A DNA stretch of 64,000 nucleotides from Corallococcus macrosporus. GTDB taxonomy: Bacteria; Myxococcota; Myxococcia; Myxococcales; Myxococcaceae. Positions 1-64,000 of the stretch are shown here, piece by piece; position 1 is the first letter of the stretch, and each line of letters opens with the position of its first letter. The stretch spans positions 2,557,001 through 2,621,000 of the forward strand of contig NZ_JAFIMU010000007.1 of the NCBI RefSeq assembly GCF_017302985.1, read 5' to 3'. Below the pieces are notes generated by a model that worked only from the letters and a program-made list of their open reading frames with translations, searched no databases and was not told where the DNA came from. A program made the position numbers and the translations under genes.

Positions 1-54
1 GGCGGTGGAGGCAAGGGCAGAGGCAGCGAGGGCAGCACAGGCGATGCGGCGCAT
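1..54 (-). CDS. Exported protein, N-terminal fragment (truncated by window edge)
   Basis: The minus strand opens an ATG at position 54, and its 18 visible codons read Met-Arg-Arg-Ile-Ala-Cys followed by an Ala/Leu/Ser-rich stretch. That is a typical n-region plus hydrophobic core of a signal peptide. A GGAG ribosome-binding site lies 7 bases before the ATG. The rest of the gene is outside the window, so function cannot be assigned. The roughly 330 bp upstream region carries two strong palindromes that may regulate it. A chance ORF start is possible, but signal-like sequence together with a well placed Shine-Dalgarno makes a real gene more likely. Confidence 0.5.
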   Translation of the reverse strand, partial: MRRIACAALAASALASTA

Positions 55-210
55 GAAGGGGCTCCAAGGAAGACGGTGCGGATCCCCCGCGCCATCGCAG
101 GGGACCGTACCCTGGCCCTTGAGCAACCGTCATGCCCCCCTCAACCCCGCGAATCCACAGGGAAAGGGGTTCCCCCGACCCCCCACGGCCTGTGCAGCCT
201 CCTGCGCACC

Positions 211-224
211 CAGGGGCGCCCCTG
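211..224. repeat. Perfect 14-bp palindrome CAGGGGCGCCCCTG
   Basis: A perfect 14 bp palindrome immediately precedes the tandem operator-like pair. Its first 12 bases recur at 341-352, on the other side of the pair, so the two operators are bracketed by matching sequence. It may be part of the same regulatory region; function unknown. Confidence 0.35.
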
Positions 225-238
225 TCCGGGAGGTCCAG

Positions 239-324
239 CCCAACTGGTCCGACAGTAGGACCAGTTCGCGACGCTCGCCGCCGGCCCGGTCCGGCCCAAC
301 TGGTCCGACAGTCGGACCAGTTCG
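239..324. promoter_or_regulatory. Tandem palindromic operator-like sites
   Basis: Two almost identical palindromes lie 56 bp apart. Copy 1 has arms AACTGGTCC (242-250) and GGACCAGTT (258-266). Copy 2 has 11-base arms AACTGGTCCGA (298-308) and TCGGACCAGTT (312-322) around CAG. Identity extends a few bases beyond each arm, making a 30 bp direct repeat with a single internal difference. They lie between the exported-protein start (54) and the 3' end of the R3H ATPase gene (383). They look like dimeric repressor sites of TetR or GntR/FadR style rather than a terminator, because no T-run follows and the site is duplicated. Confidence 0.55.
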
Positions 325-382
325 AGTGGTCCGCCGCCGACAGGGGCGCCCCATGGAGTTCTTCGGCGCCCGTTCCCAGGTC

Positions 383-2074
383 TTAAGAGGCGCGTTCGTT
401 CGGAGCCGAAGCTTCCAGGCCCGTGCCCTCGGCATCCTCCGGTCCCTCGTCCACGGCCGAGGCGTCGTCATCCTCCACGTCGTCCGGCTCCGCTTCCTCC
501 GCGTCCACCGGCGCGGTGTCGGAGGCTTCCGTCAACACGGTGCCCAGCGGGTAGATGACCAGGTGGCGCTGGGGCTCGCTGCCCACGCTCACGGCCTCCA
601 GGTGGTTCTTCACCACCAGGGTGTGCTGCACCTTCCTCAGGCGTGACGGGCGCGGCGACAGCGGCAGGCTGATGCCCTCCGCGAGCACCCGCTGGATGGC
701 CTCCTCCGCGTCCGCCACCGCGGCGTGCACGTCCGCCGGATCCACACCCTCCAACAGATGGAACTCCGTGCGCAGTGCACGGCGGATCTCCGTGGAGCTG
801 TTGCGCTTGATGGCCAGCACCCGCGCCCCCACCCGCTCGGCCGCGCGGCGCAGCCGGGGCGAGTTCGCGCGGCTCCGCAGCGTGAGCACCACGTCCGCGT
901 TCTCCGGACGGCCCACCACCACGGCCTCCACCGGCAGGTCGCGCAGCACGCGCTCCAGCAGCTCCCGGCTCACCGCGTGCGCGGCGATGCGCGTGGGCCC
1001 GGGGCGGGGGGCTCCCAGCGCGGGCGTCCCCTTGGGCACGCGGCCTCCCGGCGGCGTGGCCTCCACCACCTCCGGCGCGGCCTCCACGTGCACGGCGCCG
1101 TCCTGCTGCCGCCGCTTCTCACCGCCCACGTCCGCGCCCGTGAGCAGCCGGTCCACCGCGCCGCCCGTATCCCGGTGCACGCGCACCTCGTCGCGGCTCA
1201 CCATCTCCACCACGATGTCGAACGTGGGCGTGCCCTTTCGCTCCGTGACGGTCTTCTGCGTACCCCGGCGTCGTGCCTCGTCGTCGCTCAGCGTGACGGT
1301 CTGCACGCCGCCCACCAGGTCCGACAGCGTGGGGTTCAGCACCAGGTTCTCCAGCGTGTTGCCATGCGCCGTCGCCACCAGTTGCACGCCGCGCTCCGCG
1401 ATGGTGCGCGCGGCGGCGGCCTCCGCGGCGGTGCCAATCTCATCCACCACGATGGCCTCGGGCATGTGGTTCTCCACTGCTTCAATCATCACGTCGTGCT
1501 GGCGGTCCGGCCGGCTCACCTGCATGCGCCGGGCGCCGCCGATGCCCGGGTGCGGGATGTCCCCGTCGCCACCAATCTCGTTGGACGTGTCCACCACCAT
1601 CACGCGCTTGCCCAGCGCGTCCGCGAGCACGCGCGCCACCTCGCGCAGCTTCGTCGTCTTGCCCACGCCCGGCCGCCCGAGCAGCAGCAGGTTGCGCCCG
1701 GACTCCACCAGGTCGCGCAGCATGTCGATGGTGCCCTGGATGGCGCGCCCCACGCGCAGCGTGAGCCCCACCACGCGCCCCTGCCGGTTGCGGATGGCGG
1801 ACACGCGGTGGAGCGTGCGCTCGATGCCCGCGCGATTGTCGCCGCCGGGCTCACCCACCCGGGCGAGCACCGCCTGCAGCGCCTCCGGCTCCACGGGCGT
1901 CTCCGACAGGCGGGCCACGCCGTGCACCAGGCGCGCCTCCGGAGGCCGGCCCAGGTCCATCACCACTTCCAGCAGCTCCGCCTGAGGCAGCTTGCGCACC
2001 GCCTCCTGGAGCGGCGGCGGCAGCACCGCCACCAGCAGGGCGAAGTCATCGTCGACAGGAGTTCCCTGAGCCAT
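383..2074 (-). CDS. SpoIIIAA/Ycf45-like AAA ATPase with C-terminal R3H domain
   Basis: The protein has about 563 residues. An N-terminal region of about 90 residues is followed by a P-loop ATPase core with Walker A GRPGVGKTT, a DTSNEIGGDGD segment, an IVVDEIG Walker B and a VATAHGN motif, as in the SpoIIIAA/Ycf45 group of PilT-like secretion ATPases. The C-terminal third carries an R3H-type single-stranded nucleic-acid-binding segment (SRLRKVQHTLV) and ends in an acidic tail. The start at 2074 (Met-Ala-Gln-Gly-Thr) is preferred over an upstream one because homology to the family begins just after it. Its partner and substrate are unknown; nucleic-acid binding with ATP-dependent remodelling is the family inference. 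It is divergent from recQ across 160 bp. Confidence 0.8.
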   Translation of the reverse strand: MAQGTPVDDDFALLVAVLPPPLQEAVRKLPQAELLEVVMDLGRPPEARLVHGVARLSETPVEPEALQAVLARVGEPGGDNRAGIERTLHRVSAIRNRQGRVVGLTLRVGRAIQGTIDMLRDLVESGRNLLLLGRPGVGKTTKLREVARVLADALGKRVMVVDTSNEIGGDGDIPHPGIGGARRMQVSRPDRQHDVMIEAVENHMPEAIVVDEIGTAAEAAAARTIAERGVQLVATAHGNTLENLVLNPTLSDLVGGVQTVTLSDDEARRRGTQKTVTERKGTPTFDIVVEMVSRDEVRVHRDTGGAVDRLLTGADVGGEKRRQQDGAVHVEAAPEVVEATPPGGRVPKGTPALGAPRPGPTRIAAHAVSRELLERVLRDLPVEAVVVGRPENADVVLTLRSRANSPRLRRAAERVGARVLAIKRNSSTEIRRALRTEFHLLEGVDPADVHAAVADAEEAIQRVLAEGISLPLSPRPSRLRKVQHTLVVKNHLEAVSVGSEPQRHLVIYPLGTVLTEASDTAPVDAEEAEPDDVEDDDASAVDEGPEDAEGTGLEASAPNERAS

Positions 2075-2234
2075 CCCCCAAAAGTGCCAAGCGGCGCCCT
2101 CTCGCGCACGGCTTTCCTGCGCGTTCCCGGGAAGCGCCTCCACCGTAAGACGCTCCTTCCCAGCCCGGCAGGCGGCCAGGCACACCCGCCGTGACGGGAA
2201 GGAGCCGGACGGCCGTCATCCCTACCTTCAGGCC

Positions 2235-3797
2235 ATGTCTACCGAGACGCAGGACCCCTCCGCCCTCTGGCCCCAGCTCGAGCAGGAGGCGCGCGAGCGC
2301 TTCGGCGTGGAGGACTTCCGGCCCGGGCAGCGCGACATCATGGAGGCGGTGCTCGCGGGGCGCGACGTGCTGGGCGTGCTGCCCACGGGCGCGGGCAAGA
2401 GCCTCACCTTCCAGCTCCCGGCCCTCTTCGTGCCCGGCGCCACGGTGGTGGTCAGCCCGCTCATCGCGCTGATGCACGACCAGCGTGAACACCTCACGGA
2501 GCGCTACGACCTGGACGCGGCGAAGCTGGACTCCACCCTGAGCGCCGGGGACTTGAAGACGCTCCAGAAGCAGATCCGCCGGGGCGAACACGAGTTCATC
2601 TACGTCACCCCCGAGCAGCTGGAGAACCCGGAGCGGCTGGAGCTCCTGAAGCGCGCCAACGTGAGCCTCTTCGTGGTGGACGAAGCGCACTGCGTCTCGC
2701 AGTGGGGCCACGACTTCCGGCCCGCGTACCTCTCACTCGGAGACGCCATCCGCGCGCTCGGCCGGCCCCGGGTGCTGGCGCTCACGGCGACCGCCACGCC
2801 CCGCGTGCGCGAGGACATCCGCACCCAGCTGGGCCTCCAGGACCCCGTGGTGGTGTGCACCGGCATCCAGCGCGACAACCTCACACTGGAGGTCCACCGC
2901 ACGGTGAACCCGGAGCTCAAGCGCCAGAAGCTGCTGGAGCTGCTGCGCGCCAACGACGGCAGCGCCATCGTCTACACGGCCACCGTGCGCAAGGCGGACG
3001 AGCTGTGGCGCTGGCTGCGCGCGGAAGGGATGGAGGCGGAGCGCTACCACGGCAAGCTCAAGGCGTCCGAGCGCGAGGAGAGCCAGCGCCGCTTCATGGA
3101 CGGCACCACGCCGGTGGTGGTCGCGACGAAGGCCTTCGGGCTGGGCATCGACAAGCCGGACCTGCGGCTCGTGGTGCACTACCACTTCCCCGACTCGCTG
3201 GAGAGCTACTACCAGGAGGCGGGACGCGCGGGCCGCGACGGACTGCCCGCGAAGGCGGCGCTGCTGTACCGGCTGGAGGACCGGCGCATCCAGGGCTTCT
3301 TCCTGGGCGGCAAGTACCCGCGCCGCGACGAGAGCCAGCGCCTCTACCAGGCCGCGACCACGCTGTGCGCGCAGGGCAAGGCCGTGGCCCTCAAGCGGCT
3401 GTCCGAAGCGAGCGGCCTGGGCGACAAGCGCACCCGCGTGCTGGTGGCGCAGCTGGTGGCCGCGGGCGTGCTGGAGAAGGGTGCGCGAGGCGTGAAGCAG
3501 CTGCGCGCCTTCGACAAGCCCGAGGAGCTGGACGCGTACCTGAGCGCGTACGAGGAGCGCCACGACGGGGACCGCGACCGCCTGGACGCGATGATGCGCT
3601 ACGGGAGCACCACCGCGTGCCGCTGGAAGGTGCTGGGCACCTACTTCGACGAGCCGCTGGAGGAGGACTGCGCCCGCTGCGACAACTGCCGCGCCCGCGC
3701 CGAAGGCCGCTTCGACGCCCGGCCTCCCGCCCGCACGCGCCCACCCGTACTTCACCCGCAGTCACATCCGGAGGTCGCCGCCGCCCCAGCGGCGTGA
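2235..3797 (+). CDS. recQ: RecQ-family ATP-dependent DNA helicase
   Basis: A 520-residue superfamily 2 helicase with the RecQ order of motifs. It has motif 0 FRPGQRDIM, motif I LPTGAGKS, motif II DEAHCVSQWGHDFRP with the RecQ-specific aromatic-rich loop, motif III LTATATP, motif V ATKAFGLGIDKPD and motif VI QEAGRAGRDG. The RQC zinc site is present near residue 460-475 (Cys-Arg-Trp, then CARCDNC). It unwinds DNA 3'-5' in recombination and fork repair. No HRDC domain follows, so it is shorter than E. coli RecQ (about 610 residues), like many small bacterial RecQ paralogues. The C-terminus is a short Pro/Ala-rich tail. Confidence 0.92.
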   Translation: MSTETQDPSALWPQLEQEARERFGVEDFRPGQRDIMEAVLAGRDVLGVLPTGAGKSLTFQLPALFVPGATVVVSPLIALMHDQREHLTERYDLDAAKLDSTLSAGDLKTLQKQIRRGEHEFIYVTPEQLENPERLELLKRANVSLFVVDEAHCVSQWGHDFRPAYLSLGDAIRALGRPRVLALTATATPRVREDIRTQLGLQDPVVVCTGIQRDNLTLEVHRTVNPELKRQKLLELLRANDGSAIVYTATVRKADELWRWLRAEGMEAERYHGKLKASEREESQRRFMDGTTPVVVATKAFGLGIDKPDLRLVVHYHFPDSLESYYQEAGRAGRDGLPAKAALLYRLEDRRIQGFFLGGKYPRRDESQRLYQAATTLCAQGKAVALKRLSEASGLGDKRTRVLVAQLVAAGVLEKGARGVKQLRAFDKPEELDAYLSAYEERHDGDRDRLDAMMRYGSTTACRWKVLGTYFDEPLEEDCARCDNCRARAEGRFDARPPARTRPPVLHPQSHPEVAAAPAA

Positions 3798-3837
3798 GGC
3801 TTTCTGCCGGCCTCCGCGCGACCTTGAAACCCGACTT

Positions 3838-3854
3838 CCGTACTCGAAGTACGG
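3838..3854. terminator. Inverted repeat downstream of recQ
   Basis: Perfect 7-base arms CCGTACT/AGTACGG surround CGA, 40 bp after the recQ stop. It could end recQ transcription or be a protein-binding site. There is no T-run. Confidence 0.3.
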
Positions 3855-3882
3855 GGCTCACAGGTCTTCAGGCCTTGGGGCA

Positions 3883-3926
3883 TTGTGCACGAATACAGGT
3901 ATGGCGTATATTGCACAGCATACCTG
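3883..3926 (+). promoter_or_regulatory. Candidate promoter overlapped by an inverted repeat
   Basis: TTGTGC (3883-3888), an 18-base spacer and TATATT (3907-3912) resemble a vegetative promoter for the response regulator that starts at 3979. An inverted repeat with 8-base arms, CAGGTATG (3896-3903) and CATACCTG (3919-3926), straddles the -10 box. It is well placed for a repressor. The region is clearly lower in GC than its surroundings. Confidence 0.4.
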
Positions 3927-3978
3927 GACGTAATGCACTTCAGACCTTTCCCTCAAGGTCCTGGAAGGCGGAGACGCG

Positions 3979-4464
3979 ATGGCGGAAGGCAAGTTGAAGG
4001 CACTTGTGGTGGATGATGACCCACTCGTGCTCGAACTGGTGGAGCGCTCCATCAGCCGGTACGGCTTCGATGTCGTCACCACGCGCGCGGCGCTGGGCGT
4101 GGCCAACCTGCTGCGGACCGAGCAGCCGGACATCGTCCTCCTGGACGTGAACATCCCGGCGCTGAGCGGCGACCGCATCCTGGGCGTGGTGCGCCAGTTC
4201 GCGGGGCCGGACACGCTGTTCATCCTCTATTCGTCCATGGACGAGTCGAAGCTGCGCGAGCTGGTGCGCGCGTCCGGGGCGGACGGCTACATCCCCAAGG
4301 GCGTCACCGGTCCGGAGCTGGCGCTGAAGCTGTCCGGCCTGCACCACAAGCGGATGGCGAACCGGCCCACGCCCGCGGTGCGCGTGGACAGCGTGCTTCA
4401 GCGCGACGTGGCCGCGCCCCAGTCCCAGAGCACCACGGCCCAGGTGTCGGTGGCGTCGCGGTAG
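3979..4464 (+). CDS. Single-domain response regulator
   Basis: A 161-residue CheY-like receiver. The acidic pocket Asp-Asp-Asp is at residues 12-14, the phospho-acceptor is Asp56 in LLDVNIP, the switch Ser is in ILYSS, and the conserved Lys is Lys107 in IPKG. No output domain follows, only a low-complexity tail of about 40 residues rich in Gln, Ser and Thr. It presumably passes phosphate within a relay or acts by protein contact, as is common among the many orphan receivers of myxobacteria. No cognate kinase is adjacent. A GGAG ribosome-binding site precedes the ATG. The 3' end overlaps the convergent acetyltransferase gene by 67 bp, entirely within its variable tail. Confidence 0.88.
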   Translation: MAEGKLKALVVDDDPLVLELVERSISRYGFDVVTTRAALGVANLLRTEQPDIVLLDVNIPALSGDRILGVVRQFAGPDTLFILYSSMDESKLRELVRASGADGYIPKGVTGPELALKLSGLHHKRMANRPTPAVRVDSVLQRDVAAPQSQSTTAQVSVASR

Positions 4465-4976
4465 GTGTGGAGGGTCTCGAACCCGACCCTCGCGTGCGCG
4501 CGCAGGGAGCGGGTGTTTCGGACCGAGACCTCGGTGACGACGCAGTCGAAGCGCGAGCGGAGCTGCTCGCGGTGCTGGTGGTAGAGCGCGTCGAAGAGGC
4601 CCTTCCCCCGGTGGGCCTTGTCCACGCACACCTGCCCCATCACGTAGAAGCGCTGGTCCCTGAGCGGCCGGCCCCGGTGTTCGAGCCCTTCGAGGAGCGC
4701 GAACATCGGGTCCAGGACGGGGACCAGCGGGCGGCACTCGCGGGGCATCACCAGCGCGTACGCCACCACGTCGGAGCCCTGCAGGGCCACGATGCTGGGG
4801 ATGAGCACGTGCATGCACTTCAGCGTGTCCAGGCTGTGCTGGACGGTGACGAAGCCCTGGGCCTGCTGCTCCTCCGGTGAGAGCGACGGAGGGAGGTTGC
4901 GGCGCTGGAGGGCCTGCACCTGCTCCAGCTCCTCGTAGGTCCGCACGGGCCTCACGTCATACGGATTCGACGGCAT
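4398..4976 (-). CDS. GNAT-family N-acetyltransferase
   Basis: A 192-residue GNAT-fold protein. The acetyl-CoA loop is recognisable in YVMGQVCVDKAHRGKGLFDA (R/Q-x-x-G-x-G/A pattern around residues 110-130). It is followed by the VVTEVSVRNTRSLRAHARVGF segment, in which the Asn and the GF-containing beta-bulge typical of GNAT motif B are visible. The substrate cannot be read from sequence. The C-terminal strand (TWAVVLWDW) lies inside the overlap with the convergent response regulator, so both genes must share those 67 bp. Confidence 0.8.
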   Translation of the reverse strand: MPSNPYDVRPVRTYEELEQVQALQRRNLPPSLSPEEQQAQGFVTVQHSLDTLKCMHVLIPSIVALQGSDVVAYALVMPRECRPLVPVLDPMFALLEGLEHRGRPLRDQRFYVMGQVCVDKAHRGKGLFDALYHQHREQLRSRFDCVVTEVSVRNTRSLRAHARVGFETLHTYRDATDTWAVVLWDWGAATSR

Positions 4977-5013
4977 GGCGCGGGAGCATAGGCCCGCGCC
5001 ATGCCGTCGGGGG

Positions 5014-5208
5014 TCAGCGATCGAAACCGGCCGGACCCGGCGGCGGCTTGTCCGGCAGGTCGTTCTCGAACTCGTCGCGGGAGAACGGCGAGGTCACGAG
5101 CGTCTTCGCCTCCAGCTCCGCGGGCGCCGGCAGCGGCTTTTCCGGGAGTGACTGCTGAGGCCTTCGGGGCATGGGTACCAGCACGGGACTGATCCGACAT
5201 CTCGACAT
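5014..5208 (-). CDS. Small proline-rich protein downstream of the CHAT protease
   Basis: A 64-residue protein of no recognised family. It contains an internal duplication, LPEKPLPAPA (21-30) and LPDKPPPGPA (51-60), exactly 30 residues apart, separated by an acidic/aromatic stretch (SRDEFEND). A strong AGGAGG ribosome-binding site sits 6-7 bases before ATG 5208. The frame stays open upstream to an ATG at 5322 that overlaps the CHAT gene stop as ATGA, which would give a coupled 102-residue form with a basic N-terminal extension. It is the third gene of an ECF sigma / anti-sigma-CHAT unit, so it is a plausible substrate or regulator of the protease; this role is inference. Confidence 0.55.
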   Translation of the reverse strand: MSRCRISPVLVPMPRRPQQSLPEKPLPAPAELEAKTLVTSPFSRDEFENDLPDKPPPGPAGFDR

Positions 5209-5318
5209 GACCGTGTCCTCCTGACGAAGCCGCCGCGGGGTCCGCGTTCCCGATGCCGCGTGCGGCCTCCTCTTGAAGACGTCCCAGGTCTGGATCTTTT
5301 CAGTGACCCGGCAGGGGG

Positions 5319-8318
5319 TCATTCGAAGAGGAGCACGTCGTGCACCCAGCGGTCTCCAGGGGAGGCCTGGAGCCACGCCTGGCGCTCGTCGCGCAGGGCC
5401 ACGCTGGGGGCGGCGCCCGCGTGGATGCGCTCGCGCACGTCGCTGAAGAAGCGGCCCGCGGTGTCCGGGATGTCCACCGTGGCGGCCATCACCGCGCGAG
5501 CCCCGGCGTCGAGGAAGGCCACCGGCAGGCTGAAGGACTCATGAGGGAAGGGCGCGGTGCGAGCGGCGCCACAAGCGGCCAGGAACACCAGCGGCGCGCC
5601 CGTGAGCCCTTCAGCGCACACCTGCTGGGCGGTGAGCGCGTAACGGCCATCCCCCTCCGGAGCCAGCATGAGGAGCGAGGCGTCCGACAGCTCCGGGCTG
5701 AACACGCCATGCGTGTGGATCTCCACCTCGGTGGCGGTGCGCATCGCCGTCAGCACACGTGACGGCGTGGCCCGCGAGCCCTCCAGCATCACGCGCCGGG
5801 CGTCCTGCTTCGCGGGAGGCGCCATCGGCGGCAGACGGGCAAGGCCCAGCGCGGGAGGCGTGTCCACGTTGGCGACGACCAGGTGGACACCGCTGTCCAC
5901 CGGAGGAGGTTGCACCGTCGCATGCCCCACGCGGTAGCTCCAGGCGAAGTCCGAGGGCAGCAGCCGGGGCAGGCCCGTCACCGGAGGCGGGGCCAGCACC
6001 TGCACCTGTTCGCAGCCGCGCAGCGCTTCCTGCACCGCGGGCGGGACCAGCCCGGAGGCGTCCTGCCCGAGCGGCGCCGTGCGGGTCTCGTTGAAGTCCC
6101 CGAGCACCGCGCCGGAAGGACCCCGCGCCACCGCGAGCGTGCGCTCGTGCTGCACCGACACCGCGAGCACGCAGCGCTCCGGCACCTCCATCACCTGGAG
6201 CTGACGGCCCGCGAGCCTGAGCGCCTCCTCGTGCGCACCCGCGCGTCCGGCGTCGGAGATGAGCGCGGCGGAGGCGCGGGCCCGCGCGCGGCGGGCATTC
6301 ACGTCGTCGGGCCATTGCTCCGCTTGCGTGAGGGCGCTCGCCAGCAGCGCGCGTCCCGCGGCGGGGGCGCGCTCCAGCTCGAACTCCCCTTGGATGGCGT
6401 CCAGCAACGCGCGCTCACCGGGGCGCGGCTCGCCCTGCCTCAGTCCGGAGAGCGCGCGAGACAGCGCGTCCGCCGCTCCAGGCATGGGACCGAAGCGGGC
6501 CAGGTCCGCGAGCGCGCCCGCGCCGTTCAGCCCCAGCGGCTGGCCGGACGCCATCGACTGCTCCAGGTGCTGACGGGCCTCGTCCACGCGGAAGTCCATC
6601 CACGCCAGGGTCGCCAGGTTGCGGTGCACATAGCCCGCCTGCCGTGAGTCATCCGGCGCGCGAGCCAGCGACTCCCGCAGGTACGCGCTCGCGGTGGGCG
6701 CGACATGATGGAAGCGCGCCACCTGCGCCAGCTCCTGCAGGAACTGCCGCTCCTGCTGCCACTCGCCGTGCTGCCTCGCGAGCCGCCAGCCGCGCAGCGC
6801 GTGCTCATGGGCCTCGGCGGGACGGTGCAGCTCGCCCAGGTACATGTCCGTGAGCCACCCGTGCAGCTCGGCGCAGCGGTAGTCCAACCGCTCCGCCTCG
6901 CACGTGCGCAGCGCCTCCAGGACGCGCGTCTCCGCCTTCCACCACTGTCCCTCGCGCAGCTCCAGGTTGGCGCGCTCGCGTTCGGCGATGAGGTGGAACC
7001 ACGGATCCCCCAATCCGTCCGCGGCGCGAGCGAACGCCGCCACGTCCACGGGCCGCCCCGCCTTGAGCTCGTACCCGAGCGCCCCCACGTACAGGTCGTC
7101 CTCCCCTGAACGTCGCAGCGCCTCCAGGAAGGCCTTCGGGAACAGCGCCCCGTCGCGCACGAACCGCACGTAGTCCCGCGCGAGCGGCCCACGCTTCTCG
7201 AAGTCCCGCTCCGCCACGCGCAGCACGGTCGCATGGAGCACCGAGCCGCCGCCGTAGGCCCGGTCCAGGGCGTCCGCGAGCGGCAGCAGCCGCAGCACCG
7301 CGTCCTTCGACGGCGCCGCGCGGACCGCGTCATAGAACGCCAGCCGCACGATGCCGGGCAGCCGCGAGGCCTCCTCCACCGGGAGCGGCGCGGTCGTGTC
7401 CGCCATCAGGTCCTGCGTCGCCGCGAACGCCTGCTTCCAGGCGCGGCCGCGAGCCAGGGTCTCTTCGCGCAAGCGGCCCGCACGGTCCCGGGCCTCCGCG
7501 CTCCAGCCGGGCTCGCCCAGCTTCGCCACGGCGTCGAAGGCCTCCGCCGCCAGCAGGGGCAGCTCCAGGTTCCGCAGGACCAGCGCCAGGTTCCACAGGG
7601 CCTGCGGATGGTCCGGCTTCTTCCGGAGCACGTCCTCGAGCACGGCCAGCGCCTCATCGAGCGCGGCCTGCTCGGAGGTCCCCGCGTGGGCCAGCGCCAG
7701 CGCCACCGCGCGGTCGGAGTCCGTGTCCGGTGACGCGGGCACGTGGCCCAGGTAGCCCAGGGCCTGCCGCGAGTCGCCCGCGATCAGGAACGCGGAGGCG
7801 ATGCCCCGCCAGTCCTGCCGGTCCTCCATCCCGGCCAGCTCCCGCAGCGGCACGGGTTCGGGCACGGGTGTCCCTCCGCGCAGGGGAGCGAAGGGACGGT
7901 GTGCATCCAGGGCCGCGGACGTCAGCCGCGCCTCCAGGCGGCGCGTGGGCTCGGGGGGCGGCCACGGCGCGGGGGCATCCTCCGTCACGCGAGCCGTCCA
8001 GGTGCTCACGGCGGTGAGGGCCAGGGCGAGCGCCCCCAGGTGGTTCCATTGGGGGCGCCAGCGGCGGGCGGGCGGCGGGGCCATGACCTCGGCGGGCTCG
8101 GACGGGACGGGCCAGGGGGCTGGGGAGGCCCCTGGGGCTTCGGGAGTCGGCGCCGCTTTCGCGGCAGCCAGCCGTCCGAGGATGTCCGCCTGCAGCAGGT
8201 CATGGAACCGGGCGCCGCAGTCCTCGCAGGAGGCGAGGTGGGCGCGGAAGCCCTCGTGGTGCTCGAGGGGCAGCTCCCCGTCCACGAAGGCGGGGAGGTG
8301 GGTGCAGTGGCCGTTCAT
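5319..8318 (-). CDS. Zinc-finger anti-sigma / TPR / CHAT protease fusion
   Basis: A 999-residue protein in three parts. Residues 1-50 form a zf-HC2 anti-sigma zinc finger: Cys5, His7, then H-x3-C-x2-C at 27-34. A Pro/Ala-rich linker with a weak hydrophobic segment (about 93-108) follows. Residues 190-700 are helical TPR-like repeats. The C-terminus is a CHAT (caspase-HetF-associated) peptidase domain with the catalytic dyad intact: His880 in IHTHG and Cys916 in LAACG. The ATG overlaps the ECF sigma stop by 4 bp (ATGA), as expected for a sigma/anti-sigma pair made in equal amounts. It probably binds the sigma factor and links its release, or cleavage of a partner, to a signal sensed by the TPR region. 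Confidence 0.85.
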   Translation of the reverse strand: MNGHCTHLPAFVDGELPLEHHEGFRAHLASCEDCGARFHDLLQADILGRLAAAKAAPTPEAPGASPAPWPVPSEPAEVMAPPPARRWRPQWNHLGALALALTAVSTWTARVTEDAPAPWPPPEPTRRLEARLTSAALDAHRPFAPLRGGTPVPEPVPLRELAGMEDRQDWRGIASAFLIAGDSRQALGYLGHVPASPDTDSDRAVALALAHAGTSEQAALDEALAVLEDVLRKKPDHPQALWNLALVLRNLELPLLAAEAFDAVAKLGEPGWSAEARDRAGRLREETLARGRAWKQAFAATQDLMADTTAPLPVEEASRLPGIVRLAFYDAVRAAPSKDAVLRLLPLADALDRAYGGGSVLHATVLRVAERDFEKRGPLARDYVRFVRDGALFPKAFLEALRRSGEDDLYVGALGYELKAGRPVDVAAFARAADGLGDPWFHLIAERERANLELREGQWWKAETRVLEALRTCEAERLDYRCAELHGWLTDMYLGELHRPAEAHEHALRGWRLARQHGEWQQERQFLQELAQVARFHHVAPTASAYLRESLARAPDDSRQAGYVHRNLATLAWMDFRVDEARQHLEQSMASGQPLGLNGAGALADLARFGPMPGAADALSRALSGLRQGEPRPGERALLDAIQGEFELERAPAAGRALLASALTQAEQWPDDVNARRARARASAALISDAGRAGAHEEALRLAGRQLQVMEVPERCVLAVSVQHERTLAVARGPSGAVLGDFNETRTAPLGQDASGLVPPAVQEALRGCEQVQVLAPPPVTGLPRLLPSDFAWSYRVGHATVQPPPVDSGVHLVVANVDTPPALGLARLPPMAPPAKQDARRVMLEGSRATPSRVLTAMRTATEVEIHTHGVFSPELSDASLLMLAPEGDGRYALTAQQVCAEGLTGAPLVFLAACGAARTAPFPHESFSLPVAFLDAGARAVMAATVDIPDTAGRFFSDVRERIHAGAAPSVALRDERQAWLQASPGDRWVHDVLLFE

Positions 8319-8872
8319 CCGCTCCCCAGCTTCCGACGGGCCTCGGCCAGGTCGCGAAGCTGGTCACGCAGCTTGTGTCTCGCGTGGTAGAGCCACGTGC
8401 CCACCGTGCCGACGGGGGCGCCCAGGCGGCGGCCGATCTCCGCGTGGCGCAGCCCCTCCGAGTGCAGCTCGAAGGTCCGGCGCAGGTTGAAGGGCAGCGC
8501 CGAGACGGCCTTGAGCAGCTCCGCCTCCGTGACGCACTCCCACAGCTCCGGGTCCGGCGCCTCCGGCTCCTCGAAGAGCTTGTGCACGTTGCCCAGGTTG
8601 ATGGCGGTGGTGGCCTCCGTGCGCGAGCGGCGGCACGTGTCGAGGAAGCGGTTGTGCAGCACCCGCACCAGCCACGCCCGGCGCACCGGCTCCGCCTGGC
8701 CGCGCAGGCTGTCCCACTTCAGCAGGGCCCGCAGGAGGACGTCCTGGACCAGGTCCTCGCAAGCGGTGGCGTTCCCCCCACAGATGTTCCGCGCCACCGC
8801 CATCAGGATGGGCTGATGACGGACCGCGAAGTCGGCGTACTCCATGTCAGACGTGTCGAGCTCTTCTCTCAT
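8315..8872 (-). CDS. ECF-type RNA polymerase sigma factor
   Basis: A 185-residue sigma-70 family factor with region 2 (residues 10-80, including CEDLVQDVLLRAL and the WLVRVLHNRFLD region 2.4) and region 4 (115-175, a helix-turn-helix with LRHAEIGRRLGAPVGTVGTWL). There is no region 1 or 3, as in ECF factors. An alternative start is Met10. It is followed, with a 4 bp overlap, by the zf-HC2/TPR/CHAT fusion, its likely anti-sigma. The upstream 8905-8945 stretch is unusually AT-rich and probably holds the promoter, but no confident ECF-type -35/-10 pair could be read. Confidence 0.9.
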   Translation of the reverse strand: MREELDTSDMEYADFAVRHQPILMAVARNICGGNATACEDLVQDVLLRALLKWDSLRGQAEPVRRAWLVRVLHNRFLDTCRRSRTEATTAINLGNVHKLFEEPEAPDPELWECVTEAELLKAVSALPFNLRRTFELHSEGLRHAEIGRRLGAPVGTVGTWLYHARHKLRDQLRDLAEARRKLGSG

Positions 8873-9185
8873 CGTGCGGCCCCCAGTGCCGGTGATGAAA
8901 AGAGAACGTTATAGGTCTGATTTATTTAAAACCCAGTTAAAGCCTTACAGGGAGGATGTAGTCGGCTGACAGTCTTTGTGTGTGAAGACAGGGATTTGTG
9001 AATCCATGACGCGCCCTGTCGTCGCCGGGGCCTACCAGGCTGGTAGGACTTTCGGGCAATGGCAGATGCGGGGGCGGCTGTGGTTGCGCTGTCAGGGATT
9101 GGAGGTTCCCCGCATCGAAAGAACCGCCGATTCCAGCGGAATCCCCGCTCTGTCCTTCAGCGAAGGCCGGGCGCATCTTCGAGGC
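8873..9185. promoter_or_regulatory. Divergent intergenic region, sigma factor / methyltransferase
   Basis: About 310 bp without a convincing gene. It holds an AT-rich patch (8905-8945) next to the sigma gene and a perfect inverted repeat CCTACCA-GGC-TGGTAGG at 9031-9047 that may be an operator or a small hairpin. Nothing else is recognised. Confidence 0.35.
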
Positions 9186-9896
9186 ATGAACCACGATCAT
9201 TCCGCCCACGCACCCGTGCAGGGCTTCGGCGCCGACCGGGCGCCGCACTACGACGCCCAGGCCGCCGTGAACCTCGCCGGCTACCAGGCGGCGTATGAGC
9301 TGGGCGTCAGCGCCCTGGCCGCCGCGCTGGACGGCCAGGAGAAGGCAGCGCTGCTGCACGTGGGCCTGGGCACGGGCGCGGAGCTGTTGCCCTATCAGCG
9401 CTTCGACGTGCCGGGCTGGCGCTTCACGGGCGTGGAGCCGTCGGGTCCGATGCTGGAGGTCGCGCGAAAGCGATTGGAGGCGGAGGGGCTGCTTGAGCGC
9501 ACGCACCTGCACGAGGGCGAGCTGCGCACCCTGCCGCCGGGTCCCCCGTTCGACGGCGCGCAGTTGATGGGGGTCCTGCACCACGTGGACGGAGCGTCGG
9601 CCCGCGTCGAGCTGCTGCGCGAGGTGACGCGGAGGCTCAAGCCGGGAGCGCCGTTGGTGCTGGGCTGCCGCGTGGGCAAGGATCCGGAGCTGACGAACGT
9701 GGAGCTGCGCCGGCTGAGGGCATACGGCGTGACGCAGGAGAAGCTGGAGGCCCGGCGTCAGGCCTACGCGAAGATGCAGCCCATCGAGTCGGACGCGGCC
9801 CTGTTCGCGATGTTCGAGCGGGCCGGCCTGGTGGCGCCGAAGACGCTCTTCGTCTCGCTCCAGTACAAGGTCTTCCTCGCGCACGTCGGGCCCTAA
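9186..9896 (+). CDS. Class I SAM-dependent methyltransferase
   Basis: A 236-residue Rossmann methyltransferase. Motif I is LLHVGLGTGAELL (about residues 55-68), the acidic end of strand 2 follows at FTGVEPSG, and the strand 4 region reads GVLHHVDGA. The start at 9186 (Met-Asn-His-Asp-His) is chosen because the conserved core follows directly and the upstream frame is poor. The substrate is unknown. Its TAA stop (9894-9896) is the target site of the adjacent IS5 element, which left the reading frame intact. It originally met the imm11 gene tail to tail. Confidence 0.8.
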   Translation: MNHDHSAHAPVQGFGADRAPHYDAQAAVNLAGYQAAYELGVSALAAALDGQEKAALLHVGLGTGAELLPYQRFDVPGWRFTGVEPSGPMLEVARKRLEAEGLLERTHLHEGELRTLPPGPPFDGAQLMGVLHHVDGASARVELLREVTRRLKPGAPLVLGCRVGKDPELTNVELRRLRAYGVTQEKLEARRQAYAKMQPIESDAALFAMFERAGLVAPKTLFVSLQYKVFLAHVGP

Positions 9897-9900
9897 GAGC

Positions 9901-10446
9901 CTATTTCGGTAGGAGCGAGTGGAACCAGGTGATGATGCCCAGCGCGAAGTGCAGCATCGCCACGTAGGTGTCCTCTCGCTTCTCCCAGCGCACCAGCAGA
10001 CGTCGGAAGCGGTTGAGCCAGGAGTGGGTTCGCTCGACGACCCATCGTGGCGAAGGGCGTCGACGCCGTGCGCGCTTGGAACTGGGCTGGGAGCGTCGTC
10101 TCGGCGCCCGGAGAGTGAAGCCATACTCCTGGGCCAGCTCGCGCACGGGCCTAAAGGCATACCCCAGGTCGACGCACAGCGTCTGACGACGGCTCCGGTT
10201 CGGCAGGGGCCTCCGGACTGGAATCGATTCAAGTGTGGAGCGCGCCAGCTTGAAGTCGTTCGTGTTGGCGCCAGCGACCACGAGGCCGAGGGGGACGCCG
10301 CGCGAGTCTGTCAGCAGGCTCCGCTTGGTACCCCGCTTCGCTCTGTCGGTAGGATTGGGGCCGGTTTTTTCCCCCGCCCAGCGGCGCCTTGCCCTGGGTG
10401 CCGTCCAGCGCCAGCCACCGCCAATCAATCTTCGCGAGACCGTCAT
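9901..10446 (-). CDS. IS5-family transposase, OrfB
   Basis: This is the C-terminal DDE part. After the A6 tract it continues GEKTGPNPTDRAKRGTKRS, then the second Asp (LCVDLGYAF) and the catalytic Glu with its signature (VVERTHSWLNRFRRL). The first residues before about 10370 are not homologous and precede the frameshift. The stop codon (9901-9903) lies inside the left inverted repeat. With OrfA it makes a complete DDE triad, so the element may still be active. Confidence 0.8.
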   Translation of the reverse strand: MTVSRRLIGGGWRWTAPRARRRWAGEKTGPNPTDRAKRGTKRSLLTDSRGVPLGLVVAGANTNDFKLARSTLESIPVRRPLPNRSRRQTLCVDLGYAFRPVRELAQEYGFTLRAPRRRSQPSSKRARRRRPSPRWVVERTHSWLNRFRRLLVRWEKREDTYVAMLHFALGIITWFHSLLPK

Positions 10447-10723
10447 AGGCGAGCAGCCCCTGACGCCAGAACTCGCGGAAGACGCCCGCGGACAACCATT
10501 CCCGGAAGCGTCGGTAGGCCGAGGACGGATGGCACAGGCCCGTGGCCTTCAATGCGCCCCACTGCATCCCCGTGCGTAGCACCAGGAGGATTCCATCCAG
10601 GGCCTGCCGGTCGGGCACTCGTGGGTTATGGCACCCCAGCGGGTGCTCTGGACGGGCCGGCAGCAGCGGCTCGATGCGTCGCCACAGTTCGTCCGGCACC
10701 CGCCAGCCGTCGTCCTTCTTCAC
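10229..10723 (-). CDS. IS5-family transposase, OrfA
   Basis: The N-terminal part of the transposase starts MKKDDGWRVPDELW, with the IS5 N-terminal domain followed by the region holding the first catalytic Asp (LALDGTQGK). The correct protein sequence is lost after the GGGGGAAAAAAC tract at 10364-10375, where the conserved sequence continues in the OrfB frame. The rest of this ORF is out-of-frame filler. A full transposase needs a +1 (or -2) shift at the slippery tract, by programmed frameshifting or transcript slippage. Confidence 0.8.
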   Translation of the reverse strand: MKKDDGWRVPDELWRRIEPLLPARPEHPLGCHNPRVPDRQALDGILLVLRTGMQWGALKATGLCHPSSAYRRFREWLSAGVFREFWRQGLLAYDGLAKIDWRWLALDGTQGKAPLGGGKNRPQSYRQSEAGYQAEPADRLARRPPRPRGRWRQHERLQAGALHT

Positions 10724-10795
10724 TACCCCATGGCCGCGTCCTCCTGCCTCTTCAACCCGACAGGTGGCCGACCTTCTTCCCTACCGAAATAGGCT

Positions 10796-11356
10796 CTAAG
10801 CTCCGGTCACGCGCTCGAACGACACCCCCAGGTTCCCGACCCGTTCGAGTGCGTTCTTGATGTCCTCCGACACGATGAACGCCGTCTTGAACTTCTTCAG
10901 TCGGAAGACCTGCGCGCCCCCGGTCTTTGCCGGGTCGATGCGGAGTCCGTAGATCCACCGGTACTCGCCCGCGACATTCTCGTCATCGTGGTGAACCTCG
11001 CGGCACCGCGCCTCGTCGATGCAGTCGACCACCCGGGTCGCATTGACGACGAAGAACGGGTCGGCCTCTCCCTCCAACGTCACCGGAAAGAGCTGACCGT
11101 CATCAGGGGCCAGTGCCCGGAAAACGTTAGCGATGGCCTGGCTGACAATGGGGGCCCGCTCTATCACGGAGAATACGAACGCCCGCCTCTCGCCGGGGGT
11201 AGCGATGAGGGCCTTCATCCGTCCCGGTTCTTCAAGGACGCGACCATCCGCGAACATCCAGGGCTCGTCAAAGGCCTCACCTGAACTCCGCGTCGGTGTC
11301 TCAATGAGCCATTGCGGCACATCCCCCAGCCGCACCCAGTAGAAGTCGCGCTCCAC
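10796..11356 (-). CDS. Imm11-family immunity protein of the SitA5-like toxin
   Basis: A 186-residue protein of the Imm11 (DUF1629-type) group common in myxobacteria. Recognisable conserved stretches are LAPDDGQLFPV, TRVVDCIDEA, GLRIDPAKTGGAQVFR and AFIVSEDIKNALERVG. It should neutralise the nuclease-type toxin encoded immediately upstream on the same strand. A GTG at 11356 lies one base after the toxin stop, with GGAGG just before it. An in-frame TTG at 11377 is the alternative but has a worse ribosome-binding site. The TAG stop is formed partly by bases of the IS5 target duplication. Confidence 0.8.
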   Translation of the reverse strand: MERDFYWVRLGDVPQWLIETPTRSSGEAFDEPWMFADGRVLEEPGRMKALIATPGERRAFVFSVIERAPIVSQAIANVFRALAPDDGQLFPVTLEGEADPFFVVNATRVVDCIDEARCREVHHDDENVAGEYRWIYGLRIDPAKTGGAQVFRLKKFKTAFIVSEDIKNALERVGNLGVSFERVTGA

Positions 11357-11357
11357 C

Positions 11358-12659
11358 TCACCCCTCCGCCTTGACAATGAGGCTCCGCAAATCGGAGCCC
11401 TGAGTCAGAAGCTCGTTCGCTATCCGCGCAAGCTCCTTCATCAAGCTGGCCCGGCAGGTTTCCGTCGTTCGGCATCGCTCGACAGCTAGCTCCAAGCGGT
11501 CCATCACTTCCCTGTGGTATCGCTCTGGATGAGGCCCCTCGTGGCCATTGAGCCGCACCTTGTTCGCGGCATCTTCGAGCGTCATCCCAGCCTTTTTGAA
11601 GACCTTCTCGCACCGTGGCGTCCAAGGACCGCCGGTAACATCGGAGATGGGGTTCTTGTTCGTGCAGATGTGATGAACAGGTCCTGCCTCGTCACCCGGA
11701 AACCGTCCGTCCGAGTACATCGCCAGTGCAGCGGCTGCGCCTGGAGCCAGCGCCACATTCAGGACTCCAGCAGCCGGTATCGCGATGGAAGTCACGCCGC
11801 CATTCAGTGCCGCCCCGAGCTGGAACCCGGCCTCGGCTTGTCCTCGGAGTGCGGCCTGGGAGAAGCCCGGGAGTCTGGGCCCCTGGGCCGCCATCGCGCT
11901 CTTGCCGCCAAGGGCTGCCGTCACGAGTAGAACCAGGACGCGTGTGCCGTTCGTCCCCAGGACCCGCCCGAAGCGGTGTCCGATGTCCTGCAACTCAAGG
12001 ACGCTCGTTGCCCTCTCTGCATCGTCCCACAGTCGCACGAAGCCCCGGCCCATCTCCCAGACAGGCACCACCCCCAGGTAGGCCACCATCGCCGCGGTCA
12101 GTGCCACCGCGATGACCTTCGTGACGGGCTCGGGCAGCGTCATCGTGAGGAGCACGGACAACGCGGCCGAGGTCACCATGGCCTTGAGCAGCACCGGGTT
12201 CAGCATCTTGCCGATCTCCGCCTCGACACCTGCCCAGACTGTATCCAGCGCGAACGACAGGGCCATCAACGTCCGGTCCTTGCGCGAGAAGGGCAGCCCT
12301 GTTCCGACCACCAGGGGCAGGCAGTCGTCCCCATCGGGGCAGATGCGCGAAGAGAGGGACTCCAGAGACGCCCCAGCACCCGGATCCGAGAGCCCCTTCG
12401 AGGATGCGAGCAACGACCGGGACCTCACCCATCCCCGTTGGTCGGCCGCATCCGTCTCGCGGAAGGCAACGTCCATGCGCATGTCCAGGATGAGCTGCGT
12501 GAGGGCCGCCTCGAACGCGTCCTCACTCACCTGAACCGGATCAACATCCCGGGACGCGTGGACCACCTGCCTGCCGTCTCCAACATCAACGTGGACGACA
12601 CGCGTCGTCGCACATCCTCCCGCCAGGAGGAGTAACGCGATAAAAAACAGGAACCGCAT
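11358..12659 (-). CDS. SitA5-like polymorphic toxin lipoprotein with C-terminal AHH nuclease domain
   Basis: A 433-residue lipoprotein. The signal peptide and lipobox LAGGC place the lipidated Cys at residue 16; residue +2 is Ala, compatible with outer-membrane sorting. The N-terminal segment CATTRVV and the EDAFEAAL region match the SitA5 group of Myxococcus lipoprotein toxins, which move between kin by TraA-dependent outer-membrane exchange. The middle is hydrophobic, Ala/Leu/Val-rich, with several possible membrane helices. The C-terminus carries an AHH-type His-rich nuclease motif (GPVHHICTNKN, then LNGHEGPHPERYH). The start at 12659 has GGGGAG 7 bases upstream. The immunity gene follows directly. 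GC is lower than in the flanks. Confidence 0.8.
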   Translation of the reverse strand: MRFLFFIALLLLAGGCATTRVVHVDVGDGRQVVHASRDVDPVQVSEDAFEAALTQLILDMRMDVAFRETDAADQRGWVRSRSLLASSKGLSDPGAGASLESLSSRICPDGDDCLPLVVGTGLPFSRKDRTLMALSFALDTVWAGVEAEIGKMLNPVLLKAMVTSAALSVLLTMTLPEPVTKVIAVALTAAMVAYLGVVPVWEMGRGFVRLWDDAERATSVLELQDIGHRFGRVLGTNGTRVLVLLVTAALGGKSAMAAQGPRLPGFSQAALRGQAEAGFQLGAALNGGVTSIAIPAAGVLNVALAPGAAAALAMYSDGRFPGDEAGPVHHICTNKNPISDVTGGPWTPRCEKVFKKAGMTLEDAANKVRLNGHEGPHPERYHREVMDRLELAVERCRTTETCRASLMKELARIANELLTQGSDLRSLIVKAEG

Positions 12660-12880
12660 AGATGCTCCCCTGGGATTCAAGAGGCAAGGCACCTCATCCT
12701 CGAGTTTATCGTGGACGAGTTCCGCTGAGGCGCAGGCCGCCAGGGATTCGAGGCTGCATCAGAATTCTGGAACGCACGCTGAAGAGGCCTCGCTCCAAAG
12801 GCGCGAAATCCCAATGAAGACTCCAGTGGTCCGCGCCTTGCTCTGGGCCTTCGCGCAGTCAAACCCGTGAAGGAGCCACG

Positions 12881-13234
12881 ATGCGCTGGATGCGGATGCT
12901 GGGATGCTGTCTGACGGTGATGACCCTCGCGGCCTGTGGATCGAACGACGAGGGAGCGCAGGGGCGGTTGAAGCTCCAGGAGGGACAGTCCCTGGACCTG
13001 GCGCAGGAGTGCGGCGTGGACCTGCCGCAGTGTCCCGAGAACCTGTCCTGCCTCGTGATCAAGCTGGACGGTGTGTCGAAGGCCCGCTGTGTGGATGAGT
13101 CCAAGGTGTGCAGCGAGCTCGTGTCCTGCACGGGCGGCACCGAGTGCAACGTCCTGCTCTCGTATCCCGGCCAGGTCACCTGCTCCGGCACGTGCACCTC
13201 GGACTGCGACTCGTCCGTGTCCCACAGCCCGTGA
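12881..13234 (+). CDS. Small cysteine-rich lipoprotein
   Basis: A 117-residue secreted lipoprotein: a signal peptide with lipobox LAAC (Cys19), then about 98 residues with ten further Cys spaced as in disulfide-rich extracellular modules. GGAG precedes the ATG at 12881. No family is recognised. Such short Cys-rich lipoproteins are frequent in Myxococcales and are often lineage-specific. It is convergent with the Fic gene, with an 11 bp gap. Confidence 0.75.
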   Translation: MRWMRMLGCCLTVMTLAACGSNDEGAQGRLKLQEGQSLDLAQECGVDLPQCPENLSCLVIKLDGVSKARCVDESKVCSELVSCTGGTECNVLLSYPGQVTCSGTCTSDCDSSVSHSP

Positions 13235-13245
13235 CGGCAGGAGAC

Positions 13246-14556
13246 TCAGCGCGGCAATAGGTAGGTATTAATCGCGTAGGTCCAGATCTCCGTTGCGAGC
13301 TTGATTGCGGAGACCCCACGCTCGACCTCAATGGTGAATCCAGCACGGGTCACATTAAACGTGTGGCCTGTGGGTACAGCGGATGCGAACCGTTCTGTAA
13401 TGGGGCCCCCTGAAGGTGCATTCATGCGAATGCTAGGGGGCCGCATAATTGAACCAGTCAAGTCTCTCTCTGGTGGCGAGGCAAGGAAGGTGATCTGCAT
13501 TCTCCTGCCCTGGTTCTCGCCATGGATGCTGAAAAGTACAAAGGAAGAATGCGCCTGATGAAGGGCCGCCCACTGGTGCTCGGTCAAGGCCGACAAATGG
13601 GAAACCTTCAGGCTCGGCCTCCGGTCTTTGGGAAATCTGGCCTCTAGCTGCGTTGCAAAATCCATGAATGATTCGTGAAGGGCCCTGGCAGCTTCGTTCC
13701 AACGGGTGAGCTGAGACGACGTCGCGGCCCGTGTCTTTGCCAATTGGTCCGCGAGGTAATCAATCGCAGGCTCACGAACCTCAAGGACTTCACGGGATGC
13801 GCGCTCGTACTCCTCGAAGCTCTGGTCCAGCCGGTCGAGTGTCAGTTCCACCATCGCCGTGATGTCACCCGAGTGGGACGCATCAAGCGCCGTGTAGTAA
13901 CGCGCTCGGTCCTCAACGAGTAGGACGATAGCCGGATAGTGCTCCCGCATCAGCAACAGGTTGGCGAGCAATCTCCCTGTCCGTCCGTTTCCATCCACGA
14001 ACGGATGGATCGTTTCGAACCACGCATGCGCGATGGCGCAGACGACCACTGGGTGCTCGCTCTTGGCCCCAGCCAACCACTCTCCGAACGTCCGCATCTC
14101 CTCCGGCACCCGGACGGCTTCCGGAGGCACATGCTCCGTGCCACCGATCCGCACGTTGATGCGCCGATAGACACCGGCATTCTCCGGGTCGATTCCGCGC
14201 AGGACGATGCCGTGCATCTCACGAACGTCCCGTTCGCCCAGCACGGAGTCCTTGTTGGCCAGCGCCTCCACGAAGTCGAGCGCATGCGCGAGGTTCACCG
14301 CCTCGAAGTGGTCCTTGAGCGACTTGCCCGCGATGGTGATGCCGTCCTCCACCACCGCGCGGGTCTCCGGCAGGGTCAGCCGGTTCCCCTCGATCGCGTT
14401 CGAGTTGTACGTGTGGTGGATCCGGAACCAGTGCCGCAGGCTCTGCACCGCGGCAGGCGGCATCCGCGTGGCACGCAGCCGGCGCATCCGCTCGGTTGCC
14501 TGCCGCAGCCTGGGCTCGATGCTCTCGCTCCACCGGTACGGATACACGCCAACCAC
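13246..14556 (-). CDS. Fic-domain protein (class II, N-terminal inhibitory helix)
   Basis: A 436-residue protein. The Fic active-site motif HPFVDGNGRTGR spans 184-195, with the catalytic His184 present. An S-x-x-x-E-G inhibitory motif (Ser52-Gly57) lies upstream, so auto-inhibition is built into the same chain. The family usually transfers AMP from ATP to a hydroxyl of a target protein. The fold from 30 to 300 fits the common Fic/DUF4172-type layout. The last 130 residues are unassigned and are encoded in noticeably lower-GC DNA (13246-13850), suggesting a mosaic gene. It is not next to a separate antitoxin. Target unknown. Confidence 0.87.
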   Translation of the reverse strand: MVGVYPYRWSESIEPRLRQATERMRRLRATRMPPAAVQSLRHWFRIHHTYNSNAIEGNRLTLPETRAVVEDGITIAGKSLKDHFEAVNLAHALDFVEALANKDSVLGERDVREMHGIVLRGIDPENAGVYRRINVRIGGTEHVPPEAVRVPEEMRTFGEWLAGAKSEHPVVVCAIAHAWFETIHPFVDGNGRTGRLLANLLLMREHYPAIVLLVEDRARYYTALDASHSGDITAMVELTLDRLDQSFEEYERASREVLEVREPAIDYLADQLAKTRAATSSQLTRWNEAARALHESFMDFATQLEARFPKDRRPSLKVSHLSALTEHQWAALHQAHSSFVLFSIHGENQGRRMQITFLASPPERDLTGSIMRPPSIRMNAPSGGPITERFASAVPTGHTFNVTRAGFTIEVERGVSAIKLATEIWTYAINTYLLPR

Positions 14557-14727
14557 CTCCGCTCCCCACTGTAACGCCGTCGCCCCCTTTCACCTCGCAG
14601 GGGCGCACGGGGCCCTCTCGTGCACATTGCAATCCGGGCGTGAACCGCGCTCCCGCAACCCCTCGGAATGGCTGGGCCTGACCGGGGCCCGCTCCGGTAC
14701 GGCGGATGCTCATGGGGGGAGCCCGAT

Positions 14728-15804
14728 ATGTGCGCTCCCGAAATCGCCTCCCGGCTGCTCCCCCTGCTGCTGACCCAGGCCTCCCCCGAGGCCCCGTCCG
14801 CGCTCTCCCGGCTTCAGGTCGAGGGCGGCGTCGATGCCTCCTTCGCCTACAACTTCAACCGCCCTCACAGCGGCGTGAACTTCCTGCCCGGCACCGGCAC
14901 CACCGCCCGGCGGCACGATGAAGTGACCGTCAACCTGGCCTCGCTGGGCGTGAGCCTGGCGCCCGAACCCGTGGGCTTCCGAGTCCTGCTCGGCTTCGGC
15001 ACCGGCATCGACGTCCTGCACCGCGCGGAGCCGGAGGCGGACGCCACCGGCCCGGACGTCTGGCGTTACGTGCAGCAGGCCTCGCTGTCCTTCGCGCACG
15101 GGCCCCTGACCCTGGAAGCGGGCATCTACCCCAGCCACATCGGCATGGAGTCCTTTCAATCGCAGCTCAACTGGACCTACACCCGCTCGTGGACGGGCGA
15201 GTACTCGCCCTATTACCAGACAGGCCTCAAGGGCACCTGGCGCTTCACGGACCACTGGAGCGCGCAGCTCCAGTTGCTCAATGGCTGGCAGACCATCGGT
15301 GACAACAACGGCGGCAAGGCCCTGGGCACCCAGGTCGCCTACGCGGACGACCGGTGGAGCGCGGCCTTCAACACCTTCGTGGGCAACGAGGGCTCCGGTG
15401 ACGCCGGGGCCCTGCGCCTGTTCGCGGACACCGTCGTCACGGTGAAGGCCACCGGCACCGTGAGCATCGCCGCCACCGCGGACGTGGGCAGGCAGGCCCG
15501 CCCGGGCACCTCCGCCGCGCTCTGGTACGCGGCGGGCGCCAACGTGCGCGTCCAGCTCGCGGAGCCCGTGGCCATCACCGCGCGCGCGGAGGTGTACCGC
15601 GACCGAGACGGCCTGCTCAGCGGCACCGCGCAGACCCTGTCCGAAGGCACGCTCACCCTGGAAGTTCGGCCCGCGGATCACCTCGTCCTCAAGGCCGAGG
15701 CCCGCCACGACCGCTCCACCCGGAGCGTCTTCGACGGCCCGTCGCCACCCCTTCCACGCCAACACCAGACGCTGCTCGCCGTCGGCGCGGTCGCCACTTT
15801 CTGA
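14728..15804 (+). CDS. Outer-membrane beta-barrel porin upstream of kdp
   Basis: A 358-residue protein with a hydrophobic N-terminus, then alternating amphipathic beta strands with many aromatic girdle residues, ending in the typical Ala-Val-Ala-Thr-Phe terminus with C-terminal Phe. This fits the BBP2/DUF1597-type barrels. The ATG at 14728 has GGGGGAG upstream. It lies 23 bp before kdpF on the same strand. It may be an outer-membrane pore co-expressed with the potassium pump; specificity for potassium is inferred from context only. Confidence 0.8.
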
Positions 15805-15827
15805 ACCCCGAAGCGGAGCCACCCCTC

Positions 15828-15917
15828 ATGACCTTCGAATACGTCGCCGGCATCGCGCTCGCGGTGCTGCTGTCCGCCTATCTCGTCTACGCGCTGCTTC
15901 AGCCCGAGCGCTTCTGA
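15828..15917 (+). CDS. kdpF: Potassium-transporting ATPase KdpF subunit
   Basis: A 29-residue single-span membrane peptide (begins [10 protein letters not shown] and ends LLQPERF). It lies directly upstream of kdpA with a 10 bp gap. Length, the lone hydrophobic helix and the Leu-Gln-Pro-Glu-Arg-Phe ending are typical of KdpF, the small stabilising subunit of the KdpFABC complex. Confidence 0.92.
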
Positions 15918-15927
15918 GGACCCCGCC

Positions 15928-17646
15928 ATGACCCTCATCGGCTGGTCGCAGACCCTGCTGTTCTTCGCCCTGGTGCTCGCGCTGACAAAGCCCGTGGGCG
16001 CGTACCTCTTCCGCGTCTTCGAAGCAGACACGCAGCCCCTACCCCGAGTGCTCGGCCCCGTCGAGCGCATCCTCCTGCGTCTGTGCGGCGTGAACCGCGA
16101 ACAGGAGCAGACCTGGGGCCAGTACACCGTCGCCCTGCTCGCGTTCAGCCTGTTCAGCCTGCTGGGCGTCTACGCCCTCCAGCGCCTCCAGCACGTGCTC
16201 CCCTTCAACCCACAGGGACTGCCCGCCGTGGGTCCGGAGCTCGCCTTCAACACCGCCGCCAGCTTCGTGGCCAACACCAACTGGCAGTCGTACGCGGGCG
16301 AATCCACCATGAGCTACGCCACCCAGATGCTGGGCCTGACGTGGCAGAACTTCACGTCCGCCGCCACGGGCCTGGGCGTCGCGCTCGCGCTGGCACGCGG
16401 CCTCACCCGCCGGGCCGGCCCCGAAGGCCGCAAGACGCTGGGCAACTTCTGGGTGGACCTGGTGCGCGGCACGCTCTACGTGCTCCTGCCCCTGAGCTTC
16501 GTCGCGGCCCTGTTCTTCGTGTCGCAGGGCGTGCTCCAGAACCTCGCGCCGTACCCCGAGCACCTCACCGTGGAGGGCGTGAAGCAGACGCTCGCCTTCG
16601 GGCCGGTGGCCTCGCAGGAGGCCATCAAGATGCTGGGCACCAACGGCGGCGGCTTCTTCAACGCCAACAGCGCCCACCCCTTCGAGAACCCGACGCCGCT
16701 CACCAACCTGGTCCAATTGCTGCTCATCTTCGTGCTGCCCGCGGGCCTGACGTACACCTACGGCAAGATGACCGGCGACACGAAGCAGGGCTGGGCCCTC
16801 TTCGCCGCCATGTCCGTCCTCTTCCTCGTGGGCGCGGCGGCAAGCTACGCCGCCGAGTCCCAGCCCAACCCCGCGCTCGTCCCGTCGCAGGTCGCCCAGG
16901 CCGGGAACCTGGAGGGCAAGGAGACGCGCTTCGGCGTCGCGGCCTCCACGCTGTTCGCCACCGTCACCACGGACGCGTCGTGCGGCGCGGTCAATGCCAT
17001 GCATGACAGCTTCACGCCGCTGGGCGGGCTGGTGCCGCTGGTCAACATGCAGCTGGGCGAGGTCATCTTCGGCGGCGTGGGCGCGGGCCTCTACGGCATC
17101 CTCGTGATGGCCGTCCTCGCCGTGTTCATCGCGGGCCTGATGGTGGGCCGCACCCCGGAGTTCCTCGGCAAGAAGGTCGAAGCGCGCGAGATGAAGCTCG
17201 CGATGCTGTATGTGCTCGTCTTCCCGCTGGTCATCCTGGGCCTGTCCGCGGTGGCGGCCGTGATTCCGCAGGGCACGTCGTCGCTCAACAACGCGGGCCC
17301 GCATGGCCTGTCGGAAATCCTCTACGCGTTCACCAGCGGCGTGGCCAACAACGGCAGCGCCTTCGCGGGCCTCAACGCCAACACGCCGTTCTGGAACCTC
17401 AGCCTGGGCGTGTCGATGCTCGCGGGCCGCTTCCTGATGATGGTGCCGGTGCTGGCGCTGGCGGGCTCGCTGGTGGGCAAGAAGGCCGTGGCTCCCGGGC
17501 CCGGCACCTTCCCCACGGAGGGCGTCCTCTTCACCGGTCTGCTCGTGAGCGTCGTCGTCATCGTGGGCGCGCTGACGTTCTTCCCCGTCCTGTCCCTGGG
17601 CCCCATCGTCGAGCACTTCCTCGGCGCGGCCGGAAAGGTGTACTGA
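15928..17646 (+). CDS. kdpA: Potassium-transporting ATPase KdpA subunit
   Basis: A 572-residue polytopic membrane protein forming the K+ channel-like subunit. The selectivity-filter loops are visible: [11 protein letters not shown] in loop 1, [19 protein letters not shown] in loop 2, [13 protein letters not shown] in loop 3 and [14 protein letters not shown] in loop 4. It is the usual length for the family. It is followed after 2 bp by kdpB, so the pump genes are one operon. It binds K+ from the periplasm and passes it to KdpB. Confidence 0.97.
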
Positions 17647-17648
17647 CC

Positions 17649-19709
17649 ATGGCTCCCGCCTCCAAGCCGGCCTCCCTGCTGGATCCGGCGCTGCTCAAGC
17701 CCGCCGTCTGGGAGAGCCTCAAGAAGCTCCACCCGCGCGACGTGGCCCGCAACCCGGTGATGTTCGTGGTGTGGGCCGGCAGCCTCCTCACCACGGTGTT
17801 CGTCCTCAAGGACCTCGTGTCGCGCCAGCCGGACAGCGCACCCGCGTGGTTCACCGTGTCGGTGATGCTGTGGCTGTGGTTCACCGTCCTCTTCGCCAAC
17901 TTCGCGGAGGCCGTGGCGGAAGGGCGAGGCAAGGCCCAGGCGAGCGCCCTGCGCCGCATGCGTCAGGACACCCAGGCCCGCCGCCTCCACGACGACGGCC
18001 GCGAGGAGCGCGTCGGCGCTCCCGCCCTGCGCAAGGGCGACCGCGTGGTGTGCGAGGCCGGCGACGTCATCCCTGGCGACGGCGAGGTGGTGGAGGGCAT
18101 CGCCAGCGTGGACGAGTCCGCCGTCACCGGCGAGTCCGCCCCCGTCATCCGCGAGTCCGGCGGCGACCGCTCGGCCGTCACGGGCGGCACGAAGGTGCTC
18201 TCCGACCGCATCGTCGTCCGCATCAGCGTGGATCCGGGCGAGTCGTTCCTCGACCGGATGATTGGCCTGGTGGAGGGCGCGGCACGCAAGAAGACGCCCA
18301 ACGAAATCGCCCTGCACATCCTGCTGGTGGGCCTCACGCTGGTGTTCCTGCTGGCATGCGTGACGCTGGTGCCCATGGCGCGCTACTCCGGGGTGCCGCT
18401 GTCCGGCACGGCGGTGGTGGCGCTGCTCGTGTGCCTCATCCCCACGACCATCGGCGGCCTCTTGAGCGCCATTGGCATCGCGGGCATGGACCGGCTCTTG
18501 CGCAAGAACGTGCTCGCGCTCAGCGGCCGCGCGGTGGAGGCGGCGGGGGACGTGGACACGCTGCTGCTCGACAAGACGGGCACCATCACCCTGGGCAACC
18601 GCATGGCCACGGAGCTGCTGCCCCTGCCGGGCGTGCGCGTGGAAGAGCTGGCGGAGGCCGCGCAGCTGGCGAGCCTCGCGGACGAGACGCCCGAGGGGCG
18701 CTCCGTCGTCGCGCTGGTCAAGGACACGTACAAGCTGCGCCCGCGCGAGCTGCGCGCGCATCAGGCCACCTTCGTCCCCTTCACCGCGCAGACGCGCATG
18801 AGCGGCTGTGACCTGAGCGACCCGCGGCCGCGCAGCATCCGCAAGGGCGCGGTGGACGCCATCGTGCGCCACGCGCAGGCGCAGGGAGGCGCCGTGCCGG
18901 AGGAGCTGACGCAGGTCGCGGGCCGCATCGGGGACGCGGGCGGCACGCCGCTCGCGGTGGCGGAGGGAGCGCGGGTGCTGGGCATCATCCACCTGAAGGA
19001 CGTGGTGAAGGGCGGCATCAGGGAGCGCTTCGACCGCTTCCGCGCCATGGGCATCCGCACGGTGATGATCACCGGCGACAACCCGCGCACCGCGGCGGCC
19101 ATCGCACGAGAAGCTGGCGTGGATGACTTCCTGGCGGAGGCGACTCCGGAGGCGAAGCTCGCGCTCATCCGAGCGGAGCAGGGCAAGGGCAAGCTCGTGG
19201 CCATGACGGGCGACGGCACCAACGACGCGCCCGCGCTGGCCCAGGCGGACGTGGGCGTGGCCATGAACACCGGCACCCAGGCCGCCAAGGAGGCCGGCAA
19301 CATGGTGGACCTGGACTCCAACCCCACCAAGCTGCTGGAGGTGGTGGAGGTGGGCAAGCAGTTGCTCATGACACGCGGCACGCTGACGACGTTCTCCATC
19401 GCCAACGACGTCGCGAAGTACTTCGCCATCCTCCCGGCGCTGTTCATGGGCGTGTTCCCCCAGATCGCCCCGCTCAACGTGATGGGGCTGACGTCGCCGT
19501 TCAGCGCCATCCTGTCCGCCGTCATCTTCAACGCGCTCATCATCGTGGCGCTCATCCCGCTGGCGCTGAAGGGCGTGCGCTACCGCCCGCTGGGCGCGGC
19601 GGCCCTCCTGCGCCGCAGCCTGCTCCTCTACGGCGTGGGCGGCGTCATCGTGCCGTTCGTGGGCATCAAGGTCATCGACGTGCTGCTCACCACGGTGGGC
19701 CTCGCGTGA
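17649..19709 (+). CDS. kdpB: Potassium-transporting P-type ATPase KdpB subunit
   Basis: A 686-residue P-type ATPase. The actuator motif is TGES, the phosphorylated Asp is in [10 protein letters not shown], the nucleotide domain carries [10 protein letters not shown], and the hinge motif is [20 protein letters not shown]. The transmembrane helices bear the Kdp-type charged residues. It hydrolyses ATP to drive K+ uptake. The order F-A-B-C and the short gaps show co-transcription. Confidence 0.97.
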
Positions 19710-19735
19710 GCACGCAAGAAAGGAAGACACACACC

Positions 19736-20335
19736 ATGGTCTCCGCGCTCCTCACCGCCCTGCGCGCCAGCGCCGTCACGCTGGCCCTCACGGGCGTGCT
19801 GTATCCCCTGGCCGTCACCGGCGTGGCGCAGGTGCTGTTCCCGCATGAGGCCAACGGGTCGCTCGTGAAGGACGACCGGGGCCGCGTGGTGGGCAGCGCG
19901 CTCATCGCCCAGGGCTTCACGCAGCCGGGCTACTTCCAGCCGCGCCCGTCCGCCGCCGGCACGGGCTGGGACGCGACGGCCTCCGGTGGCAGCAACCTGG
20001 GCCCCACGTCCCAGAAGCTCCGCGACCGCGCGGTGGCGGAGGCGGACCGGCTGCGCCGCGAGAACCCCGACGCCGAAGGCCCCGTCCCTGGCGAGCTGGT
20101 GACAGCCTCCGCGTCCGGGTTGGATCCGCAGGTGTCTCCGGAGGCCGCGCTGTGGCAGGTTCCCCGCGTGGCGCGGGCCCGGGGCGTGGACCCGGCGCGC
20201 GTGCGGGCGTTGGTGATGTCACAGGTGGAGGGCCGGACGTTCGGCGTGCTGGGCGAGCCCCGGGTGAACGTGCTGACGTTGAACCTCGCGATGGACCGGC
20301 AATTCGGCGGACCCGCTCCCACGGCTTCGCGTTGA
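19736..20335 (+). CDS. kdpC: Potassium-transporting ATPase KdpC subunit
   Basis: A 199-residue protein with an N-terminal membrane helix and a periplasmic domain with the family landmarks [22 protein letters not shown], and the C-terminal [11 protein letters not shown]. KdpC stabilises the complex and aids ATP binding. The start at 19736 has an AAGGAAG site. An in-frame GTG at 19706 overlapping the kdpB stop is the alternative. Confidence 0.95.
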
Positions 20336-20348
20336 GGAGGTGGCAGGC

Positions 20349-21512
20349 ATGACGACGCGGCGCCCTCGCGCGGAGGACTTCCTGGAGCTGGTGGAGCGCG
20401 GCCGGCGCGGCCGGCTGAAGCTCTACATCGGCTTCGCGGCGGGCGTGGGCAAGACGTTCCGCATGCTGGAGGAGGCGCACGCGCTCAAGGCGCGCGGCGT
20501 GGACGTGGTGCTCGGCTTCGTCGAGACGCACGGCCGCGAGGAGACGGAGGCGCTGGTGGCGGGGCTGGAGCTCGTGCCCCGCCAGCGCGTCAGCTACCGA
20601 GACGTCACCGTGGAGGAGATGGACCTGGACGCCGTGCTCGCGCGAAGGCCCCAGGTGGCCATCGTGGACGAGCTGGCCCACACCAACCTCCCGGTGTGCC
20701 GCAACCGCAAGCGCTACCAGGACGTGCAGGAGCTGCTGGCCGCGGGCATCAACGTCATTGGCGCCTTCAACGTCCAGCACCTGGAGAGCCTCAACGACCT
20801 GGTGGAGCGCAACACCGGCGTCACCGTGCGCGAGACCCTGCCGGACAGCTTCCTCAAGACGGCGGATCAGGTGGTGAACCTGGACCTCGCGGTGGAGGAC
20901 CTGCACGAACGGCTCAAGGCGGGGAAGATCTACGCGCCCGACAAGGTCCCGCACGCCCTGGAACGCTTCTTCACCGGTGACAACCTCTCCACCCTGCGCG
21001 AGCTGGCCCTTCGCGAGGTGGCGGAGAGCCTGGACCGCGCCACCGCGGGACGGCAGGCGCTCTTGGGCGAGGACGCGTCCCAGAAGGGCGGCGCGTGGGG
21101 CCGGGTGCTGGTGGCGCTCTCCAGCCATCCGCCGCGCGCGGCGACGCTGCTGCGCCGGGGCTCTCGCATGGCGGGCCGGCTCAACACGGACTGGTTCGTG
21201 GTGTACGTGGAGACGCCGCGCGAGGCGCCCCACCTCATCGACGCGGAGGCGCAGCGGCACCTGCTGACGAACATCGAGAAGGCGAAGGAGCTGGGCGCGG
21301 AGGTGGTGCGTTTGCGCTCGGGCGACCCCGTGGCGGCGCTGCTGGACTTCGCGCGTTCGCACGGCGTGGGGCACATCATCATCGGCCGCTCGAATCAGGC
21401 GAAGTGGCGCCAGCGGCTGGGGCTGACCGCGGACGCGCGCCTGCTGCGCGAAGGGGAGGGCTTCGACATCCACGTCGTGTCCTTCGAGTCCCACGAGGAG
21501 AAGCGCCCATGA
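20349..21512 (+). CDS. KdpD-type sensor domain protein (KdpD N-terminus plus USP domain, no kinase)
   Basis: A 387-residue protein equal to the cytoplasmic N-terminal half of KdpD: Walker A GFAAGVGKT, Walker B-like VAIVDELAHTN, the conserved FNVQHLESLND segment, then a universal-stress-protein-like domain ending IIIGRSNQAKW. The membrane helices and kinase of E. coli KdpD are absent. The kinase instead starts as a separate gene that overlaps this one as ATGA at 21509, so sensor and kinase are made together. GAGGAGG lies 8 bases before ATG 20349. It likely senses intracellular K+ or c-di-AMP and acts on the neighbouring kinase. Confidence 0.92.
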   Translation: MTTRRPRAEDFLELVERGRRGRLKLYIGFAAGVGKTFRMLEEAHALKARGVDVVLGFVETHGREETEALVAGLELVPRQRVSYRDVTVEEMDLDAVLARRPQVAIVDELAHTNLPVCRNRKRYQDVQELLAAGINVIGAFNVQHLESLNDLVERNTGVTVRETLPDSFLKTADQVVNLDLAVEDLHERLKAGKIYAPDKVPHALERFFTGDNLSTLRELALREVAESLDRATAGRQALLGEDASQKGGAWGRVLVALSSHPPRAATLLRRGSRMAGRLNTDWFVVYVETPREAPHLIDAEAQRHLLTNIEKAKELGAEVVRLRSGDPVAALLDFARSHGVGHIIIGRSNQAKWRQRLGLTADARLLREGEGFDIHVVSFESHEEKRP

Positions 21513-23344
21513 CGCTGCGCTCGCGGCTGCTGCTGGCCCAGGTGCCGCTGGTGCTGGCGCTGCTCTTCCTGGGGACCACGGCCGTCATCACCCTGGCGCG
21601 CGTGGGACGCTCCGGACAGCAGGTGCTGGAGGACAACTACCGCAGCGTCCTGGCCACCCAGCGCATCACGGAGCAACTGGAGCGCATGGACAGCGCGGCG
21701 CTCTTCATCATCGCGGGCGAGCGCGAGCGCGGCGTGGCCCAGCAGGCCGCGCAGCGCCAGCCGCTGGAGCAGGAGCTGGGCGTCCAGCAGCGCAACATCA
21801 CGGAGCCCGGCGAGGCCGCGGCCACGCAGCGGCTGCGCACCGCGTGGACGAAGTACCGGGAGCAGTTCGACATCTTCCTCCAGGAGCGGGACCGGGAGTC
21901 CGCGCGCACGCGCTACTTCGAGTCGCTCGCGCCGGAGTTCCAGGAGGCGAAGGCGGCCGCGTCCTCCGTCCTGGCGCTGAACCAGGACGCGATGGTCCGC
22001 AAGAACGACCGGCTGCGCCAGCAGAGCGAGCGGGTGAACACGCTGATGGTGTTCGCGGTGGTGGCGGCGCTGGGCTTCGGCCTGTTCTTCACCACGTCGC
22101 TGGTGCAGCGAGCACTGCGTCCGGTGTCCGTGCTGTCACAGGCCGTGCGCCGCCTGGGGCAGGGCGATGGGGAGGCCCGGGCGGTGGTGGAGGGGCGGGA
22201 TGAGATCGCCTCGCTCGCGCGCGACTTCAACACCATGGCGGAGCGGCTGGGGCAGTACCGCAAGAGCAGCCTGGGAGAGCTGCTCCAGGCGCAGGCGGTG
22301 TCGCAGGCGGCCATCGACAGCCTGCCCGACCCCGTGCTGGTGCTGGGCGCGGAGGGCGGGCTGCTCAACGTGAACGCCGCGGCGGAAGAGGTGCTGCGCC
22401 TGCGGCTGGACGAGGGCGGGGACGCGCTGGGCCGCGTGGAGCCGGAGGTGCGCGCCGTGCTGGAGCGCGTGCGAGCCCACGTCGTGGGCGGAAGGGGCGC
22501 GTACCAGCCGCGCGGCTACGAGGAGGCCGTGCGCGTGGAGGCCTCTCCGGAAGGCGTCCGGTGGCTGCTGCCAAGAGGCAGCCCGGTGCACGGCGAGACG
22601 GGGGACGTGGTGGGCGCCACGCTCATCCTCCAGGACGTGACGCGGCTGCGGCGCTTCGACGAATTGAAGAACGACCTGGTGGCCACGGTGGCGCACGAGT
22701 TCCGCACGCCGCTCACGTCGCTGCGCATGGCCATCCACCTGGTGGCGGAGGGCGTGGTGGGGCAGGTGACGGAGAAGCAGGCGGATCTGCTCTTCGCGGC
22801 GCGCGAGGACTGCGAGCGATTGCAGGTCATCGTGGACGACCTGCTGGACCTGTCGCGCATCCAGTCCGGGCAGCTCCAGTTGGACGTGCGGGAGGTGCGC
22901 ACGGAGGAGCTGGTGGAGCACGCGCTGGCCGCGCAGCGCACGCTGGCGGAGGACCGGGGCGTGCGCCTGTCGCAATCCCTGTCACCGGACGTGGAGACGG
23001 TGCGAGTGGATCCGGACCGGCTGCACTTGGTGTTGAGCAACCTGGTGGGCAACGGCGTGAAGCACACGCCCCCGGAAGGAGAGGTGTCGGTGCGCGTGTC
23101 CCGCGAGGAGGCGCACGTGCGCTTCGAGGTGCGCGACACCGGCGAAGGCATCCCCGCCCAGGAGCAGGCGCGCATCTTCGAGAAGTTCTACCGCGCCCCG
23201 GGAGCCCCCGTGGGAGGCGCGGGCCTGGGCCTGTCCATCGCCCGCGACATCGTCCAGGCCCACGGCGGCGAGCTGGGCGTGGTGAGCACGCCCGGCCAGG
23301 GCAGCACCTTCTGGTTCACGCTGCCGCAGCCCGGGCAGGACTGA
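21509..23344 (+). CDS. Membrane sensor histidine kinase of the kdp locus (four-helix-bundle sensor, HAMP, PAS)
   Basis: A 611-residue kinase. TM1 is about 8-30, a helical periplasmic sensor spans 31-176, TM2 about 177-197, HAMP about 198-250, a PAS-like domain 260-380, the phospho-acceptor is His396 in VAHEFRTPLTS, and the HATPase has N box LVGNGVKHTP and G boxes DTGEGIP and GAGLGLSIA. It overlaps the KdpD-sensor gene by 4 bp. No KdpE-type OmpR regulator follows. The likely response regulator is the NtrC-type gene nearby on the opposite strand, which is inference. Confidence 0.92.
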   Translation: MTLRSRLLLAQVPLVLALLFLGTTAVITLARVGRSGQQVLEDNYRSVLATQRITEQLERMDSAALFIIAGERERGVAQQAAQRQPLEQELGVQQRNITEPGEAAATQRLRTAWTKYREQFDIFLQERDRESARTRYFESLAPEFQEAKAAASSVLALNQDAMVRKNDRLRQQSERVNTLMVFAVVAALGFGLFFTTSLVQRALRPVSVLSQAVRRLGQGDGEARAVVEGRDEIASLARDFNTMAERLGQYRKSSLGELLQAQAVSQAAIDSLPDPVLVLGAEGGLLNVNAAAEEVLRLRLDEGGDALGRVEPEVRAVLERVRAHVVGGRGAYQPRGYEEAVRVEASPEGVRWLLPRGSPVHGETGDVVGATLILQDVTRLRRFDELKNDLVATVAHEFRTPLTSLRMAIHLVAEGVVGQVTEKQADLLFAAREDCERLQVIVDDLLDLSRIQSGQLQLDVREVRTEELVEHALAAQRTLAEDRGVRLSQSLSPDVETVRVDPDRLHLVLSNLVGNGVKHTPPEGEVSVRVSREEAHVRFEVRDTGEGIPAQEQARIFEKFYRAPGAPVGGAGLGLSIARDIVQAHGGELGVVSTPGQGSTFWFTLPQPGQD

Positions 23345-23351
23345 AGCGGCG

Positions 23352-23813
23352 TCACACCGGCGCGGACGTCTCCAATTGGCGCATCGCTTCGCGGCGTGCA
23401 TCGGACGCGGAGCGGATGATTTCATCGCTGGACAGGCCGAACGCGCTCGAGTCCATTTTGCGCAGCCGGGGCAGCACCGCGCGCTCCTCCTCCGCCATGT
23501 GCTGCGCCACCACCGCCTCCAACTGGTGCACGGTGGCCTCGCGGCGGCGCGCGTCGTGGCGGACATGCAACAGGTCGGAGAGCAGTTGGGTCATCTCCCC
23601 GTGCTCCTCCACCGCGAAGTCGATGCTCGGCCCGTCGACGACGCCTCGCGCGACGGGATACACCCAGCGCTCCTCGATGGCGCTGTGCAGGGTGAGCGTT
23701 TCGGCCAGGCGCAGACAGAGCTGCGGCTTCTCGTCGTCCGGGGCGTGGCGCCAGGCTTCGAAGAGGGCCTCCGCGTCGCGGTGCTGCTGGATGAGCACGT
23801 CGATGAGGTTCAT
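23352..23813 (-). CDS. Hemerythrin-like (HHE) diiron-binding protein
   Basis: A 153-residue four-helix bundle with hemerythrin ligands in order: His11, His43, Glu47, His71, His105 and Glu109. This family binds O2 or NO, or buffers iron in the cytoplasm; no signal peptide is present. It sits tail to tail with the kdp-locus kinase (7 bp gap) and downstream of the NtrC-type regulator on the same strand, 119 bp away. A functional tie to either is not shown by sequence. Confidence 0.87.
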   Translation of the reverse strand: MNLIDVLIQQHRDAEALFEAWRHAPDDEKPQLCLRLAETLTLHSAIEERWVYPVARGVVDGPSIDFAVEEHGEMTQLLSDLLHVRHDARRREATVHQLEAVVAQHMAEEERAVLPRLRKMDSSAFGLSSDEIIRSASDARREAMRQLETSAPV

Positions 23814-23932
23814 GACGAGCCACGGTCTTCACGCGCGCGCAGGGGCGCAATCCACTCGGGAGGGCGAGTGTTCCTGTCCGCCTCGGCCTCCAGTGCCAGG
23901 CCTGCATGCACTGGCGCACACCTGCGCGCGCG

Positions 23933-25282
23933 TCACGCCTCCGGCTTCGCGTCCGCTTCGTACTTCTTGCGCTTGCGCCACAGCGTGGACGCGTCGATGC
24001 CCAAGAGCCGCGCCGCCTCGTCCAGCGTCGGCACGGAGGCCATCACGCGCAGGATGTGCTCGCGCTCCACCTCCTCCAGCGTGTGCGGCCCGCCCAGGCT
24101 CACCCCCGGCCCCACCGCGGACGCGATGCGCTCCGGGAACGCCTGCGGCTCCACCACGCCGGACGCGCCCACGATGAGCGCCCGCTCCAGCGCGTTGCGC
24201 AATTCACGCACGTTGCCCGGCCACGCGTAGGCCCGCAGCATCGCCTCCGTGGCGGGCGACAGCTCCGGGGCCGGACGCTGCGCGGCCTTCGCGAAGAAGG
24301 CGACGAAGCGGCGTGCCAGCGGGATGAGGTCCTCCGGCCGCTCGCGCAGGGAGGGGAGCTTCACCTCCAGGACGTTCAACCGGTACATCAGGTCCTCGCG
24401 GAAGCGTCCCTCCGCCACGTCCTTCTCCAGGTCGCGGTGCGTGGCCGCCACCACGCGCACGTCCGCCTTGCGCGTGCGTGACTCGCCCAGCCGCTCGAAC
24501 TGCTTCTCCTGGAGGAAGCGCAGCAACTGCGCCTGGAGCGACGGGCTCATCTCCGCCACTTCATCCAGGAAGAGCGTGCCCCCTTCCGCCTGCTCCACGC
24601 GCCCCGGCTGGTCCTTCACCGCGCCCGTGAAGGCGCCTCGCGCGTGGCCGAACAGCTCGCTCGCCAGTAACTGCTCGGACAGGGTGGGGCAGTTGATGGT
24701 GACGAAGGGCCGCTTGCGCCGCGCGCTCATGGAGTGCAGCGCCCGCGCGAGCACCCCCTTGCCCGTGCCGCTCTCCCCGCGCAGCAGCACCGCCGCGTCG
24801 GACGTGGCCGCGCGCGTGATGAAGCCGATGGCCGCGTGCATGGCCGGCGACGCCGTCTCCAGCGTGGCTTCCGGCACCGCCTGCGCCAGCTGTCCCTCCA
24901 GGTCCCCCAGGTGCGAGGACAGCTCGCGCTGCGCCTTCGCGCGCTCCAGCACGTGGCGGATCTGCGCGGGGGTGAAAGGCTTGGGCAGGTAGTCGCGCGC
25001 GCCGCGCTTCACCGCCTCCACGGCCGTGTCGAACGTCGCGTAGGCAGTGATGAGGATGACGTCCAATGCCGGTGACTCGGCGAGCAGGCGGGGCAGCAGC
25101 TCCAGGCCGGACGCGTTGCCCAGCCGCAGGTCGACGAACGCCAGGTCCGCCGGCCCCTGGGCGAGTGCGGCGAGCGCGGCCTCCGGTGTCGCGGCCTCGC
25201 GCACCTCACAGCCCAGGCCCTCCAGACACACGCGCAGGGTGTGGCGGATGTTTCGCTCGTCGTCCACCACGAGCACCCGCAT
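23933..25282 (-). CDS. NtrC-family sigma-54-dependent response regulator
   Basis: About 449 residues. The receiver has Asp7-Asp8, phospho-Asp51 and the Lys in YLPKPF. The AAA+ domain has Walker A GESGTGKG, the sigma-54 contact loop GAFTGA, Walker B TLFLDEVAEM and arginine fingers. A C-terminal Fis-type helix-turn-helix follows (LDEAARLLGIDASTLWRKRKKY). The start at 25282 has GGAG upstream; an ATG at 25321 would add 13 residues. It activates sigma-54 promoters after phosphorylation. Given its position it may answer to the kdp-locus kinase. No clear -24/-12 element was found before the porin or kdpF. Confidence 0.92.
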   Translation of the reverse strand: MRVLVVDDERNIRHTLRVCLEGLGCEVREAATPEAALAALAQGPADLAFVDLRLGNASGLELLPRLLAESPALDVILITAYATFDTAVEAVKRGARDYLPKPFTPAQIRHVLERAKAQRELSSHLGDLEGQLAQAVPEATLETASPAMHAAIGFITRAATSDAAVLLRGESGTGKGVLARALHSMSARRKRPFVTINCPTLSEQLLASELFGHARGAFTGAVKDQPGRVEQAEGGTLFLDEVAEMSPSLQAQLLRFLQEKQFERLGESRTRKADVRVVAATHRDLEKDVAEGRFREDLMYRLNVLEVKLPSLRERPEDLIPLARRFVAFFAKAAQRPAPELSPATEAMLRAYAWPGNVRELRNALERALIVGASGVVEPQAFPERIASAVGPGVSLGGPHTLEEVEREHILRVMASVPTLDEAARLLGIDASTLWRKRKKYEADAKPEA

Positions 25283-25511
25283 GGGTCGCTCCGCCGCCTC
25301 TGCACTGGCACGCACTTCCATGGTCCCAGTCTAAGAGCATGCCGTGTGCCGGGCCCGTCTGTCGGATGCCGGGCGGCGCGAACGACGACAGGGCAGCGCA
25401 TCCCGCACGGTGTGCCCCGGAAGGCGGTTGCAAGGTGCAACGCGGGACGGGCTGGTGTCTGCTGCGCACGAGGCCGTGCGGCTGGCACGCGCCATGGATG
25501 GAAGGGAGCCC

Positions 25512-25886
25512 ATGCGCAACGAAGGGACGCCTCCGGATGAAGGGGGCGATGACAAGAACATCTTCGCGAAGGAGCTGGCCCCGCCGCCCAGCATCTGGCT
25601 GCGCAAGGGCACCTGGCTGGGGCTCGTCTTCGTGATGCTCGTGGGTGCCTTCGTCTGGCTCCAGGGCGGAGAGAACCGCGCGCTGGACGCCATGGCCCCC
25701 TCTCAGCGCGAGGCCCTCTTCACGGAGACCCGCGACGAGTTCCGCCTGCTGTGCCTGGCCGACGGCGGCGCCTCGCGCTGGCCCAAGAAGTGCGCCCGGC
25801 ACGCGGAGTTCCTCACCCGCTTCTCCGAGTGCGACGCCGCCTGCCGCGCCGAGGTGACGCCCTTCCTCCCGCAGCCCACGCGCTGA
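25512..25886 (+). CDS. Small single-span membrane protein
   Basis: A 124-residue protein with a charged cytoplasmic N-terminus, one membrane helix (about 35-55, GLVFVMLVGAFVWL), and an exported C-terminal part with five Cys, two of them in CDAAC, probably disulfide-bonded. GGGAG lies before ATG 25512. No family is recognised. Confidence 0.6.
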   Translation: MRNEGTPPDEGGDDKNIFAKELAPPPSIWLRKGTWLGLVFVMLVGAFVWLQGGENRALDAMAPSQREALFTETRDEFRLLCLADGGASRWPKKCARHAEFLTRFSECDAACRAEVTPFLPQPTR

Positions 25887-26328
25887 GCGCGACGCGCTCC
25901 TTGTCACCGGCACCCTCCGTGAAGCCCGAGCACCGCGGGCGCGGACGGCGGGTTCGTCCACCCCCCCCGACCCGCACACCGCGTCGGGGCTGCCGGACGG
26001 CTGGAATGATCGCGCCTGGCTGCTCGCCAGGTCTCCCCGGCTGACGTGCGGCGTCCTCCGCCACGGGTCCCACCTGTCAGGATGAAGTGTCCCGCATGAC
26101 CCTGCGGGGCAATGCCGACTCGTTTGCAGGATATTTCAAGGGACGCGGGCTTGAGTCGGGGGGAGAGGTGTTGTCTATCCTACGTGTCCCAGACAAGGCC
26201 TCGGCCGTCGGGGGGCCCGGTTGGGCCGCGGAAGGATGAGCGACAATGAGCTGGCGCAGCAGGCCCGGCGCGGATGCACGACCGCGCTTCATCGGGATGG
26301 GTGACGTGGGCCCGCGAGGGGGTGCGTG
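25887..26328. other. Intergenic region before the chemotaxis receptor
   Basis: About 440 bp. It contains a hairpin CCTGGC-TGCTC-GCCAGG (26016-26032), a lower-GC stretch around 26110-26185 that may hold a promoter (TTGAGT at 26151, TATCCT at 26176, spacing 19, weak), and a 22-codon ORF at 26236-26304 with a GGAAGG site. That ORF's start (MSDNELAQQARRG) resembles the first residues of ECF sigma factors. Whether it is a leader peptide or a remnant is unclear. Confidence 0.3.
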
Positions 26329-27921
26329 ATGGCGTTGAGGCTCAAGCAGAAGATGATGGTGCTGCCGGTGGTGGCGGCGGTGTTCCTGGTGGCCATCGTG
26401 GCGGTGACGGTGGTGCTGGGCTCGCGCACGCGGAACGCCTCCGAGCGCATCGGCTCCAGCCTGGCGCCGTCGGTGAGTCAGGCGCAGACGTCGCGCGCGG
26501 GCTTCGCGGCCCTGCACCAGGACGTGGGCGACGCGGTGGCGCTGCACGCGGTGAAGCAGCAGACGCTGGACGCGCAGGTGACGGAGCTCAACAAGGGATT
26601 CGAGGCGCTGCGCGCGCTGCCGGACGTGGACGGTCCGAAGGTGCAGGCGCTGCAGGACGCCTTCACGCGCTACTGGCAGGAGGCGTCGCAGGTGGTGGCG
26701 CTGGCGGCCCGGAACGACACGAGCGCGGAGAACGCGCTCGGGAAGCTGGAGCCCGCGTACCGCGAGGTGCATTCCGGCCTGGAATCCATCACGGCGCAGC
26801 AGGAGGCGTCGCAGCGCGAGGCCTTCATGGAGGTGTCATCGCTGCACGGCACGACGCTGACGTGGGTGCTGGTGCTGTCGGTGGCGTGCATCCTGGCGCT
26901 CGCGGTGGCCACGGTGTGGCTCTTGCGCGAGGTGACGACGCCGCTGGCCCGGCTGACGGCGACGGCGACGCGCATCGTGCGGGAGGGCAACCTGTCGCTG
27001 GCCATCGACACCAGCGCGCAGGACGAGGTGGGCGAGCTGGCGCGCAGCATCCAGACGCTGATGACGCGGCTGGGCGCGGTGCCCAACACGCTGCACTCGG
27101 TGGTGACGGAGCTGACGGCGGCGGCGGCGCGGCTGAACGCGGCGAGCCACGAGCAGCTCAACTTCCTGACCAGCCAGTCGCGCAGCCTGACGGAGGCCAG
27201 CTCCACCATCGCGGAGATCGCCCAGACGTCCGGCATGGCGGCCAGCCGCGCGGAGATGGTGTTGAAGGTGGCGGCGCAGGCGGACGCGTACAGCGCGTCC
27301 GGTCAGGTGTCCATCGAGCGCAGCGCGGAGGGCTTGCAGCAGATCCGCGCGCGGGTGGGCGCGCTGGTGGGGAGCATCGGCGTGCTGTCCGAGCAGGCGG
27401 TGCACGCGGGTGAAATCATCGGCAGCGTGAAGGACCTGGCGGACCAGTCCAACGTGCTCGCGTTGAACGCGGCCATCGAGGCGGCGCGAGCGGGCGAGGA
27501 GGGCCGGGGCTTCGCGGTGGTGGCGAAGGAGATGCGGGCGCTCAGCAGCCAGTCGCTGCAGAGCACGCAGCGCATCGGGAAGATCCTCCTGGAGATCAAC
27601 CAGGCCATCCGCGAGACGGTGGGCATCGCGGAAGGGGACAGCCAGAAGATGGAGGAGGGCATCGAGCAGGTGCTGGCCTCCGCGTCGACGCTGAAGGACA
27701 TCACCCAGGTGGTGCAGGAGAGCAGCCAGGCGGCGCGGCAGATCGTCGCCTCGGTGACGCAGCAGAACGCGGGCATCACGCAGATGACGGAAGTGGTGAC
27801 GCAGCTGTCGGAGATGATGAGCGACGTGGTGATGGCCACGAGCAACGCCGAGCAGGCGGTGGGGCAGATCAACACGTCCCTGGGAAAGCTCCAGGAGCTC
27901 TCCACCACCTTCCGCGTCTAG
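26329..27921 (+). CDS. Methyl-accepting chemotaxis protein
   Basis: A 530-residue receptor with TM1 at about 8-32, a small sensor region of about 150 residues, TM2 at about 183-205, HAMP to about 260, and the signalling domain. The tip hairpin reads [21 protein letters not shown] with the following [12 protein letters not shown]. The ligand is not predictable. No che genes are adjacent, so it probably joins a distant array. The ATG at 26329 has GAGGGGG upstream. Confidence 0.93.
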
Positions 27922-27950
27922 CCCTCCGCGAAGCCAGGTCAGCAGGGCCC

Positions 27951-27982
27951 ACGGGCCGCTCCAGATGCACGGAGCGGCCCGT
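27951..27982. terminator. Bidirectional terminator hairpin
   Basis: A perfect 12 bp stem, ACGGGCCGCTCC/GGAGCGGCCCGT, with loop AGATGCAC lies between the convergent chemotaxis receptor and fhs genes, followed by CGTGTTTC. Confidence 0.75.
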
Positions 27983-28003
27983 CGTGTTTCAGACGCCCTG
28001 ACG

Positions 28004-29656
28004 TCACTCGCCCTGCATCAGGCCCGTGATGCGGCCGTCCGGGTGGACGGTGACGCGGCGGGCGGCGGGTTCGCGGGGGAGGCCCGGCATTGTGAGCAGC
28101 TCTCCCGTCAAGGCCACCAGGAAGCCAGCTCCCGCGGACAGGCGCACCTCTCGCACCGTCAGCGTGAAGCCCCGGGGCCGGCCCGTCTTCGTCGGGTCGT
28201 CTGACAGCGACAGGTGCGTCTTCGCCATGCACACCGGCAGCCCCGCGCCTCCCAGCGCCCGCGCCGTCTCCAGGTCCTTGCGCGCCCCCGGCGTGAAGGC
28301 CACGTCGTCCGCGCCGTACACCGTGCGCGCGATGGCGCGGATCTTCTCCTCCGGCGTCTGGTCCAGCTCGTAGAGGAAGCGCGGCTTCGGCGGCGCCGCG
28401 TCCGTCGCGTCCAGCATCGCCAGCACCGTGTCCGCCAGCTCCAGCGAACCCTCACCGCCCTTGCCGAAGCCCTCGCACACGGCGATGCCCACGTTGCGCG
28501 CCTTCGCGAACGCGCGCAGCTCGTCCAGCTCGCTCTCCGTGTCCTGCGGGAAGCGGTTCACGCACAGCACCGCCGGCAGGCCGAACGCCGTCACCGACTC
28601 CAGGTGCTTCTCCAGGTGGCTGAAGCCCTTGAGCAGCGCCTCGCGGTCCGGATCCGCCACCTTCGCCGCCGCCGCGCCGCCGTGGTGCTTGAGCGCCCTG
28701 AGCGTCACCACCAGCATCACGCCCCGGGGCCACACGCCCGCGCCGCGGCACTTGATGTCCAGGAACTTCTCCGCGCCCAGGTCGAAGCCGAAGCCGGCTT
28801 CCGTCACCACCTCGTCCGCGTACGCGAGCGCCATCCGCGTGCCCACCACCGACGAACACCCGTGCGCGATGTTGCCGAACGGCCCCGCGTGCACCAGCGC
28901 CGGCCCGCCCTCGCGCGTCTGCGCCAGGTTGGGCATCAGCGCGTCCTTGAGCAGCGCCACCATGGACGCCGCCGCGTTCACGTCGTTCGCTCGCACCGGC
29001 GAGCCATCCGCCGCCTGCGCCACGACGATGCGCCCCAGCCGCGCCTCCAGGTCCTTCAGGTTCTCCGACAGCGCCAGGATGGCCATGACCTCGCTGGCGG
29101 CCGTGATGTCGAAGGATGTCTCGCGCGGCACGCCGTGCGCCTTGCCGCCCAGCCCCACGATGACGTTGCGCAGGAACCGGTCGTTCATGTCCATCGCGCG
29201 GCGCCAGCGCACCCGCGTGCCCTCCAGCGCCACCGGGTGGCCGTAGTACACGGCGTTGTCCACCAGCGCGGACAGGAGGTTGTGCGCGCTGGTGATGGCG
29301 TGCAGGTCGCCGGTGAAGTGCAGGTTGATGTCCGCCGCCGGCTCCAGGCTCGCCTGCCCGCCGCCGGTGCCGCCGCCCTTCACGCCGAAGACGGGCCCCA
29401 GGGACGGCTCGCGCAGCGCCGCCACCGCCTTGCGGCCCCGCTTGCGCAGGCCCATGGCCAGCGCCACGGACATGGTCGTCTTGCCCTCGCCCGGGGGCGT
29501 GGGGTTGATGGCCGACACCAGGACCATGCGGCCCTGGCGCGAGCTGCGGCCCAGGGCGTCCAGCGACACCTTGGCGCGGTCGCGGCCCCAGGGGAGGACG
29601 TCTTCCGGCGCGAGACCCAGCTCGGCGCCGACTTCGGTGATGGGACGGAGCGTCAT
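28004..29656 (-). CDS. fhs: Formate--tetrahydrofolate ligase
   Basis: A 550-residue cytoplasmic enzyme joining formate to tetrahydrofolate with ATP to give 10-formyl-THF. Family landmarks are the P-loop NPTPPGEGKTT, REPSLGPVFGVKGG(G)TGGG, the INLHFTGDLHAIT segment and the downstream NEN-like region SALVDNAVYYG. The length is normal (about 555). It is convergent with the chemotaxis receptor. No other one-carbon genes adjoin. Confidence 0.96.
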   Translation of the reverse strand: MTLRPITEVGAELGLAPEDVLPWGRDRAKVSLDALGRSSRQGRMVLVSAINPTPPGEGKTTMSVALAMGLRKRGRKAVAALREPSLGPVFGVKGGGTGGGQASLEPAADINLHFTGDLHAITSAHNLLSALVDNAVYYGHPVALEGTRVRWRRAMDMNDRFLRNVIVGLGGKAHGVPRETSFDITAASEVMAILALSENLKDLEARLGRIVVAQAADGSPVRANDVNAAASMVALLKDALMPNLAQTREGGPALVHAGPFGNIAHGCSSVVGTRMALAYADEVVTEAGFGFDLGAEKFLDIKCRGAGVWPRGVMLVVTLRALKHHGGAAAAKVADPDREALLKGFSHLEKHLESVTAFGLPAVLCVNRFPQDTESELDELRAFAKARNVGIAVCEGFGKGGEGSLELADTVLAMLDATDAAPPKPRFLYELDQTPEEKIRAIARTVYGADDVAFTPGARKDLETARALGGAGLPVCMAKTHLSLSDDPTKTGRPRGFTLTVREVRLSAGAGFLVALTGELLTMPGLPREPAARRVTVHPDGRITGLMQGE

Positions 29657-29834
29657 GGTGGGGCACTCTCCGCGCCATGCCGGACGAGGTCAACGCTCGC
29701 GGCACGGGGGGCAGGCAGGCGCCCGTCGCGCGGCGGTTCCCTGGGGGGAGGGCGGGTGGGAGGATGCAGGCGCAAGGCGGAGCTTCGGGTGCGCCATGGA
29801 ATAGGCGGCCGGGAGCTGCGTCAGGGAGAGCATC

Positions 29835-30620
29835 ATGAACCGCATTCTCGGCATCGCATCGGTGGGGTTGGCTTCGGTGGCGCTCGGGGTGGCCCTGTGG
29901 GGGCCTGGGAAGTCGGAGGCCCCTGTCACCCAGGACGCGCCCCGCGTGCAGGACTCGACGGCGGACGTCCGGGCGCTCCAGACGCGCGTGAAGGCCCTGG
30001 AGGAGACGGTGCAGCTCTTGTCCCGGCGGCTGATGGCCTTCGAGCAGGGCGGCGGCACGGCCTCGGCGGGCACGGGCGGTCCTCCGCCCGCGGGCCTGGA
30101 GGCGGAGGTCGCGAAGTTGCGCGAGGAGATGCGCGGCGTGCTGGTGGGCGAGGCGCTGAGCAACGACAGCGCGAAGCAGTCGCTGAAGGAGCTGATGCGC
30201 ACGGTGCAGGACGAGCAGCGCACCGAGCAGCGCCAGCAGTGGCAGCAGCAGGTGGACCAGATGCGCACGCAGGCGGAGGCCGAGCGCTCCGAGCGCCTCA
30301 AGGCGTTCATCTCCAACGCGCGGCTCAACTACAGCCAGGAGCAGGCGCTGACGAAGGCCATCCAGGCCGAGGACGCCAAGCGCCAGGAGCTGACGGCGTC
30401 GATGGCGGGAGGCCGTCCGGGCCGTGACATGCGTCAGCAGATGCGCGACCTGCGCACGCAGACGGACACGGAGATGCAGAAGGTGCTCAGCGCGGAGCAG
30501 CTGACGCAGTACCAGGAGATGCGCCGCGAGGACATGGGCGGCGGGCGCGGTGGCGGTCCCCGAGGCGGCCCGATGGGCACCGGGGCCGGCTGGGAAGCGC
30601 GCGGCACGCCCGGGCAGTAG
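29835..30620 (+). CDS. Exported coiled-coil protein, possibly Spy/LTXXQ-like
   Basis: A 261-residue protein with an N-terminal hydrophobic signal (residues 4-24), a Leu-heptad coiled coil (45-70), a long Gln/Glu/Arg-rich helix (110-160) and a C-terminal Gly/Arg-rich tail. The segment SAEQLTQYQEMRREDM resembles the L-T-x-x-Q motif of periplasmic Spy/CpxP chaperones, which is suggestive only. Its start lies 178 bp from the divergent fhs start. Confidence 0.6.
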   Translation: MNRILGIASVGLASVALGVALWGPGKSEAPVTQDAPRVQDSTADVRALQTRVKALEETVQLLSRRLMAFEQGGGTASAGTGGPPPAGLEAEVAKLREEMRGVLVGEALSNDSAKQSLKELMRTVQDEQRTEQRQQWQQQVDQMRTQAEAERSERLKAFISNARLNYSQEQALTKAIQAEDAKRQELTASMAGGRPGRDMRQQMRDLRTQTDTEMQKVLSAEQLTQYQEMRREDMGGGRGGGPRGGPMGTGAGWEARGTPGQ

Positions 30621-30626
30621 CGGCTT

Positions 30627-31301
30627 TCAGCCCAGGCGCAGGACGTCTTCGACATCGAAGGCGTCCGCCAGGGCCACCGAAGCGGTGCACAGCAGCACGG
30701 GGACCCGAGAGGACGCCGCGCGAGCGGATTGGACCCGGTTCCAGACGGCGTTCGAGGGAAGGTCGGTGTCCCGTTCCTCCAGGAAGAGGAACGGGGCGTC
30801 CGCGTCGAAGCCCTCCGCGGGCTGGACGCGGAAGCCGCGCAGGAAGCCATTCATCGTCCGCGAAGCACGGTCGATGAGCTCCCCCAGCCACGCCGCTTCG
30901 CTGTCACCCATGCGGACGGTGGGCCCGGGAGGGAAGGTGGAGAGGAAGGCCTCGTCGCGGAACGCGCCGGGTTCCACGAAGGGGACGCCGATACCCGCGG
31001 ACAGGTCCAGGTCCTCGCGGACGACGCGCCAGCGTCCATCCGGGAAGCGCCGCAGCTCCACGGTGTACGTGTCGTCCTGGACGCCCAGCGCCAGCGAAAC
31101 GGGACCCTCCACCGCGTCCAGCACCCGTGACTGCTGGAGCTGACCGTGTGCCAGGTCGCGTAGCAGCGTGAAGAAGACCACCAGGTCCCGAGTGGCCAAG
31201 CCTTCCTCATCCAGGAGCACCGTCAGCCCCCGGCGCCGAGGCACGACGTCGCGAAGCGACCGGAAGCCCGTGGCCTCGATGCGCGTGAACCGGAGGGACA
31301 T
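30627..31301 (-). CDS. Degenerate RecF/AAA-like ATPase without a P-loop
   Basis: A 224-residue protein. Its N-terminus (FTRIEATGFRSLRDV, then LTVLL) follows the first strands of RecF/SMC-like AAA proteins. The Walker A that should come next is replaced by Asp-Glu-Glu-Gly-Leu-Ala-Thr. Near the C-terminus FLFLEERDTDLP sits where Walker B and the D-loop would be, and a VLLCTAS segment followed by EDVLRL matches the usual H-loop end. The nucleotide site therefore looks lost while the fold is retained. A role as a non-catalytic partner is inference. It converges on the coiled-coil gene with a 6 bp gap. Confidence 0.6.
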   Translation of the reverse strand: MSLRFTRIEATGFRSLRDVVPRRRGLTVLLDEEGLATRDLVVFFTLLRDLAHGQLQQSRVLDAVEGPVSLALGVQDDTYTVELRRFPDGRWRVVREDLDLSAGIGVPFVEPGAFRDEAFLSTFPPGPTVRMGDSEAAWLGELIDRASRTMNGFLRGFRVQPAEGFDADAPFLFLEERDTDLPSNAVWNRVQSARAASSRVPVLLCTASVALADAFDVEDVLRLG

Positions 31302-31336
31302 GGGCGGCGAGCCTACGCCAGTGCGTAGAGATACGA

Positions 31337-31370
31337 ACGCCGCGAAGCTCCTTCGAGAGCTCCGCGGCGT
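31337..31370 (-). terminator. Hairpin after the AsmA-family gene
   Basis: Stem ACGCCGCG-A-AGCTC with GAGCT-C-CGCGGCGT (one mismatch) and loop CTTCGA, 27 bp past the asmA-family stop on the minus strand. It probably separates it from the next gene. Confidence 0.5.
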
Positions 31371-31396
31371 GCGCAAGACACAGGTGCTCCCGGCGG

Positions 31397-34105
31397 CTAC
31401 TTGCCGAAGATGCCCCGGAGCTTCTTCTTCGCCTCTTCCTCGGCGCGCTGCTTCGCCTTCTCCTGCTCGGCGCGGGCCTGGTCCTCCAGCTTCTTCTTCT
31501 CCTCGTTGGCGCGCGCCTCCAGCTCCTGGCGCTTCGCCTCCGCTTCGGCCTTGGCCTTGTCCTGGCCTCCCGTGATGACGTCCTGCACGGCCTTGCCCTT
31601 CTCACCCAGCACGCCGCTCAGCGCCGCCCCTCCGGCCAGCTTCAGGATGGTCGTCGCCGCCGGCTTCACGTCGATGCCCGTCACCTCCGGGCTCCACGCC
31701 TTGCCGGTGATCTTCAGCCCCACCGGGATGGCCTCCGTCGGCGTCACCTTGCCCACCGTCAGCGTCTTGATGGTCGCCGGCGTCAGCGACACGCCGCCCG
31801 TCAAATCCAGCGTGCCGTTCAGCCCGATGCCGCCGTCGAAGCTCATCGCCGCCTCCGGCCGCGTCCAGGTGATGGGCTTGCTCAGCTGCGCCACGCCGTT
31901 CTTGATGGTCACGCTGAAGGGCAGGTCCCCACCCAGCGACGTCACGTCGCCGCTCTTGAGCGCCTTCGCGAAGGGAATCGCCTTGGCCAGCGGCCCCGTC
32001 ACCGACGACACCAGGTCCTTGCCCAGGAACGTGCCCTCCAGCAGGTTGCCGTTGATGCCGCCCAGCAGCGTCTGCTGCAGCTTCTCCGGCGTGTAGCCCA
32101 CGCCCTGCACGTCCACGTTGCCGTTGAACTTGCCCGTCAGCACCTGCTTCGGCGTGCGCGCCGCCAGCGCCTGCGCCACCTCCAGGCCCTGCACCTGCAC
32201 CTTCGCCGTGAAGGGCCGGGCCTCCGGCGCGGGCCCCAGGCGGATGGTCGTCCCGTCCGCCACCACCTTGCCGCCGTAGATGCCCGAGGAGAACTTCTCC
32301 ACCGTGATGAGGTCGTCCACCATCTTCACCACGCCCGTCACGTTGGACAGGTCCATCGCCGTGTAGCGCAGCGACGTGACGGCGAACTGGACGTCACCCC
32401 GGTAGCCGTTGAAGCGCGTGGGCTCCACCGGCGGCTCCGGAGGCGGCTTGCCGCCCGTGCGCGCCAGCACCTCCTCCTCGCTCATCAACAACTTCTCCGC
32501 ATCCAGTCGCGCGGCCTTCACGTCCGCCTTGAACGTCGTCGTCGCCTTCTTGCCCGTGCCCGCCAGCGCCACCGTGGCGGTGCCCGTCACCGTGTCCTCC
32601 AGCGCGCCCAGGCTCATGCGGGTGACGTTCACCGTCATCCCGCTGCCCGTCTTCGCCGGCGCGTACGTGCCCGCCGCCGCGACCTCCAGCCGCTGCCCCG
32701 GCGCCTTGTTCACCAGCAGGCCCGGCCGCATGTCCACGCCGTTCAGGTCCGCCTTCGCGTCGAAGTGGAGCGCGCCGCCGCTCGCCGCCGCGCCCGTCAC
32801 CTTCGCGTTCAGCTTCATCGCGCCGCCCGCGTCCTTCGACAGTTGATCCGGCACGCGCAGCCGCACCGGCGTCAGGTCCACCGCGATGTTGAGGGCCTGC
32901 GCCTCCTGCGTGCCGCTGCCGCGCACGTCCAGGCCAATGGGGCCGGCGATCATCCCGTTGAGCTGCTTGCGCAGGGGCGGGTAGTACTCGGCGATGACAG
33001 CGGGGTCCAGGTTGCGGCCCACCAGCTCGAAGCCCTCCACCGCGGGCTTGTCCGTGAGCAGCCCCTTCACCTTGCCCTTGCCCGTGATGGCCGCGGGGCC
33101 CAGGTCCAGCTTCAGCTTGTCCAGCGCCAGGTCACCCGTGGCCATGTCGCCCGTCACGTCCGTGTCGAGCACCACGTCCAGCGCCTTGCCGCCCTCCGAG
33201 CCCGCGAACTTCATCCCCAGCGCCTTGATGATGCCCACCACCTTCGTGGGCCCCTTGCCGCCGGGCACCGCGCCGCCCAGGTCCGCCTTCCAGTCCGCGT
33301 CCAGCGTGCCCGCCTGCAGCCCCACGTCCGGGGGCAGGAACGGCCCCAGCGGCGACAGGTCGATGTGCTCCGCCTTCAGCGTCACCTGCTCCGGCGTGGG
33401 GACGAGCGTCGCCGGCAGCGGCGCCGCCGCGAGCGTCATCTTGAGGTTCTGCTTCTCCGCGAGCACCGCGGCCGCCAGGTCCACCTTCAGGGGCTGGCCC
33501 ACGCGCAGGTCCTTCACCTCGATGTCCAGGTCCTTCACCGCCAGCTCGCGCGCCTTGTCGCCGCTCGCGCGGTCCACGAAGCGGATGACGCCGTCGGTGA
33601 GCGCCGCGCGCTCCACGTGCACGCCCGACAGGTCGGTGGGCCGCGCCTCCTCCTCCGGCGTCTGTTCCTTGGGCTGCTGCGCGGCCAGCTTCTCCTGGAG
33701 CCGCTGCACGTTGGTGGTGCCGTCAGGCAGGCGGATGACGTTCACGGTGAGCCCGGACACCTCCGCGTTCTTCACGCGGATGTCCTGGCCCTTCGACGTG
33801 AGCAGCGGCATCGCCGCCACGCTCACCGTCACGTCCTTCACCTCCGCGAGCGCCAGCTCCTCGCCCTCGGCGGGGCCCACGGTGACGTTCTCAATCTTCG
33901 CGCCCACGTAGGGAAAGAGCTTGGTGGAGATGTCGCCAATCTCGATGGGGCGCCCCAGCTTCTGCGAGTACGTCGCGGCCTGGTCGCGCGCCGTCTTCAG
34001 CAGGATGGCGTCCAGGCGCCACAGCACCACCGCCACGATGGCAATCAGGAGGACGAGGATGCCTCCCAGCACATACGGCCAACGCCTCTTCTTCACAGCC
34101 GCCAC
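31397..34105 (-). CDS. AsmA-family envelope protein
   Basis: A 902-residue protein. A short basic N-terminus and one membrane helix (about 9-30) are followed by the AsmA start signature (KTARDQAATYSQKLGRPIE, then FPYVGAKIENV), a long periplasmic beta-rich domain and the AsmA C-terminal repeat region (about 650-810). The last 90 residues form a highly charged coiled coil of Lys/Glu/Ala. AsmA-like proteins are thought to bridge inner and outer membrane in phospholipid transport. The start is GTG with GGAGGAGG upstream. The C-terminal coiled coil is an uncommon addition. Confidence 0.87.
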   Translation of the reverse strand: MAAVKKRRWPYVLGGILVLLIAIVAVVLWRLDAILLKTARDQAATYSQKLGRPIEIGDISTKLFPYVGAKIENVTVGPAEGEELALAEVKDVTVSVAAMPLLTSKGQDIRVKNAEVSGLTVNVIRLPDGTTNVQRLQEKLAAQQPKEQTPEEEARPTDLSGVHVERAALTDGVIRFVDRASGDKARELAVKDLDIEVKDLRVGQPLKVDLAAAVLAEKQNLKMTLAAAPLPATLVPTPEQVTLKAEHIDLSPLGPFLPPDVGLQAGTLDADWKADLGGAVPGGKGPTKVVGIIKALGMKFAGSEGGKALDVVLDTDVTGDMATGDLALDKLKLDLGPAAITGKGKVKGLLTDKPAVEGFELVGRNLDPAVIAEYYPPLRKQLNGMIAGPIGLDVRGSGTQEAQALNIAVDLTPVRLRVPDQLSKDAGGAMKLNAKVTGAAASGGALHFDAKADLNGVDMRPGLLVNKAPGQRLEVAAAGTYAPAKTGSGMTVNVTRMSLGALEDTVTGTATVALAGTGKKATTTFKADVKAARLDAEKLLMSEEEVLARTGGKPPPEPPVEPTRFNGYRGDVQFAVTSLRYTAMDLSNVTGVVKMVDDLITVEKFSSGIYGGKVVADGTTIRLGPAPEARPFTAKVQVQGLEVAQALAARTPKQVLTGKFNGNVDVQGVGYTPEKLQQTLLGGINGNLLEGTFLGKDLVSSVTGPLAKAIPFAKALKSGDVTSLGGDLPFSVTIKNGVAQLSKPITWTRPEAAMSFDGGIGLNGTLDLTGGVSLTPATIKTLTVGKVTPTEAIPVGLKITGKAWSPEVTGIDVKPAATTILKLAGGAALSGVLGEKGKAVQDVITGGQDKAKAEAEAKRQELEARANEEKKKLEDQARAEQEKAKQRAEEEAKKKLRGIFGK

Positions 34106-34311
34106 GGTTCCTCCTCCGTCGGGAGAGCGGTCGAACGCTTAGCGCAGCGCCAAGGGGGCCGCACCTCCCATGCACACGGGGAGGTTGTAAGCGTGACGGT
34201 CAACGCCGGGGGAAAAGTCACGCTCCCGTCGACCCTTGCATCTAGGCACGATGGGGCCTCCCAGGAAGGGGTGGGGGAGCTTTCAGGGAATCATGGGATT
34301 GAAACGGCGTG

Positions 34312-34773
34312 CTACAGGTCGATGACCTCCGGCTCCGTCCCGGACCCGGGCGGTGCGTCCCCCTGGCCCTCCAGCAGGAAGCCCCAGGGCGCGTAGACGT
34401 TTCCGCCGGTGAAGGCGTCCACGTAGAGCACCACCGGCGTCTCCAGCCCGTCGTACGTCACCTCGAAGATGGACAGCCGGCCCTGGCCCTGAGCCTGGCC
34501 GTCCACCTGGGTGAACTCGCAGCAGTCCCCCATGCGGCGCCACGCCACCGGCTGTCCTTGCGGCCCGCGCAGCAGCCTGAAGTACGCCATCACGCCCTTG
34601 TCGCCCCAGCCCACGCGCACCGGGTTCTCCGGCCGGGTGCCGTACGTCAGCGGATCCGGCCGCTTCGGCATCAGGGGCTCGGTGCGGCGCATCACCTCCT
34701 GCATGGACGTGCCCGGGGAGGCGCACGCCGTCAGGAGCAGCACCGCGGCGGGGATGCATCGGAACAGGGACAT
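34312..34773 (-). CDS. Small lipoprotein with a conserved Gly/Asp-Cys-Cys motif
   Basis: A 153-residue lipoprotein with signal peptide and lipobox LTAC (Cys17). The mature part contains YFRLLRGPQGQPVAWRR followed by MGDCCEF, VTYDG and a C-terminal APWGF. This pattern belongs to a widespread family of small secreted proteins of unknown function, some of which are mislabelled as KDO-8-phosphate aldolase. Start 34773 has a GAGG site. Confidence 0.7.
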   Translation of the reverse strand: MSLFRCIPAAVLLLTACASPGTSMQEVMRRTEPLMPKRPDPLTYGTRPENPVRVGWGDKGVMAYFRLLRGPQGQPVAWRRMGDCCEFTQVDGQAQGQGRLSIFEVTYDGLETPVVLYVDAFTGGNVYAPWGFLLEGQGDAPPGSGTEPEVIDL

Positions 34774-34933
34774 CGGGACCTCCAGCTCGGCCTTGGAAAC
34801 GCCGCAAGCTGGCGTCCCCTCCGGCCGCCGCGCATCCCCTCCACCCTGACGGACCGTCCTCCGGCGGACGCACCCCCCGGGCCAGCGCACACGCGCAAGG
34901 TCCCAGGGGGAAGGACGGCCAGGCTCGCCGCCC

Positions 34934-35851
34934 TCAGCTGACCGTCTTCAGGTCCAGGCCCAGCTCGTGGCGGTAGCGCTCGAAGCACTTCGCGCCCGCG
35001 CTCAAGCGCAGCAGCGCGCCCTCCGCCAGCGGCCGCGCGCACGCGGGGTTCGCCGCCACCAGCGGACGCAGCACCTCCTTGTTCCACGTCTCCGAGTGCT
35101 TCACGTCCAGCGTGGAGTGCAGCGCGTAGTAGCGCCGCACGCGCATGTCGAACCCCAGACGCTTCAGGCCCTCGTTGACGCACGCGGTGCGGCCCGGCGC
35201 CGTCTCCTCCACGATGCCCAGCGCGCCCACCGCCTGGTACGTGTAGCGGCGGTTGAACGCGAACGCGCAGAGCAGGTTCGCCAGCGCGTGCGCTTCCCAC
35301 ACGGTGTCCTCGTCGGTGGGGTGCAGCCCCAGCTTCTGCGCCATCTCCGCGAGCATGGGCCCGTGCATGGCGTCCTCGCGCCCGCGGCCCATCTCGTCCC
35401 AGTAGTTGCGCGCCAGCTCCAGCTTCGCCTGCGTGGGCAACTGCAACTGCGTCAGCGCCACCAGGTCATCGAAGCCCGCCTCGCCCGCGACCTCCTGCGT
35501 GAGGAACCAGTTCATCTGTTCACGCGTGGCCTGCGTGGCCAGCCACGGGAACAGCGGATCATGCTGTCCGGGACCGGACTCCTTCAGATCCTCGAACCAC
35601 GCGATGAAGCCGTCGGCGTCCTCCGGTGCCTCGGCGGCCCATGCCGCCACGCGCTGCCGCTCCGCCTCCACGTATTCACCTTCCAGCAGCCGCAACTGCG
35701 TCTCCTGCTGCACGTCTGCCCGCCAGCCCTCGGTGGGAAACCCCGGCGCCAGTCGCGCGCGGTTGAAGCGCAAGAGGGTCCGGTGAAGCCGTTCAGACAG
35801 GCGTGCGTCCTCCGTCCCCGCTTCCCCAGCCACCTCGCCAAGCCCGCTCAT
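34934..35851 (-). CDS. Iron-containing redox enzyme (heme-oxygenase-like diiron fold)
   Basis: A 305-residue all-helical protein of the heme-oxygenase-like diiron oxidase type. Candidate ligands are in the expected spacing: Glu120, Glu153, His163, Glu215/216, His245, Asp249 and His252 (in LHSTLDVKHSE). Members oxidise amines, amino acids or fatty acids using O2. The substrate is unknown. It is divergent from an amidinotransferase-fold gene with about 60 bp between starts, hence a shared promoter region and perhaps a shared pathway on an arginine-like substrate. Confidence 0.75.
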   Translation of the reverse strand: MSGLGEVAGEAGTEDARLSERLHRTLLRFNRARLAPGFPTEGWRADVQQETQLRLLEGEYVEAERQRVAAWAAEAPEDADGFIAWFEDLKESGPGQHDPLFPWLATQATREQMNWFLTQEVAGEAGFDDLVALTQLQLPTQAKLELARNYWDEMGRGREDAMHGPMLAEMAQKLGLHPTDEDTVWEAHALANLLCAFAFNRRYTYQAVGALGIVEETAPGRTACVNEGLKRLGFDMRVRRYYALHSTLDVKHSETWNKEVLRPLVAANPACARPLAEGALLRLSAGAKCFERYRHELGLDLKTVS

Positions 35852-35912
35852 GGTGCGCACCCTCTCTACACATCCCGGAAGGCGGGAGTGCCTTCCGGCC
35901 ACATGTATGGGG

Positions 35913-36848
35913 ATGACCTTGCACACCGGCCACAACGCTCCCGCCACCTTCGCTGTCAGTCAGGTGCGCTGCGAGAAGGATCACGTCCGCTCCCGCGACT
36001 GCGCGTATCAGGTCGCCTGGAACATCAATCCGCACATGAAGCCCGGCGCCGTCGCGTGGCGCCGCGCCTGCACCCAGCACCGCGAGTTCCTGCGCACCCT
36101 GCGTGCGGAGGGCGGGAGCTTCTTCGAGCTGCCCTTCGTCCACGGCGCGTTCGACTCGGTGTTCGCGAAGGACAACGCGGTGCTCGTCTCGCAGGAGGGC
36201 GAGCTGCGCGCGTTGCTCGCCACCATGCGCCATGGCCAGCGCCGCAACGAGCAGCTCGCGCGCGCCCGGTGGCTCTCCGCGCGAGGCTTCGACGTCATCG
36301 AGCCGCCGCGCGTGCACATCGAAGGCGGTGACGTGGCCATGCTGCCCGCGGGCCGGGGCGCCCTGCTGGGCTGGGGCATGCGCTCCACGCAGCGCGCCGC
36401 GGGCGTGCTGGAGGCCTTCCTCTCCGCGCCGGTGACGCCGCTGGAGCTGTGCGACCCGTACCTCTACCACCTGGACACCGCGCTCACCGTGCTGTCCGAC
36501 GGCACCGCGCTGGTGTGTCCGGAGGCCTTCACGCCGGAGTCGCTGCGCATGCTGGAGCGCACGGAGGGCATCCAGCAGGTGATTCCCATCGCGCGCGAGG
36601 ACGCGCTCGCGTTCGGGCTCAATCTGGTGGAGGTGGGAAACACCGTCATCGTCGGCGCGCGCGTGCCCCGCGTGGAGGCGGTGCTGCGCGGCCTGGGCCG
36701 CAGACCCGTCAGCGTGCGGTTGGATCAATTCCACCTGGCCGGTGGCAGCGCGGCGTGCCTCGTGGCGCGCGTGCACACCCTGCCGCCCCTCAGCGCCCGG
36801 CGCTTTCGCGAGGAGCAGGAGCAGCAGCCCCAGCCGCTCTCCGCGTGA
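35913..36848 (+). CDS. Amidinotransferase / dimethylarginine dimethylaminohydrolase-like enzyme
   Basis: A 311-residue guanidine-modifying-superfamily protein. The acidic loop IEGGD lies at 136-140, the catalytic His at His186 in YHLDTALT, and the nucleophile Cys at Cys282 in GGSAACLVARV. The expected substrate group is an arginine or another guanidino compound; hydrolysis to citrulline-type products or amidino transfer are both possible. Start 35913 versus 35907 (two Met apart) cannot be decided; neither has a strong ribosome-binding site. It is divergent from the diiron oxidase gene. Confidence 0.8.
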   Translation: MTLHTGHNAPATFAVSQVRCEKDHVRSRDCAYQVAWNINPHMKPGAVAWRRACTQHREFLRTLRAEGGSFFELPFVHGAFDSVFAKDNAVLVSQEGELRALLATMRHGQRRNEQLARARWLSARGFDVIEPPRVHIEGGDVAMLPAGRGALLGWGMRSTQRAAGVLEAFLSAPVTPLELCDPYLYHLDTALTVLSDGTALVCPEAFTPESLRMLERTEGIQQVIPIAREDALAFGLNLVEVGNTVIVGARVPRVEAVLRGLGRRPVSVRLDQFHLAGGSAACLVARVHTLPPLSARRFREEQEQQPQPLSA

Positions 36849-36866
36849 CGCATGCTGAAAAACGAA

Positions 36867-36900
36867 GACCTCCCCGGCGACTGGAGCGCGCGGGGAGGTC
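36867..36900. terminator. Terminator between convergent genes
   Basis: Stem GACCTCCCCG/CGGGGAGGTC with a 14-base loop. On the minus strand it is followed by TTCGTTTTTC, so it best serves the fatty acid hydroxylase gene. It also lies just after the amidinotransferase stop. Confidence 0.65.
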
Positions 36901-36923
36901 CGGGGTGAAGCGTCAGGGGACGC

Positions 36924-37718
36924 TCAGGTCTGCTGTTCGCTGGAGGCTTCCGGCGCGCTCAGTCCTTCAGCGCCCCAGAAGCGGCGCGGGTGGCCGTCAC
37001 CGCGGGTGCCGCCGGAGAGCTTGTCCACCCAGGGGTACTTCTTCGCCTCTTCCTCGGTGTAGCCCAGGTTGAAGACGGTGGGGCTCTTGGGCTTGTCCGA
37101 CGCCTTCGCGTACAGCGTGCCGAAGACCTTGTCCCAGAAGTAGTTCGTGATGCCGTAGTTGCCCTGCTCGTTGTGGAAGTGGTGGGACATGTGCAGCCGC
37201 TTGATGTCCTTCAGCCACTTCTGCTGGGGCGCGTAGTTGAGGTGCTGGATGCAGTGGCAGAACTCATAGAAGCACGTGGTCACCATGCCCCAGCCCAGCG
37301 CCGCCGCCGCGCCCGACTTGCCGCCGATGAGGTAGCCGATGGGCGTGAGCACCAGCGCGATGGTGGGCAGCGTGGTGTGCAGCGCGCCGAAGAGCACGCG
37401 CAGGTCATGCGGGTCCTGGTGGTGGTCGAAGTGGATGCGCTTCCACGTCACCGCCGTCGCCGCGGACTTGTAGAGGAAGCGCCCGTGCAGGATGTACCGG
37501 TGGATGAGGTACCACCCGAACGGGTACGCCACCGTGGCCACCAGCACCGCCGCGGCCATGCGCGCCGGCGCCTCGAACCACTTCACCGACAGCACGATGC
37601 AGGTGATGCCGATGAGGATGTAGGCGACGACGGCGTAGTAGGTGAAGAACGAATAGACCAGGTCGCGCAGCGACATCCGGTCCAGGTTGTGTTTCCGGTT
37701 CAGGAAAGAGACCGCCAC
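36924..37718 (-). CDS. Sterol desaturase / fatty acid hydroxylase family membrane protein
   Basis: A 264-residue integral membrane di-iron enzyme. Membrane helices lie near 25-45 and 55-75. The His boxes are HRYILH, HFDHH(QDPH), and HMSHHFHN, with an extra CHCIQHLNY. The family hydroxylates or desaturates lipids with O2. The start is GTG with GAGGG upstream. The nearest neighbours give no pathway; in myxobacteria, hydroxy fatty acids and sterols are candidate products. Confidence 0.85.
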   Translation of the reverse strand: MAVSFLNRKHNLDRMSLRDLVYSFFTYYAVVAYILIGITCIVLSVKWFEAPARMAAAVLVATVAYPFGWYLIHRYILHGRFLYKSAATAVTWKRIHFDHHQDPHDLRVLFGALHTTLPTIALVLTPIGYLIGGKSGAAAALGWGMVTTCFYEFCHCIQHLNYAPQQKWLKDIKRLHMSHHFHNEQGNYGITNYFWDKVFGTLYAKASDKPKSPTVFNLGYTEEEAKKYPWVDKLSGGTRGDGHPRRFWGAEGLSAPEASSEQQT

Positions 37719-38033
37719 GGGGATTCCCTCACTGTTCGCTCCGGCGCGGGTCCCGGCCAGCCGGGGTGCGCGGGGCTCGAAGGCTTGCTCGCATCCCGGC
37801 CCTTGGGGTGATGCGGAGTTCCTGAGCTATCAGTCAAGCTGCCCCTTGGCCCAGGAACGGTGAGGGTCCTCTTAGCGCCTTCCTGGAGGCATTGAGAAGT
37901 CTCTCTGTTGCCGCGCACATACATTGTCCGGCTGCCTGGCCTCCATCCGACCCGGGGCCAGACTTCCGTGCTGGATGCCCACACCCCACCTTTCCGTCCA
38001 CAGACGCGAGCGATCGCAGGAGGGGGCAGAAAG
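37719..38033. other. Divergent intergenic region
   Basis: About 315 bp between the hydroxylase and the basic protein. No ORF or strong repeat is convincing. It presumably holds both promoters. Confidence 0.3.
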
Positions 38034-38387
38034 ATGGCGCGCAAGGCACAGGGACAACAGGACACCGGGAACCAGGGGGGCGGGCGGCCCACGCGGCGCA
38101 AGACGACCTCCCGGAAGACGGCGGGCACGGCCAACGCCCGCGAGGGCCGGCTGGAGCTGCGCCGCGACATCGCGGAGTACCGCGCCGCCGCGGAGGCCCA
38201 GGCGGACGTGGTGCGTGAGCGCATCAATGCCGCGCTGGAGGTCAGCCGCCGCACCCGCGAGGAGATTGAACAGCGCATCGCCAGCGAGCTGCACACGCCG
38301 CGCGTCACCGCCGCGAAGAAGGCCGCCCCTGCGCGCAAGCGCACCCGCGCCTCCAAGCAGGGCGGCAAGTCCTCGGGCGCGTCCTGA
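38034..38387 (+). CDS. Small basic coiled-coil protein (histone-like tails)
   Basis: A 117-residue protein with a Lys/Arg/Gly/Thr-rich N-terminal tail (1-38), a helical coiled coil (40-85, rich in Glu/Arg/Ala) and a second basic Ala/Lys/Arg tail. This resembles eukaryotic H1-like or nucleoid-binding proteins seen in myxobacteria. No enzyme motif. GGAGGGGG precedes the ATG. DNA binding is inferred from charge alone. Confidence 0.65.
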   Translation: MARKAQGQQDTGNQGGGRPTRRKTTSRKTAGTANAREGRLELRRDIAEYRAAAEAQADVVRERINAALEVSRRTREEIEQRIASELHTPRVTAAKKAAPARKRTRASKQGGKSSGAS

Positions 38388-38392
38388 GCCCT

Positions 38393-39499
38393 CTAGGAGC
38401 GGACCGCCGGGACGCGCGCGGCCTGCGCCGTCCCCTCCGCGCCGGAGGACTCCAGGTCCAGGGCGGAGAGCTTGTCCGCGAGGGCCTGGATCCGGTCCGC
38501 GCTGCTCCCATCCAGGGGAGACGCGGCCCGGGCCCCGATGAAGCACACGCGCGCCCGCTCCAGCAGGGCCACCTGTGCGTGAAGCTGCGCGAAGAGGCGC
38601 TCCTGGCGGCGTGACAGCGCGTCCAGGTGGTTGAGCTCCTCCCCCAGCGACGCGGCGGCGCGCTCCAGCTGGCGCCGGGCCACGCCGTCCTGCGCGTCCT
38701 GGGCGCGCTTCTTCAGCTCCTGCACCTGCGAGTCCACGCTCCCCTGGGACGCGGAGGCGAGCTGGGCCTCCAGCTCCGTGTGGGACTCCGCCAGCGTGAA
38801 GGCGTCCCGGGCCAGCTTGCCGAGCACGGCCTGGAGCTTCTCGCGGCCCGGGCCCGTGGCCAGCTTGCGCGCCTCATCCTGGCACTGGCGGTAGAGCGCG
38901 AGCGCCCGGGTGACCAGCCCGCGCACCTCGCCGGTGAGGGTGGCCTCCAGGCGCATGCCCCGGGTGGCCACCGCGTCCAGGTCCATGGCCAGGTTCGCCG
39001 GCAGCGTGCCGATGCTCCAGAACAGCGCCACCACCGAGTAGTCCACCACCAGCGGGAAGTAGCCCCGCGCCGGGAGGAAGCGCGCGTTGAGCACGTCCTG
39101 CACGTACAGCCCCAGCACCGTGGTGACGGCGGCGGCCCCGGCGCACAGCGCGATCTGCGAGGTGGTGCCCTCGCGGTCGCGCCCGTTGCCCCGCCACGCC
39201 AGCAGCCCCGCGGCGAGCGCGCCCGCCGCCGCGTGTTGCCAGGACGCCGGCAGCCCCAGCACGTAGGGCAGGGCGGGCAGCAGCACCATCGCCGCGCGCA
39301 CCAGGGCGTTCTCCGCCACCTTCGGCTTCACCGCGGTGACGGCCGCCGCCATCAGCGCGAAGTAGCCCGGCTCCACCGGGACGCGCAGCACCTGCCGCGC
39401 CACGCCGGCCACCATCGCCATGGCCGCCGCGCCCACGAGCGCGGACAGGCAGCGCGACTCGAAGTCCTCCCGGCGGAGGAGTTGGATGGAGAGCGACAT
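38393..39499 (-). CDS. Membrane protein with C-terminal coiled coil (FUSC-like)
   Basis: A 368-residue protein. The first 170 residues hold about six hydrophobic helices, and the last 190 form a long cytoplasmic coiled coil with Leu/Ala heptads. The layout resembles aromatic-acid exporter (FUSC) family proteins with one membrane bundle and a helical soluble domain. The assignment is tentative. It is convergent with the basic protein, 5 bp apart. Confidence 0.6.
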   Translation of the reverse strand: MSLSIQLLRREDFESRCLSALVGAAAMAMVAGVARQVLRVPVEPGYFALMAAAVTAVKPKVAENALVRAAMVLLPALPYVLGLPASWQHAAAGALAAGLLAWRGNGRDREGTTSQIALCAGAAAVTTVLGLYVQDVLNARFLPARGYFPLVVDYSVVALFWSIGTLPANLAMDLDAVATRGMRLEATLTGEVRGLVTRALALYRQCQDEARKLATGPGREKLQAVLGKLARDAFTLAESHTELEAQLASASQGSVDSQVQELKKRAQDAQDGVARRQLERAAASLGEELNHLDALSRRQERLFAQLHAQVALLERARVCFIGARAASPLDGSSADRIQALADKLSALDLESSGAEGTAQAARVPAVRS

Positions 39500-39527
39500 G
39501 GCGCACCGTTTCCGTACGTCGGAGTGA

Positions 39528-41030
39528 CTAGTAGCTGTTGCTCTGCCCGAAGTTCTTCATCGTCTTCTTCTTGAGCGCCATGGACGCATCCCGCACGTCC
39601 GCGTCGCTCCGGGCGTTGCCGTAGGCTGCCTGGGTCTGGTCCACGTCCGCAAGCTCCCCGGCGAGCGCGGACGCGGAGCTGCCGAACAGCCGACGCGCGT
39701 TGCCCAGCAGGTCGAGCGCGCTGCTGCGGTCGCCACTCTTCATCGCCTCCGCGGCCGCTTGCAGTTGCTGCGTGCCCAGCGCGCGGATGGCGTGGACGCG
39801 CACGTCGCGGTCCAGGTTCGCGTGCACCACCTGGGCGTCGCTCGTCACCTTCGCGCCCAGGGCCAGCGTCACCTGCGACGGCAGGTTGGCCGCCACGTCC
39901 ACGTACGACACCGCGGCGTCCAGCACGTTCATGTCCTGCGCGCTGGCGGGCGCGTCCAGCGTCAGCTTCACCACCACGCGCGCGGCCTGGCCGCCCGTCA
40001 AATCGTAGAGGGGCACGCGCACGGTGTTGCCCTCGCGCGTGGACGGCAGGCCCATCACCTCCAGGCCGCTCACGCCGGGAGGCAGCGTCAGCGTCAGGCT
40101 CACGTTGCGGGCGACGGTGCTGGCGGCCTGCTCCAGCTCCCGGGTGAAGATGGAGGCCAGCTGCGAGGAGTCGCTGATGAAGCCGGAGAAGCCGCCGCCG
40201 CGCTCGGCCATGCCGCGCATCAGCGTGTCGTTGAAGCCGGTGCCCACGCCCAGCGCGCTCACGGTGATGCCCGTCTCACGGATGCGGCCCACCTCGGAGA
40301 AGAGCCCGTTGTTGGACGTCACGCCCTCGGTGGGCTCGCCGTCGCTCAGCAGGATGGCGCGCGTCACCCGGTAGTCGCTGGCGTACGCGCGCACCGCCTC
40401 CGCGCCCGCCACCAGCCCGCCGCTCATGTTCGTGCCGCCGTTCACCTGGATGGCCTCGATGGTGGTCAGCAGCTCGCGGCGCGTGGACTCGTCAATCTTC
40501 ACGCTGGGCACCACCGTCACGTCGGAGCCGTAGTGCACCAGCGCCAGCCGGTCCCCCTCACGCAGCTGCCGCACCAGCTCCTGGGCCGCGCGCTTCGCGT
40601 CCGCCAGCTTGCCGCCATCCATGGAGCCGGAGCGGTCCACCACCAGCGCCAGGTTCACCGGCACGCGCTGGACCTTCTCGGGCAGGCGCGCGGTCAGCTC
40701 GAACACGGCGAAGGCCTCACCCGGGCCCGCCTTCACGTACGCGCCGGACAGCTTGCCCGTGAACTCCACCGGGCCCGCGTTGCCGGAAGCCGGCCGCCCC
40801 AGGATGACGGGCAGCACGCCGTTGACGGGCACCTCCCCCGGCTGCACCACGGTGTGGGTCTGGTCCAGGGCCCCCACGGCCGGCGCGGCCTGGCGCGTGT
40901 GCCCGTTGGGGAGCGGGTTGCCCATGGGCGGGTGCGACGTGGTCGTCGCGAAGAGCGACCGCGCGTCGAGCGCGAGCGCGCCCATGAACAGCAGGGCAGC
41001 CAGGGACAGCAGCAGTTTGGTGCGGTTCAT
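39528..41030 (-). CDS. Secreted von Willebrand factor A domain protein
   Basis: About 500 residues. An N-terminal signal or anchor (5-25) precedes a beta-rich segment, then a VWA domain with an intact MIDAS (VVDRSGSM, the following Thr in GGTNMSGG, and Asp in LLSDGEPTEG), and a C-terminal domain with helical repeats. It is likely a periplasmic or surface adhesion protein, or scaffold of a metal-dependent complex. Start 41030 is chosen over 41051 because the signal peptide begins there. It lies 110 bp downstream of the hybrid kinase. Confidence 0.82.
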   Translation of the reverse strand: MNRTKLLLSLAALLFMGALALDARSLFATTTSHPPMGNPLPNGHTRQAAPAVGALDQTHTVVQPGEVPVNGVLPVILGRPASGNAGPVEFTGKLSGAYVKAGPGEAFAVFELTARLPEKVQRVPVNLALVVDRSGSMDGGKLADAKRAAQELVRQLREGDRLALVHYGSDVTVVPSVKIDESTRRELLTTIEAIQVNGGTNMSGGLVAGAEAVRAYASDYRVTRAILLSDGEPTEGVTSNNGLFSEVGRIRETGITVSALGVGTGFNDTLMRGMAERGGGFSGFISDSSQLASIFTRELEQAASTVARNVSLTLTLPPGVSGLEVMGLPSTREGNTVRVPLYDLTGGQAARVVVKLTLDAPASAQDMNVLDAAVSYVDVAANLPSQVTLALGAKVTSDAQVVHANLDRDVRVHAIRALGTQQLQAAAEAMKSGDRSSALDLLGNARRLFGSSASALAGELADVDQTQAAYGNARSDADVRDASMALKKKTMKNFGQSNSY

Positions 41031-41139
41031 GCGCGACGGACCTTCCCCCAAGGGGTGCGAGCGGACGAGCCCAAGCTCGCAGACCCGTCAGCCGGGCGCA
41101 TCGGTCACCAGGAGGACCCTCCTCCCGATGACCGATGGG

Positions 41140-43986
<2,847 letters not shown>

Positions 43987-44193
43987 GCTGAGGACTCGCG
44001 GTGGAAGAACTTGGCCGTGCGGGCGGAACGTCCCGGGACGGAGACGTGGACAGTCGAACGATTGAGGATCGCCGACATGCAGGCAAGGGGGCCCGCGGGA
44101 AGAGCGTGGAGATGGGAAGCATTCCCTGTCCTTGAGGATGGAGTGGGCTCTGGCTTCTGTCTTCCTTTCTTCCCGGGAGGCGGCGATGACACC

Positions 44194-45948
44194 ATGATGC
44201 GTGCGGAAAGCCTTGGCATGTCCGGCATCACCTCGCCAGCCCCGGATGCCCGCATGACGGACGGGAACGCCCTAGCGATGTCAGCGCGCGTCATGGACGC
44301 GGAAGGGGTCGTGCTCGTCGAATGCACGGGCCGTGTGCCTTCATTCAACGCACAAGCCGCGGCGCACTTCGGCATCCCGGTTCCCCTCCACATCGAGCAC
44401 GCCCGCCTGCCTGGGTGTGAATGGGTGCGCGCCGACGGCACACCGCTGCCAGCAGGTGAGTCACCGCTCGCGCGAGCGCTGGCGGGCGAGCCGGTGGACG
44501 CCTCCGTGTGGCACGTGCTCCGTCCGGATGGGACGCGCATCGCGCTGCGGTGCACGGCGGTGCCGGTGCGCGGTGGGGACGGGCAGGTCGCGGCGGCGCT
44601 CCTGCGCACGCACGCCGTGGACGCGCTGCCGGAGCCGGTGCTGGACGCCTCCCGCCTGCTGGCGGAGGCCGGGGCACTGCTGGGCACGTCGGTGGACGCG
44701 GAGGCGCAGTTGGAGCCGCTGCTCAAGCTGCTGGTGCCCACGCTGGGCGAGGGCGCGCTGCTCCTCCTGAGGACTCCGGGCGGCACGGGCAACGAGGCCC
44801 TGCGCGTGGCGGCGTCACTGCACGCGGACGCGGGCCGCAACGTGCACCTGCGTGAATGGCTCACGCGCTATCCGTTGGATCCATCCGGGCCGGGCGGGCT
44901 GCCCGGGGTGTTCGTGTCCGGCGCGGTGGGGCGGCTGCCCATCCTGTCCGAGGAGCACGTCGTGGCGCTCGCGCGGGACGCGGAGCACGCGCGGCTGATG
45001 CGCGCGGTGGGGCCGCACGGCTGCCTGAGCGTGCCCCTGGGCGCGCGCGGCAACGTGCTGGGCGCGCTGATGCTGCTGCGCTCCAACGTGCTGCGTGTCT
45101 TTGGCACGGAGGAGGAGCGCTTCCTCACGGAGCTGGCCCACCGCACCGCGCTCTCCCTGGAGAACGCGCGGCTGTACCGCGAGGCGCGCGAGGCGGTGCG
45201 CCAGCGCGACGAGTTCCTGGGCATCGCGAGCCACGAGCTGAAGACGCCGCTCACGCCGCTGAGCCTCAAGGTGCAACTGCTCCAGAAGCAGGTGGTGGTG
45301 CTGGCGCGCGAGGGCAAGGAGGTCCCCACCGAGCGCGTCGCGGAAGCGCTGGACGTGGTGCAGCGCCAGGTGCGCCGGCTGTCGGGGCTGGTGGACAACC
45401 TGCTGGACGTGTCGCGCATCACCGCGGGCCGGCTGCGGCTGGAGCTGGAGGAGCTGGACCTGGCGAGCGTGGCCGCTGAAATCCTCTACCGCTTCTCCCC
45501 CGCGGCGGCGCAGGCCGGCACGGAGCTGGGCCTGGAGGCGCCGGTGCCGGTGGTGGGCCGCTGGGACCGGCTGCGGCTGGAGCAGGTGGTGACGAACCTG
45601 GTGTCCAACGCGCTCAAGTACGGCGCGGGCCACCCCGTCATCGTGGGCGTGGAGGCGCAGGGCTCGCTGGCGCGGCTCACCGTGAAGGACCACGGCATCG
45701 GCATCGCGCCGGAGGACCTGGCGCGCATCTTCGAGCGCTTCGAGCGCGCGGTGAGCGACCGGCACTACGGCGGCCTGGGCCTGGGGCTCTACATCACGCG
45801 CCAGATCGTGGAGGCGTTCGGCGGCACGGTGAGCGCCGTCAGCGCGCCCGGAGAGGGCTCCACGTTCATCCTGGAGCTGCCCCGGGGCGACATCCCGGAG
45901 GAGTGGCTCACCGCGCACGCGGCGCCGGGGCCCACGCAGGGCGAGTAG
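44194..45948 (+). CDS. GAF-domain sensor histidine kinase
   Basis: About 584 residues. An N-terminal PAS-like segment (25-130) is followed by GAF (140-330), the dimerisation domain with His in ASHELKTPLTP, and the HATPase (N box LVSNALKYG, G1 DHGIGIAPED, G2 GGLGLGLYI). No receiver or membrane helix. The reading frame stays open far upstream through DNA antisense to the hybrid kinase, but homology starts only here. The ATGs at 44194 and 44218 are both possible. Confidence 0.88.
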   Translation: MMRAESLGMSGITSPAPDARMTDGNALAMSARVMDAEGVVLVECTGRVPSFNAQAAAHFGIPVPLHIEHARLPGCEWVRADGTPLPAGESPLARALAGEPVDASVWHVLRPDGTRIALRCTAVPVRGGDGQVAAALLRTHAVDALPEPVLDASRLLAEAGALLGTSVDAEAQLEPLLKLLVPTLGEGALLLLRTPGGTGNEALRVAASLHADAGRNVHLREWLTRYPLDPSGPGGLPGVFVSGAVGRLPILSEEHVVALARDAEHARLMRAVGPHGCLSVPLGARGNVLGALMLLRSNVLRVFGTEEERFLTELAHRTALSLENARLYREAREAVRQRDEFLGIASHELKTPLTPLSLKVQLLQKQVVVLAREGKEVPTERVAEALDVVQRQVRRLSGLVDNLLDVSRITAGRLRLELEELDLASVAAEILYRFSPAAAQAGTELGLEAPVPVVGRWDRLRLEQVVTNLVSNALKYGAGHPVIVGVEAQGSLARLTVKDHGIGIAPEDLARIFERFERAVSDRHYGGLGLGLYITRQIVEAFGGTVSAVSAPGEGSTFILELPRGDIPEEWLTAHAAPGPTQGE

Positions 45949-45967
45949 CCCGGCACCGCGCGGGGCC

Positions 45968-46483
45968 TCAGGCGACTTCCAGCACCGTCCACTCGCGCAC
46001 TTCCCCCGCGAGTGTCACCTCCACGGTGTCGCCGGCCTTCTTGCCCAGGAGCGCGCGGCCCACGGGCGAGCTGGGGGTGATGACGGACAGGAAGCCGTCG
46101 CCGCCGGGGCCGGTGAGCTCGGTGCCCGCGCCGGCGGGGAGCACGAAGAAGGTGCGCTCGGCGAAGCCGTCCTCGTCCTCGGTGCTGCAGTCCACCAGGG
46201 CGCCCAGGCCCACGGGCCCCTGGCGCGGGAAGCGCGGCAGCTCCTTCTGGCCGAAGGCCGTCAGCGCCTGCAGCTCTTCTTGAAGCCGGCGGGCGCGCTG
46301 GGCCTGTCCCGTGGCGAGGCTGCCGTATTCGATGGCGGCGCGGCCGTCCTCTTTCTTCTCGGACTCCGTGGCGAGGCTGCGGGCCGCCTCGCGGGCGTCG
46401 GCCTCCGCGCGGTGGGCCAGCCGGTCGCTCTGCTGGAGACGCTCGGACAGTTGCTGGAGGAGGGTGAGCTTGTCGAGTCGCAT
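45968..46483 (-). CDS. GreA/GreB-family transcription elongation factor-like protein
   Basis: A 171-residue protein with an N-terminal antiparallel coiled coil (1-75) with acidic residues at the turn (ESEKKEDG), then an FKBP-like C-terminal domain with the Gre signature SPVGRALLGKKAGDTVEV. Gre factors enter the RNA polymerase secondary channel to promote cleavage of backtracked RNA. The tip differs from the usual Asp-Leu-x-Glu-Asn, so it may be a paralogue with altered activity. It is divergent from the rhodanese gene. Confidence 0.82.
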   Translation of the reverse strand: MRLDKLTLLQQLSERLQQSDRLAHRAEADAREAARSLATESEKKEDGRAAIEYGSLATGQAQRARRLQEELQALTAFGQKELPRFPRQGPVGLGALVDCSTEDEDGFAERTFFVLPAGAGTELTGPGGDGFLSVITPSSPVGRALLGKKAGDTVEVTLAGEVREWTVLEVA

Positions 46484-46569
46484 GGGTATCGGTACAGGAC
46501 TGTAGCGCCCGATGCGAAGGCCTCCAGTTTTCAGCCCGGCCGCGCCCCGGGCTGGGGTTGAATGGGGCC

Positions 46570-46851
46570 ATGACGCCTCAGGAACGCTCGCAAAAGGCCC
46601 ACGAACTCGTCGCGAAGGGCGCCGTGCTGCTGGACGTGCGCACCCCGGAGGAGTTCCAGCAGGGACACCCCGAAGCCGCCCGCAACATCCCCGTGCAGGT
46701 GCTGGCCCAGCGCCTCTCCGAGGTGGGCCCGGTGGGCACGCCCGTGGTGGTGTACTGCGCGGCGGGAGGCCGCAGCGCGGTGGCCGCGGAGCTCCTGCGC
46801 AAGGGTGGCTTCCCGGACGTGTTCGACCTGGGGTCGGTCAGGAACTGGTAG
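46570..46851 (+). CDS. Single-domain rhodanese
   Basis: A 93-residue sulfurtransferase domain with the active-site loop CAAGGRS carrying the persulfide Cys, and the usual LLDVRTPEEFQQGHPEAARNIP start. ATG 46570 is preferred over an upstream TTG. It may share a transcript with the EamA transporter 31 bp downstream. Confidence 0.9.
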   Translation: MTPQERSQKAHELVAKGAVLLDVRTPEEFQQGHPEAARNIPVQVLAQRLSEVGPVGTPVVVYCAAGGRSAVAAELLRKGGFPDVFDLGSVRNW

Positions 46852-46882
46852 GCCGGGCGGGAGGCTCGCGCGCCCAAGCGCC

Positions 46883-47770
46883 ATGCAGACCCGCACCGCC
46901 GGCTTCCTCCTCGTCGCCCTCTCCGGCGCGTCCTTTGGCGCGCTGGGCCTGTTCGCGCGCCTCGCCTACGCGGCGGGCACGGACATGCCCACGCTGTTGT
47001 TCCTGCGCTTCACGCTGGCGGGGCTGGTGCTCACGGGCGTAATGGTCGCGAAGGGCGGCACGTGGCCCCGGGGCCGCCTGCTGGGCGGCCTCATCCTGCT
47101 GGGCGCGGTGGGCTACTTCACCGAAGGCAGCGTCTACTTCATCGCGCTCCAGCACGCGTCCGCGGGGCTGGTGGCGCTGCTGCTCTACCTCTTCCCCGCG
47201 CTGGTGGCCGTCATCCAGGTGGCCCTGGGCCGCGAGCACCTGAGCCGTCCCCGCTGGCTGGCGGTGGCACTGGCCCTGTGCGGCACGGCGCTCACGGTGG
47301 ACCCGGGCCCGGACGCGAAGCCGCTGGGCATCGCGCTGGGGGTGCTGTCCGCGGTCATCTACGCCATCTACGTCCTGTCCAGCGCGAGGGTGGCGGGGCC
47401 CGCGGGGCCGCTCGCCGCGAGCACCGTCGTCCCGCTGTCGGCGGGTGCCGCCTTCGGGGCGCTGATGCTGGTGAAGGGCCCGTCCTTTCCCCAGACGCCC
47501 GGAGGCTGGGCCGCGGTGATGGGCCTGGCGCTGCTGTCCACGGTGGTGGCGATGCTCACGTTCTTCGCGGGCTTGAAGCGCATTGGCCCGGTGAACACGT
47601 CGCTGCTCTCCACGCTGGAGCCGGTGATGGCGGTGGTGCTGGGCGCCCTCTTCCTGGGCGAGCGGCTGTCGTTGCGGCAGGGCCTGGGCGGCCTGCTCAT
47701 CCTCGTGGCGGTGGTGGTGCTGGCCCGGAGCGACTCCAGCCGCCCCGAAGCGGGAGCGGCCGGAGCCTGA
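46883..47770 (+). CDS. EamA-family (DMT) transporter
   Basis: A 295-residue protein with ten hydrophobic helices arranged as two EamA halves (about 5-135 and 150-285). The second half ends with the usual NTSLLSTLEPVMAVVLGALFLGE segment. It is an exporter or importer of an unknown small metabolite. The start at 46883 follows the rhodanese stop closely. It is convergent with the hydrolase gene. Confidence 0.88.
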   Translation: MQTRTAGFLLVALSGASFGALGLFARLAYAAGTDMPTLLFLRFTLAGLVLTGVMVAKGGTWPRGRLLGGLILLGAVGYFTEGSVYFIALQHASAGLVALLLYLFPALVAVIQVALGREHLSRPRWLAVALALCGTALTVDPGPDAKPLGIALGVLSAVIYAIYVLSSARVAGPAGPLAASTVVPLSAGAAFGALMLVKGPSFPQTPGGWAAVMGLALLSTVVAMLTFFAGLKRIGPVNTSLLSTLEPVMAVVLGALFLGERLSLRQGLGGLLILVAVVVLARSDSSRPEAGAAGA

Positions 47771-47785
47771 AGCGCGCGAGCCGGA

Positions 47786-48718
47786 CTACAGGCGCTTGAG
47801 GAACTGGTGCACGTCGTGCACGAAGCGCTGCGGGCGCTCGGCGTGCGGCGCGTGGCCGGTCTCCGGATAGAGCAGGTACTTCGAGCCCGGGATGGCGCGG
47901 GCGAGGGCGCGCTGCTCCTCCACGGAGAAGAAGCCGTCGTGGTCGCCGCCGATGATCAGCGTGGGCACGCGGATGCTGCCCAGGCGCGCGGAGTGGTCCT
48001 CCGCGATGAGCCCGTCCAGCGCGTCCTGCCACACGCGCGCGGGCAGCTTGGAGCTCTCCGCGACCACGGTGTCCAGATAGGACTCCGGCACGGGCGCGTA
48101 GAAGGTGCTGGCCTGGAACTCGTGGATGAACGCGGGGTCCACGGGGTCGGTCAGCGTGTCGACGACCTCCTTGAGGCCCAGGGCCACTTCATTGCCCGCC
48201 ACCGTGGGCGCGGAGCCCACGAGCACCAGCCCCTTCACGCGCTGGGGGAAGTCCAGCGCCACCTGCTGCGCGATGAAGCTGCCCATGGAGTGGCCCACGA
48301 GCACGGCGCGCGGAACGCGCATCGCGTCCAGGAACGCCACCACGTCCTTCGCGAACGCCTGCTGCGTGTAGCAACACGCGGGGCGGGACGAGTCCCCATG
48401 ACCGCGCTGGTCCAGCGCGTAGAGGTGGAAGTCGCGAGGGAAGCGCGGCAGGTCCAGGTCCCAGGTGTGGTGCGAGTCCGTATAGCCGTGCAGGAAGACG
48501 ACGACGGGCCCGTCACGGCGGCCCTGCTCCACGTAGCGGAGCGTGACGCCGGTGGACAGCCGCACCGAACCCTCCCGCACGCTGGCGCCACCCCCACGGT
48601 CGGACGCCTCCAGCGCGGCCGGAGCACTCACGAGGTCGGGCTCGGAACCCGAAGCCATGTCGGGTCCACAGCCGGCGAACAGCAGCACCGCGACGAGGGA
48701 GGGAAGGATGCGCGTCAT
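47786..48718 (-). CDS. Lipid-anchored alpha/beta hydrolase
   Basis: A 310-residue protein with a signal peptide and lipobox FAGC (Cys17). The alpha/beta fold shows HGYTDSHHTW (oxyanion loop), nucleophile Ser in VGHSMGSF, Asp in GGDHDGF and His in ETGHAPH. The substrate is unknown; it resembles epoxide hydrolase/haloperoxidase-type enzymes. Outer-membrane or periplasmic location is inferred from the lipobox. Confidence 0.87.
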   Translation of the reverse strand: MTRILPSLVAVLLFAGCGPDMASGSEPDLVSAPAALEASDRGGGASVREGSVRLSTGVTLRYVEQGRRDGPVVVFLHGYTDSHHTWDLDLPRFPRDFHLYALDQRGHGDSSRPACCYTQQAFAKDVVAFLDAMRVPRAVLVGHSMGSFIAQQVALDFPQRVKGLVLVGSAPTVAGNEVALGLKEVVDTLTDPVDPAFIHEFQASTFYAPVPESYLDTVVAESSKLPARVWQDALDGLIAEDHSARLGSIRVPTLIIGGDHDGFFSVEEQRALARAIPGSKYLLYPETGHAPHAERPQRFVHDVHQFLKRL

Positions 48719-48873
48719 GCGTCAGGGCCTCACGGGATGGGACGCGGCGGGTAGGTCCGCCGCGGGGATACACGCCATCCTAAAGGGACCTCTGACATCC
48801 CATCCGAAAACCTGACCTCACAGGTCGGAACCGACCCCGGACGGGTATGCCCCGCCCCGGCCGGGACGGAGGC

Positions 48874-49467
48874 TCAGGGCCGCCGGGCGAAGATGAACTC
48901 GCCCACGCCGCCCAGGCGCTGCTCGCGCCGGAGGATGTGGAAGCCGGCGGTCTCCACCATCCGGAAGGTGTCGCGGTTGAGGCGGCAGCCGCCGGACAGC
49001 CGGCGCCAGGCGGGCGTCAGCAGGTCCTGCGCGGTGGCGAGCGCCCGGCTCGGGGCTCGCACGTGCTCCAGCAGGCGCAGCTCACCGCCTGGCCTGAGCA
49101 CTCGCATCACCTCCGCGAGCGCCGTGGCCGGCGCGTCCACGCAGCAGAACACCAGGCTGGAGACCACCGCGTCGAAGGAGCCGTCCGTGAACGGCAGCGC
49201 CTGCGCGTCCGCCTGGAGCAACGCCACGCCGCTTCGGCGCGCCCGCGCCCGCACCAGCGCCTCCAGGTCCACGTCCACCGCCGTCACCGACGCCACCGTG
49301 TCCGGATAGGCCTGCAGCGCCAGGCCCGTGCCCGCGCCCACCTCCAGCACCTTGCCGGAAAGCCCCTCCACCAGTTGCCGCCGGGCGGCGTTCAACCCCG
49401 CCCAGCCCAGCGGCGCCATCAGCGCGTCGTACGCCAGTGCCCTCACGTGAAAACCCCCCAGCTTCAA
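48874..49467 (-). CDS. Class I SAM-dependent methyltransferase
   Basis: A 197-residue methyltransferase with motif I VLEVGAGTGLAL, acidic strand-2 end AVDVDLEAL, motif II region DAVVSSLVFC and RVLRPGGELRLLEH. It is similar in size and pattern to the METTL7/UbiE-like group. It lies 13 bp downstream of the Lgt-like gene on the same strand, so probably co-transcribed. Confidence 0.87.
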   Translation of the reverse strand: MKLGGFHVRALAYDALMAPLGWAGLNAARRQLVEGLSGKVLEVGAGTGLALQAYPDTVASVTAVDVDLEALVRARARRSGVALLQADAQALPFTDGSFDAVVSSLVFCCVDAPATALAEVMRVLRPGGELRLLEHVRAPSRALATAQDLLTPAWRRLSGGCRLNRDTFRMVETAGFHILRREQRLGGVGEFIFARRP

Positions 49468-49480
49468 GACGTGGACGCTG

Positions 49481-50284
49481 CTACCGCGCCGTCTCCACCC
49501 GGCCCTGCGGCGCGGACGGCTTCTGCGACGACGCGCTCGGCGCCTGCTTGCGCAAGAGGCCCCACAGTCCGTACAGCACCAGCCCCAGGCTGCCGTACTG
49601 CGCGGGCGTCAGGCCGAAGTAGCGCGCGTCCACGTACGACAGGTCCGTGGCCCGCAGGAAGTCCAGGCAGAAGCGCGACGTCGCGTACAGCAGCGCCAGC
49701 AGCGGCAGGAGCCGCCCCTTCATCTTCGGCATGTCGCGCACCGCGTACAGCAGGCCCGTGAGCGCGAAGAGCACGATGGCGTCGTAGAAGCCCAGGTCGT
49801 GCCGGTTGCCGTTGGGGAACTGCACCGCCAGGAAGAAGTCCGTCAGCTTGCCCGGGTGGTCGTGCACCGCGAAGCACCCCAGCCGCGCCACCGCCCAGCC
49901 CGGCGCCACGCCCAGGGCGAAGCTGTCCGCGTAGTCGTTGAAGCGCAGCTTCTTCACCCGGAAGAACACCACCGCCGCCACGATGCCGCCCAACAGGCCG
50001 CCAAAGGACGACAGGCCATCCCAGAACCGGAAGATCTGGAACGGGCTCTTGGACAGCTCCTCCGGGTGGTAGAAGAACAGGTGCACCCAGTGGCCGAAGA
50101 GCATGCCGGCCGCCACCCCCCACATCGCGAAGTCCGCCAGCGGGTTTGGGTCCAACCCCTCGCGCTCCGCCTGCTTCGTCAGCAGCCGGGCGGCCAGGAG
50201 GATGCCTGCCGCCACGAAGACGTTGAAGGGGTTCAGCTCCAGGGGCCCCAGCTTGAATGAGGGGGCGTGCCAATAGGGAATCAA
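49481..50284 (-). CDS. Lgt-like prolipoprotein diacylglyceryl transferase paralogue
   Basis: A 267-residue membrane protein beginning at TTG 50284 (IPYWHAPSF), with GGAG 10 bases upstream. The fold and length match Lgt: about seven hydrophobic helices, the segment RFWDGLSSFGGLLGGI at 86-101, VARLGCF at 132-138, and RHDLGFYDAI near the usual R-H-P-x-Q-L-Y-E motif. Two canonical features differ: the essential His of S-F-H-G-G is Phe94, and the Asn of G-R-x-G-N-F is Cys137. It may have altered or lost lipoprotein-modifying activity. Arg134 is retained. It may serve in a different envelope acyl transfer. Confidence 0.8.
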   Translation of the reverse strand: MIPYWHAPSFKLGPLELNPFNVFVAAGILLAARLLTKQAEREGLDPNPLADFAMWGVAAGMLFGHWVHLFFYHPEELSKSPFQIFRFWDGLSSFGGLLGGIVAAVVFFRVKKLRFNDYADSFALGVAPGWAVARLGCFAVHDHPGKLTDFFLAVQFPNGNRHDLGFYDAIVLFALTGLLYAVRDMPKMKGRLLPLLALLYATSRFCLDFLRATDLSYVDARYFGLTPAQYGSLGLVLYGLWGLLRKQAPSASSQKPSAPQGRVETAR

Positions 50285-50818
50285 GGGGGCTCCAGAAAGG
50301 CCAGGGACCCGCCCGGGCACTGGCCCGGAGGATGGAACGCGAACAATCGGCGCATCCCGGGCTTCCCTCCACCTCTTTTTCACCCCCACGCCCGCCGGAC
50401 GCGCAAGCTCCGCCCGGACGCCCTCCTGAGCCCCCGCCCCTCCTGCCTGCCCCTTCCCCACATCCGCTGGCGGACAGAGCCCGTGTGCGCCCTTCGCCAC
50501 TGCCCTCGTCCTGAGGAGGGAATCCGTTGTGTTTCCAGAGGTTCGGGGAAGCCGAGTGAGGACCGAGACACCAGACAAGGGGTGTCTATTACGGGAATCC
50601 CGTGATTTTTTGTCAGGGGGTCGCGGTCAAATCCCCCGGTTGGACCCCAGCACATGGGGAGAGGGGAGGGCAGCTGATGCAACGGCTCCGGGCGACGCCC
50701 GCGAGCCCGACCCACCGGATCCGAAGGGGCTTGTCAGGGTCCCCAGGTGGGCGCGGTCGTACCGCAGGTGCTCCCCCTTCGGGGCCCGGCGCGGATAGGC
50801 GGTCCAAGGAGCACAGCC
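50285..50818. other. Intergenic region between the Lgt-like gene and the subtilase
   Basis: About 530 bp without a convincing gene. It contains the short hairpin with T-run at 50591-50611 and an otherwise GC-rich, repeat-poor sequence. The divergent promoters should lie here. Confidence 0.35.
50591..50611 (+). terminator. Short hairpin followed by T6
   Basis: ACGGG-AAT-CCCGT (50591-50603) then GA and six T. It is terminator-like on the plus strand, 208 bp before the subtilase. It could be an attenuator-like leader or a chance hairpin, since the stem is only 5 bp. Confidence 0.3.
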
Positions 50819-52231
50819 ATGAAGTCTTTCCTGTTGGTACCCAAGGAGTCCATCGAGACGCAGGCCCGGCCCGGAGTGCGTGGCACGGCGCAGGGCGAGC
50901 GCGTCCTCAGCCGCAGCACCGCGCTGCGCTTCAGCGCGGCCCAGAAGGCACCGGATGCCCTCACCGCGCTCGGCCTGCGGTCCGCCACGCTGCCCGGCAT
51001 GAAGCCGGAGGTCAGCGGCCAGGCGCAGCGCGGCCGCAAGAGCGCCCGGGGCAAGAAGGCCTCGAAGGCCGCGGACGCCACGCCCCTGCCGGGCGCGCCC
51101 GTGTCGGAGCCCATTGGCGCGGAGGCCGGCAGCTACCGGTTCATGCCGCTCATCGGCGCCACCATGGCGCACTTCTACTCCCCGGACGCGGAAGCCGCGG
51201 CCCGGGGCGAGCTGGCGGCGGAGTTCGAGTTCATCCCGGACGTGGTGCCCCTGTCCTTCCCCGGCCCGGTGTCCGCGGGCCAGACGGGGCCGCGCAACCG
51301 CGGCATGTCCTCGCTCGCCACGCGCGAGTGGCCTGACGAGTCCGGAGTCCCCCTGGCCCACGCCCAGGGCATCCGCGGCGCGGGTGTGATGCTGGGCATC
51401 CTGGACACCGGCGTGGACGCGGACCACCCGGAGCACGCGAGCAAGACCATCCAGTTCCGCTACGTCTCGCTCTTCCCCAACTCGCCGCACAACCCCGCGC
51501 GTGACGTGCGCGGCTTCGACCCGGACGGCCACGGCACCCACGTGTGCGGCATCGCCGCGGGCGTGCACCACGGCGTCGCGCCGGAGGTGGACCTGTACGC
51601 CGCGTCCGTCATCGAGTCGGAGACCATCCGCACCAGCCTGGGCCGCGTGGCCGCCGGCATGGAGTGGCTGCTGCACCAGTTCAGCCGCCCGGAGAACGCG
51701 TCACGTCCCGCCGTCGTCAACCTGTCGCTGGGCTTCCCGCTGCAGCCGCCCCCGGGCATCTCCGAGGCGGACTACCTGCTCAACCAGCGCGCCCTGCAGG
51801 CCATGCTGCGTCGGCTTCTGGACAGCAACATCCTGCCCATTGTCGCGGCGGGTAACAGTGGACCCGACACGGTTGGTTACCCAGCAGCCTTTCCGGAGGC
51901 GTTGGCGGTGGGGGCAGTCGACTTCGAGCGCAACGTGGCCACTTTCTCGGCCAGCGGCGCCGTGGGGCGGCGAGTCGTGCCCGACGTCATGGGCTACGGG
52001 GTGAATGTGTATTCGTCTACTGAACGCCGCTGCAACAATCAGGCGTTCTATGAACGAATGAGTGGCACGAGCATGGCGGCGCCTTATGTCGCGGGTATCG
52101 CCGCACTGTATCGTTGCCGTGCCCCTGACTTGACGGCATTGGAAGTGAGAGATTTGATTCTGGCCAATGCCATCAAGCTCCCTCGCTCGGCGAACCACCG
52201 GACGGGGAAGGGCCTGGCTGTTTTCAGGTGA
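50819..52231 (+). CDS. S8 (subtilisin-like) serine peptidase without signal peptide
   Basis: A 470-residue peptidase with a complete triad: Asp196 (LDTGVD), His238 (GHGTHV), Ser418 (GTSMAAPY), and oxyanion Asn346 (AAGNSG). The N-terminal 180 residues are a basic Lys/Arg-rich stretch and a propeptide-like domain. No signal peptide is visible, so it may act inside the cell or leave by another route. AGGAG lies 8 bases before ATG 50819. The part after about 51840 has distinctly lower GC in third positions than the part before it. It is followed by a small gene that probably shares its transcript. Confidence 0.88.
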   Translation: MKSFLLVPKESIETQARPGVRGTAQGERVLSRSTALRFSAAQKAPDALTALGLRSATLPGMKPEVSGQAQRGRKSARGKKASKAADATPLPGAPVSEPIGAEAGSYRFMPLIGATMAHFYSPDAEAAARGELAAEFEFIPDVVPLSFPGPVSAGQTGPRNRGMSSLATREWPDESGVPLAHAQGIRGAGVMLGILDTGVDADHPEHASKTIQFRYVSLFPNSPHNPARDVRGFDPDGHGTHVCGIAAGVHHGVAPEVDLYAASVIESETIRTSLGRVAAGMEWLLHQFSRPENASRPAVVNLSLGFPLQPPPGISEADYLLNQRALQAMLRRLLDSNILPIVAAGNSGPDTVGYPAAFPEALAVGAVDFERNVATFSASGAVGRRVVPDVMGYGVNVYSSTERRCNNQAFYERMSGTSMAAPYVAGIAALYRCRAPDLTALEVRDLILANAIKLPRSANHRTGKGLAVFR

Positions 52232-52288
52232 CGCGGTAGTTGCCGGGGCCGGTGCCACGTGAGCACCGGACCTGGGGAGGATGTGGCC

Positions 52289-52750
52289 ATGCGCAGGAAG
52301 AATGGCGTGCCGGGCGAACCCCAAGACATTTCGGCCCGGATGTCCTCCGTCGCCGCCGTGCATCCGCTGCCTGGCAGCGGGGGCACGGTGCGTGCGTTGC
52401 CGGGCTCCGGTGGCCTGGAGCGTGACGCCCAGCCGGGCGGCGACATCGACGTCACGGTGATGCCCCGGGAGTCGGCCGCGCCGAAGCGTGCCGCCGCGTC
52501 TCCTCGGGCACCCATGCGCTCGCGCGCGGACATCTACAAGGAAGGCCAGGCGGAGAACGCCCGCTTCCGCGAGAGCTTCATGCGCTGGCTGGAGGCACAC
52601 CAGTTGGTGGGCGCCGTGCGCGCCATGAGCGAGCCGGGCGGTTCCCTGCCCATGCTGCACCTGCGGTGTGCTCCGCGCGTGCTGGACCAGCTGCGCCGCG
52701 CGCCCGAGTTCGAGGCGGGCACCATGATGCCGCTCGAACAGCTGTACTAG
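52289..52750 (+). CDS. Small protein downstream of the subtilase, possible I9-like partner
   Basis: A 153-residue protein with a low-complexity first half (Gly/Ser/Ala/Arg), then an alpha/beta segment from about 88. The end SLPMLHLRCAPRVLDQLRRAPEFEAG resembles the last strand and helix of I9 propeptide inhibitors, where a hydrophobic strand is followed by a helix and a Pro. The start is ATG 52289 with GGGGAGG 8 bases before. It lies 57 bp after the protease and is followed by a terminator, so it is probably co-transcribed. Acting as inhibitor or chaperone of the protease is inference. Confidence 0.5.
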   Translation: MRRKNGVPGEPQDISARMSSVAAVHPLPGSGGTVRALPGSGGLERDAQPGGDIDVTVMPRESAAPKRAAASPRAPMRSRADIYKEGQAENARFRESFMRWLEAHQLVGAVRAMSEPGGSLPMLHLRCAPRVLDQLRRAPEFEAGTMMPLEQLY

Positions 52751-52763
52751 TTCCGCTCCAAAT

Positions 52764-52801
52764 CCTCCCGTCACAAGCCCCGCTTCCCTTGTAACGGGAG
52801 G
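52764..52801 (+). terminator. Terminator of the subtilase unit
   Basis: A 14 bp stem, CCTCCCGTCACAAG/CTTGTAACGGGAGG (one mismatch), with a 10-base loop, 14 bp after the small partner gene. Confidence 0.65.
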
Positions 52802-52947
52802 AGGCCCCGCGGCGGTCTATCGCCGCGTTCACCCCGGTGGAACCGACGGCGGGGCGGCTTCTTCCTGATTAACCTAGAAACTCAGGATTGTAGCGGCCGA
52901 ACGCCACTGACCCGCGGGACCAGTGTGCTGTCTGGGATTGGACGGTG

Positions 52948-53550
52948 TCAGTCAATGCGGCAGGCGTCCTCGAAGGACAGACGCGGGTTGCGAGGGAAGA
53001 GCTTCGCCGCGTCGCCGTAGCCCAGGTTGAGCAGGATGTTGGACTTCCAGCCGGTGCCCTGGAGGAAGGCCGCGTCCACCTTCGCCTTGTCGAAGCCGCC
53101 CATGGGGCCGCAGTCCAGCCCCAGCGCGCGCGCCGCGAGGATGACGTAGCCCGCCTGCAGCGAGCCGTTGAGGAACGCCGACTGCTCGCGCGCCTCCGGC
53201 GTCTGCGCGGCGAAGACGCTCTTCATGTCGCGCGACGGGAACAGCTTGGGCATCTGCTCGTGGAAGTTCGTGTCGTACGCGACGATGGCCGTCACCGGCG
53301 CCTGCATCGTCTTGTCCACGTTGCCCGGGGACAGCGCGGGCTTGAGCCTCTCCTTGGCCTCGCGGCTCTTCACGAACACCAGGCGCACCGGCTGGCTGTT
53401 GACTGCGGTGGGCGCCATGCGCGCCAGCTCGTAGATGCGGCGCAGCGTCTCGTCCGTCACCGGCCGGTCCTGCCAGCCCGAGTGCGTGCGTGCCTCGATG
53501 AAGAGCTGCTCCAGCGCGTCCGTGTCCAGGGCCGTGTTCGTCGTCGCCAT
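52948..53550 (-). CDS. Nitroreductase-family flavin oxidoreductase (RutE/HadB-like)
   Basis: A 200-residue FMN-binding nitroreductase-fold protein. [18 protein letters not shown] is the family FMN segment, [19 protein letters not shown] follows, and [13 protein letters not shown] is near residue 150. It is most like the malonic-semialdehyde reductase (RutE) branch by length and pattern, though the substrate is not provable. The start at 53550 has an AAGGAC site. It is divergent from an HxlR regulator, the usual arrangement for regulators of such reductases. Confidence 0.87.
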
Positions 53551-53592
53551 GCGGGGTGTCCTTTGTTGCGAACACCCCATGGCTACCCGTGT

Positions 53593-53630
53593 CACTTTTA
53601 TTTCGCAAGTTACTTCCAAAAAGTAAGTGC
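53593..53630. promoter_or_regulatory. Operator candidate between nitroreductase and HxlR gene
   Basis: Inverted repeat TTACTT-CCAAA-AAGTAA (53610-53626) inside wider CACTT (53593-53597) and AAGTG (53624-53628) half-sites, in a distinctly AT-rich patch. HxlR-type proteins typically bind this kind of ACTT-rich palindrome, so it is a probable autoregulatory and nitroreductase operator. A TATACT box lies at 53655-53660. Confidence 0.55.
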
Positions 53631-53679
53631 GTGCCGCGAAAAGAGGGCGGGCGCTATACTCGGGGCGGAGGCGGACACG

Positions 53680-54030
53680 ATGCATGACGACTCAAGCCCG
53701 CTGTGCACGCGTTTCCTGGCGGCGGCGGACCTGCTGGGCCGGCGCTGGACGGGCGTCATCCTGCGCATCCTGATGGACGGGCCGTGCCGCTTCGGGGAGC
53801 TGACGGAGCGCATCGGCACCATCAGCGAGCGCGTCCTGTCGGAGCGGCTCAAGGACCTGGAGGCCGAGGGCATCGTGGAGCGCCACGTGGACCCGGGTCC
53901 GCCCATCCGCTCCGAGTACCGTCTGACGCAGAAGGGTCAGGCGTTCTGGAAGGTCATCGACGAGCTGGGCAAGTGGGCGGAGAAGTGGGTGGAGGTGAAG
54001 CCCGCGCCCCGGAAGCGCAAGAGCGCCTGA
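53680..54030 (+). CDS. HxlR-family winged-helix transcriptional regulator
   Basis: A 116-residue regulator of the HxlR/MarR-like type. It starts [20 protein letters not shown] and carries the winged-helix core [42 protein letters not shown] and EYRLTQKG. The Cys9 position is one often used for electrophile or redox sensing in this family. GGAGG precedes the ATG. It is divergent from the nitroreductase and likely its regulator. Confidence 0.88.
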
Positions 54031-54058
54031 GTCCGGAGCGCGGTGGAAGCTGCGCGGC

Positions 54059-54805
54059 CTAGAAGTTGTGGCCGCCGTCCACGTCGATGGTGCGGCCGTT
54101 GAAGTAGTCGCACTCGACGATGAACTTCACGGCCTGCCAGATGTCCTCCGGCTCGCCGATGCGGCCCACCGGGATGGCGGCCACCAGCGCGTCGCGGGCC
54201 TTCTGGTTCATCCCCTGCGTCATGGGCGTTTCAATCATGCCCGGGGCGATGGCGCCCACGCGGATGCCGAACGGCGCGAACTCACGCGACCAGGTGACGG
54301 TGTTGGCGGCGAGCGCGGCCTTGGCGGACACGTAGTTGGACTGGCCGCGGTTGCCGTGCCGCGCGATGGACGACATGTTCACGATGACGCCGGGGCGCTG
54401 GTCCGTCTCCACCATCTTGGTGACGACCTCGCGCACCATCAGCGTGGCGCCGGTGAGGTTCACGCCGATGACCGCGTTCCAGTCCGCCGTGGACAGCTTC
54501 TTGATCTGCCCGGTGGTGCGGTCCTTCTTCACGAGCAGCGCGTCGCGCAGGATGCCCGCGTTGTTGACCAGGCCATTGAGGCCGCCCATGGCGCCGTGCG
54601 CCCACTGCACGAAGTCCGTGACGTCCTGCTCGTTGGACACGTCCAGCTTGCGCCGGTGGATGCCCGCCGGCAGCGCCGCGAGCTTCTCCTCGTTGACGTC
54701 GCCAACGGCCACCTGGCCGCCCGCCTCACGGATGCGCTGGGCGAAGTGCGCGCCCATGCCCTGCGCGCCACCCGTCACGATGATCTTCAGGTCCTTCAGC
54801 TGCAT
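54059..54805 (-). CDS. SDR-family oxidoreductase
   Basis: A 248-residue classical short-chain dehydrogenase. The cofactor motif is TGGAQGMG, followed by NNAG and the catalytic NMSS-x-YVSAK set (Ser, Tyr, Lys), ending IDVDGGHNF. It is most similar in pattern to FabG/3-hydroxyacyl dehydrogenases. The cofactor is uncertain. The start at 54805 has AGGAGAGG. Whether it belongs with the nearby acyl genes is not shown. Confidence 0.9.
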   Translation of the reverse strand: MQLKDLKIIVTGGAQGMGAHFAQRIREAGGQVAVGDVNEEKLAALPAGIHRRKLDVSNEQDVTDFVQWAHGAMGGLNGLVNNAGILRDALLVKKDRTTGQIKKLSTADWNAVIGVNLTGATLMVREVVTKMVETDQRPGVIVNMSSIARHGNRGQSNYVSAKAALAANTVTWSREFAPFGIRVGAIAPGMIETPMTQGMNQKARDALVAAIPVGRIGEPEDIWQAVKFIVECDYFNGRTIDVDGGHNF

Positions 54806-54971
54806 GTGCCTCTCCTTGGGCGTTCCGAAAAAACGCGCGCAGGGTACGCACACCGCACGGGCGCTGGCCAGCGCCGCGGAGGCTGAAACCTGAATCAAGC
54901 TTCAACTTTTTGGGAGGCCCCGGTCCCCGACGCGGTGCGTTGGGGGCCGGGCTGCCCGGAACGACGGACGG

Positions 54972-56201
54972 CTACAGCGCGTCGGAGATGACGGAGCCCA
55001 GCCGCTTCATGCCCTCGACGATGAGCTCGGGCGGGCGGTTGGAGTAGTTCAGCCGCATGAACTGGGGCTTCTGGTCGTTGGCGAAGAAGGGCGCGCCGGG
55101 GACGAAGGCGACCTTCTGCTCCACGGCCAGGGGCAGGAGCTTCGCCGCGTCCAGGCCGCCGGGCAGCTCCACCCAGAGGAACATGCCGCCGTCCGGCCGG
55201 GTCCACTGGGTGCCCTGGGGCATGTGGGCCTTGAGCGCGTCCAGCATCGCGTTGGCGCGCTGGGCGTAGATGGGCATCAGCGCCTGGATGTGGCCCGCGT
55301 AGTCGAACGTCTCCAGCAGCCGCGCCGTGGCGCGCTGGGCGAGCGTGGCGGTGTGCAGGTCCGTGGCCTGCTTCGCGATGGTCATCGGCTTGAGCAGCGC
55401 CTTGGGGCCCGTCACCCAGCCCAGGCGCAGGCCGGGGGCCAGCGTCTTGGAGAAGGTGGACAGGGACAGCACCACGCCCTGGTCGTCCAGCGACGCCAGC
55501 GACGGCAGGTGCACGCCCTTGAAGCGCAGCTCGCCGTACGGGTCGTCCTCCAGGATGACGAAGCGGTGCTCCTGCGCCAGCCGCACCAGCGCCTTGCGGC
55601 GCTCCAGGGACAGGGTGGTGCCCTTGGGGTTCTGGAAGTTGGGGATGACGTAGAGCAGCTTCGGCTGGCGCTTCTTCAGCAGGGCCGCCAGGTCGTCCGT
55701 GTCCATGCCCGCGTCGTCGCTGCGCACGGTGGCGAACTCCACCTCGTAGCCGCCGAAGGTCTGCAGCGCCGCCAGGTAGCTGGGGTCCTCCACCACCACC
55801 AGGTCGCCCGGGTCGAGCAAAATCTTCCCCGCCAGGTCCAGGCCCTGCTGCGAGCCGCTGGTGATGAGCACCTGGTCCGCGTGGACGTTCTGGCCCTTGC
55901 GAGCCAGGTGCCCGGCGATCCACTCGCGCAAGGGGGCGAAGCCCTCCGTGGTGCTGTACTGGAGCGCGGAGCGCCCGTCCGCGTCGCTGGCGAAGGTGTC
56001 CGCGAACGCCTTGGCGATGGCGTCCTTCGGGAAGAGCTCCGGGGCAGGCAGGCCGCCCGCGAAGGACAGGATGTCCGGGCGCTCGGCGATCTTGAGGATC
56101 TCCCGCACCGCGGACGTCTTCATCCGGGACATGCGCTGGGACAGCCGGTAGGCCGGAGGAGGGGGCAGGGGTGCACTCATAGCGTCCGCGCTCATGTTCA
56201 T
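54972..56201 (-). CDS. PLP-dependent aminotransferase (LysN/MocR-like class I)
   Basis: A 409-residue aminotransferase with the fold-type I features SGSQQGLDLAGK, ILEDDPYGELRF and the PLP Lys in STFSKTLAPGLRLGW, ending with the substrate-binding Arg in FMRLNYSNRP. It resembles 2-aminoadipate and branched-chain/aromatic aminotransferases. It overlaps the Lrp gene by 4 bp (ATGA), so the two are co-translated and the substrate is probably an amino acid sensed by the regulator. An ATG at 56195 is an alternative start. Confidence 0.9.
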   Translation of the reverse strand: MNMSADAMSAPLPPPPAYRLSQRMSRMKTSAVREILKIAERPDILSFAGGLPAPELFPKDAIAKAFADTFASDADGRSALQYSTTEGFAPLREWIAGHLARKGQNVHADQVLITSGSQQGLDLAGKILLDPGDLVVVEDPSYLAALQTFGGYEVEFATVRSDDAGMDTDDLAALLKKRQPKLLYVIPNFQNPKGTTLSLERRKALVRLAQEHRFVILEDDPYGELRFKGVHLPSLASLDDQGVVLSLSTFSKTLAPGLRLGWVTGPKALLKPMTIAKQATDLHTATLAQRATARLLETFDYAGHIQALMPIYAQRANAMLDALKAHMPQGTQWTRPDGGMFLWVELPGGLDAAKLLPLAVEQKVAFVPGAPFFANDQKPQFMRLNYSNRPPELIVEGMKRLGSVISDAL

Positions 56202-56668
56202 TCTCCGTTCAACAGCTCATCGGGGACACGCACGTGCGTGTCTTCCTTCAAGGTCGACAGGACGATGGTGGTGCTCGTGCGGGTCACACCTGGAATGGTG
56301 CGCAGCGTCTCCACGAGCAGCGAGTCCAGCGTCCGCGTATTCGCGGTCTTCACCTTCAAGACGTACGAGTCCTGCCCCGCGACCCGGTGGGCCTCCAGCA
56401 CGTCCTCCAGCTCGGCGACCTTCTTCGCGAAGCCTTCGAAGTGCTTGGGGTGCTCGATGCTCACCCCGATGAAGGCGGTGATGTCTTTTCCCAGCTGCGT
56501 CGCGTCCACGCGCGCCGTGTAGCCGGTGATGACGCCCTTCTCCTCCAGCTTGCGGATGCGCTCCGCCACCGCCGGCTGGGACAACTTCACCCCGCGTGAC
56601 AGCTCCAGCTGCGTGGCCCGGCCATCGCGCTGAAGCATGTCCACGATTCGATAATCCAGGGCGTCCAT
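56198..56668 (-). CDS. Lrp/AsnC-family transcriptional regulator
   Basis: A 156-residue regulator with an N-terminal helix-turn-helix (DYRIVDMLQRDGRATQLEL, then SQPAVAERIRKLEEKGVITGY) and a C-terminal RAM ligand domain (FIGVSIEHPKHFE, GQDSYVLKV). It lies directly upstream of the aminotransferase with an ATGA overlap. The 240 bp before it carries strong palindromes (56681-56694 and 56750-56761), so autoregulation is likely. Confidence 0.9.
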   Translation of the reverse strand: MDALDYRIVDMLQRDGRATQLELSRGVKLSQPAVAERIRKLEEKGVITGYTARVDATQLGKDITAFIGVSIEHPKHFEGFAKKVAELEDVLEAHRVAGQDSYVLKVKTANTRTLDSLLVETLRTIPGVTRTSTTIVLSTLKEDTHVRVPDELLNGE

Positions 56669-56680
56669 GGGGCTTGGGAC

Positions 56681-56761
56681 CTTATTTTTATAAGCATCCT
56701 TGGCAGACGGCGGTGAAGTTATATGCAGATGCCGGGGAATGCAAGTCCGTTTGCATGCAAA
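56681..56761. promoter_or_regulatory. Lrp-type operator candidates
   Basis: CTTATTTTTATAAG (56681-56694), a 14 bp AT-rich inverted repeat, and TTTGCATGCAAA (56750-56761), a perfect 12 bp palindrome. They flank an AT-rich stretch with a TATAAC-like box on the minus strand. The region lies between the Lrp start (56668) and the divergent TetR gene. Confidence 0.55.
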
Positions 56762-56910
56762 AGGGTTGACGTGGGTGAAGGGTCCTCCACCCGACCCTGG
56801 ACGTCTGCCGGGGACGTGTTTGACGCCCTGCGTCCGTGTCTGTCTTTGACGCAAGGAGCCATCCATCCGCTTTGACAGGGCGGTCGGCCGGGTGCTACCC
56901 GTTCTGAAAG

Positions 56911-57597
<687 letters not shown>

Positions 57598-57606
57598 ATC
57601 ACCGTC

Positions 57607-58602
57607 ATGCGTTACGCGAACATCCTGTCCACCGGCCGCTACGTCCCCGAGAAGCTCCTCACCAACGCCGACGTGGAAAAGATCCTCGGCGAGAAGGTGG
57701 ACGAGTGGCTCCAGCAGAACGTGGGCATCAAGCAGCGCCACGTGATGGCGGACAACCAGGCCACCAGCGACCTGGCCGTGGCCGCCGCGAAGGAGGCCCT
57801 GGCCCGCGCGAAGGTGGACCCCAAGGAACTGGACCTGGTGCTGGTGGCCAGTGACACGCCGGATTACCTCTCCCCGGGCACGTCGTCCGTGGTGCAGGCG
57901 AAGCTGGGCGCGGTCAACGCGGGCACCTACGACATCAACGCCGCGTGCGCGGGCTGGGTGACGGCGCTGGACGTGGCGTCCAAGACGATTTCGTCGGACG
58001 ACAGCTACCAGCGCATCCTGGTGGTGGGCGCCTACGGGATGACCCGGTACGTGAACTGGAAGGACAAGAAGACCTGCACGCTGTTCGCGGACGGCGCGGG
58101 CGCGGTGGTGCTGGGCGCGTCCGACAAGCCGGGCTTCCTGGGCGCGAAGCTGCTGGCCAACGGCGAGTACCACGACGCGCTGGGCATCTACACCGGCGGC
58201 ACGAACCGGCCCGCCACGGCGGAGACGCTGGCGCTGACGGACGGCAAGCCCGCGGTGCAGTTCGTGCGCAAGTTCCCCTCCACGTTCAACACCGAGCGCT
58301 GGCCCATGCTGCTGGACACGCTGCTCAAGCGCGCGGACCAGACGCTGGACGACGTGAAGCTGTTCGTCTTCACGCAGCTCAACCTGCGCACCATCGAAGC
58401 CACCATGAAGGCGCTGAACCAGCCCATGGAGAAGGCGCACTACACGATGGACAAGTGGGGCTACACGGGCTCCGCCTGCATTCCCATGACGCTGGATGAC
58501 GCGGTGGTGCAGGGCAAGGTGAAGAAGGGCGACCTCGTCGCCTTCTGCGCCAGCGGCGGTGGTCTCGCCATGGCGTCCGCCCTCTACCGCTGGACGGCTT
58601 AG
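57607..58602 (+). CDS. KAS III (FabH-like) condensing enzyme lacking catalytic His and Asn
   Basis: A 331-residue thiolase-fold protein of the 3-oxoacyl-ACP synthase III group. The acyl-accepting Cys114 is in NAACAGW. The usual His of P-H-Q-A-N is Thr256 in FTQLN, and the Asn of G-N-T-S is Tyr286 in GYTGSA. A normal decarboxylative Claisen condensation needs those residues, so it may be an acyltransferase or esterase-type variant, or have a different mechanism. The start is 9 bp after the TetR stop. The adjacent acyl-CoA synthetase may supply its substrate. Confidence 0.9.
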   Translation: MRYANILSTGRYVPEKLLTNADVEKILGEKVDEWLQQNVGIKQRHVMADNQATSDLAVAAAKEALARAKVDPKELDLVLVASDTPDYLSPGTSSVVQAKLGAVNAGTYDINAACAGWVTALDVASKTISSDDSYQRILVVGAYGMTRYVNWKDKKTCTLFADGAGAVVLGASDKPGFLGAKLLANGEYHDALGIYTGGTNRPATAETLALTDGKPAVQFVRKFPSTFNTERWPMLLDTLLKRADQTLDDVKLFVFTQLNLRTIEATMKALNQPMEKAHYTMDKWGYTGSACIPMTLDDAVVQGKVKKGDLVAFCASGGGLAMASALYRWTA

Positions 58603-58642
58603 TCCCCCCACACCCCACCTCATTCAGACAGGAGTTCTTCGC

Positions 58643-60199
58643 ATGTTCATCGGGGACTGGATGGGGCGGGGTGCCCTTTATTGGCCGGAGGCGGTGGCCG
58701 TGGTGGACGTGGCGCGCAAGGACGCGGGCCGCTTCACCTACCGGCAGATGAACGCGCGCGCCAATGCGCTCGCGGGCTGGCTGCGGGACGTGGTGGGCGT
58801 GCAGCGCGGCGACCGCGTGGCCATCGTCGCGCACAACGGCGTGGAGTACCTGGACACGCTGTTCGCGTGCGGGAAGCTGGGCGCCATCTTCGTGCCCTAC
58901 AACTGGCGGCTGCACGCGGCGGAGCTGACGGAGGGCGTGCGCGCCATCCGCCCGCGCGTGCTCCTCTTCGGGGACGACTTCAAGGACGCGGTGGCCCAGG
59001 TGCGCGAGCACGTGGGGGACGGCCTGCGCCTGGTCTCCCTGGAGGCGCAGGGGCTGCCCGGCGCCGACCCGTACGAGAAGGCCATGGCGTACGCGCCTTC
59101 CGCGCCCGTCACCAACGACGCGGTGAGCGAGGAGGACATCCTCTGCCTGCTCTTCACCGGCGGCACCACCGGCCGCTCCAAGGGCGCGAAGGTGTCGTAC
59201 CGCATGGTGGCGTGGAACACGCTCAACACGCTGGTGCATGAAATCCGCCAGGGCGACGTGACGGTGACGCACACGCCGCTGTTCCACACGGGCGGGCTGC
59301 TCGTCTACACGCTGCCCCTGCTCACCGTGGGCGGCACCGTGGTGCTGATGCGCCGCTGGGACCCGGACGAGATGCTGGGCCTCGTCGCGAAGGAGAAGGT
59401 GACGCTCTTCTTCGCGGTGCCCACGCAGTACCAGCAGTTGATGGACTCGCCGCGCTGGAAGGGGACGGACTTCTCCTCCGTGCGCTTCGTGACCAGCGGC
59501 GGCGCGCCCCTGCCGGTGACGCTGCTCCAGGCGTGGCAGGCGGTGCACCCGGTGCCCTTCAAGCAGGGCTTCGGCATGACGGAGTTCGGCCCGGGCATCT
59601 TCAGCATGGGGCCGGAGTTCGCGGTGTCCAAGGCGGGCTCCATCGGCCGGCCCAACTACTTCATCGACGCGAAGCTGGTGGACGACGCGGGCAAGGCCGT
59701 CCCCGTGGGCGGGGTGGGGGAGCTGGTGCTGAAGGGGCCCTCCATGTGCTCCGGCTACTTCGAGGACGAGGCTGGCACCCAGGACGCCATCGACGCGGAC
59801 GGCTGGTTCCACACCGGGGACCTGGCGCGCGTGGACGCGGACGGCTTCTTCACCATCGCCGGCCGCAAGAAGGACATGTTCATCTCCGGGGGGGAGAACG
59901 TGTACCCGCTGGAGCTGGAAGCGGTCCTGTACGAGCACCCCGCCGTGCACCAGTGCGCGGTGGTGGGCGTGCCGGACGCGAAGTGGGGCGAGGCGGGCCG
60001 GGCCTACGTGGTGCTCAAGCCTGGGGCCGAGGCCTCGGCGGACGCGCTGCTCGAGCACCTCAAAGGCCGGGTGGCGCGCTTCAAGGTCCCCAAGCGGGTG
60101 GAGCTGGTGAAGGCCCTGCCGGTGTCCGCCGCGGGCAAGATTCTGAAGCGCGAGCTGCGCGAGGCGGCCATCGCCGCGGACGCGCGGGCCGCTTCGTGA
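58643..60199 (+). CDS. Acyl-CoA synthetase / AMP-dependent ligase
   Basis: A 518-residue ANL-superfamily enzyme. Motif A3 is LLFTGGTTGRSKGAKVSY, A5 is GFGMTEFGPG, A8 is FHTGDLARVDADGFF then GRKKDMFISGGENVYP, and the C-terminal catalytic Lys is in PVSAAGKILKREL. It activates an acid with ATP and CoA; the chain length is unknown. AGGAG precedes ATG 58643. Third gene of the TetR unit. Confidence 0.92.
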   Translation: MFIGDWMGRGALYWPEAVAVVDVARKDAGRFTYRQMNARANALAGWLRDVVGVQRGDRVAIVAHNGVEYLDTLFACGKLGAIFVPYNWRLHAAELTEGVRAIRPRVLLFGDDFKDAVAQVREHVGDGLRLVSLEAQGLPGADPYEKAMAYAPSAPVTNDAVSEEDILCLLFTGGTTGRSKGAKVSYRMVAWNTLNTLVHEIRQGDVTVTHTPLFHTGGLLVYTLPLLTVGGTVVLMRRWDPDEMLGLVAKEKVTLFFAVPTQYQQLMDSPRWKGTDFSSVRFVTSGGAPLPVTLLQAWQAVHPVPFKQGFGMTEFGPGIFSMGPEFAVSKAGSIGRPNYFIDAKLVDDAGKAVPVGGVGELVLKGPSMCSGYFEDEAGTQDAIDADGWFHTGDLARVDADGFFTIAGRKKDMFISGGENVYPLELEAVLYEHPAVHQCAVVGVPDAKWGEAGRAYVVLKPGAEASADALLEHLKGRVARFKVPKRVELVKALPVSAAGKILKRELREAAIAADARAAS

Positions 60200-60247
60200 C
60201 GCACGGACTTTCTTCTCTTCAAAGGCAACACACATAGGAGCGCGCAC

Positions 60248-61303
60248 ATGGCTGATACATCCAGGAAGGTCGAGATCCGGGACATCCCCACGCAGCGGCT
60301 CCGTGTGCGCGCGCGGCTGGTGGGCGAGGAGGGCTTTCCCGTCATCTTCGTGCACGGCAACTGTTCCTCGTCCGCGTTCTTCGAGTCGCTGATGAAGACG
60401 CTGCCCCAGGGCTTCCGGGGCATCGCGCCGGACATGCGCGGCTACGGGCACACGGAGGAGAAGACCATCCACGCGACGCGCGGCATGCGCGACTTCAGCG
60501 ACGACCTGGTGGCGCTGATGGACACGCTGTCCCTGAAGCGCGCGGTGTTCGTGGCGCACTCGGCGGGCGCGGGCATGGTGATGCAACTGTCCCTGGACCA
60601 CCCGGAGCGCGTGGCCGGCCTGGTGGTGGAGGCGCCGCTGTCGCCCTACGGCTTCGGCGGCACGAAGGACGCGGACGGCACGCCGTGCTGGGCGGACTTC
60701 GCGGGCTCCGGCGGCGGCACGGCCAACCCGGACTTCGTGCAGCGGCTGAAGAACAAGGACCGCTCCACGGAGTCGCAGACGTCGCCGCGCAACGTGATGA
60801 ACGGCTGCTACGTGAAGCCGCCGTTCCGCCACCCGGACGAGGAGAAGCTCCTGGACTCCGTGCTGGACACGCACGTGTCGGACGAGCTGTACCCGGGCAA
60901 CTTCGCCAAGTCGCCCAACTGGCCGGGCGTGGCGCCGGGCACCACGGGCATGAACAACGCCATGGCGCCCGCCTACTACAACACCTCCGCCTTCGCGGCG
61001 CTGAAGAACGGGCCGGACGTGCTGTGGATCCGCGGCGCGGACGACGCCATCGTTTCCGATACGTCACTGTTCGACTTCGGCTTCCTGGGCAAGCTGGGCG
61101 CGGTGCCCGGCTGGCCCGGGGAGGAGCAGTACCCGCCGCAGCCCATGGTGTCGCAGATGCGCAAGGTGATGGAGCGCTACGCGGCCAACGGCGGCCGCTA
61201 CCGCGAGGTCGTCCTCCACGACACGGGCCACAGCCCGCACCTGGAGAAGACGAAGGAGTTCCACGACCTGCTCGTCCCCTTCCTGCTGGAGCACAACCGC
61301 TAG
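60248..61303 (+). CDS. Alpha/beta hydrolase of the acyl-metabolism unit
   Basis: A 351-residue alpha/beta hydrolase with HGNCSSSAFF (oxyanion loop), nucleophile Ser in VAHSAGAGM (Ala instead of the first Gly), Asp in RGADDAI and His in HDTGHSPH. The long cap at 140-265 suggests a specific, perhaps bulky acyl substrate. No signal peptide. It is the last gene of the TetR/KAS III/ligase unit and may release or hydrolyse its acyl product. Confidence 0.87.
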   Translation: MADTSRKVEIRDIPTQRLRVRARLVGEEGFPVIFVHGNCSSSAFFESLMKTLPQGFRGIAPDMRGYGHTEEKTIHATRGMRDFSDDLVALMDTLSLKRAVFVAHSAGAGMVMQLSLDHPERVAGLVVEAPLSPYGFGGTKDADGTPCWADFAGSGGGTANPDFVQRLKNKDRSTESQTSPRNVMNGCYVKPPFRHPDEEKLLDSVLDTHVSDELYPGNFAKSPNWPGVAPGTTGMNNAMAPAYYNTSAFAALKNGPDVLWIRGADDAIVSDTSLFDFGFLGKLGAVPGWPGEEQYPPQPMVSQMRKVMERYAANGGRYREVVLHDTGHSPHLEKTKEFHDLLVPFLLEHNR

Positions 61304-61446
61304 GCGTTCCGCCGTTTCCTGACGCGCGGTGAGGCACGCGAGGCCTTCCGGGGAGCCCCTGGGGCCCGTCGTGTGTCCGCGCGCGTCCGCTTGTCTGTCG
61401 TCGCAGTCTGCTGTCGCCGCAACCGTCACCCCCCATGGAGGTACGC

Positions 61447-63444
61447 ATGCGAAGCACCTGGACGTTGTCACTCACCGCCGCAGCGCTGCTGGCTGGCTGC
61501 GGTGCGGAACCCACCGCGGAAGCCCCCGCTGCTCCGGAGGCTCCGGAGTCCATCGCCACGGCCGAGGCCCCGCTGGACGCGGACCTGGCGCCGTACTTCG
61601 ACGCCATCCCCACCAACTTCACCACCAACTACCGGGTGGTGGGCACGTACACGCCGCCCTCGTGGTCCTGGGGCCAGATTGAGCTCTTGGAAGGCCGTCA
61701 GCGCTTCCGGTCCGAGTACTACAACCCGCGCACGCTGAAGCTGCGGGACCAGGACACGTACCAGTCCAGCGACTACCCGCTGCGGACGTACTTTGGTTCG
61801 CTGAACCAGCAGCTGGTGAACGCGTTCAACCTCTACTACGCGAACAGCTGTGCCACGACGACGGGGGCCACCTGCCCCACGCCCGGCCCCACCAAGCCGG
61901 AGGCGCGCTTCGTCCTCTTGCACAAGGGGCGGGCCACCGCGGCGCGCACCTGTAACGTCAACCTGACGCCGACGCTGCTGGTGCACGGCGCCATCCAGGA
62001 CGGCAACGTCTGGATGTTCCCCAACGGCAACAACGGTTCGGGCGGCACCTACGGCGGCGCGTCGCAGTTGACGGGCATGGTGCAGGACCTGGAGTCGAAG
62101 GGCCGCTGTGTGTACGCGCTGACGTTCGGCTCGTTCCACGGCGACAACTTCAACCACGCCATCCACGTGGCCAACGCCGTGCAGCGCGTGAAGGCGCTGC
62201 ACCCTGGCGTGGCGCGGGTGGACGTGGTGGCGTGGAGCAAGGGCGTGCTGGCGGTGGACCCCTGGCTGGAGAACGCTGCCACGTGGGGCGGCTTCAGCAC
62301 GACGCGCTTCTTCGAGCGTCTGGCGAAGGAGCAGGCCTCGCAGGTGCCGGCGTATGACGACTCGGTGCGCGTGTACGTGCCGCTGTCCGGTCCGCACAAG
62401 GGCATCGACCTGAACTTCCGCCACCCCATCCACACGCTGACCATCGCGAGCACGGCCTCCAACGCGCCGGTGGGCCGTGGCCCGATGCCGTGGACGTACT
62501 TCTCCGCGATGCAGTGCGTGACGTTTGGTTACAGCGTGCCCTGGTTCAACAACCCCTACGCGGAGAGCGTGTGCAAGGATTCCGGTGGCGTGTGGACGGA
62601 CTACTTCCGCCGCATCTACCTGTCGAACATCACGGGCCTGTCCAGCACGGGCACTCCGGTTTACGCGAGCTCGCTGCAGACGCTGAACACGAACCAGGGC
62701 CTGTCTTCGTCGTCGTTCAACTTCGACGACTACAACATGAGCCTCTTCGGCGCGGTGAACACCAGCGGCAAGTACGTGACGGCGTACCCGGGCCAGTTGC
62801 AGGCGGCGTATGACCTGCGTGGCACGTACCCCATCCCGGACCGCAGCGCGTCCGCGTGGGACAACATCGACCCGGACGAGAACCGCTACTTCCCCTGGCT
62901 GGACACGAAGCTCGTCTACAACCCCTACAACCCCTGGGTCGCCGCGGGCTACATGGCGTCCAGCGACCACCGCGTATGCCGCACGACGGCGTTCGACCCG
63001 GTGGGCTCGCCGTGCTTCGCGTACCACGCGTACAACACGAACCAGAACCGTGAGGCGTACGACTCGCTGAACTACGGCAAGTACCGCATCATGGACGGCC
63101 TGGGCATCAACGCGGCGATGGAGATGGGCGGCAAGTTCATCACGCGTCTGGCGGAGCACGGCCTGGATTCGCGCCTGCCGTCGCTCTACGTGCTGTACGG
63201 CACGGCGGGCGGTTCGCAGCCCTTCGAGACGGACGGCATGACGTCCACCACGTCCACGCTGCGCAGCGACGGCGTCCTCTTCGAGGCGAGCATCGCGGCG
63301 ATGACGCAGCTGACCCAGGGCTGGACGACGACGAAGAAGACCGCCGACGCGAAGCAGGAGGGCATGGCCTATGACCACCTGAGCATGGGCATCACCCCGG
63401 CGGTGTGGAACAAGATCTCCGCGCACTTCGTTTCGCGGGACTGA
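61447..63444 (+). CDS. Secreted lipoprotein with lipase-like fold
   Basis: A 665-residue exported protein with lipobox LAGC (Cys18). After a linker, the alpha/beta lipase core shows TLLVHGAIQDGNVW and the nucleophile Ser in VVAWSKGVLAV (Ala-x-Ser-x-Gly as in some Bacillus lipases). A large insertion of about 250 residues contains several Cys. Triacylglycerol or other extracellular ester hydrolysis is likely. GGAGG lies before ATG 61447. It starts 143 bp after the acyl unit. Confidence 0.8.
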   Translation: MRSTWTLSLTAAALLAGCGAEPTAEAPAAPEAPESIATAEAPLDADLAPYFDAIPTNFTTNYRVVGTYTPPSWSWGQIELLEGRQRFRSEYYNPRTLKLRDQDTYQSSDYPLRTYFGSLNQQLVNAFNLYYANSCATTTGATCPTPGPTKPEARFVLLHKGRATAARTCNVNLTPTLLVHGAIQDGNVWMFPNGNNGSGGTYGGASQLTGMVQDLESKGRCVYALTFGSFHGDNFNHAIHVANAVQRVKALHPGVARVDVVAWSKGVLAVDPWLENAATWGGFSTTRFFERLAKEQASQVPAYDDSVRVYVPLSGPHKGIDLNFRHPIHTLTIASTASNAPVGRGPMPWTYFSAMQCVTFGYSVPWFNNPYAESVCKDSGGVWTDYFRRIYLSNITGLSSTGTPVYASSLQTLNTNQGLSSSSFNFDDYNMSLFGAVNTSGKYVTAYPGQLQAAYDLRGTYPIPDRSASAWDNIDPDENRYFPWLDTKLVYNPYNPWVAAGYMASSDHRVCRTTAFDPVGSPCFAYHAYNTNQNREAYDSLNYGKYRIMDGLGINAAMEMGGKFITRLAEHGLDSRLPSLYVLYGTAGGSQPFETDGMTSTTSTLRSDGVLFEASIAAMTQLTQGWTTTKKTADAKQEGMAYDHLSMGITPAVWNKISAHFVSRD

Positions 63445-63459
63445 TGTCGTGACGTGAGG

Positions 63460-63488
63460 AGCACGGGCGTCGGTGTGACGCCCGTGCT
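63460..63488. terminator. Bidirectional terminator after the lipase gene
   Basis: A perfect 12 bp stem, AGCACGGGCGTC/GACGCCCGTGCT, with loop GGTGT, between the convergent lipase and DUF4276-type genes. Confidence 0.75.
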
Positions 63489-63498
63489 TCGTCACGGG

Positions 63499-64000
63499 TC
63501 AGGGGCGCGGCGGGGCGGGAACGCCGAGCAGGGTGCCCATGTCCCGGACGAGCTTGTCGAAGGAGTCCGCGCGGCGGGCGGCTTCGAGGTCGAAGGCGCT
63601 GGTCAGGGCGGGCTGGTCGATGGTTTCGCTGTAGCCGCTGGGCATGTGCTTGCCGAGCCAGCCCTTCGCATCGCGGATGCTCTCAGGCTGGGGTGGAGCA
63701 CTCAGGCTGGCGGGGAGCCCGCGCTGGCCGCGCAGGGATTCCGCGGCTGTGAGAAACCACGCTTCGTATTCACACTGTGCGACGACCACGGAGATGGTCC
63801 GGTTGGCTCGCTGCGCTCTTGCCCAGGTCAGGAGCCGTGGCCCGAGTGCACAGGGCAGGTCCTTGTCGGCATCCAGCAGGACGAGGATGCGGCCATCGTC
63901 GCCTACCTTCCGGGCCGTCAGCTCGATGGCCCGGCGCAGTTCGTCTTCCTTGACGAGCTGGCCTCGTGGGATGCGGTGCGGGAGGAGGACTTCCGGGTGG
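63499..64000 (-). CDS. DUF4276-type protein, C-terminal part (truncated by window edge)
   Basis: The minus strand is open from the right edge to the stop at 63499, about 166 residues. The sequence shows LVLLDADKDLPC (an Asp-x-Asp toprim-like loop), VVVAQCEYEAWFLTAAESL and AKGWLGKHMPSGYSETIDQPALTSAFDLEAAR, a pattern of the DUF4276 family. DUF4276 proteins are usually encoded with an AAA/RecF-like ATPase, and such pairs occur among anti-phage and mobile-element functions. The start and any partner lie beyond 64000. Confidence 0.75.
   Translation of the reverse strand, partial: HPEVLLPHRIPRGQLVKEDELRRAIELTARKVGDDGRILVLLDADKDLPCALGPRLLTWARAQRANRTISVVVAQCEYEAWFLTAAESLRGQRGLPASLSAPPQPESIRDAKGWLGKHMPSGYSETIDQPALTSAFDLEAARRADSFDKLVRDMGTLLGVPAPPRP

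Follow-up and report, generated by a model that had tools for sequence, protein, structure and literature searches.

A DdvA-like anti-sigma/TPR/CHAT operon of Corallococcus macrosporus with a linked peptide gene carrying its own ECF-type promoter box

We describe an operon in which an ECF sigma factor gene is followed by a gene for a zf-HC2/TPR/CHAT fusion protein and by a gene for a small proline-rich peptide. The fusion is homologous to the anti-sigma factor DdvA and has an invariant His/Cys dyad, the peptide gene is linked to the fusion gene, and boxes of one ECF type precede both the sigma and the peptide genes. The operon probably represents a switch of the DdvS/DdvA type, in which the peptide would be a dedicated output or feedback partner.

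Organization of the operon and of the fusion protein

The window, i.e., the whole stretch of DNA that was analyzed, comprises 64,000 nt of C. macrosporus (assembly GCF_017302985.1, contig NZ_JAFIMU010000007.1, positions 2,557,001-2,621,000, forward strand). The gene order and coordinates given in a preliminary description of this DNA were confirmed, with all three genes on the minus strand:

8315-8872, minus strand: ECF sigma factor, 185 aa (Pfam Sigma70_r2 and Sigma70_r4_2)
5319-8318, minus strand: DdvA-like zf-HC2/transmembrane helix/TPR/CHAT fusion, 999 aa
8217-8300, minus strand: zf-HC2 anti-sigma domain, residues 7-34, with H27, C31, and C34 (Pfam, 32.6 bits)
7983-8042, minus strand: probable transmembrane helix, approximately residues 93-112, with RRWRPQWNH just before it (hydropathy)
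6201-7847, minus strand: TPR-type helical solenoid, residues 158-706 (AlphaFold2 model, mean pLDDT 78.7)
5322-6170, minus strand: CHAT domain (caspase/separase-like), residues 717-999 (Pfam, 55.1 bits; AlphaFold2 model)
5709-5711 and 5571-5573, minus strand: codons of His870 and Cys916
5014-5208, minus strand: proline-rich peptide, 64 aa, with LPEKP and LPDKP (ATG at 5208, AGGAGG upstream)

The sigma gene lies directly upstream of the fusion gene, and its stop overlaps the fusion start as ATGA at 8315-8318, as had been claimed. The ATGA said to couple the peptide to the fusion is likewise present, at 5319-5322, but the coupled start is probably unused, since AGGAGG precedes the ATG at 5208 and a promoter box (5278-5299; see below) falls inside the proposed N-terminal extension. 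The longer, coupled peptide was thus set aside; the duplicated LP(E/D)KP motif is found in the 64-aa form. A scan from 4700 to 9300 revealed no sigma-70 promoter, and its sole terminator-like site falls outside the operon.

The zf-HC2 match of the fusion exceeds the Pfam cut-off, and its N terminus has the HxxxCxxC signature of zinc anti-sigma factors. TPR_16 scores 23.8 bits, under its Pfam cut-off. The preliminary description had assigned the CHAT dyad to His880 and Cys916; the Cys was correctly identified, but residue 880 is Ala, and the dyad His is His870, in an HTHG sequence at positions 868 to 871. Two active-site loops, 874-880 and 916-929, are uncertain in the AlphaFold2 model.

Relatives of the fusion were chosen by their match to P0002, outside the genus at an E value of 1e-60 or lower in 39 family genomes, or by pattern. 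Removal of 5 near-duplicates and of 13 short or CHAT-less sequences from 86 family matches left 68 relatives, whose FastTree phylogeny has several flagged long branches. His870 and Cys916 are invariant in all 68, although most positions vary. The fusion thus has the His/Cys dyad of the CHAT peptidases of clan CD, which makes it a candidate protease.

The probable transmembrane helix between the zinc finger and the TPR region was absent from the preliminary description. The hydropathy of the aligned stretch ranges from 0.78 to 2.97 across the 68 relatives, and the value of 1.33 for the window protein is the second lowest; judged by hydropathy alone, the helix is weak in the window fusion but clear in most relatives. 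A net positive charge immediately precedes this stretch in 65 of the 68.

Homology to DdvA and genomic setting

The operon is related to a myxobacterial membrane switch whose control of antiviral defence is established. Over its full length, the fusion is homologous to DdvA and hence already of a known kind, so that the novelty suggested for it earlier is not borne out: phmmer aligned residues 4-999 with residues 5-991 of DdvA (E = 2.1e-135), and the model of the fusion matched DdvA structure 8rw5 with a Z score of 43.5 over 838 residues (rmsd 3.9 A). DdvA is a transmembrane anti-sigma factor of Myxococcus xanthus solved by cryo-EM (DdvS/DdvA entries 8ROT, 8RW5, and 8RLZ), as known from PDB titles and from the review PMC12288465. 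Because the fusion is homologous to DdvA, its TPR-CHAT part is predicted to be periplasmic and should face that compartment.

We rejected the window fusion as the DdvA orthologue of this genome, because another gene, approximately 82 kb away, matches chain 8rot_B better (1175 bits vs 456 bits) and has two CBASS-type cyclases within the same 15 kb. The window fusion is therefore a paralogue, 37% identical to that orthologue.

The operon had been proposed as a sigma/anti-sigma/TPR-CHAT signaling unit with no CRISPR parts beside it. This proposal is supported, with the dyad intact and the peptide gene consistently linked; in a simple check, no 20-mer was repeated three or more times at 45- to 90-base steps in the window. 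PADLOC returned nothing for the sigma factor or the fusion, whereas three of the five scanned neighbors matched, consistent with a helicase of the RecQ type, a methyltransferase, and a protein with an ATPase domain. Among the matches listed for the two operon proteins and the five neighbors (25 of 46 for the helicase), there was no Craspase component. A type III-E Craspase identity was thus discarded, given that the simple check showed no CRISPR-like repeats in the window and that neither a linked Cas7-11 nor Csx30 was among the listed matches of the scanned proteins.

Linkage of the peptide gene and its promoter box

The preliminary description had made its proposal depend on the peptide gene adjoining other copies of the fusion. 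In one clade of DdvA-like fusions, all 28 members have the peptide gene behind the fusion (24 found by a rule and 4 by inspection), whereas none of the 40 relatives outside the clade does by the same rule, eight of them having been inspected in addition. Of 16 genomes of the genus, 11 encode the fusion, and exactly these 11 carry the peptide motif; the five genomes that lack the fusion lack the motif as well, save for a degraded remnant in G013. Conversely, starting from the peptide in genus g41 (32 matches, of which 30 were fetched and two belonged to loci already analyzed), the fusion was found directly upstream in all 30 fetched matches, 12 of them at loci already known (L154-L159) and 18 at new loci (16 genomes); the rule re-found the peptide frame in 29 of the 30, the exception being L242. 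Weak peptide matches with no adjoining fusion occur in G010 and G107, and the neighborhood check left out the matches in G066, G002:C77, and G052. The pairing of fusion and peptide is more than chance, since it is found repeatedly in three genera of this family (g1, g18, and g41).

These observations bear on the possibility that CHAT is a structural sensor only, with the anti-sigma factor inactivated by signal binding or by other proteases and the peptide a mere passenger with its own promoter. In its favor, other members of the fusion family have quite different downstream genes. However, a dyad conserved in every relative amid mostly variable positions, together with the joint absence of fusion and peptide motif from the same genomes, makes it unlikely.

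The codons of the peptide motif differ synonymously between species, and the sequence diverges outside the motif. The uncorrected pN/pS is 0.32 between the window peptide and its nearest relative; values of 0.51-1.08 in the other six pairs indicate that only the motif is clearly constrained. Pfam and NCBIfam searches up to an E value of 1 gave no match for P0003, the longer frame containing the peptide. Among the literature matches listed for CHAT, ECF/anti-sigma, DdvA/DdvS, Csx29/Csx30, CBASS, and small proline-rich proteins, no title or abstract opening describes such a peptide.

The operon has two ECF-type promoter boxes:

8905-8926, minus strand: box before the sigma gene, AATAAATCAGACCTATAACGTT
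5278-5299, minus strand: box before the peptide gene, AAAGATCCAGACCTGGGACGTC

With a joint matrix, which was trained on the same sites that it scores and whose shuffles reach 16.0, the sigma box is the top-scoring site in all 22 clade loci with a readable sigma-upstream region (13.5-32.9 bits; the other six of the 28 contigs start within the fusion), and the peptide box is present in 28 of 28 clade loci (19.0-30.7 bits). No other site in the 64-kb window attains 14 bits. Some real sites do not exceed the shuffle maximum, with scores of 13.5 (L091 and L092) and 15.9 bits (L243). A control matrix built from the sigma sites only, which had been chosen with the joint matrix, gave 7.0-29.6 on the peptide regions, compared with 5.2 at the 95% level, 9.3 at the 99% level, and a maximum of 16.0 in 1400 shuffles; all 28 peptide regions exceeded the former level and 24 the latter. 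Strong sites also arise by chance, such as one of 27.9 bits within a 1043-codon frame of G014, and sites of 17.6 and 14.5 bits lie downstream of the fusions of two relatives that do not belong to the clade.

Counting from GGAAC to CGTT, a spacer of approximately 16 is at odds with the box. If the invariant AA and CGT are instead taken as cores, the distance is 18, which we take to be close to that of ECF promoters. Both boxes are putative targets of the window sigma factor. In G000 and G014, however, a sister sigma gene is preceded by the same box, and 15 of 16 genomes contain a site of this sequence type; another sigma factor may therefore read it.

The separate box also weighs on the role of the peptide, put forward earlier as a natural substrate of CHAT. 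Such a role, as substrate or regulator in the manner of Csx29-Csx30 with CHAT cleavage controlling the sigma factor, would agree with the linkage of the two genes, with the invariant dyad, and with the rank of Csx29-type TPR-CHAT chains next after DdvA in structural comparisons (Z about 16-21). Moreover, a type III-E TPR-CHAT protease is described to cleave a sigma-binding inhibitor (PMC10028731). However, CHAT is predicted to be periplasmic, and visual inspection of the peptide showed no signal sequence; the peptide most likely resides in the cytoplasm and is thus an unlikely substrate of CHAT. Its own sigma-type box places it downstream of activation and argues that it results from activation of the sigma factor instead of triggering it. 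In addition, Csx30, of at least 565 residues, itself inhibits the sigma factor as described in PMC10028731, whereas here the inhibitor would be the fusion. We thus find a substrate role distinctly improbable.

Alternatively, the peptide might leave the cytoplasm by an unrecognized route and be sensed by the periplasmic TPR-CHAT part, forming an autoinduction loop. Its sigma-type box and its ligand-like divergence outside the motif fit this idea, and Rap/NprR-type TPR peptide receptors match the TPR part with Z scores of 14-15, although unrelated TPR proteins score alike. This loop is made very unlikely by the lack of a visible signal sequence and of an exporter among the scanned neighbors, and peptides that are short and rich in proline serve many other purposes.

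A resemblance of the peptide motif to the CHAT segment PPPVxGLPxLLP was not retained as mimicry because the spacing differs, and it is a lead only. The clade has G-L in this segment, whereas in most other relatives the G is absent or followed by a different residue, and shared ancestry explains the likeness.

Proposed mechanism and known counterparts

In the DdvS/DdvA-type switch that we favor, the cytoplasmic zf-HC2 domain would hold the sigma factor at the inner membrane, joined by one transmembrane helix to the periplasmic TPR-CHAT part, which would receive a presumed envelope signal. This signal would inactivate the anti-sigma factor, through cleavage that depends on CHAT or through a change of conformation after which other proteases act. 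The freed sigma factor would then transcribe its own operon and also the peptide gene, the latter from a second promoter that is of the same type. In this sub-family, the 64-aa product would serve as a dedicated partner for output or feedback. A more specific version, to which we give little credence, has the peptide feed back from its dedicated promoter on the same caspase-like protease/anti-sigma factor, as a peptide-autoinduced, caspase-gated sigma switch diversified by exchange of small partner genes between paralogues.

The predicted regulon is compact, with the operon itself, one peptide gene, and perhaps the sister sigma operon, making this clade of DdvA-like switches a small, testable system. 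It could address sensing by TPR-CHAT anti-sigma factors, caspase-like cutting, and the role of the peptide, and relatives in which the anti-sigma and CHAT parts are encoded by separate genes provide a natural separation of both functions.

Like DdvS/DdvA, the window system combines an ECF sigma factor with a transmembrane zf-HC2 anti-sigma factor that carries TPR and CHAT; unlike it, the window copy is trailed by a peptide gene that has a box of its own. In 2015, the inactivating signal of DdvA was given as unknown (PMC4374960), and a term search of the available text of PMC7406223 and PMC8103513 found no mention of a CHAT domain. The window fusion shares with type III-E Csx29 a TPR-CHAT fold and a link to an ECF sigma factor, as described in PMC10028731. 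In contrast to Csx29, however, protease and anti-sigma factor form one membrane protein here and no CRISPR parts were found, and Csx30 greatly exceeds the peptide in size. As described in PMC8156234, carQRS of M. xanthus similarly comprises an ECF sigma factor, a membrane anti-sigma factor, and a third product as output, CarS, an antirepressor of CarA; by description rather than by sequence, its CarR differs from the window fusion in having six transmembrane helices.

Gene order, domains and predicted topology of the fusion

The operon comprises three minus-strand genes, which we confirmed in the sequence at the coordinates claimed in a preliminary description. The first two are as follows.

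8315-8872, minus strand: ECF sigma gene, with sigma-70 regions 2 and 4
5319-8318, minus strand: fusion gene, with zf-HC2, CHAT and a TPR match below threshold

The CHAT dyad had been described as His880 and Cys916. The cysteine was correctly placed, but position 880 is an alanine and the dyad histidine is His870. Both His870 and Cys916 are unchanged in all 68 full-length relatives aligned among the loci compared. Zinc-finger residues H27, C31 and C34 are conserved in 45/47, 46/47 and 45/48, respectively, of the relatives having a residue at the column.

The relatives share a hydrophobic segment at approximately residues 93 to 112 (numbering of the window protein), with an 18-residue hydropathy of 0.78 to 2.97 (n = 68) and a net positive charge ahead of it in 65 of 68. 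The value for the window fusion, 1.33, is second only to that of a truncated row as the lowest. As the zinc finger must contact sigma in the cytoplasm, TPR-CHAT is predicted to be periplasmic, where it should lie judging from hydropathy and the "transmembrane" title of DdvA, an anti-sigma of Myxococcus xanthus.

A proline-rich peptide gene linked to one clade

The window fusion belongs to a clade with 28 members among the loci compared (local support 99%), and in all 28 a peptide gene follows approximately 60 to 190 bases downstream. Our rule for calling such frames identified 24, the others (L061_0, L156_1, L157_1 and L159_1) being assigned by inspection; by the same rule, none of the 40 relatives outside the clade has a peptide behind the fusion. 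Most peptides contain one or two copies of a D-x-PPP-x(3-4)-G-L-like core with variable flanks. AGGAGG precedes the peptide ATG in 7 of 12 genus relatives compared, and AAGGAG or AGGGGG in the other five.

A fusion with 66% identity or more occurs in 11 of 16 genus genomes, and the same 11 have DKPPPG(P/T)AG; all 14 genus sites with this exact pattern fall inside these peptides. Among the five genomes lacking the pair, G013 has only a degraded peptide remnant, with no fusion or sigma, and G014 retains the sigma and an anti-sigma stub. At that locus (L214, G014:C17:25000-38000), the sigma shares 76% identity with that of the window and has a box, and all that remains of the anti-sigma behind it is sequence for its first 51 residues; the operon has apparently decayed there. 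A search starting from the peptide gave matches in 39 of 147 genomes of the class. Genus g41 yielded 32, of which 30 were retrieved; all 30 lie directly downstream of a fusion, 18 at loci new to the comparison set.

Many non-clade fusions are followed by other genes, e.g., for signal-peptide- or lipoprotein-like proteins of approximately 160 to 255 residues or soluble proteins. A related group divides these functions, within one stretch (at least 11 loci), between a zf-HC2/TPR protein without CHAT and a TM/TPR/CHAT protein without zf-HC2. A Cupin_8/JmjC-type gene adjoins the separate TPR-CHAT gene in both split systems tested (L048:5463-6470 and L093:8334-9278). Split systems L048, L095, L096, L098 and L163 (L163 and L095 appear to be the same contig) have a small frame with YVNC and PLPPPxVPxL near the sigma gene on the same strand, perhaps a second type of PPP peptide tied to the family. 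At L089, L090, L092, L164, L166, L167 and L215, fusions or split anti-sigma genes are followed downstream by small, acidic frames that end in (I/V)AS(Y/F).

Promoter-like boxes ahead of the sigma and peptide genes

A 22-base box, AARGAWTC-N10-CGTT, precedes the sigma gene in 22/22 loci examined and also lies between fusion and peptide in 28/28 clade loci. Its first A is invariant in 50 sites, as is CGT, and its second A occurs in 49. With a joint matrix, which is circular because it was trained on the sites scored, true sites reached 13.5 to 32.9, versus at most 16.0 in 1000 shuffles. A matrix from sigma sites only gave 7.0 to 29.6 on the peptide regions (shuffles: 99% level 9.3, maximum 16.0). 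Across the 64-kb window, no site other than the two expected scores 14 bits or more. Lone strong sites can nevertheless be chance, since a 27.9-bit site lies within a long frame in G014, and the scan misses promoters of different sequence.

Genome-wide, the pattern with at most one mismatch occurs four times: the operon's two sites, one ahead of a sister sigma gene on another contig, and a box-like site with one mismatch (G000:C7:2318202-2318223), near-identical in G002, G004 and G011. The sister locus (L052, G000:C4:291000-303000) carries two zf-HC2 genes without CHAT and a sigma gene, preceded by the same box, whose product shares 61% identity with that of the window. Its type of box sequence is present in 15 of 16 genus genomes, with the gene context checked in two.

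The peptide had been proposed as a substrate of CHAT. Both the predicted compartment of CHAT and the peptide's own box speak against this idea, which we disfavor. The best-supported reading of the sequences is a DdvA-type membrane switch, whose sigma would transcribe its own operon and also drive a dedicated peptide gene.

Relationship to DdvA and other TPR-CHAT proteins

We found no description of a clade-wide peptide with its own box among the titles and abstract openings listed for literature on CHAT, ECF/anti-sigma, DdvA/DdvS and small proline-rich proteins. A profile from 16 fusion relatives matched 27 PDB sequences, of which DdvA (8rot/8rw5) alone covers the full length; with the single fusion sequence, DdvA entries were the only matches. 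The AlphaFold2 model of the fusion (mean pLDDT 78.7) aligned with 8rw5 over 838 residues (Z 43.5). Next came TPR-CHAT chains of Craspase, the type III-E Csx29 system (Z approximately 16 to 21), and separases (approximately 14 to 16), interspersed with unrelated TPR proteins at comparable Z; matches were also ordered by Foldseek. The DdvA orthologue in this genome is a different gene, at L050 (1175 bits to 8rot_B), of which the window fusion is a paralogue (37% identity). L050 (G000:C7:2641000-2656000) is approximately 82 kb from the operon, and the same 15-kb stretch contains two CBASS-type cyclases and an additional protein with a weak Peptidase_C25 match. The sigma/anti-sigma/TPR-CHAT portion of the operon is thus of an already known kind.
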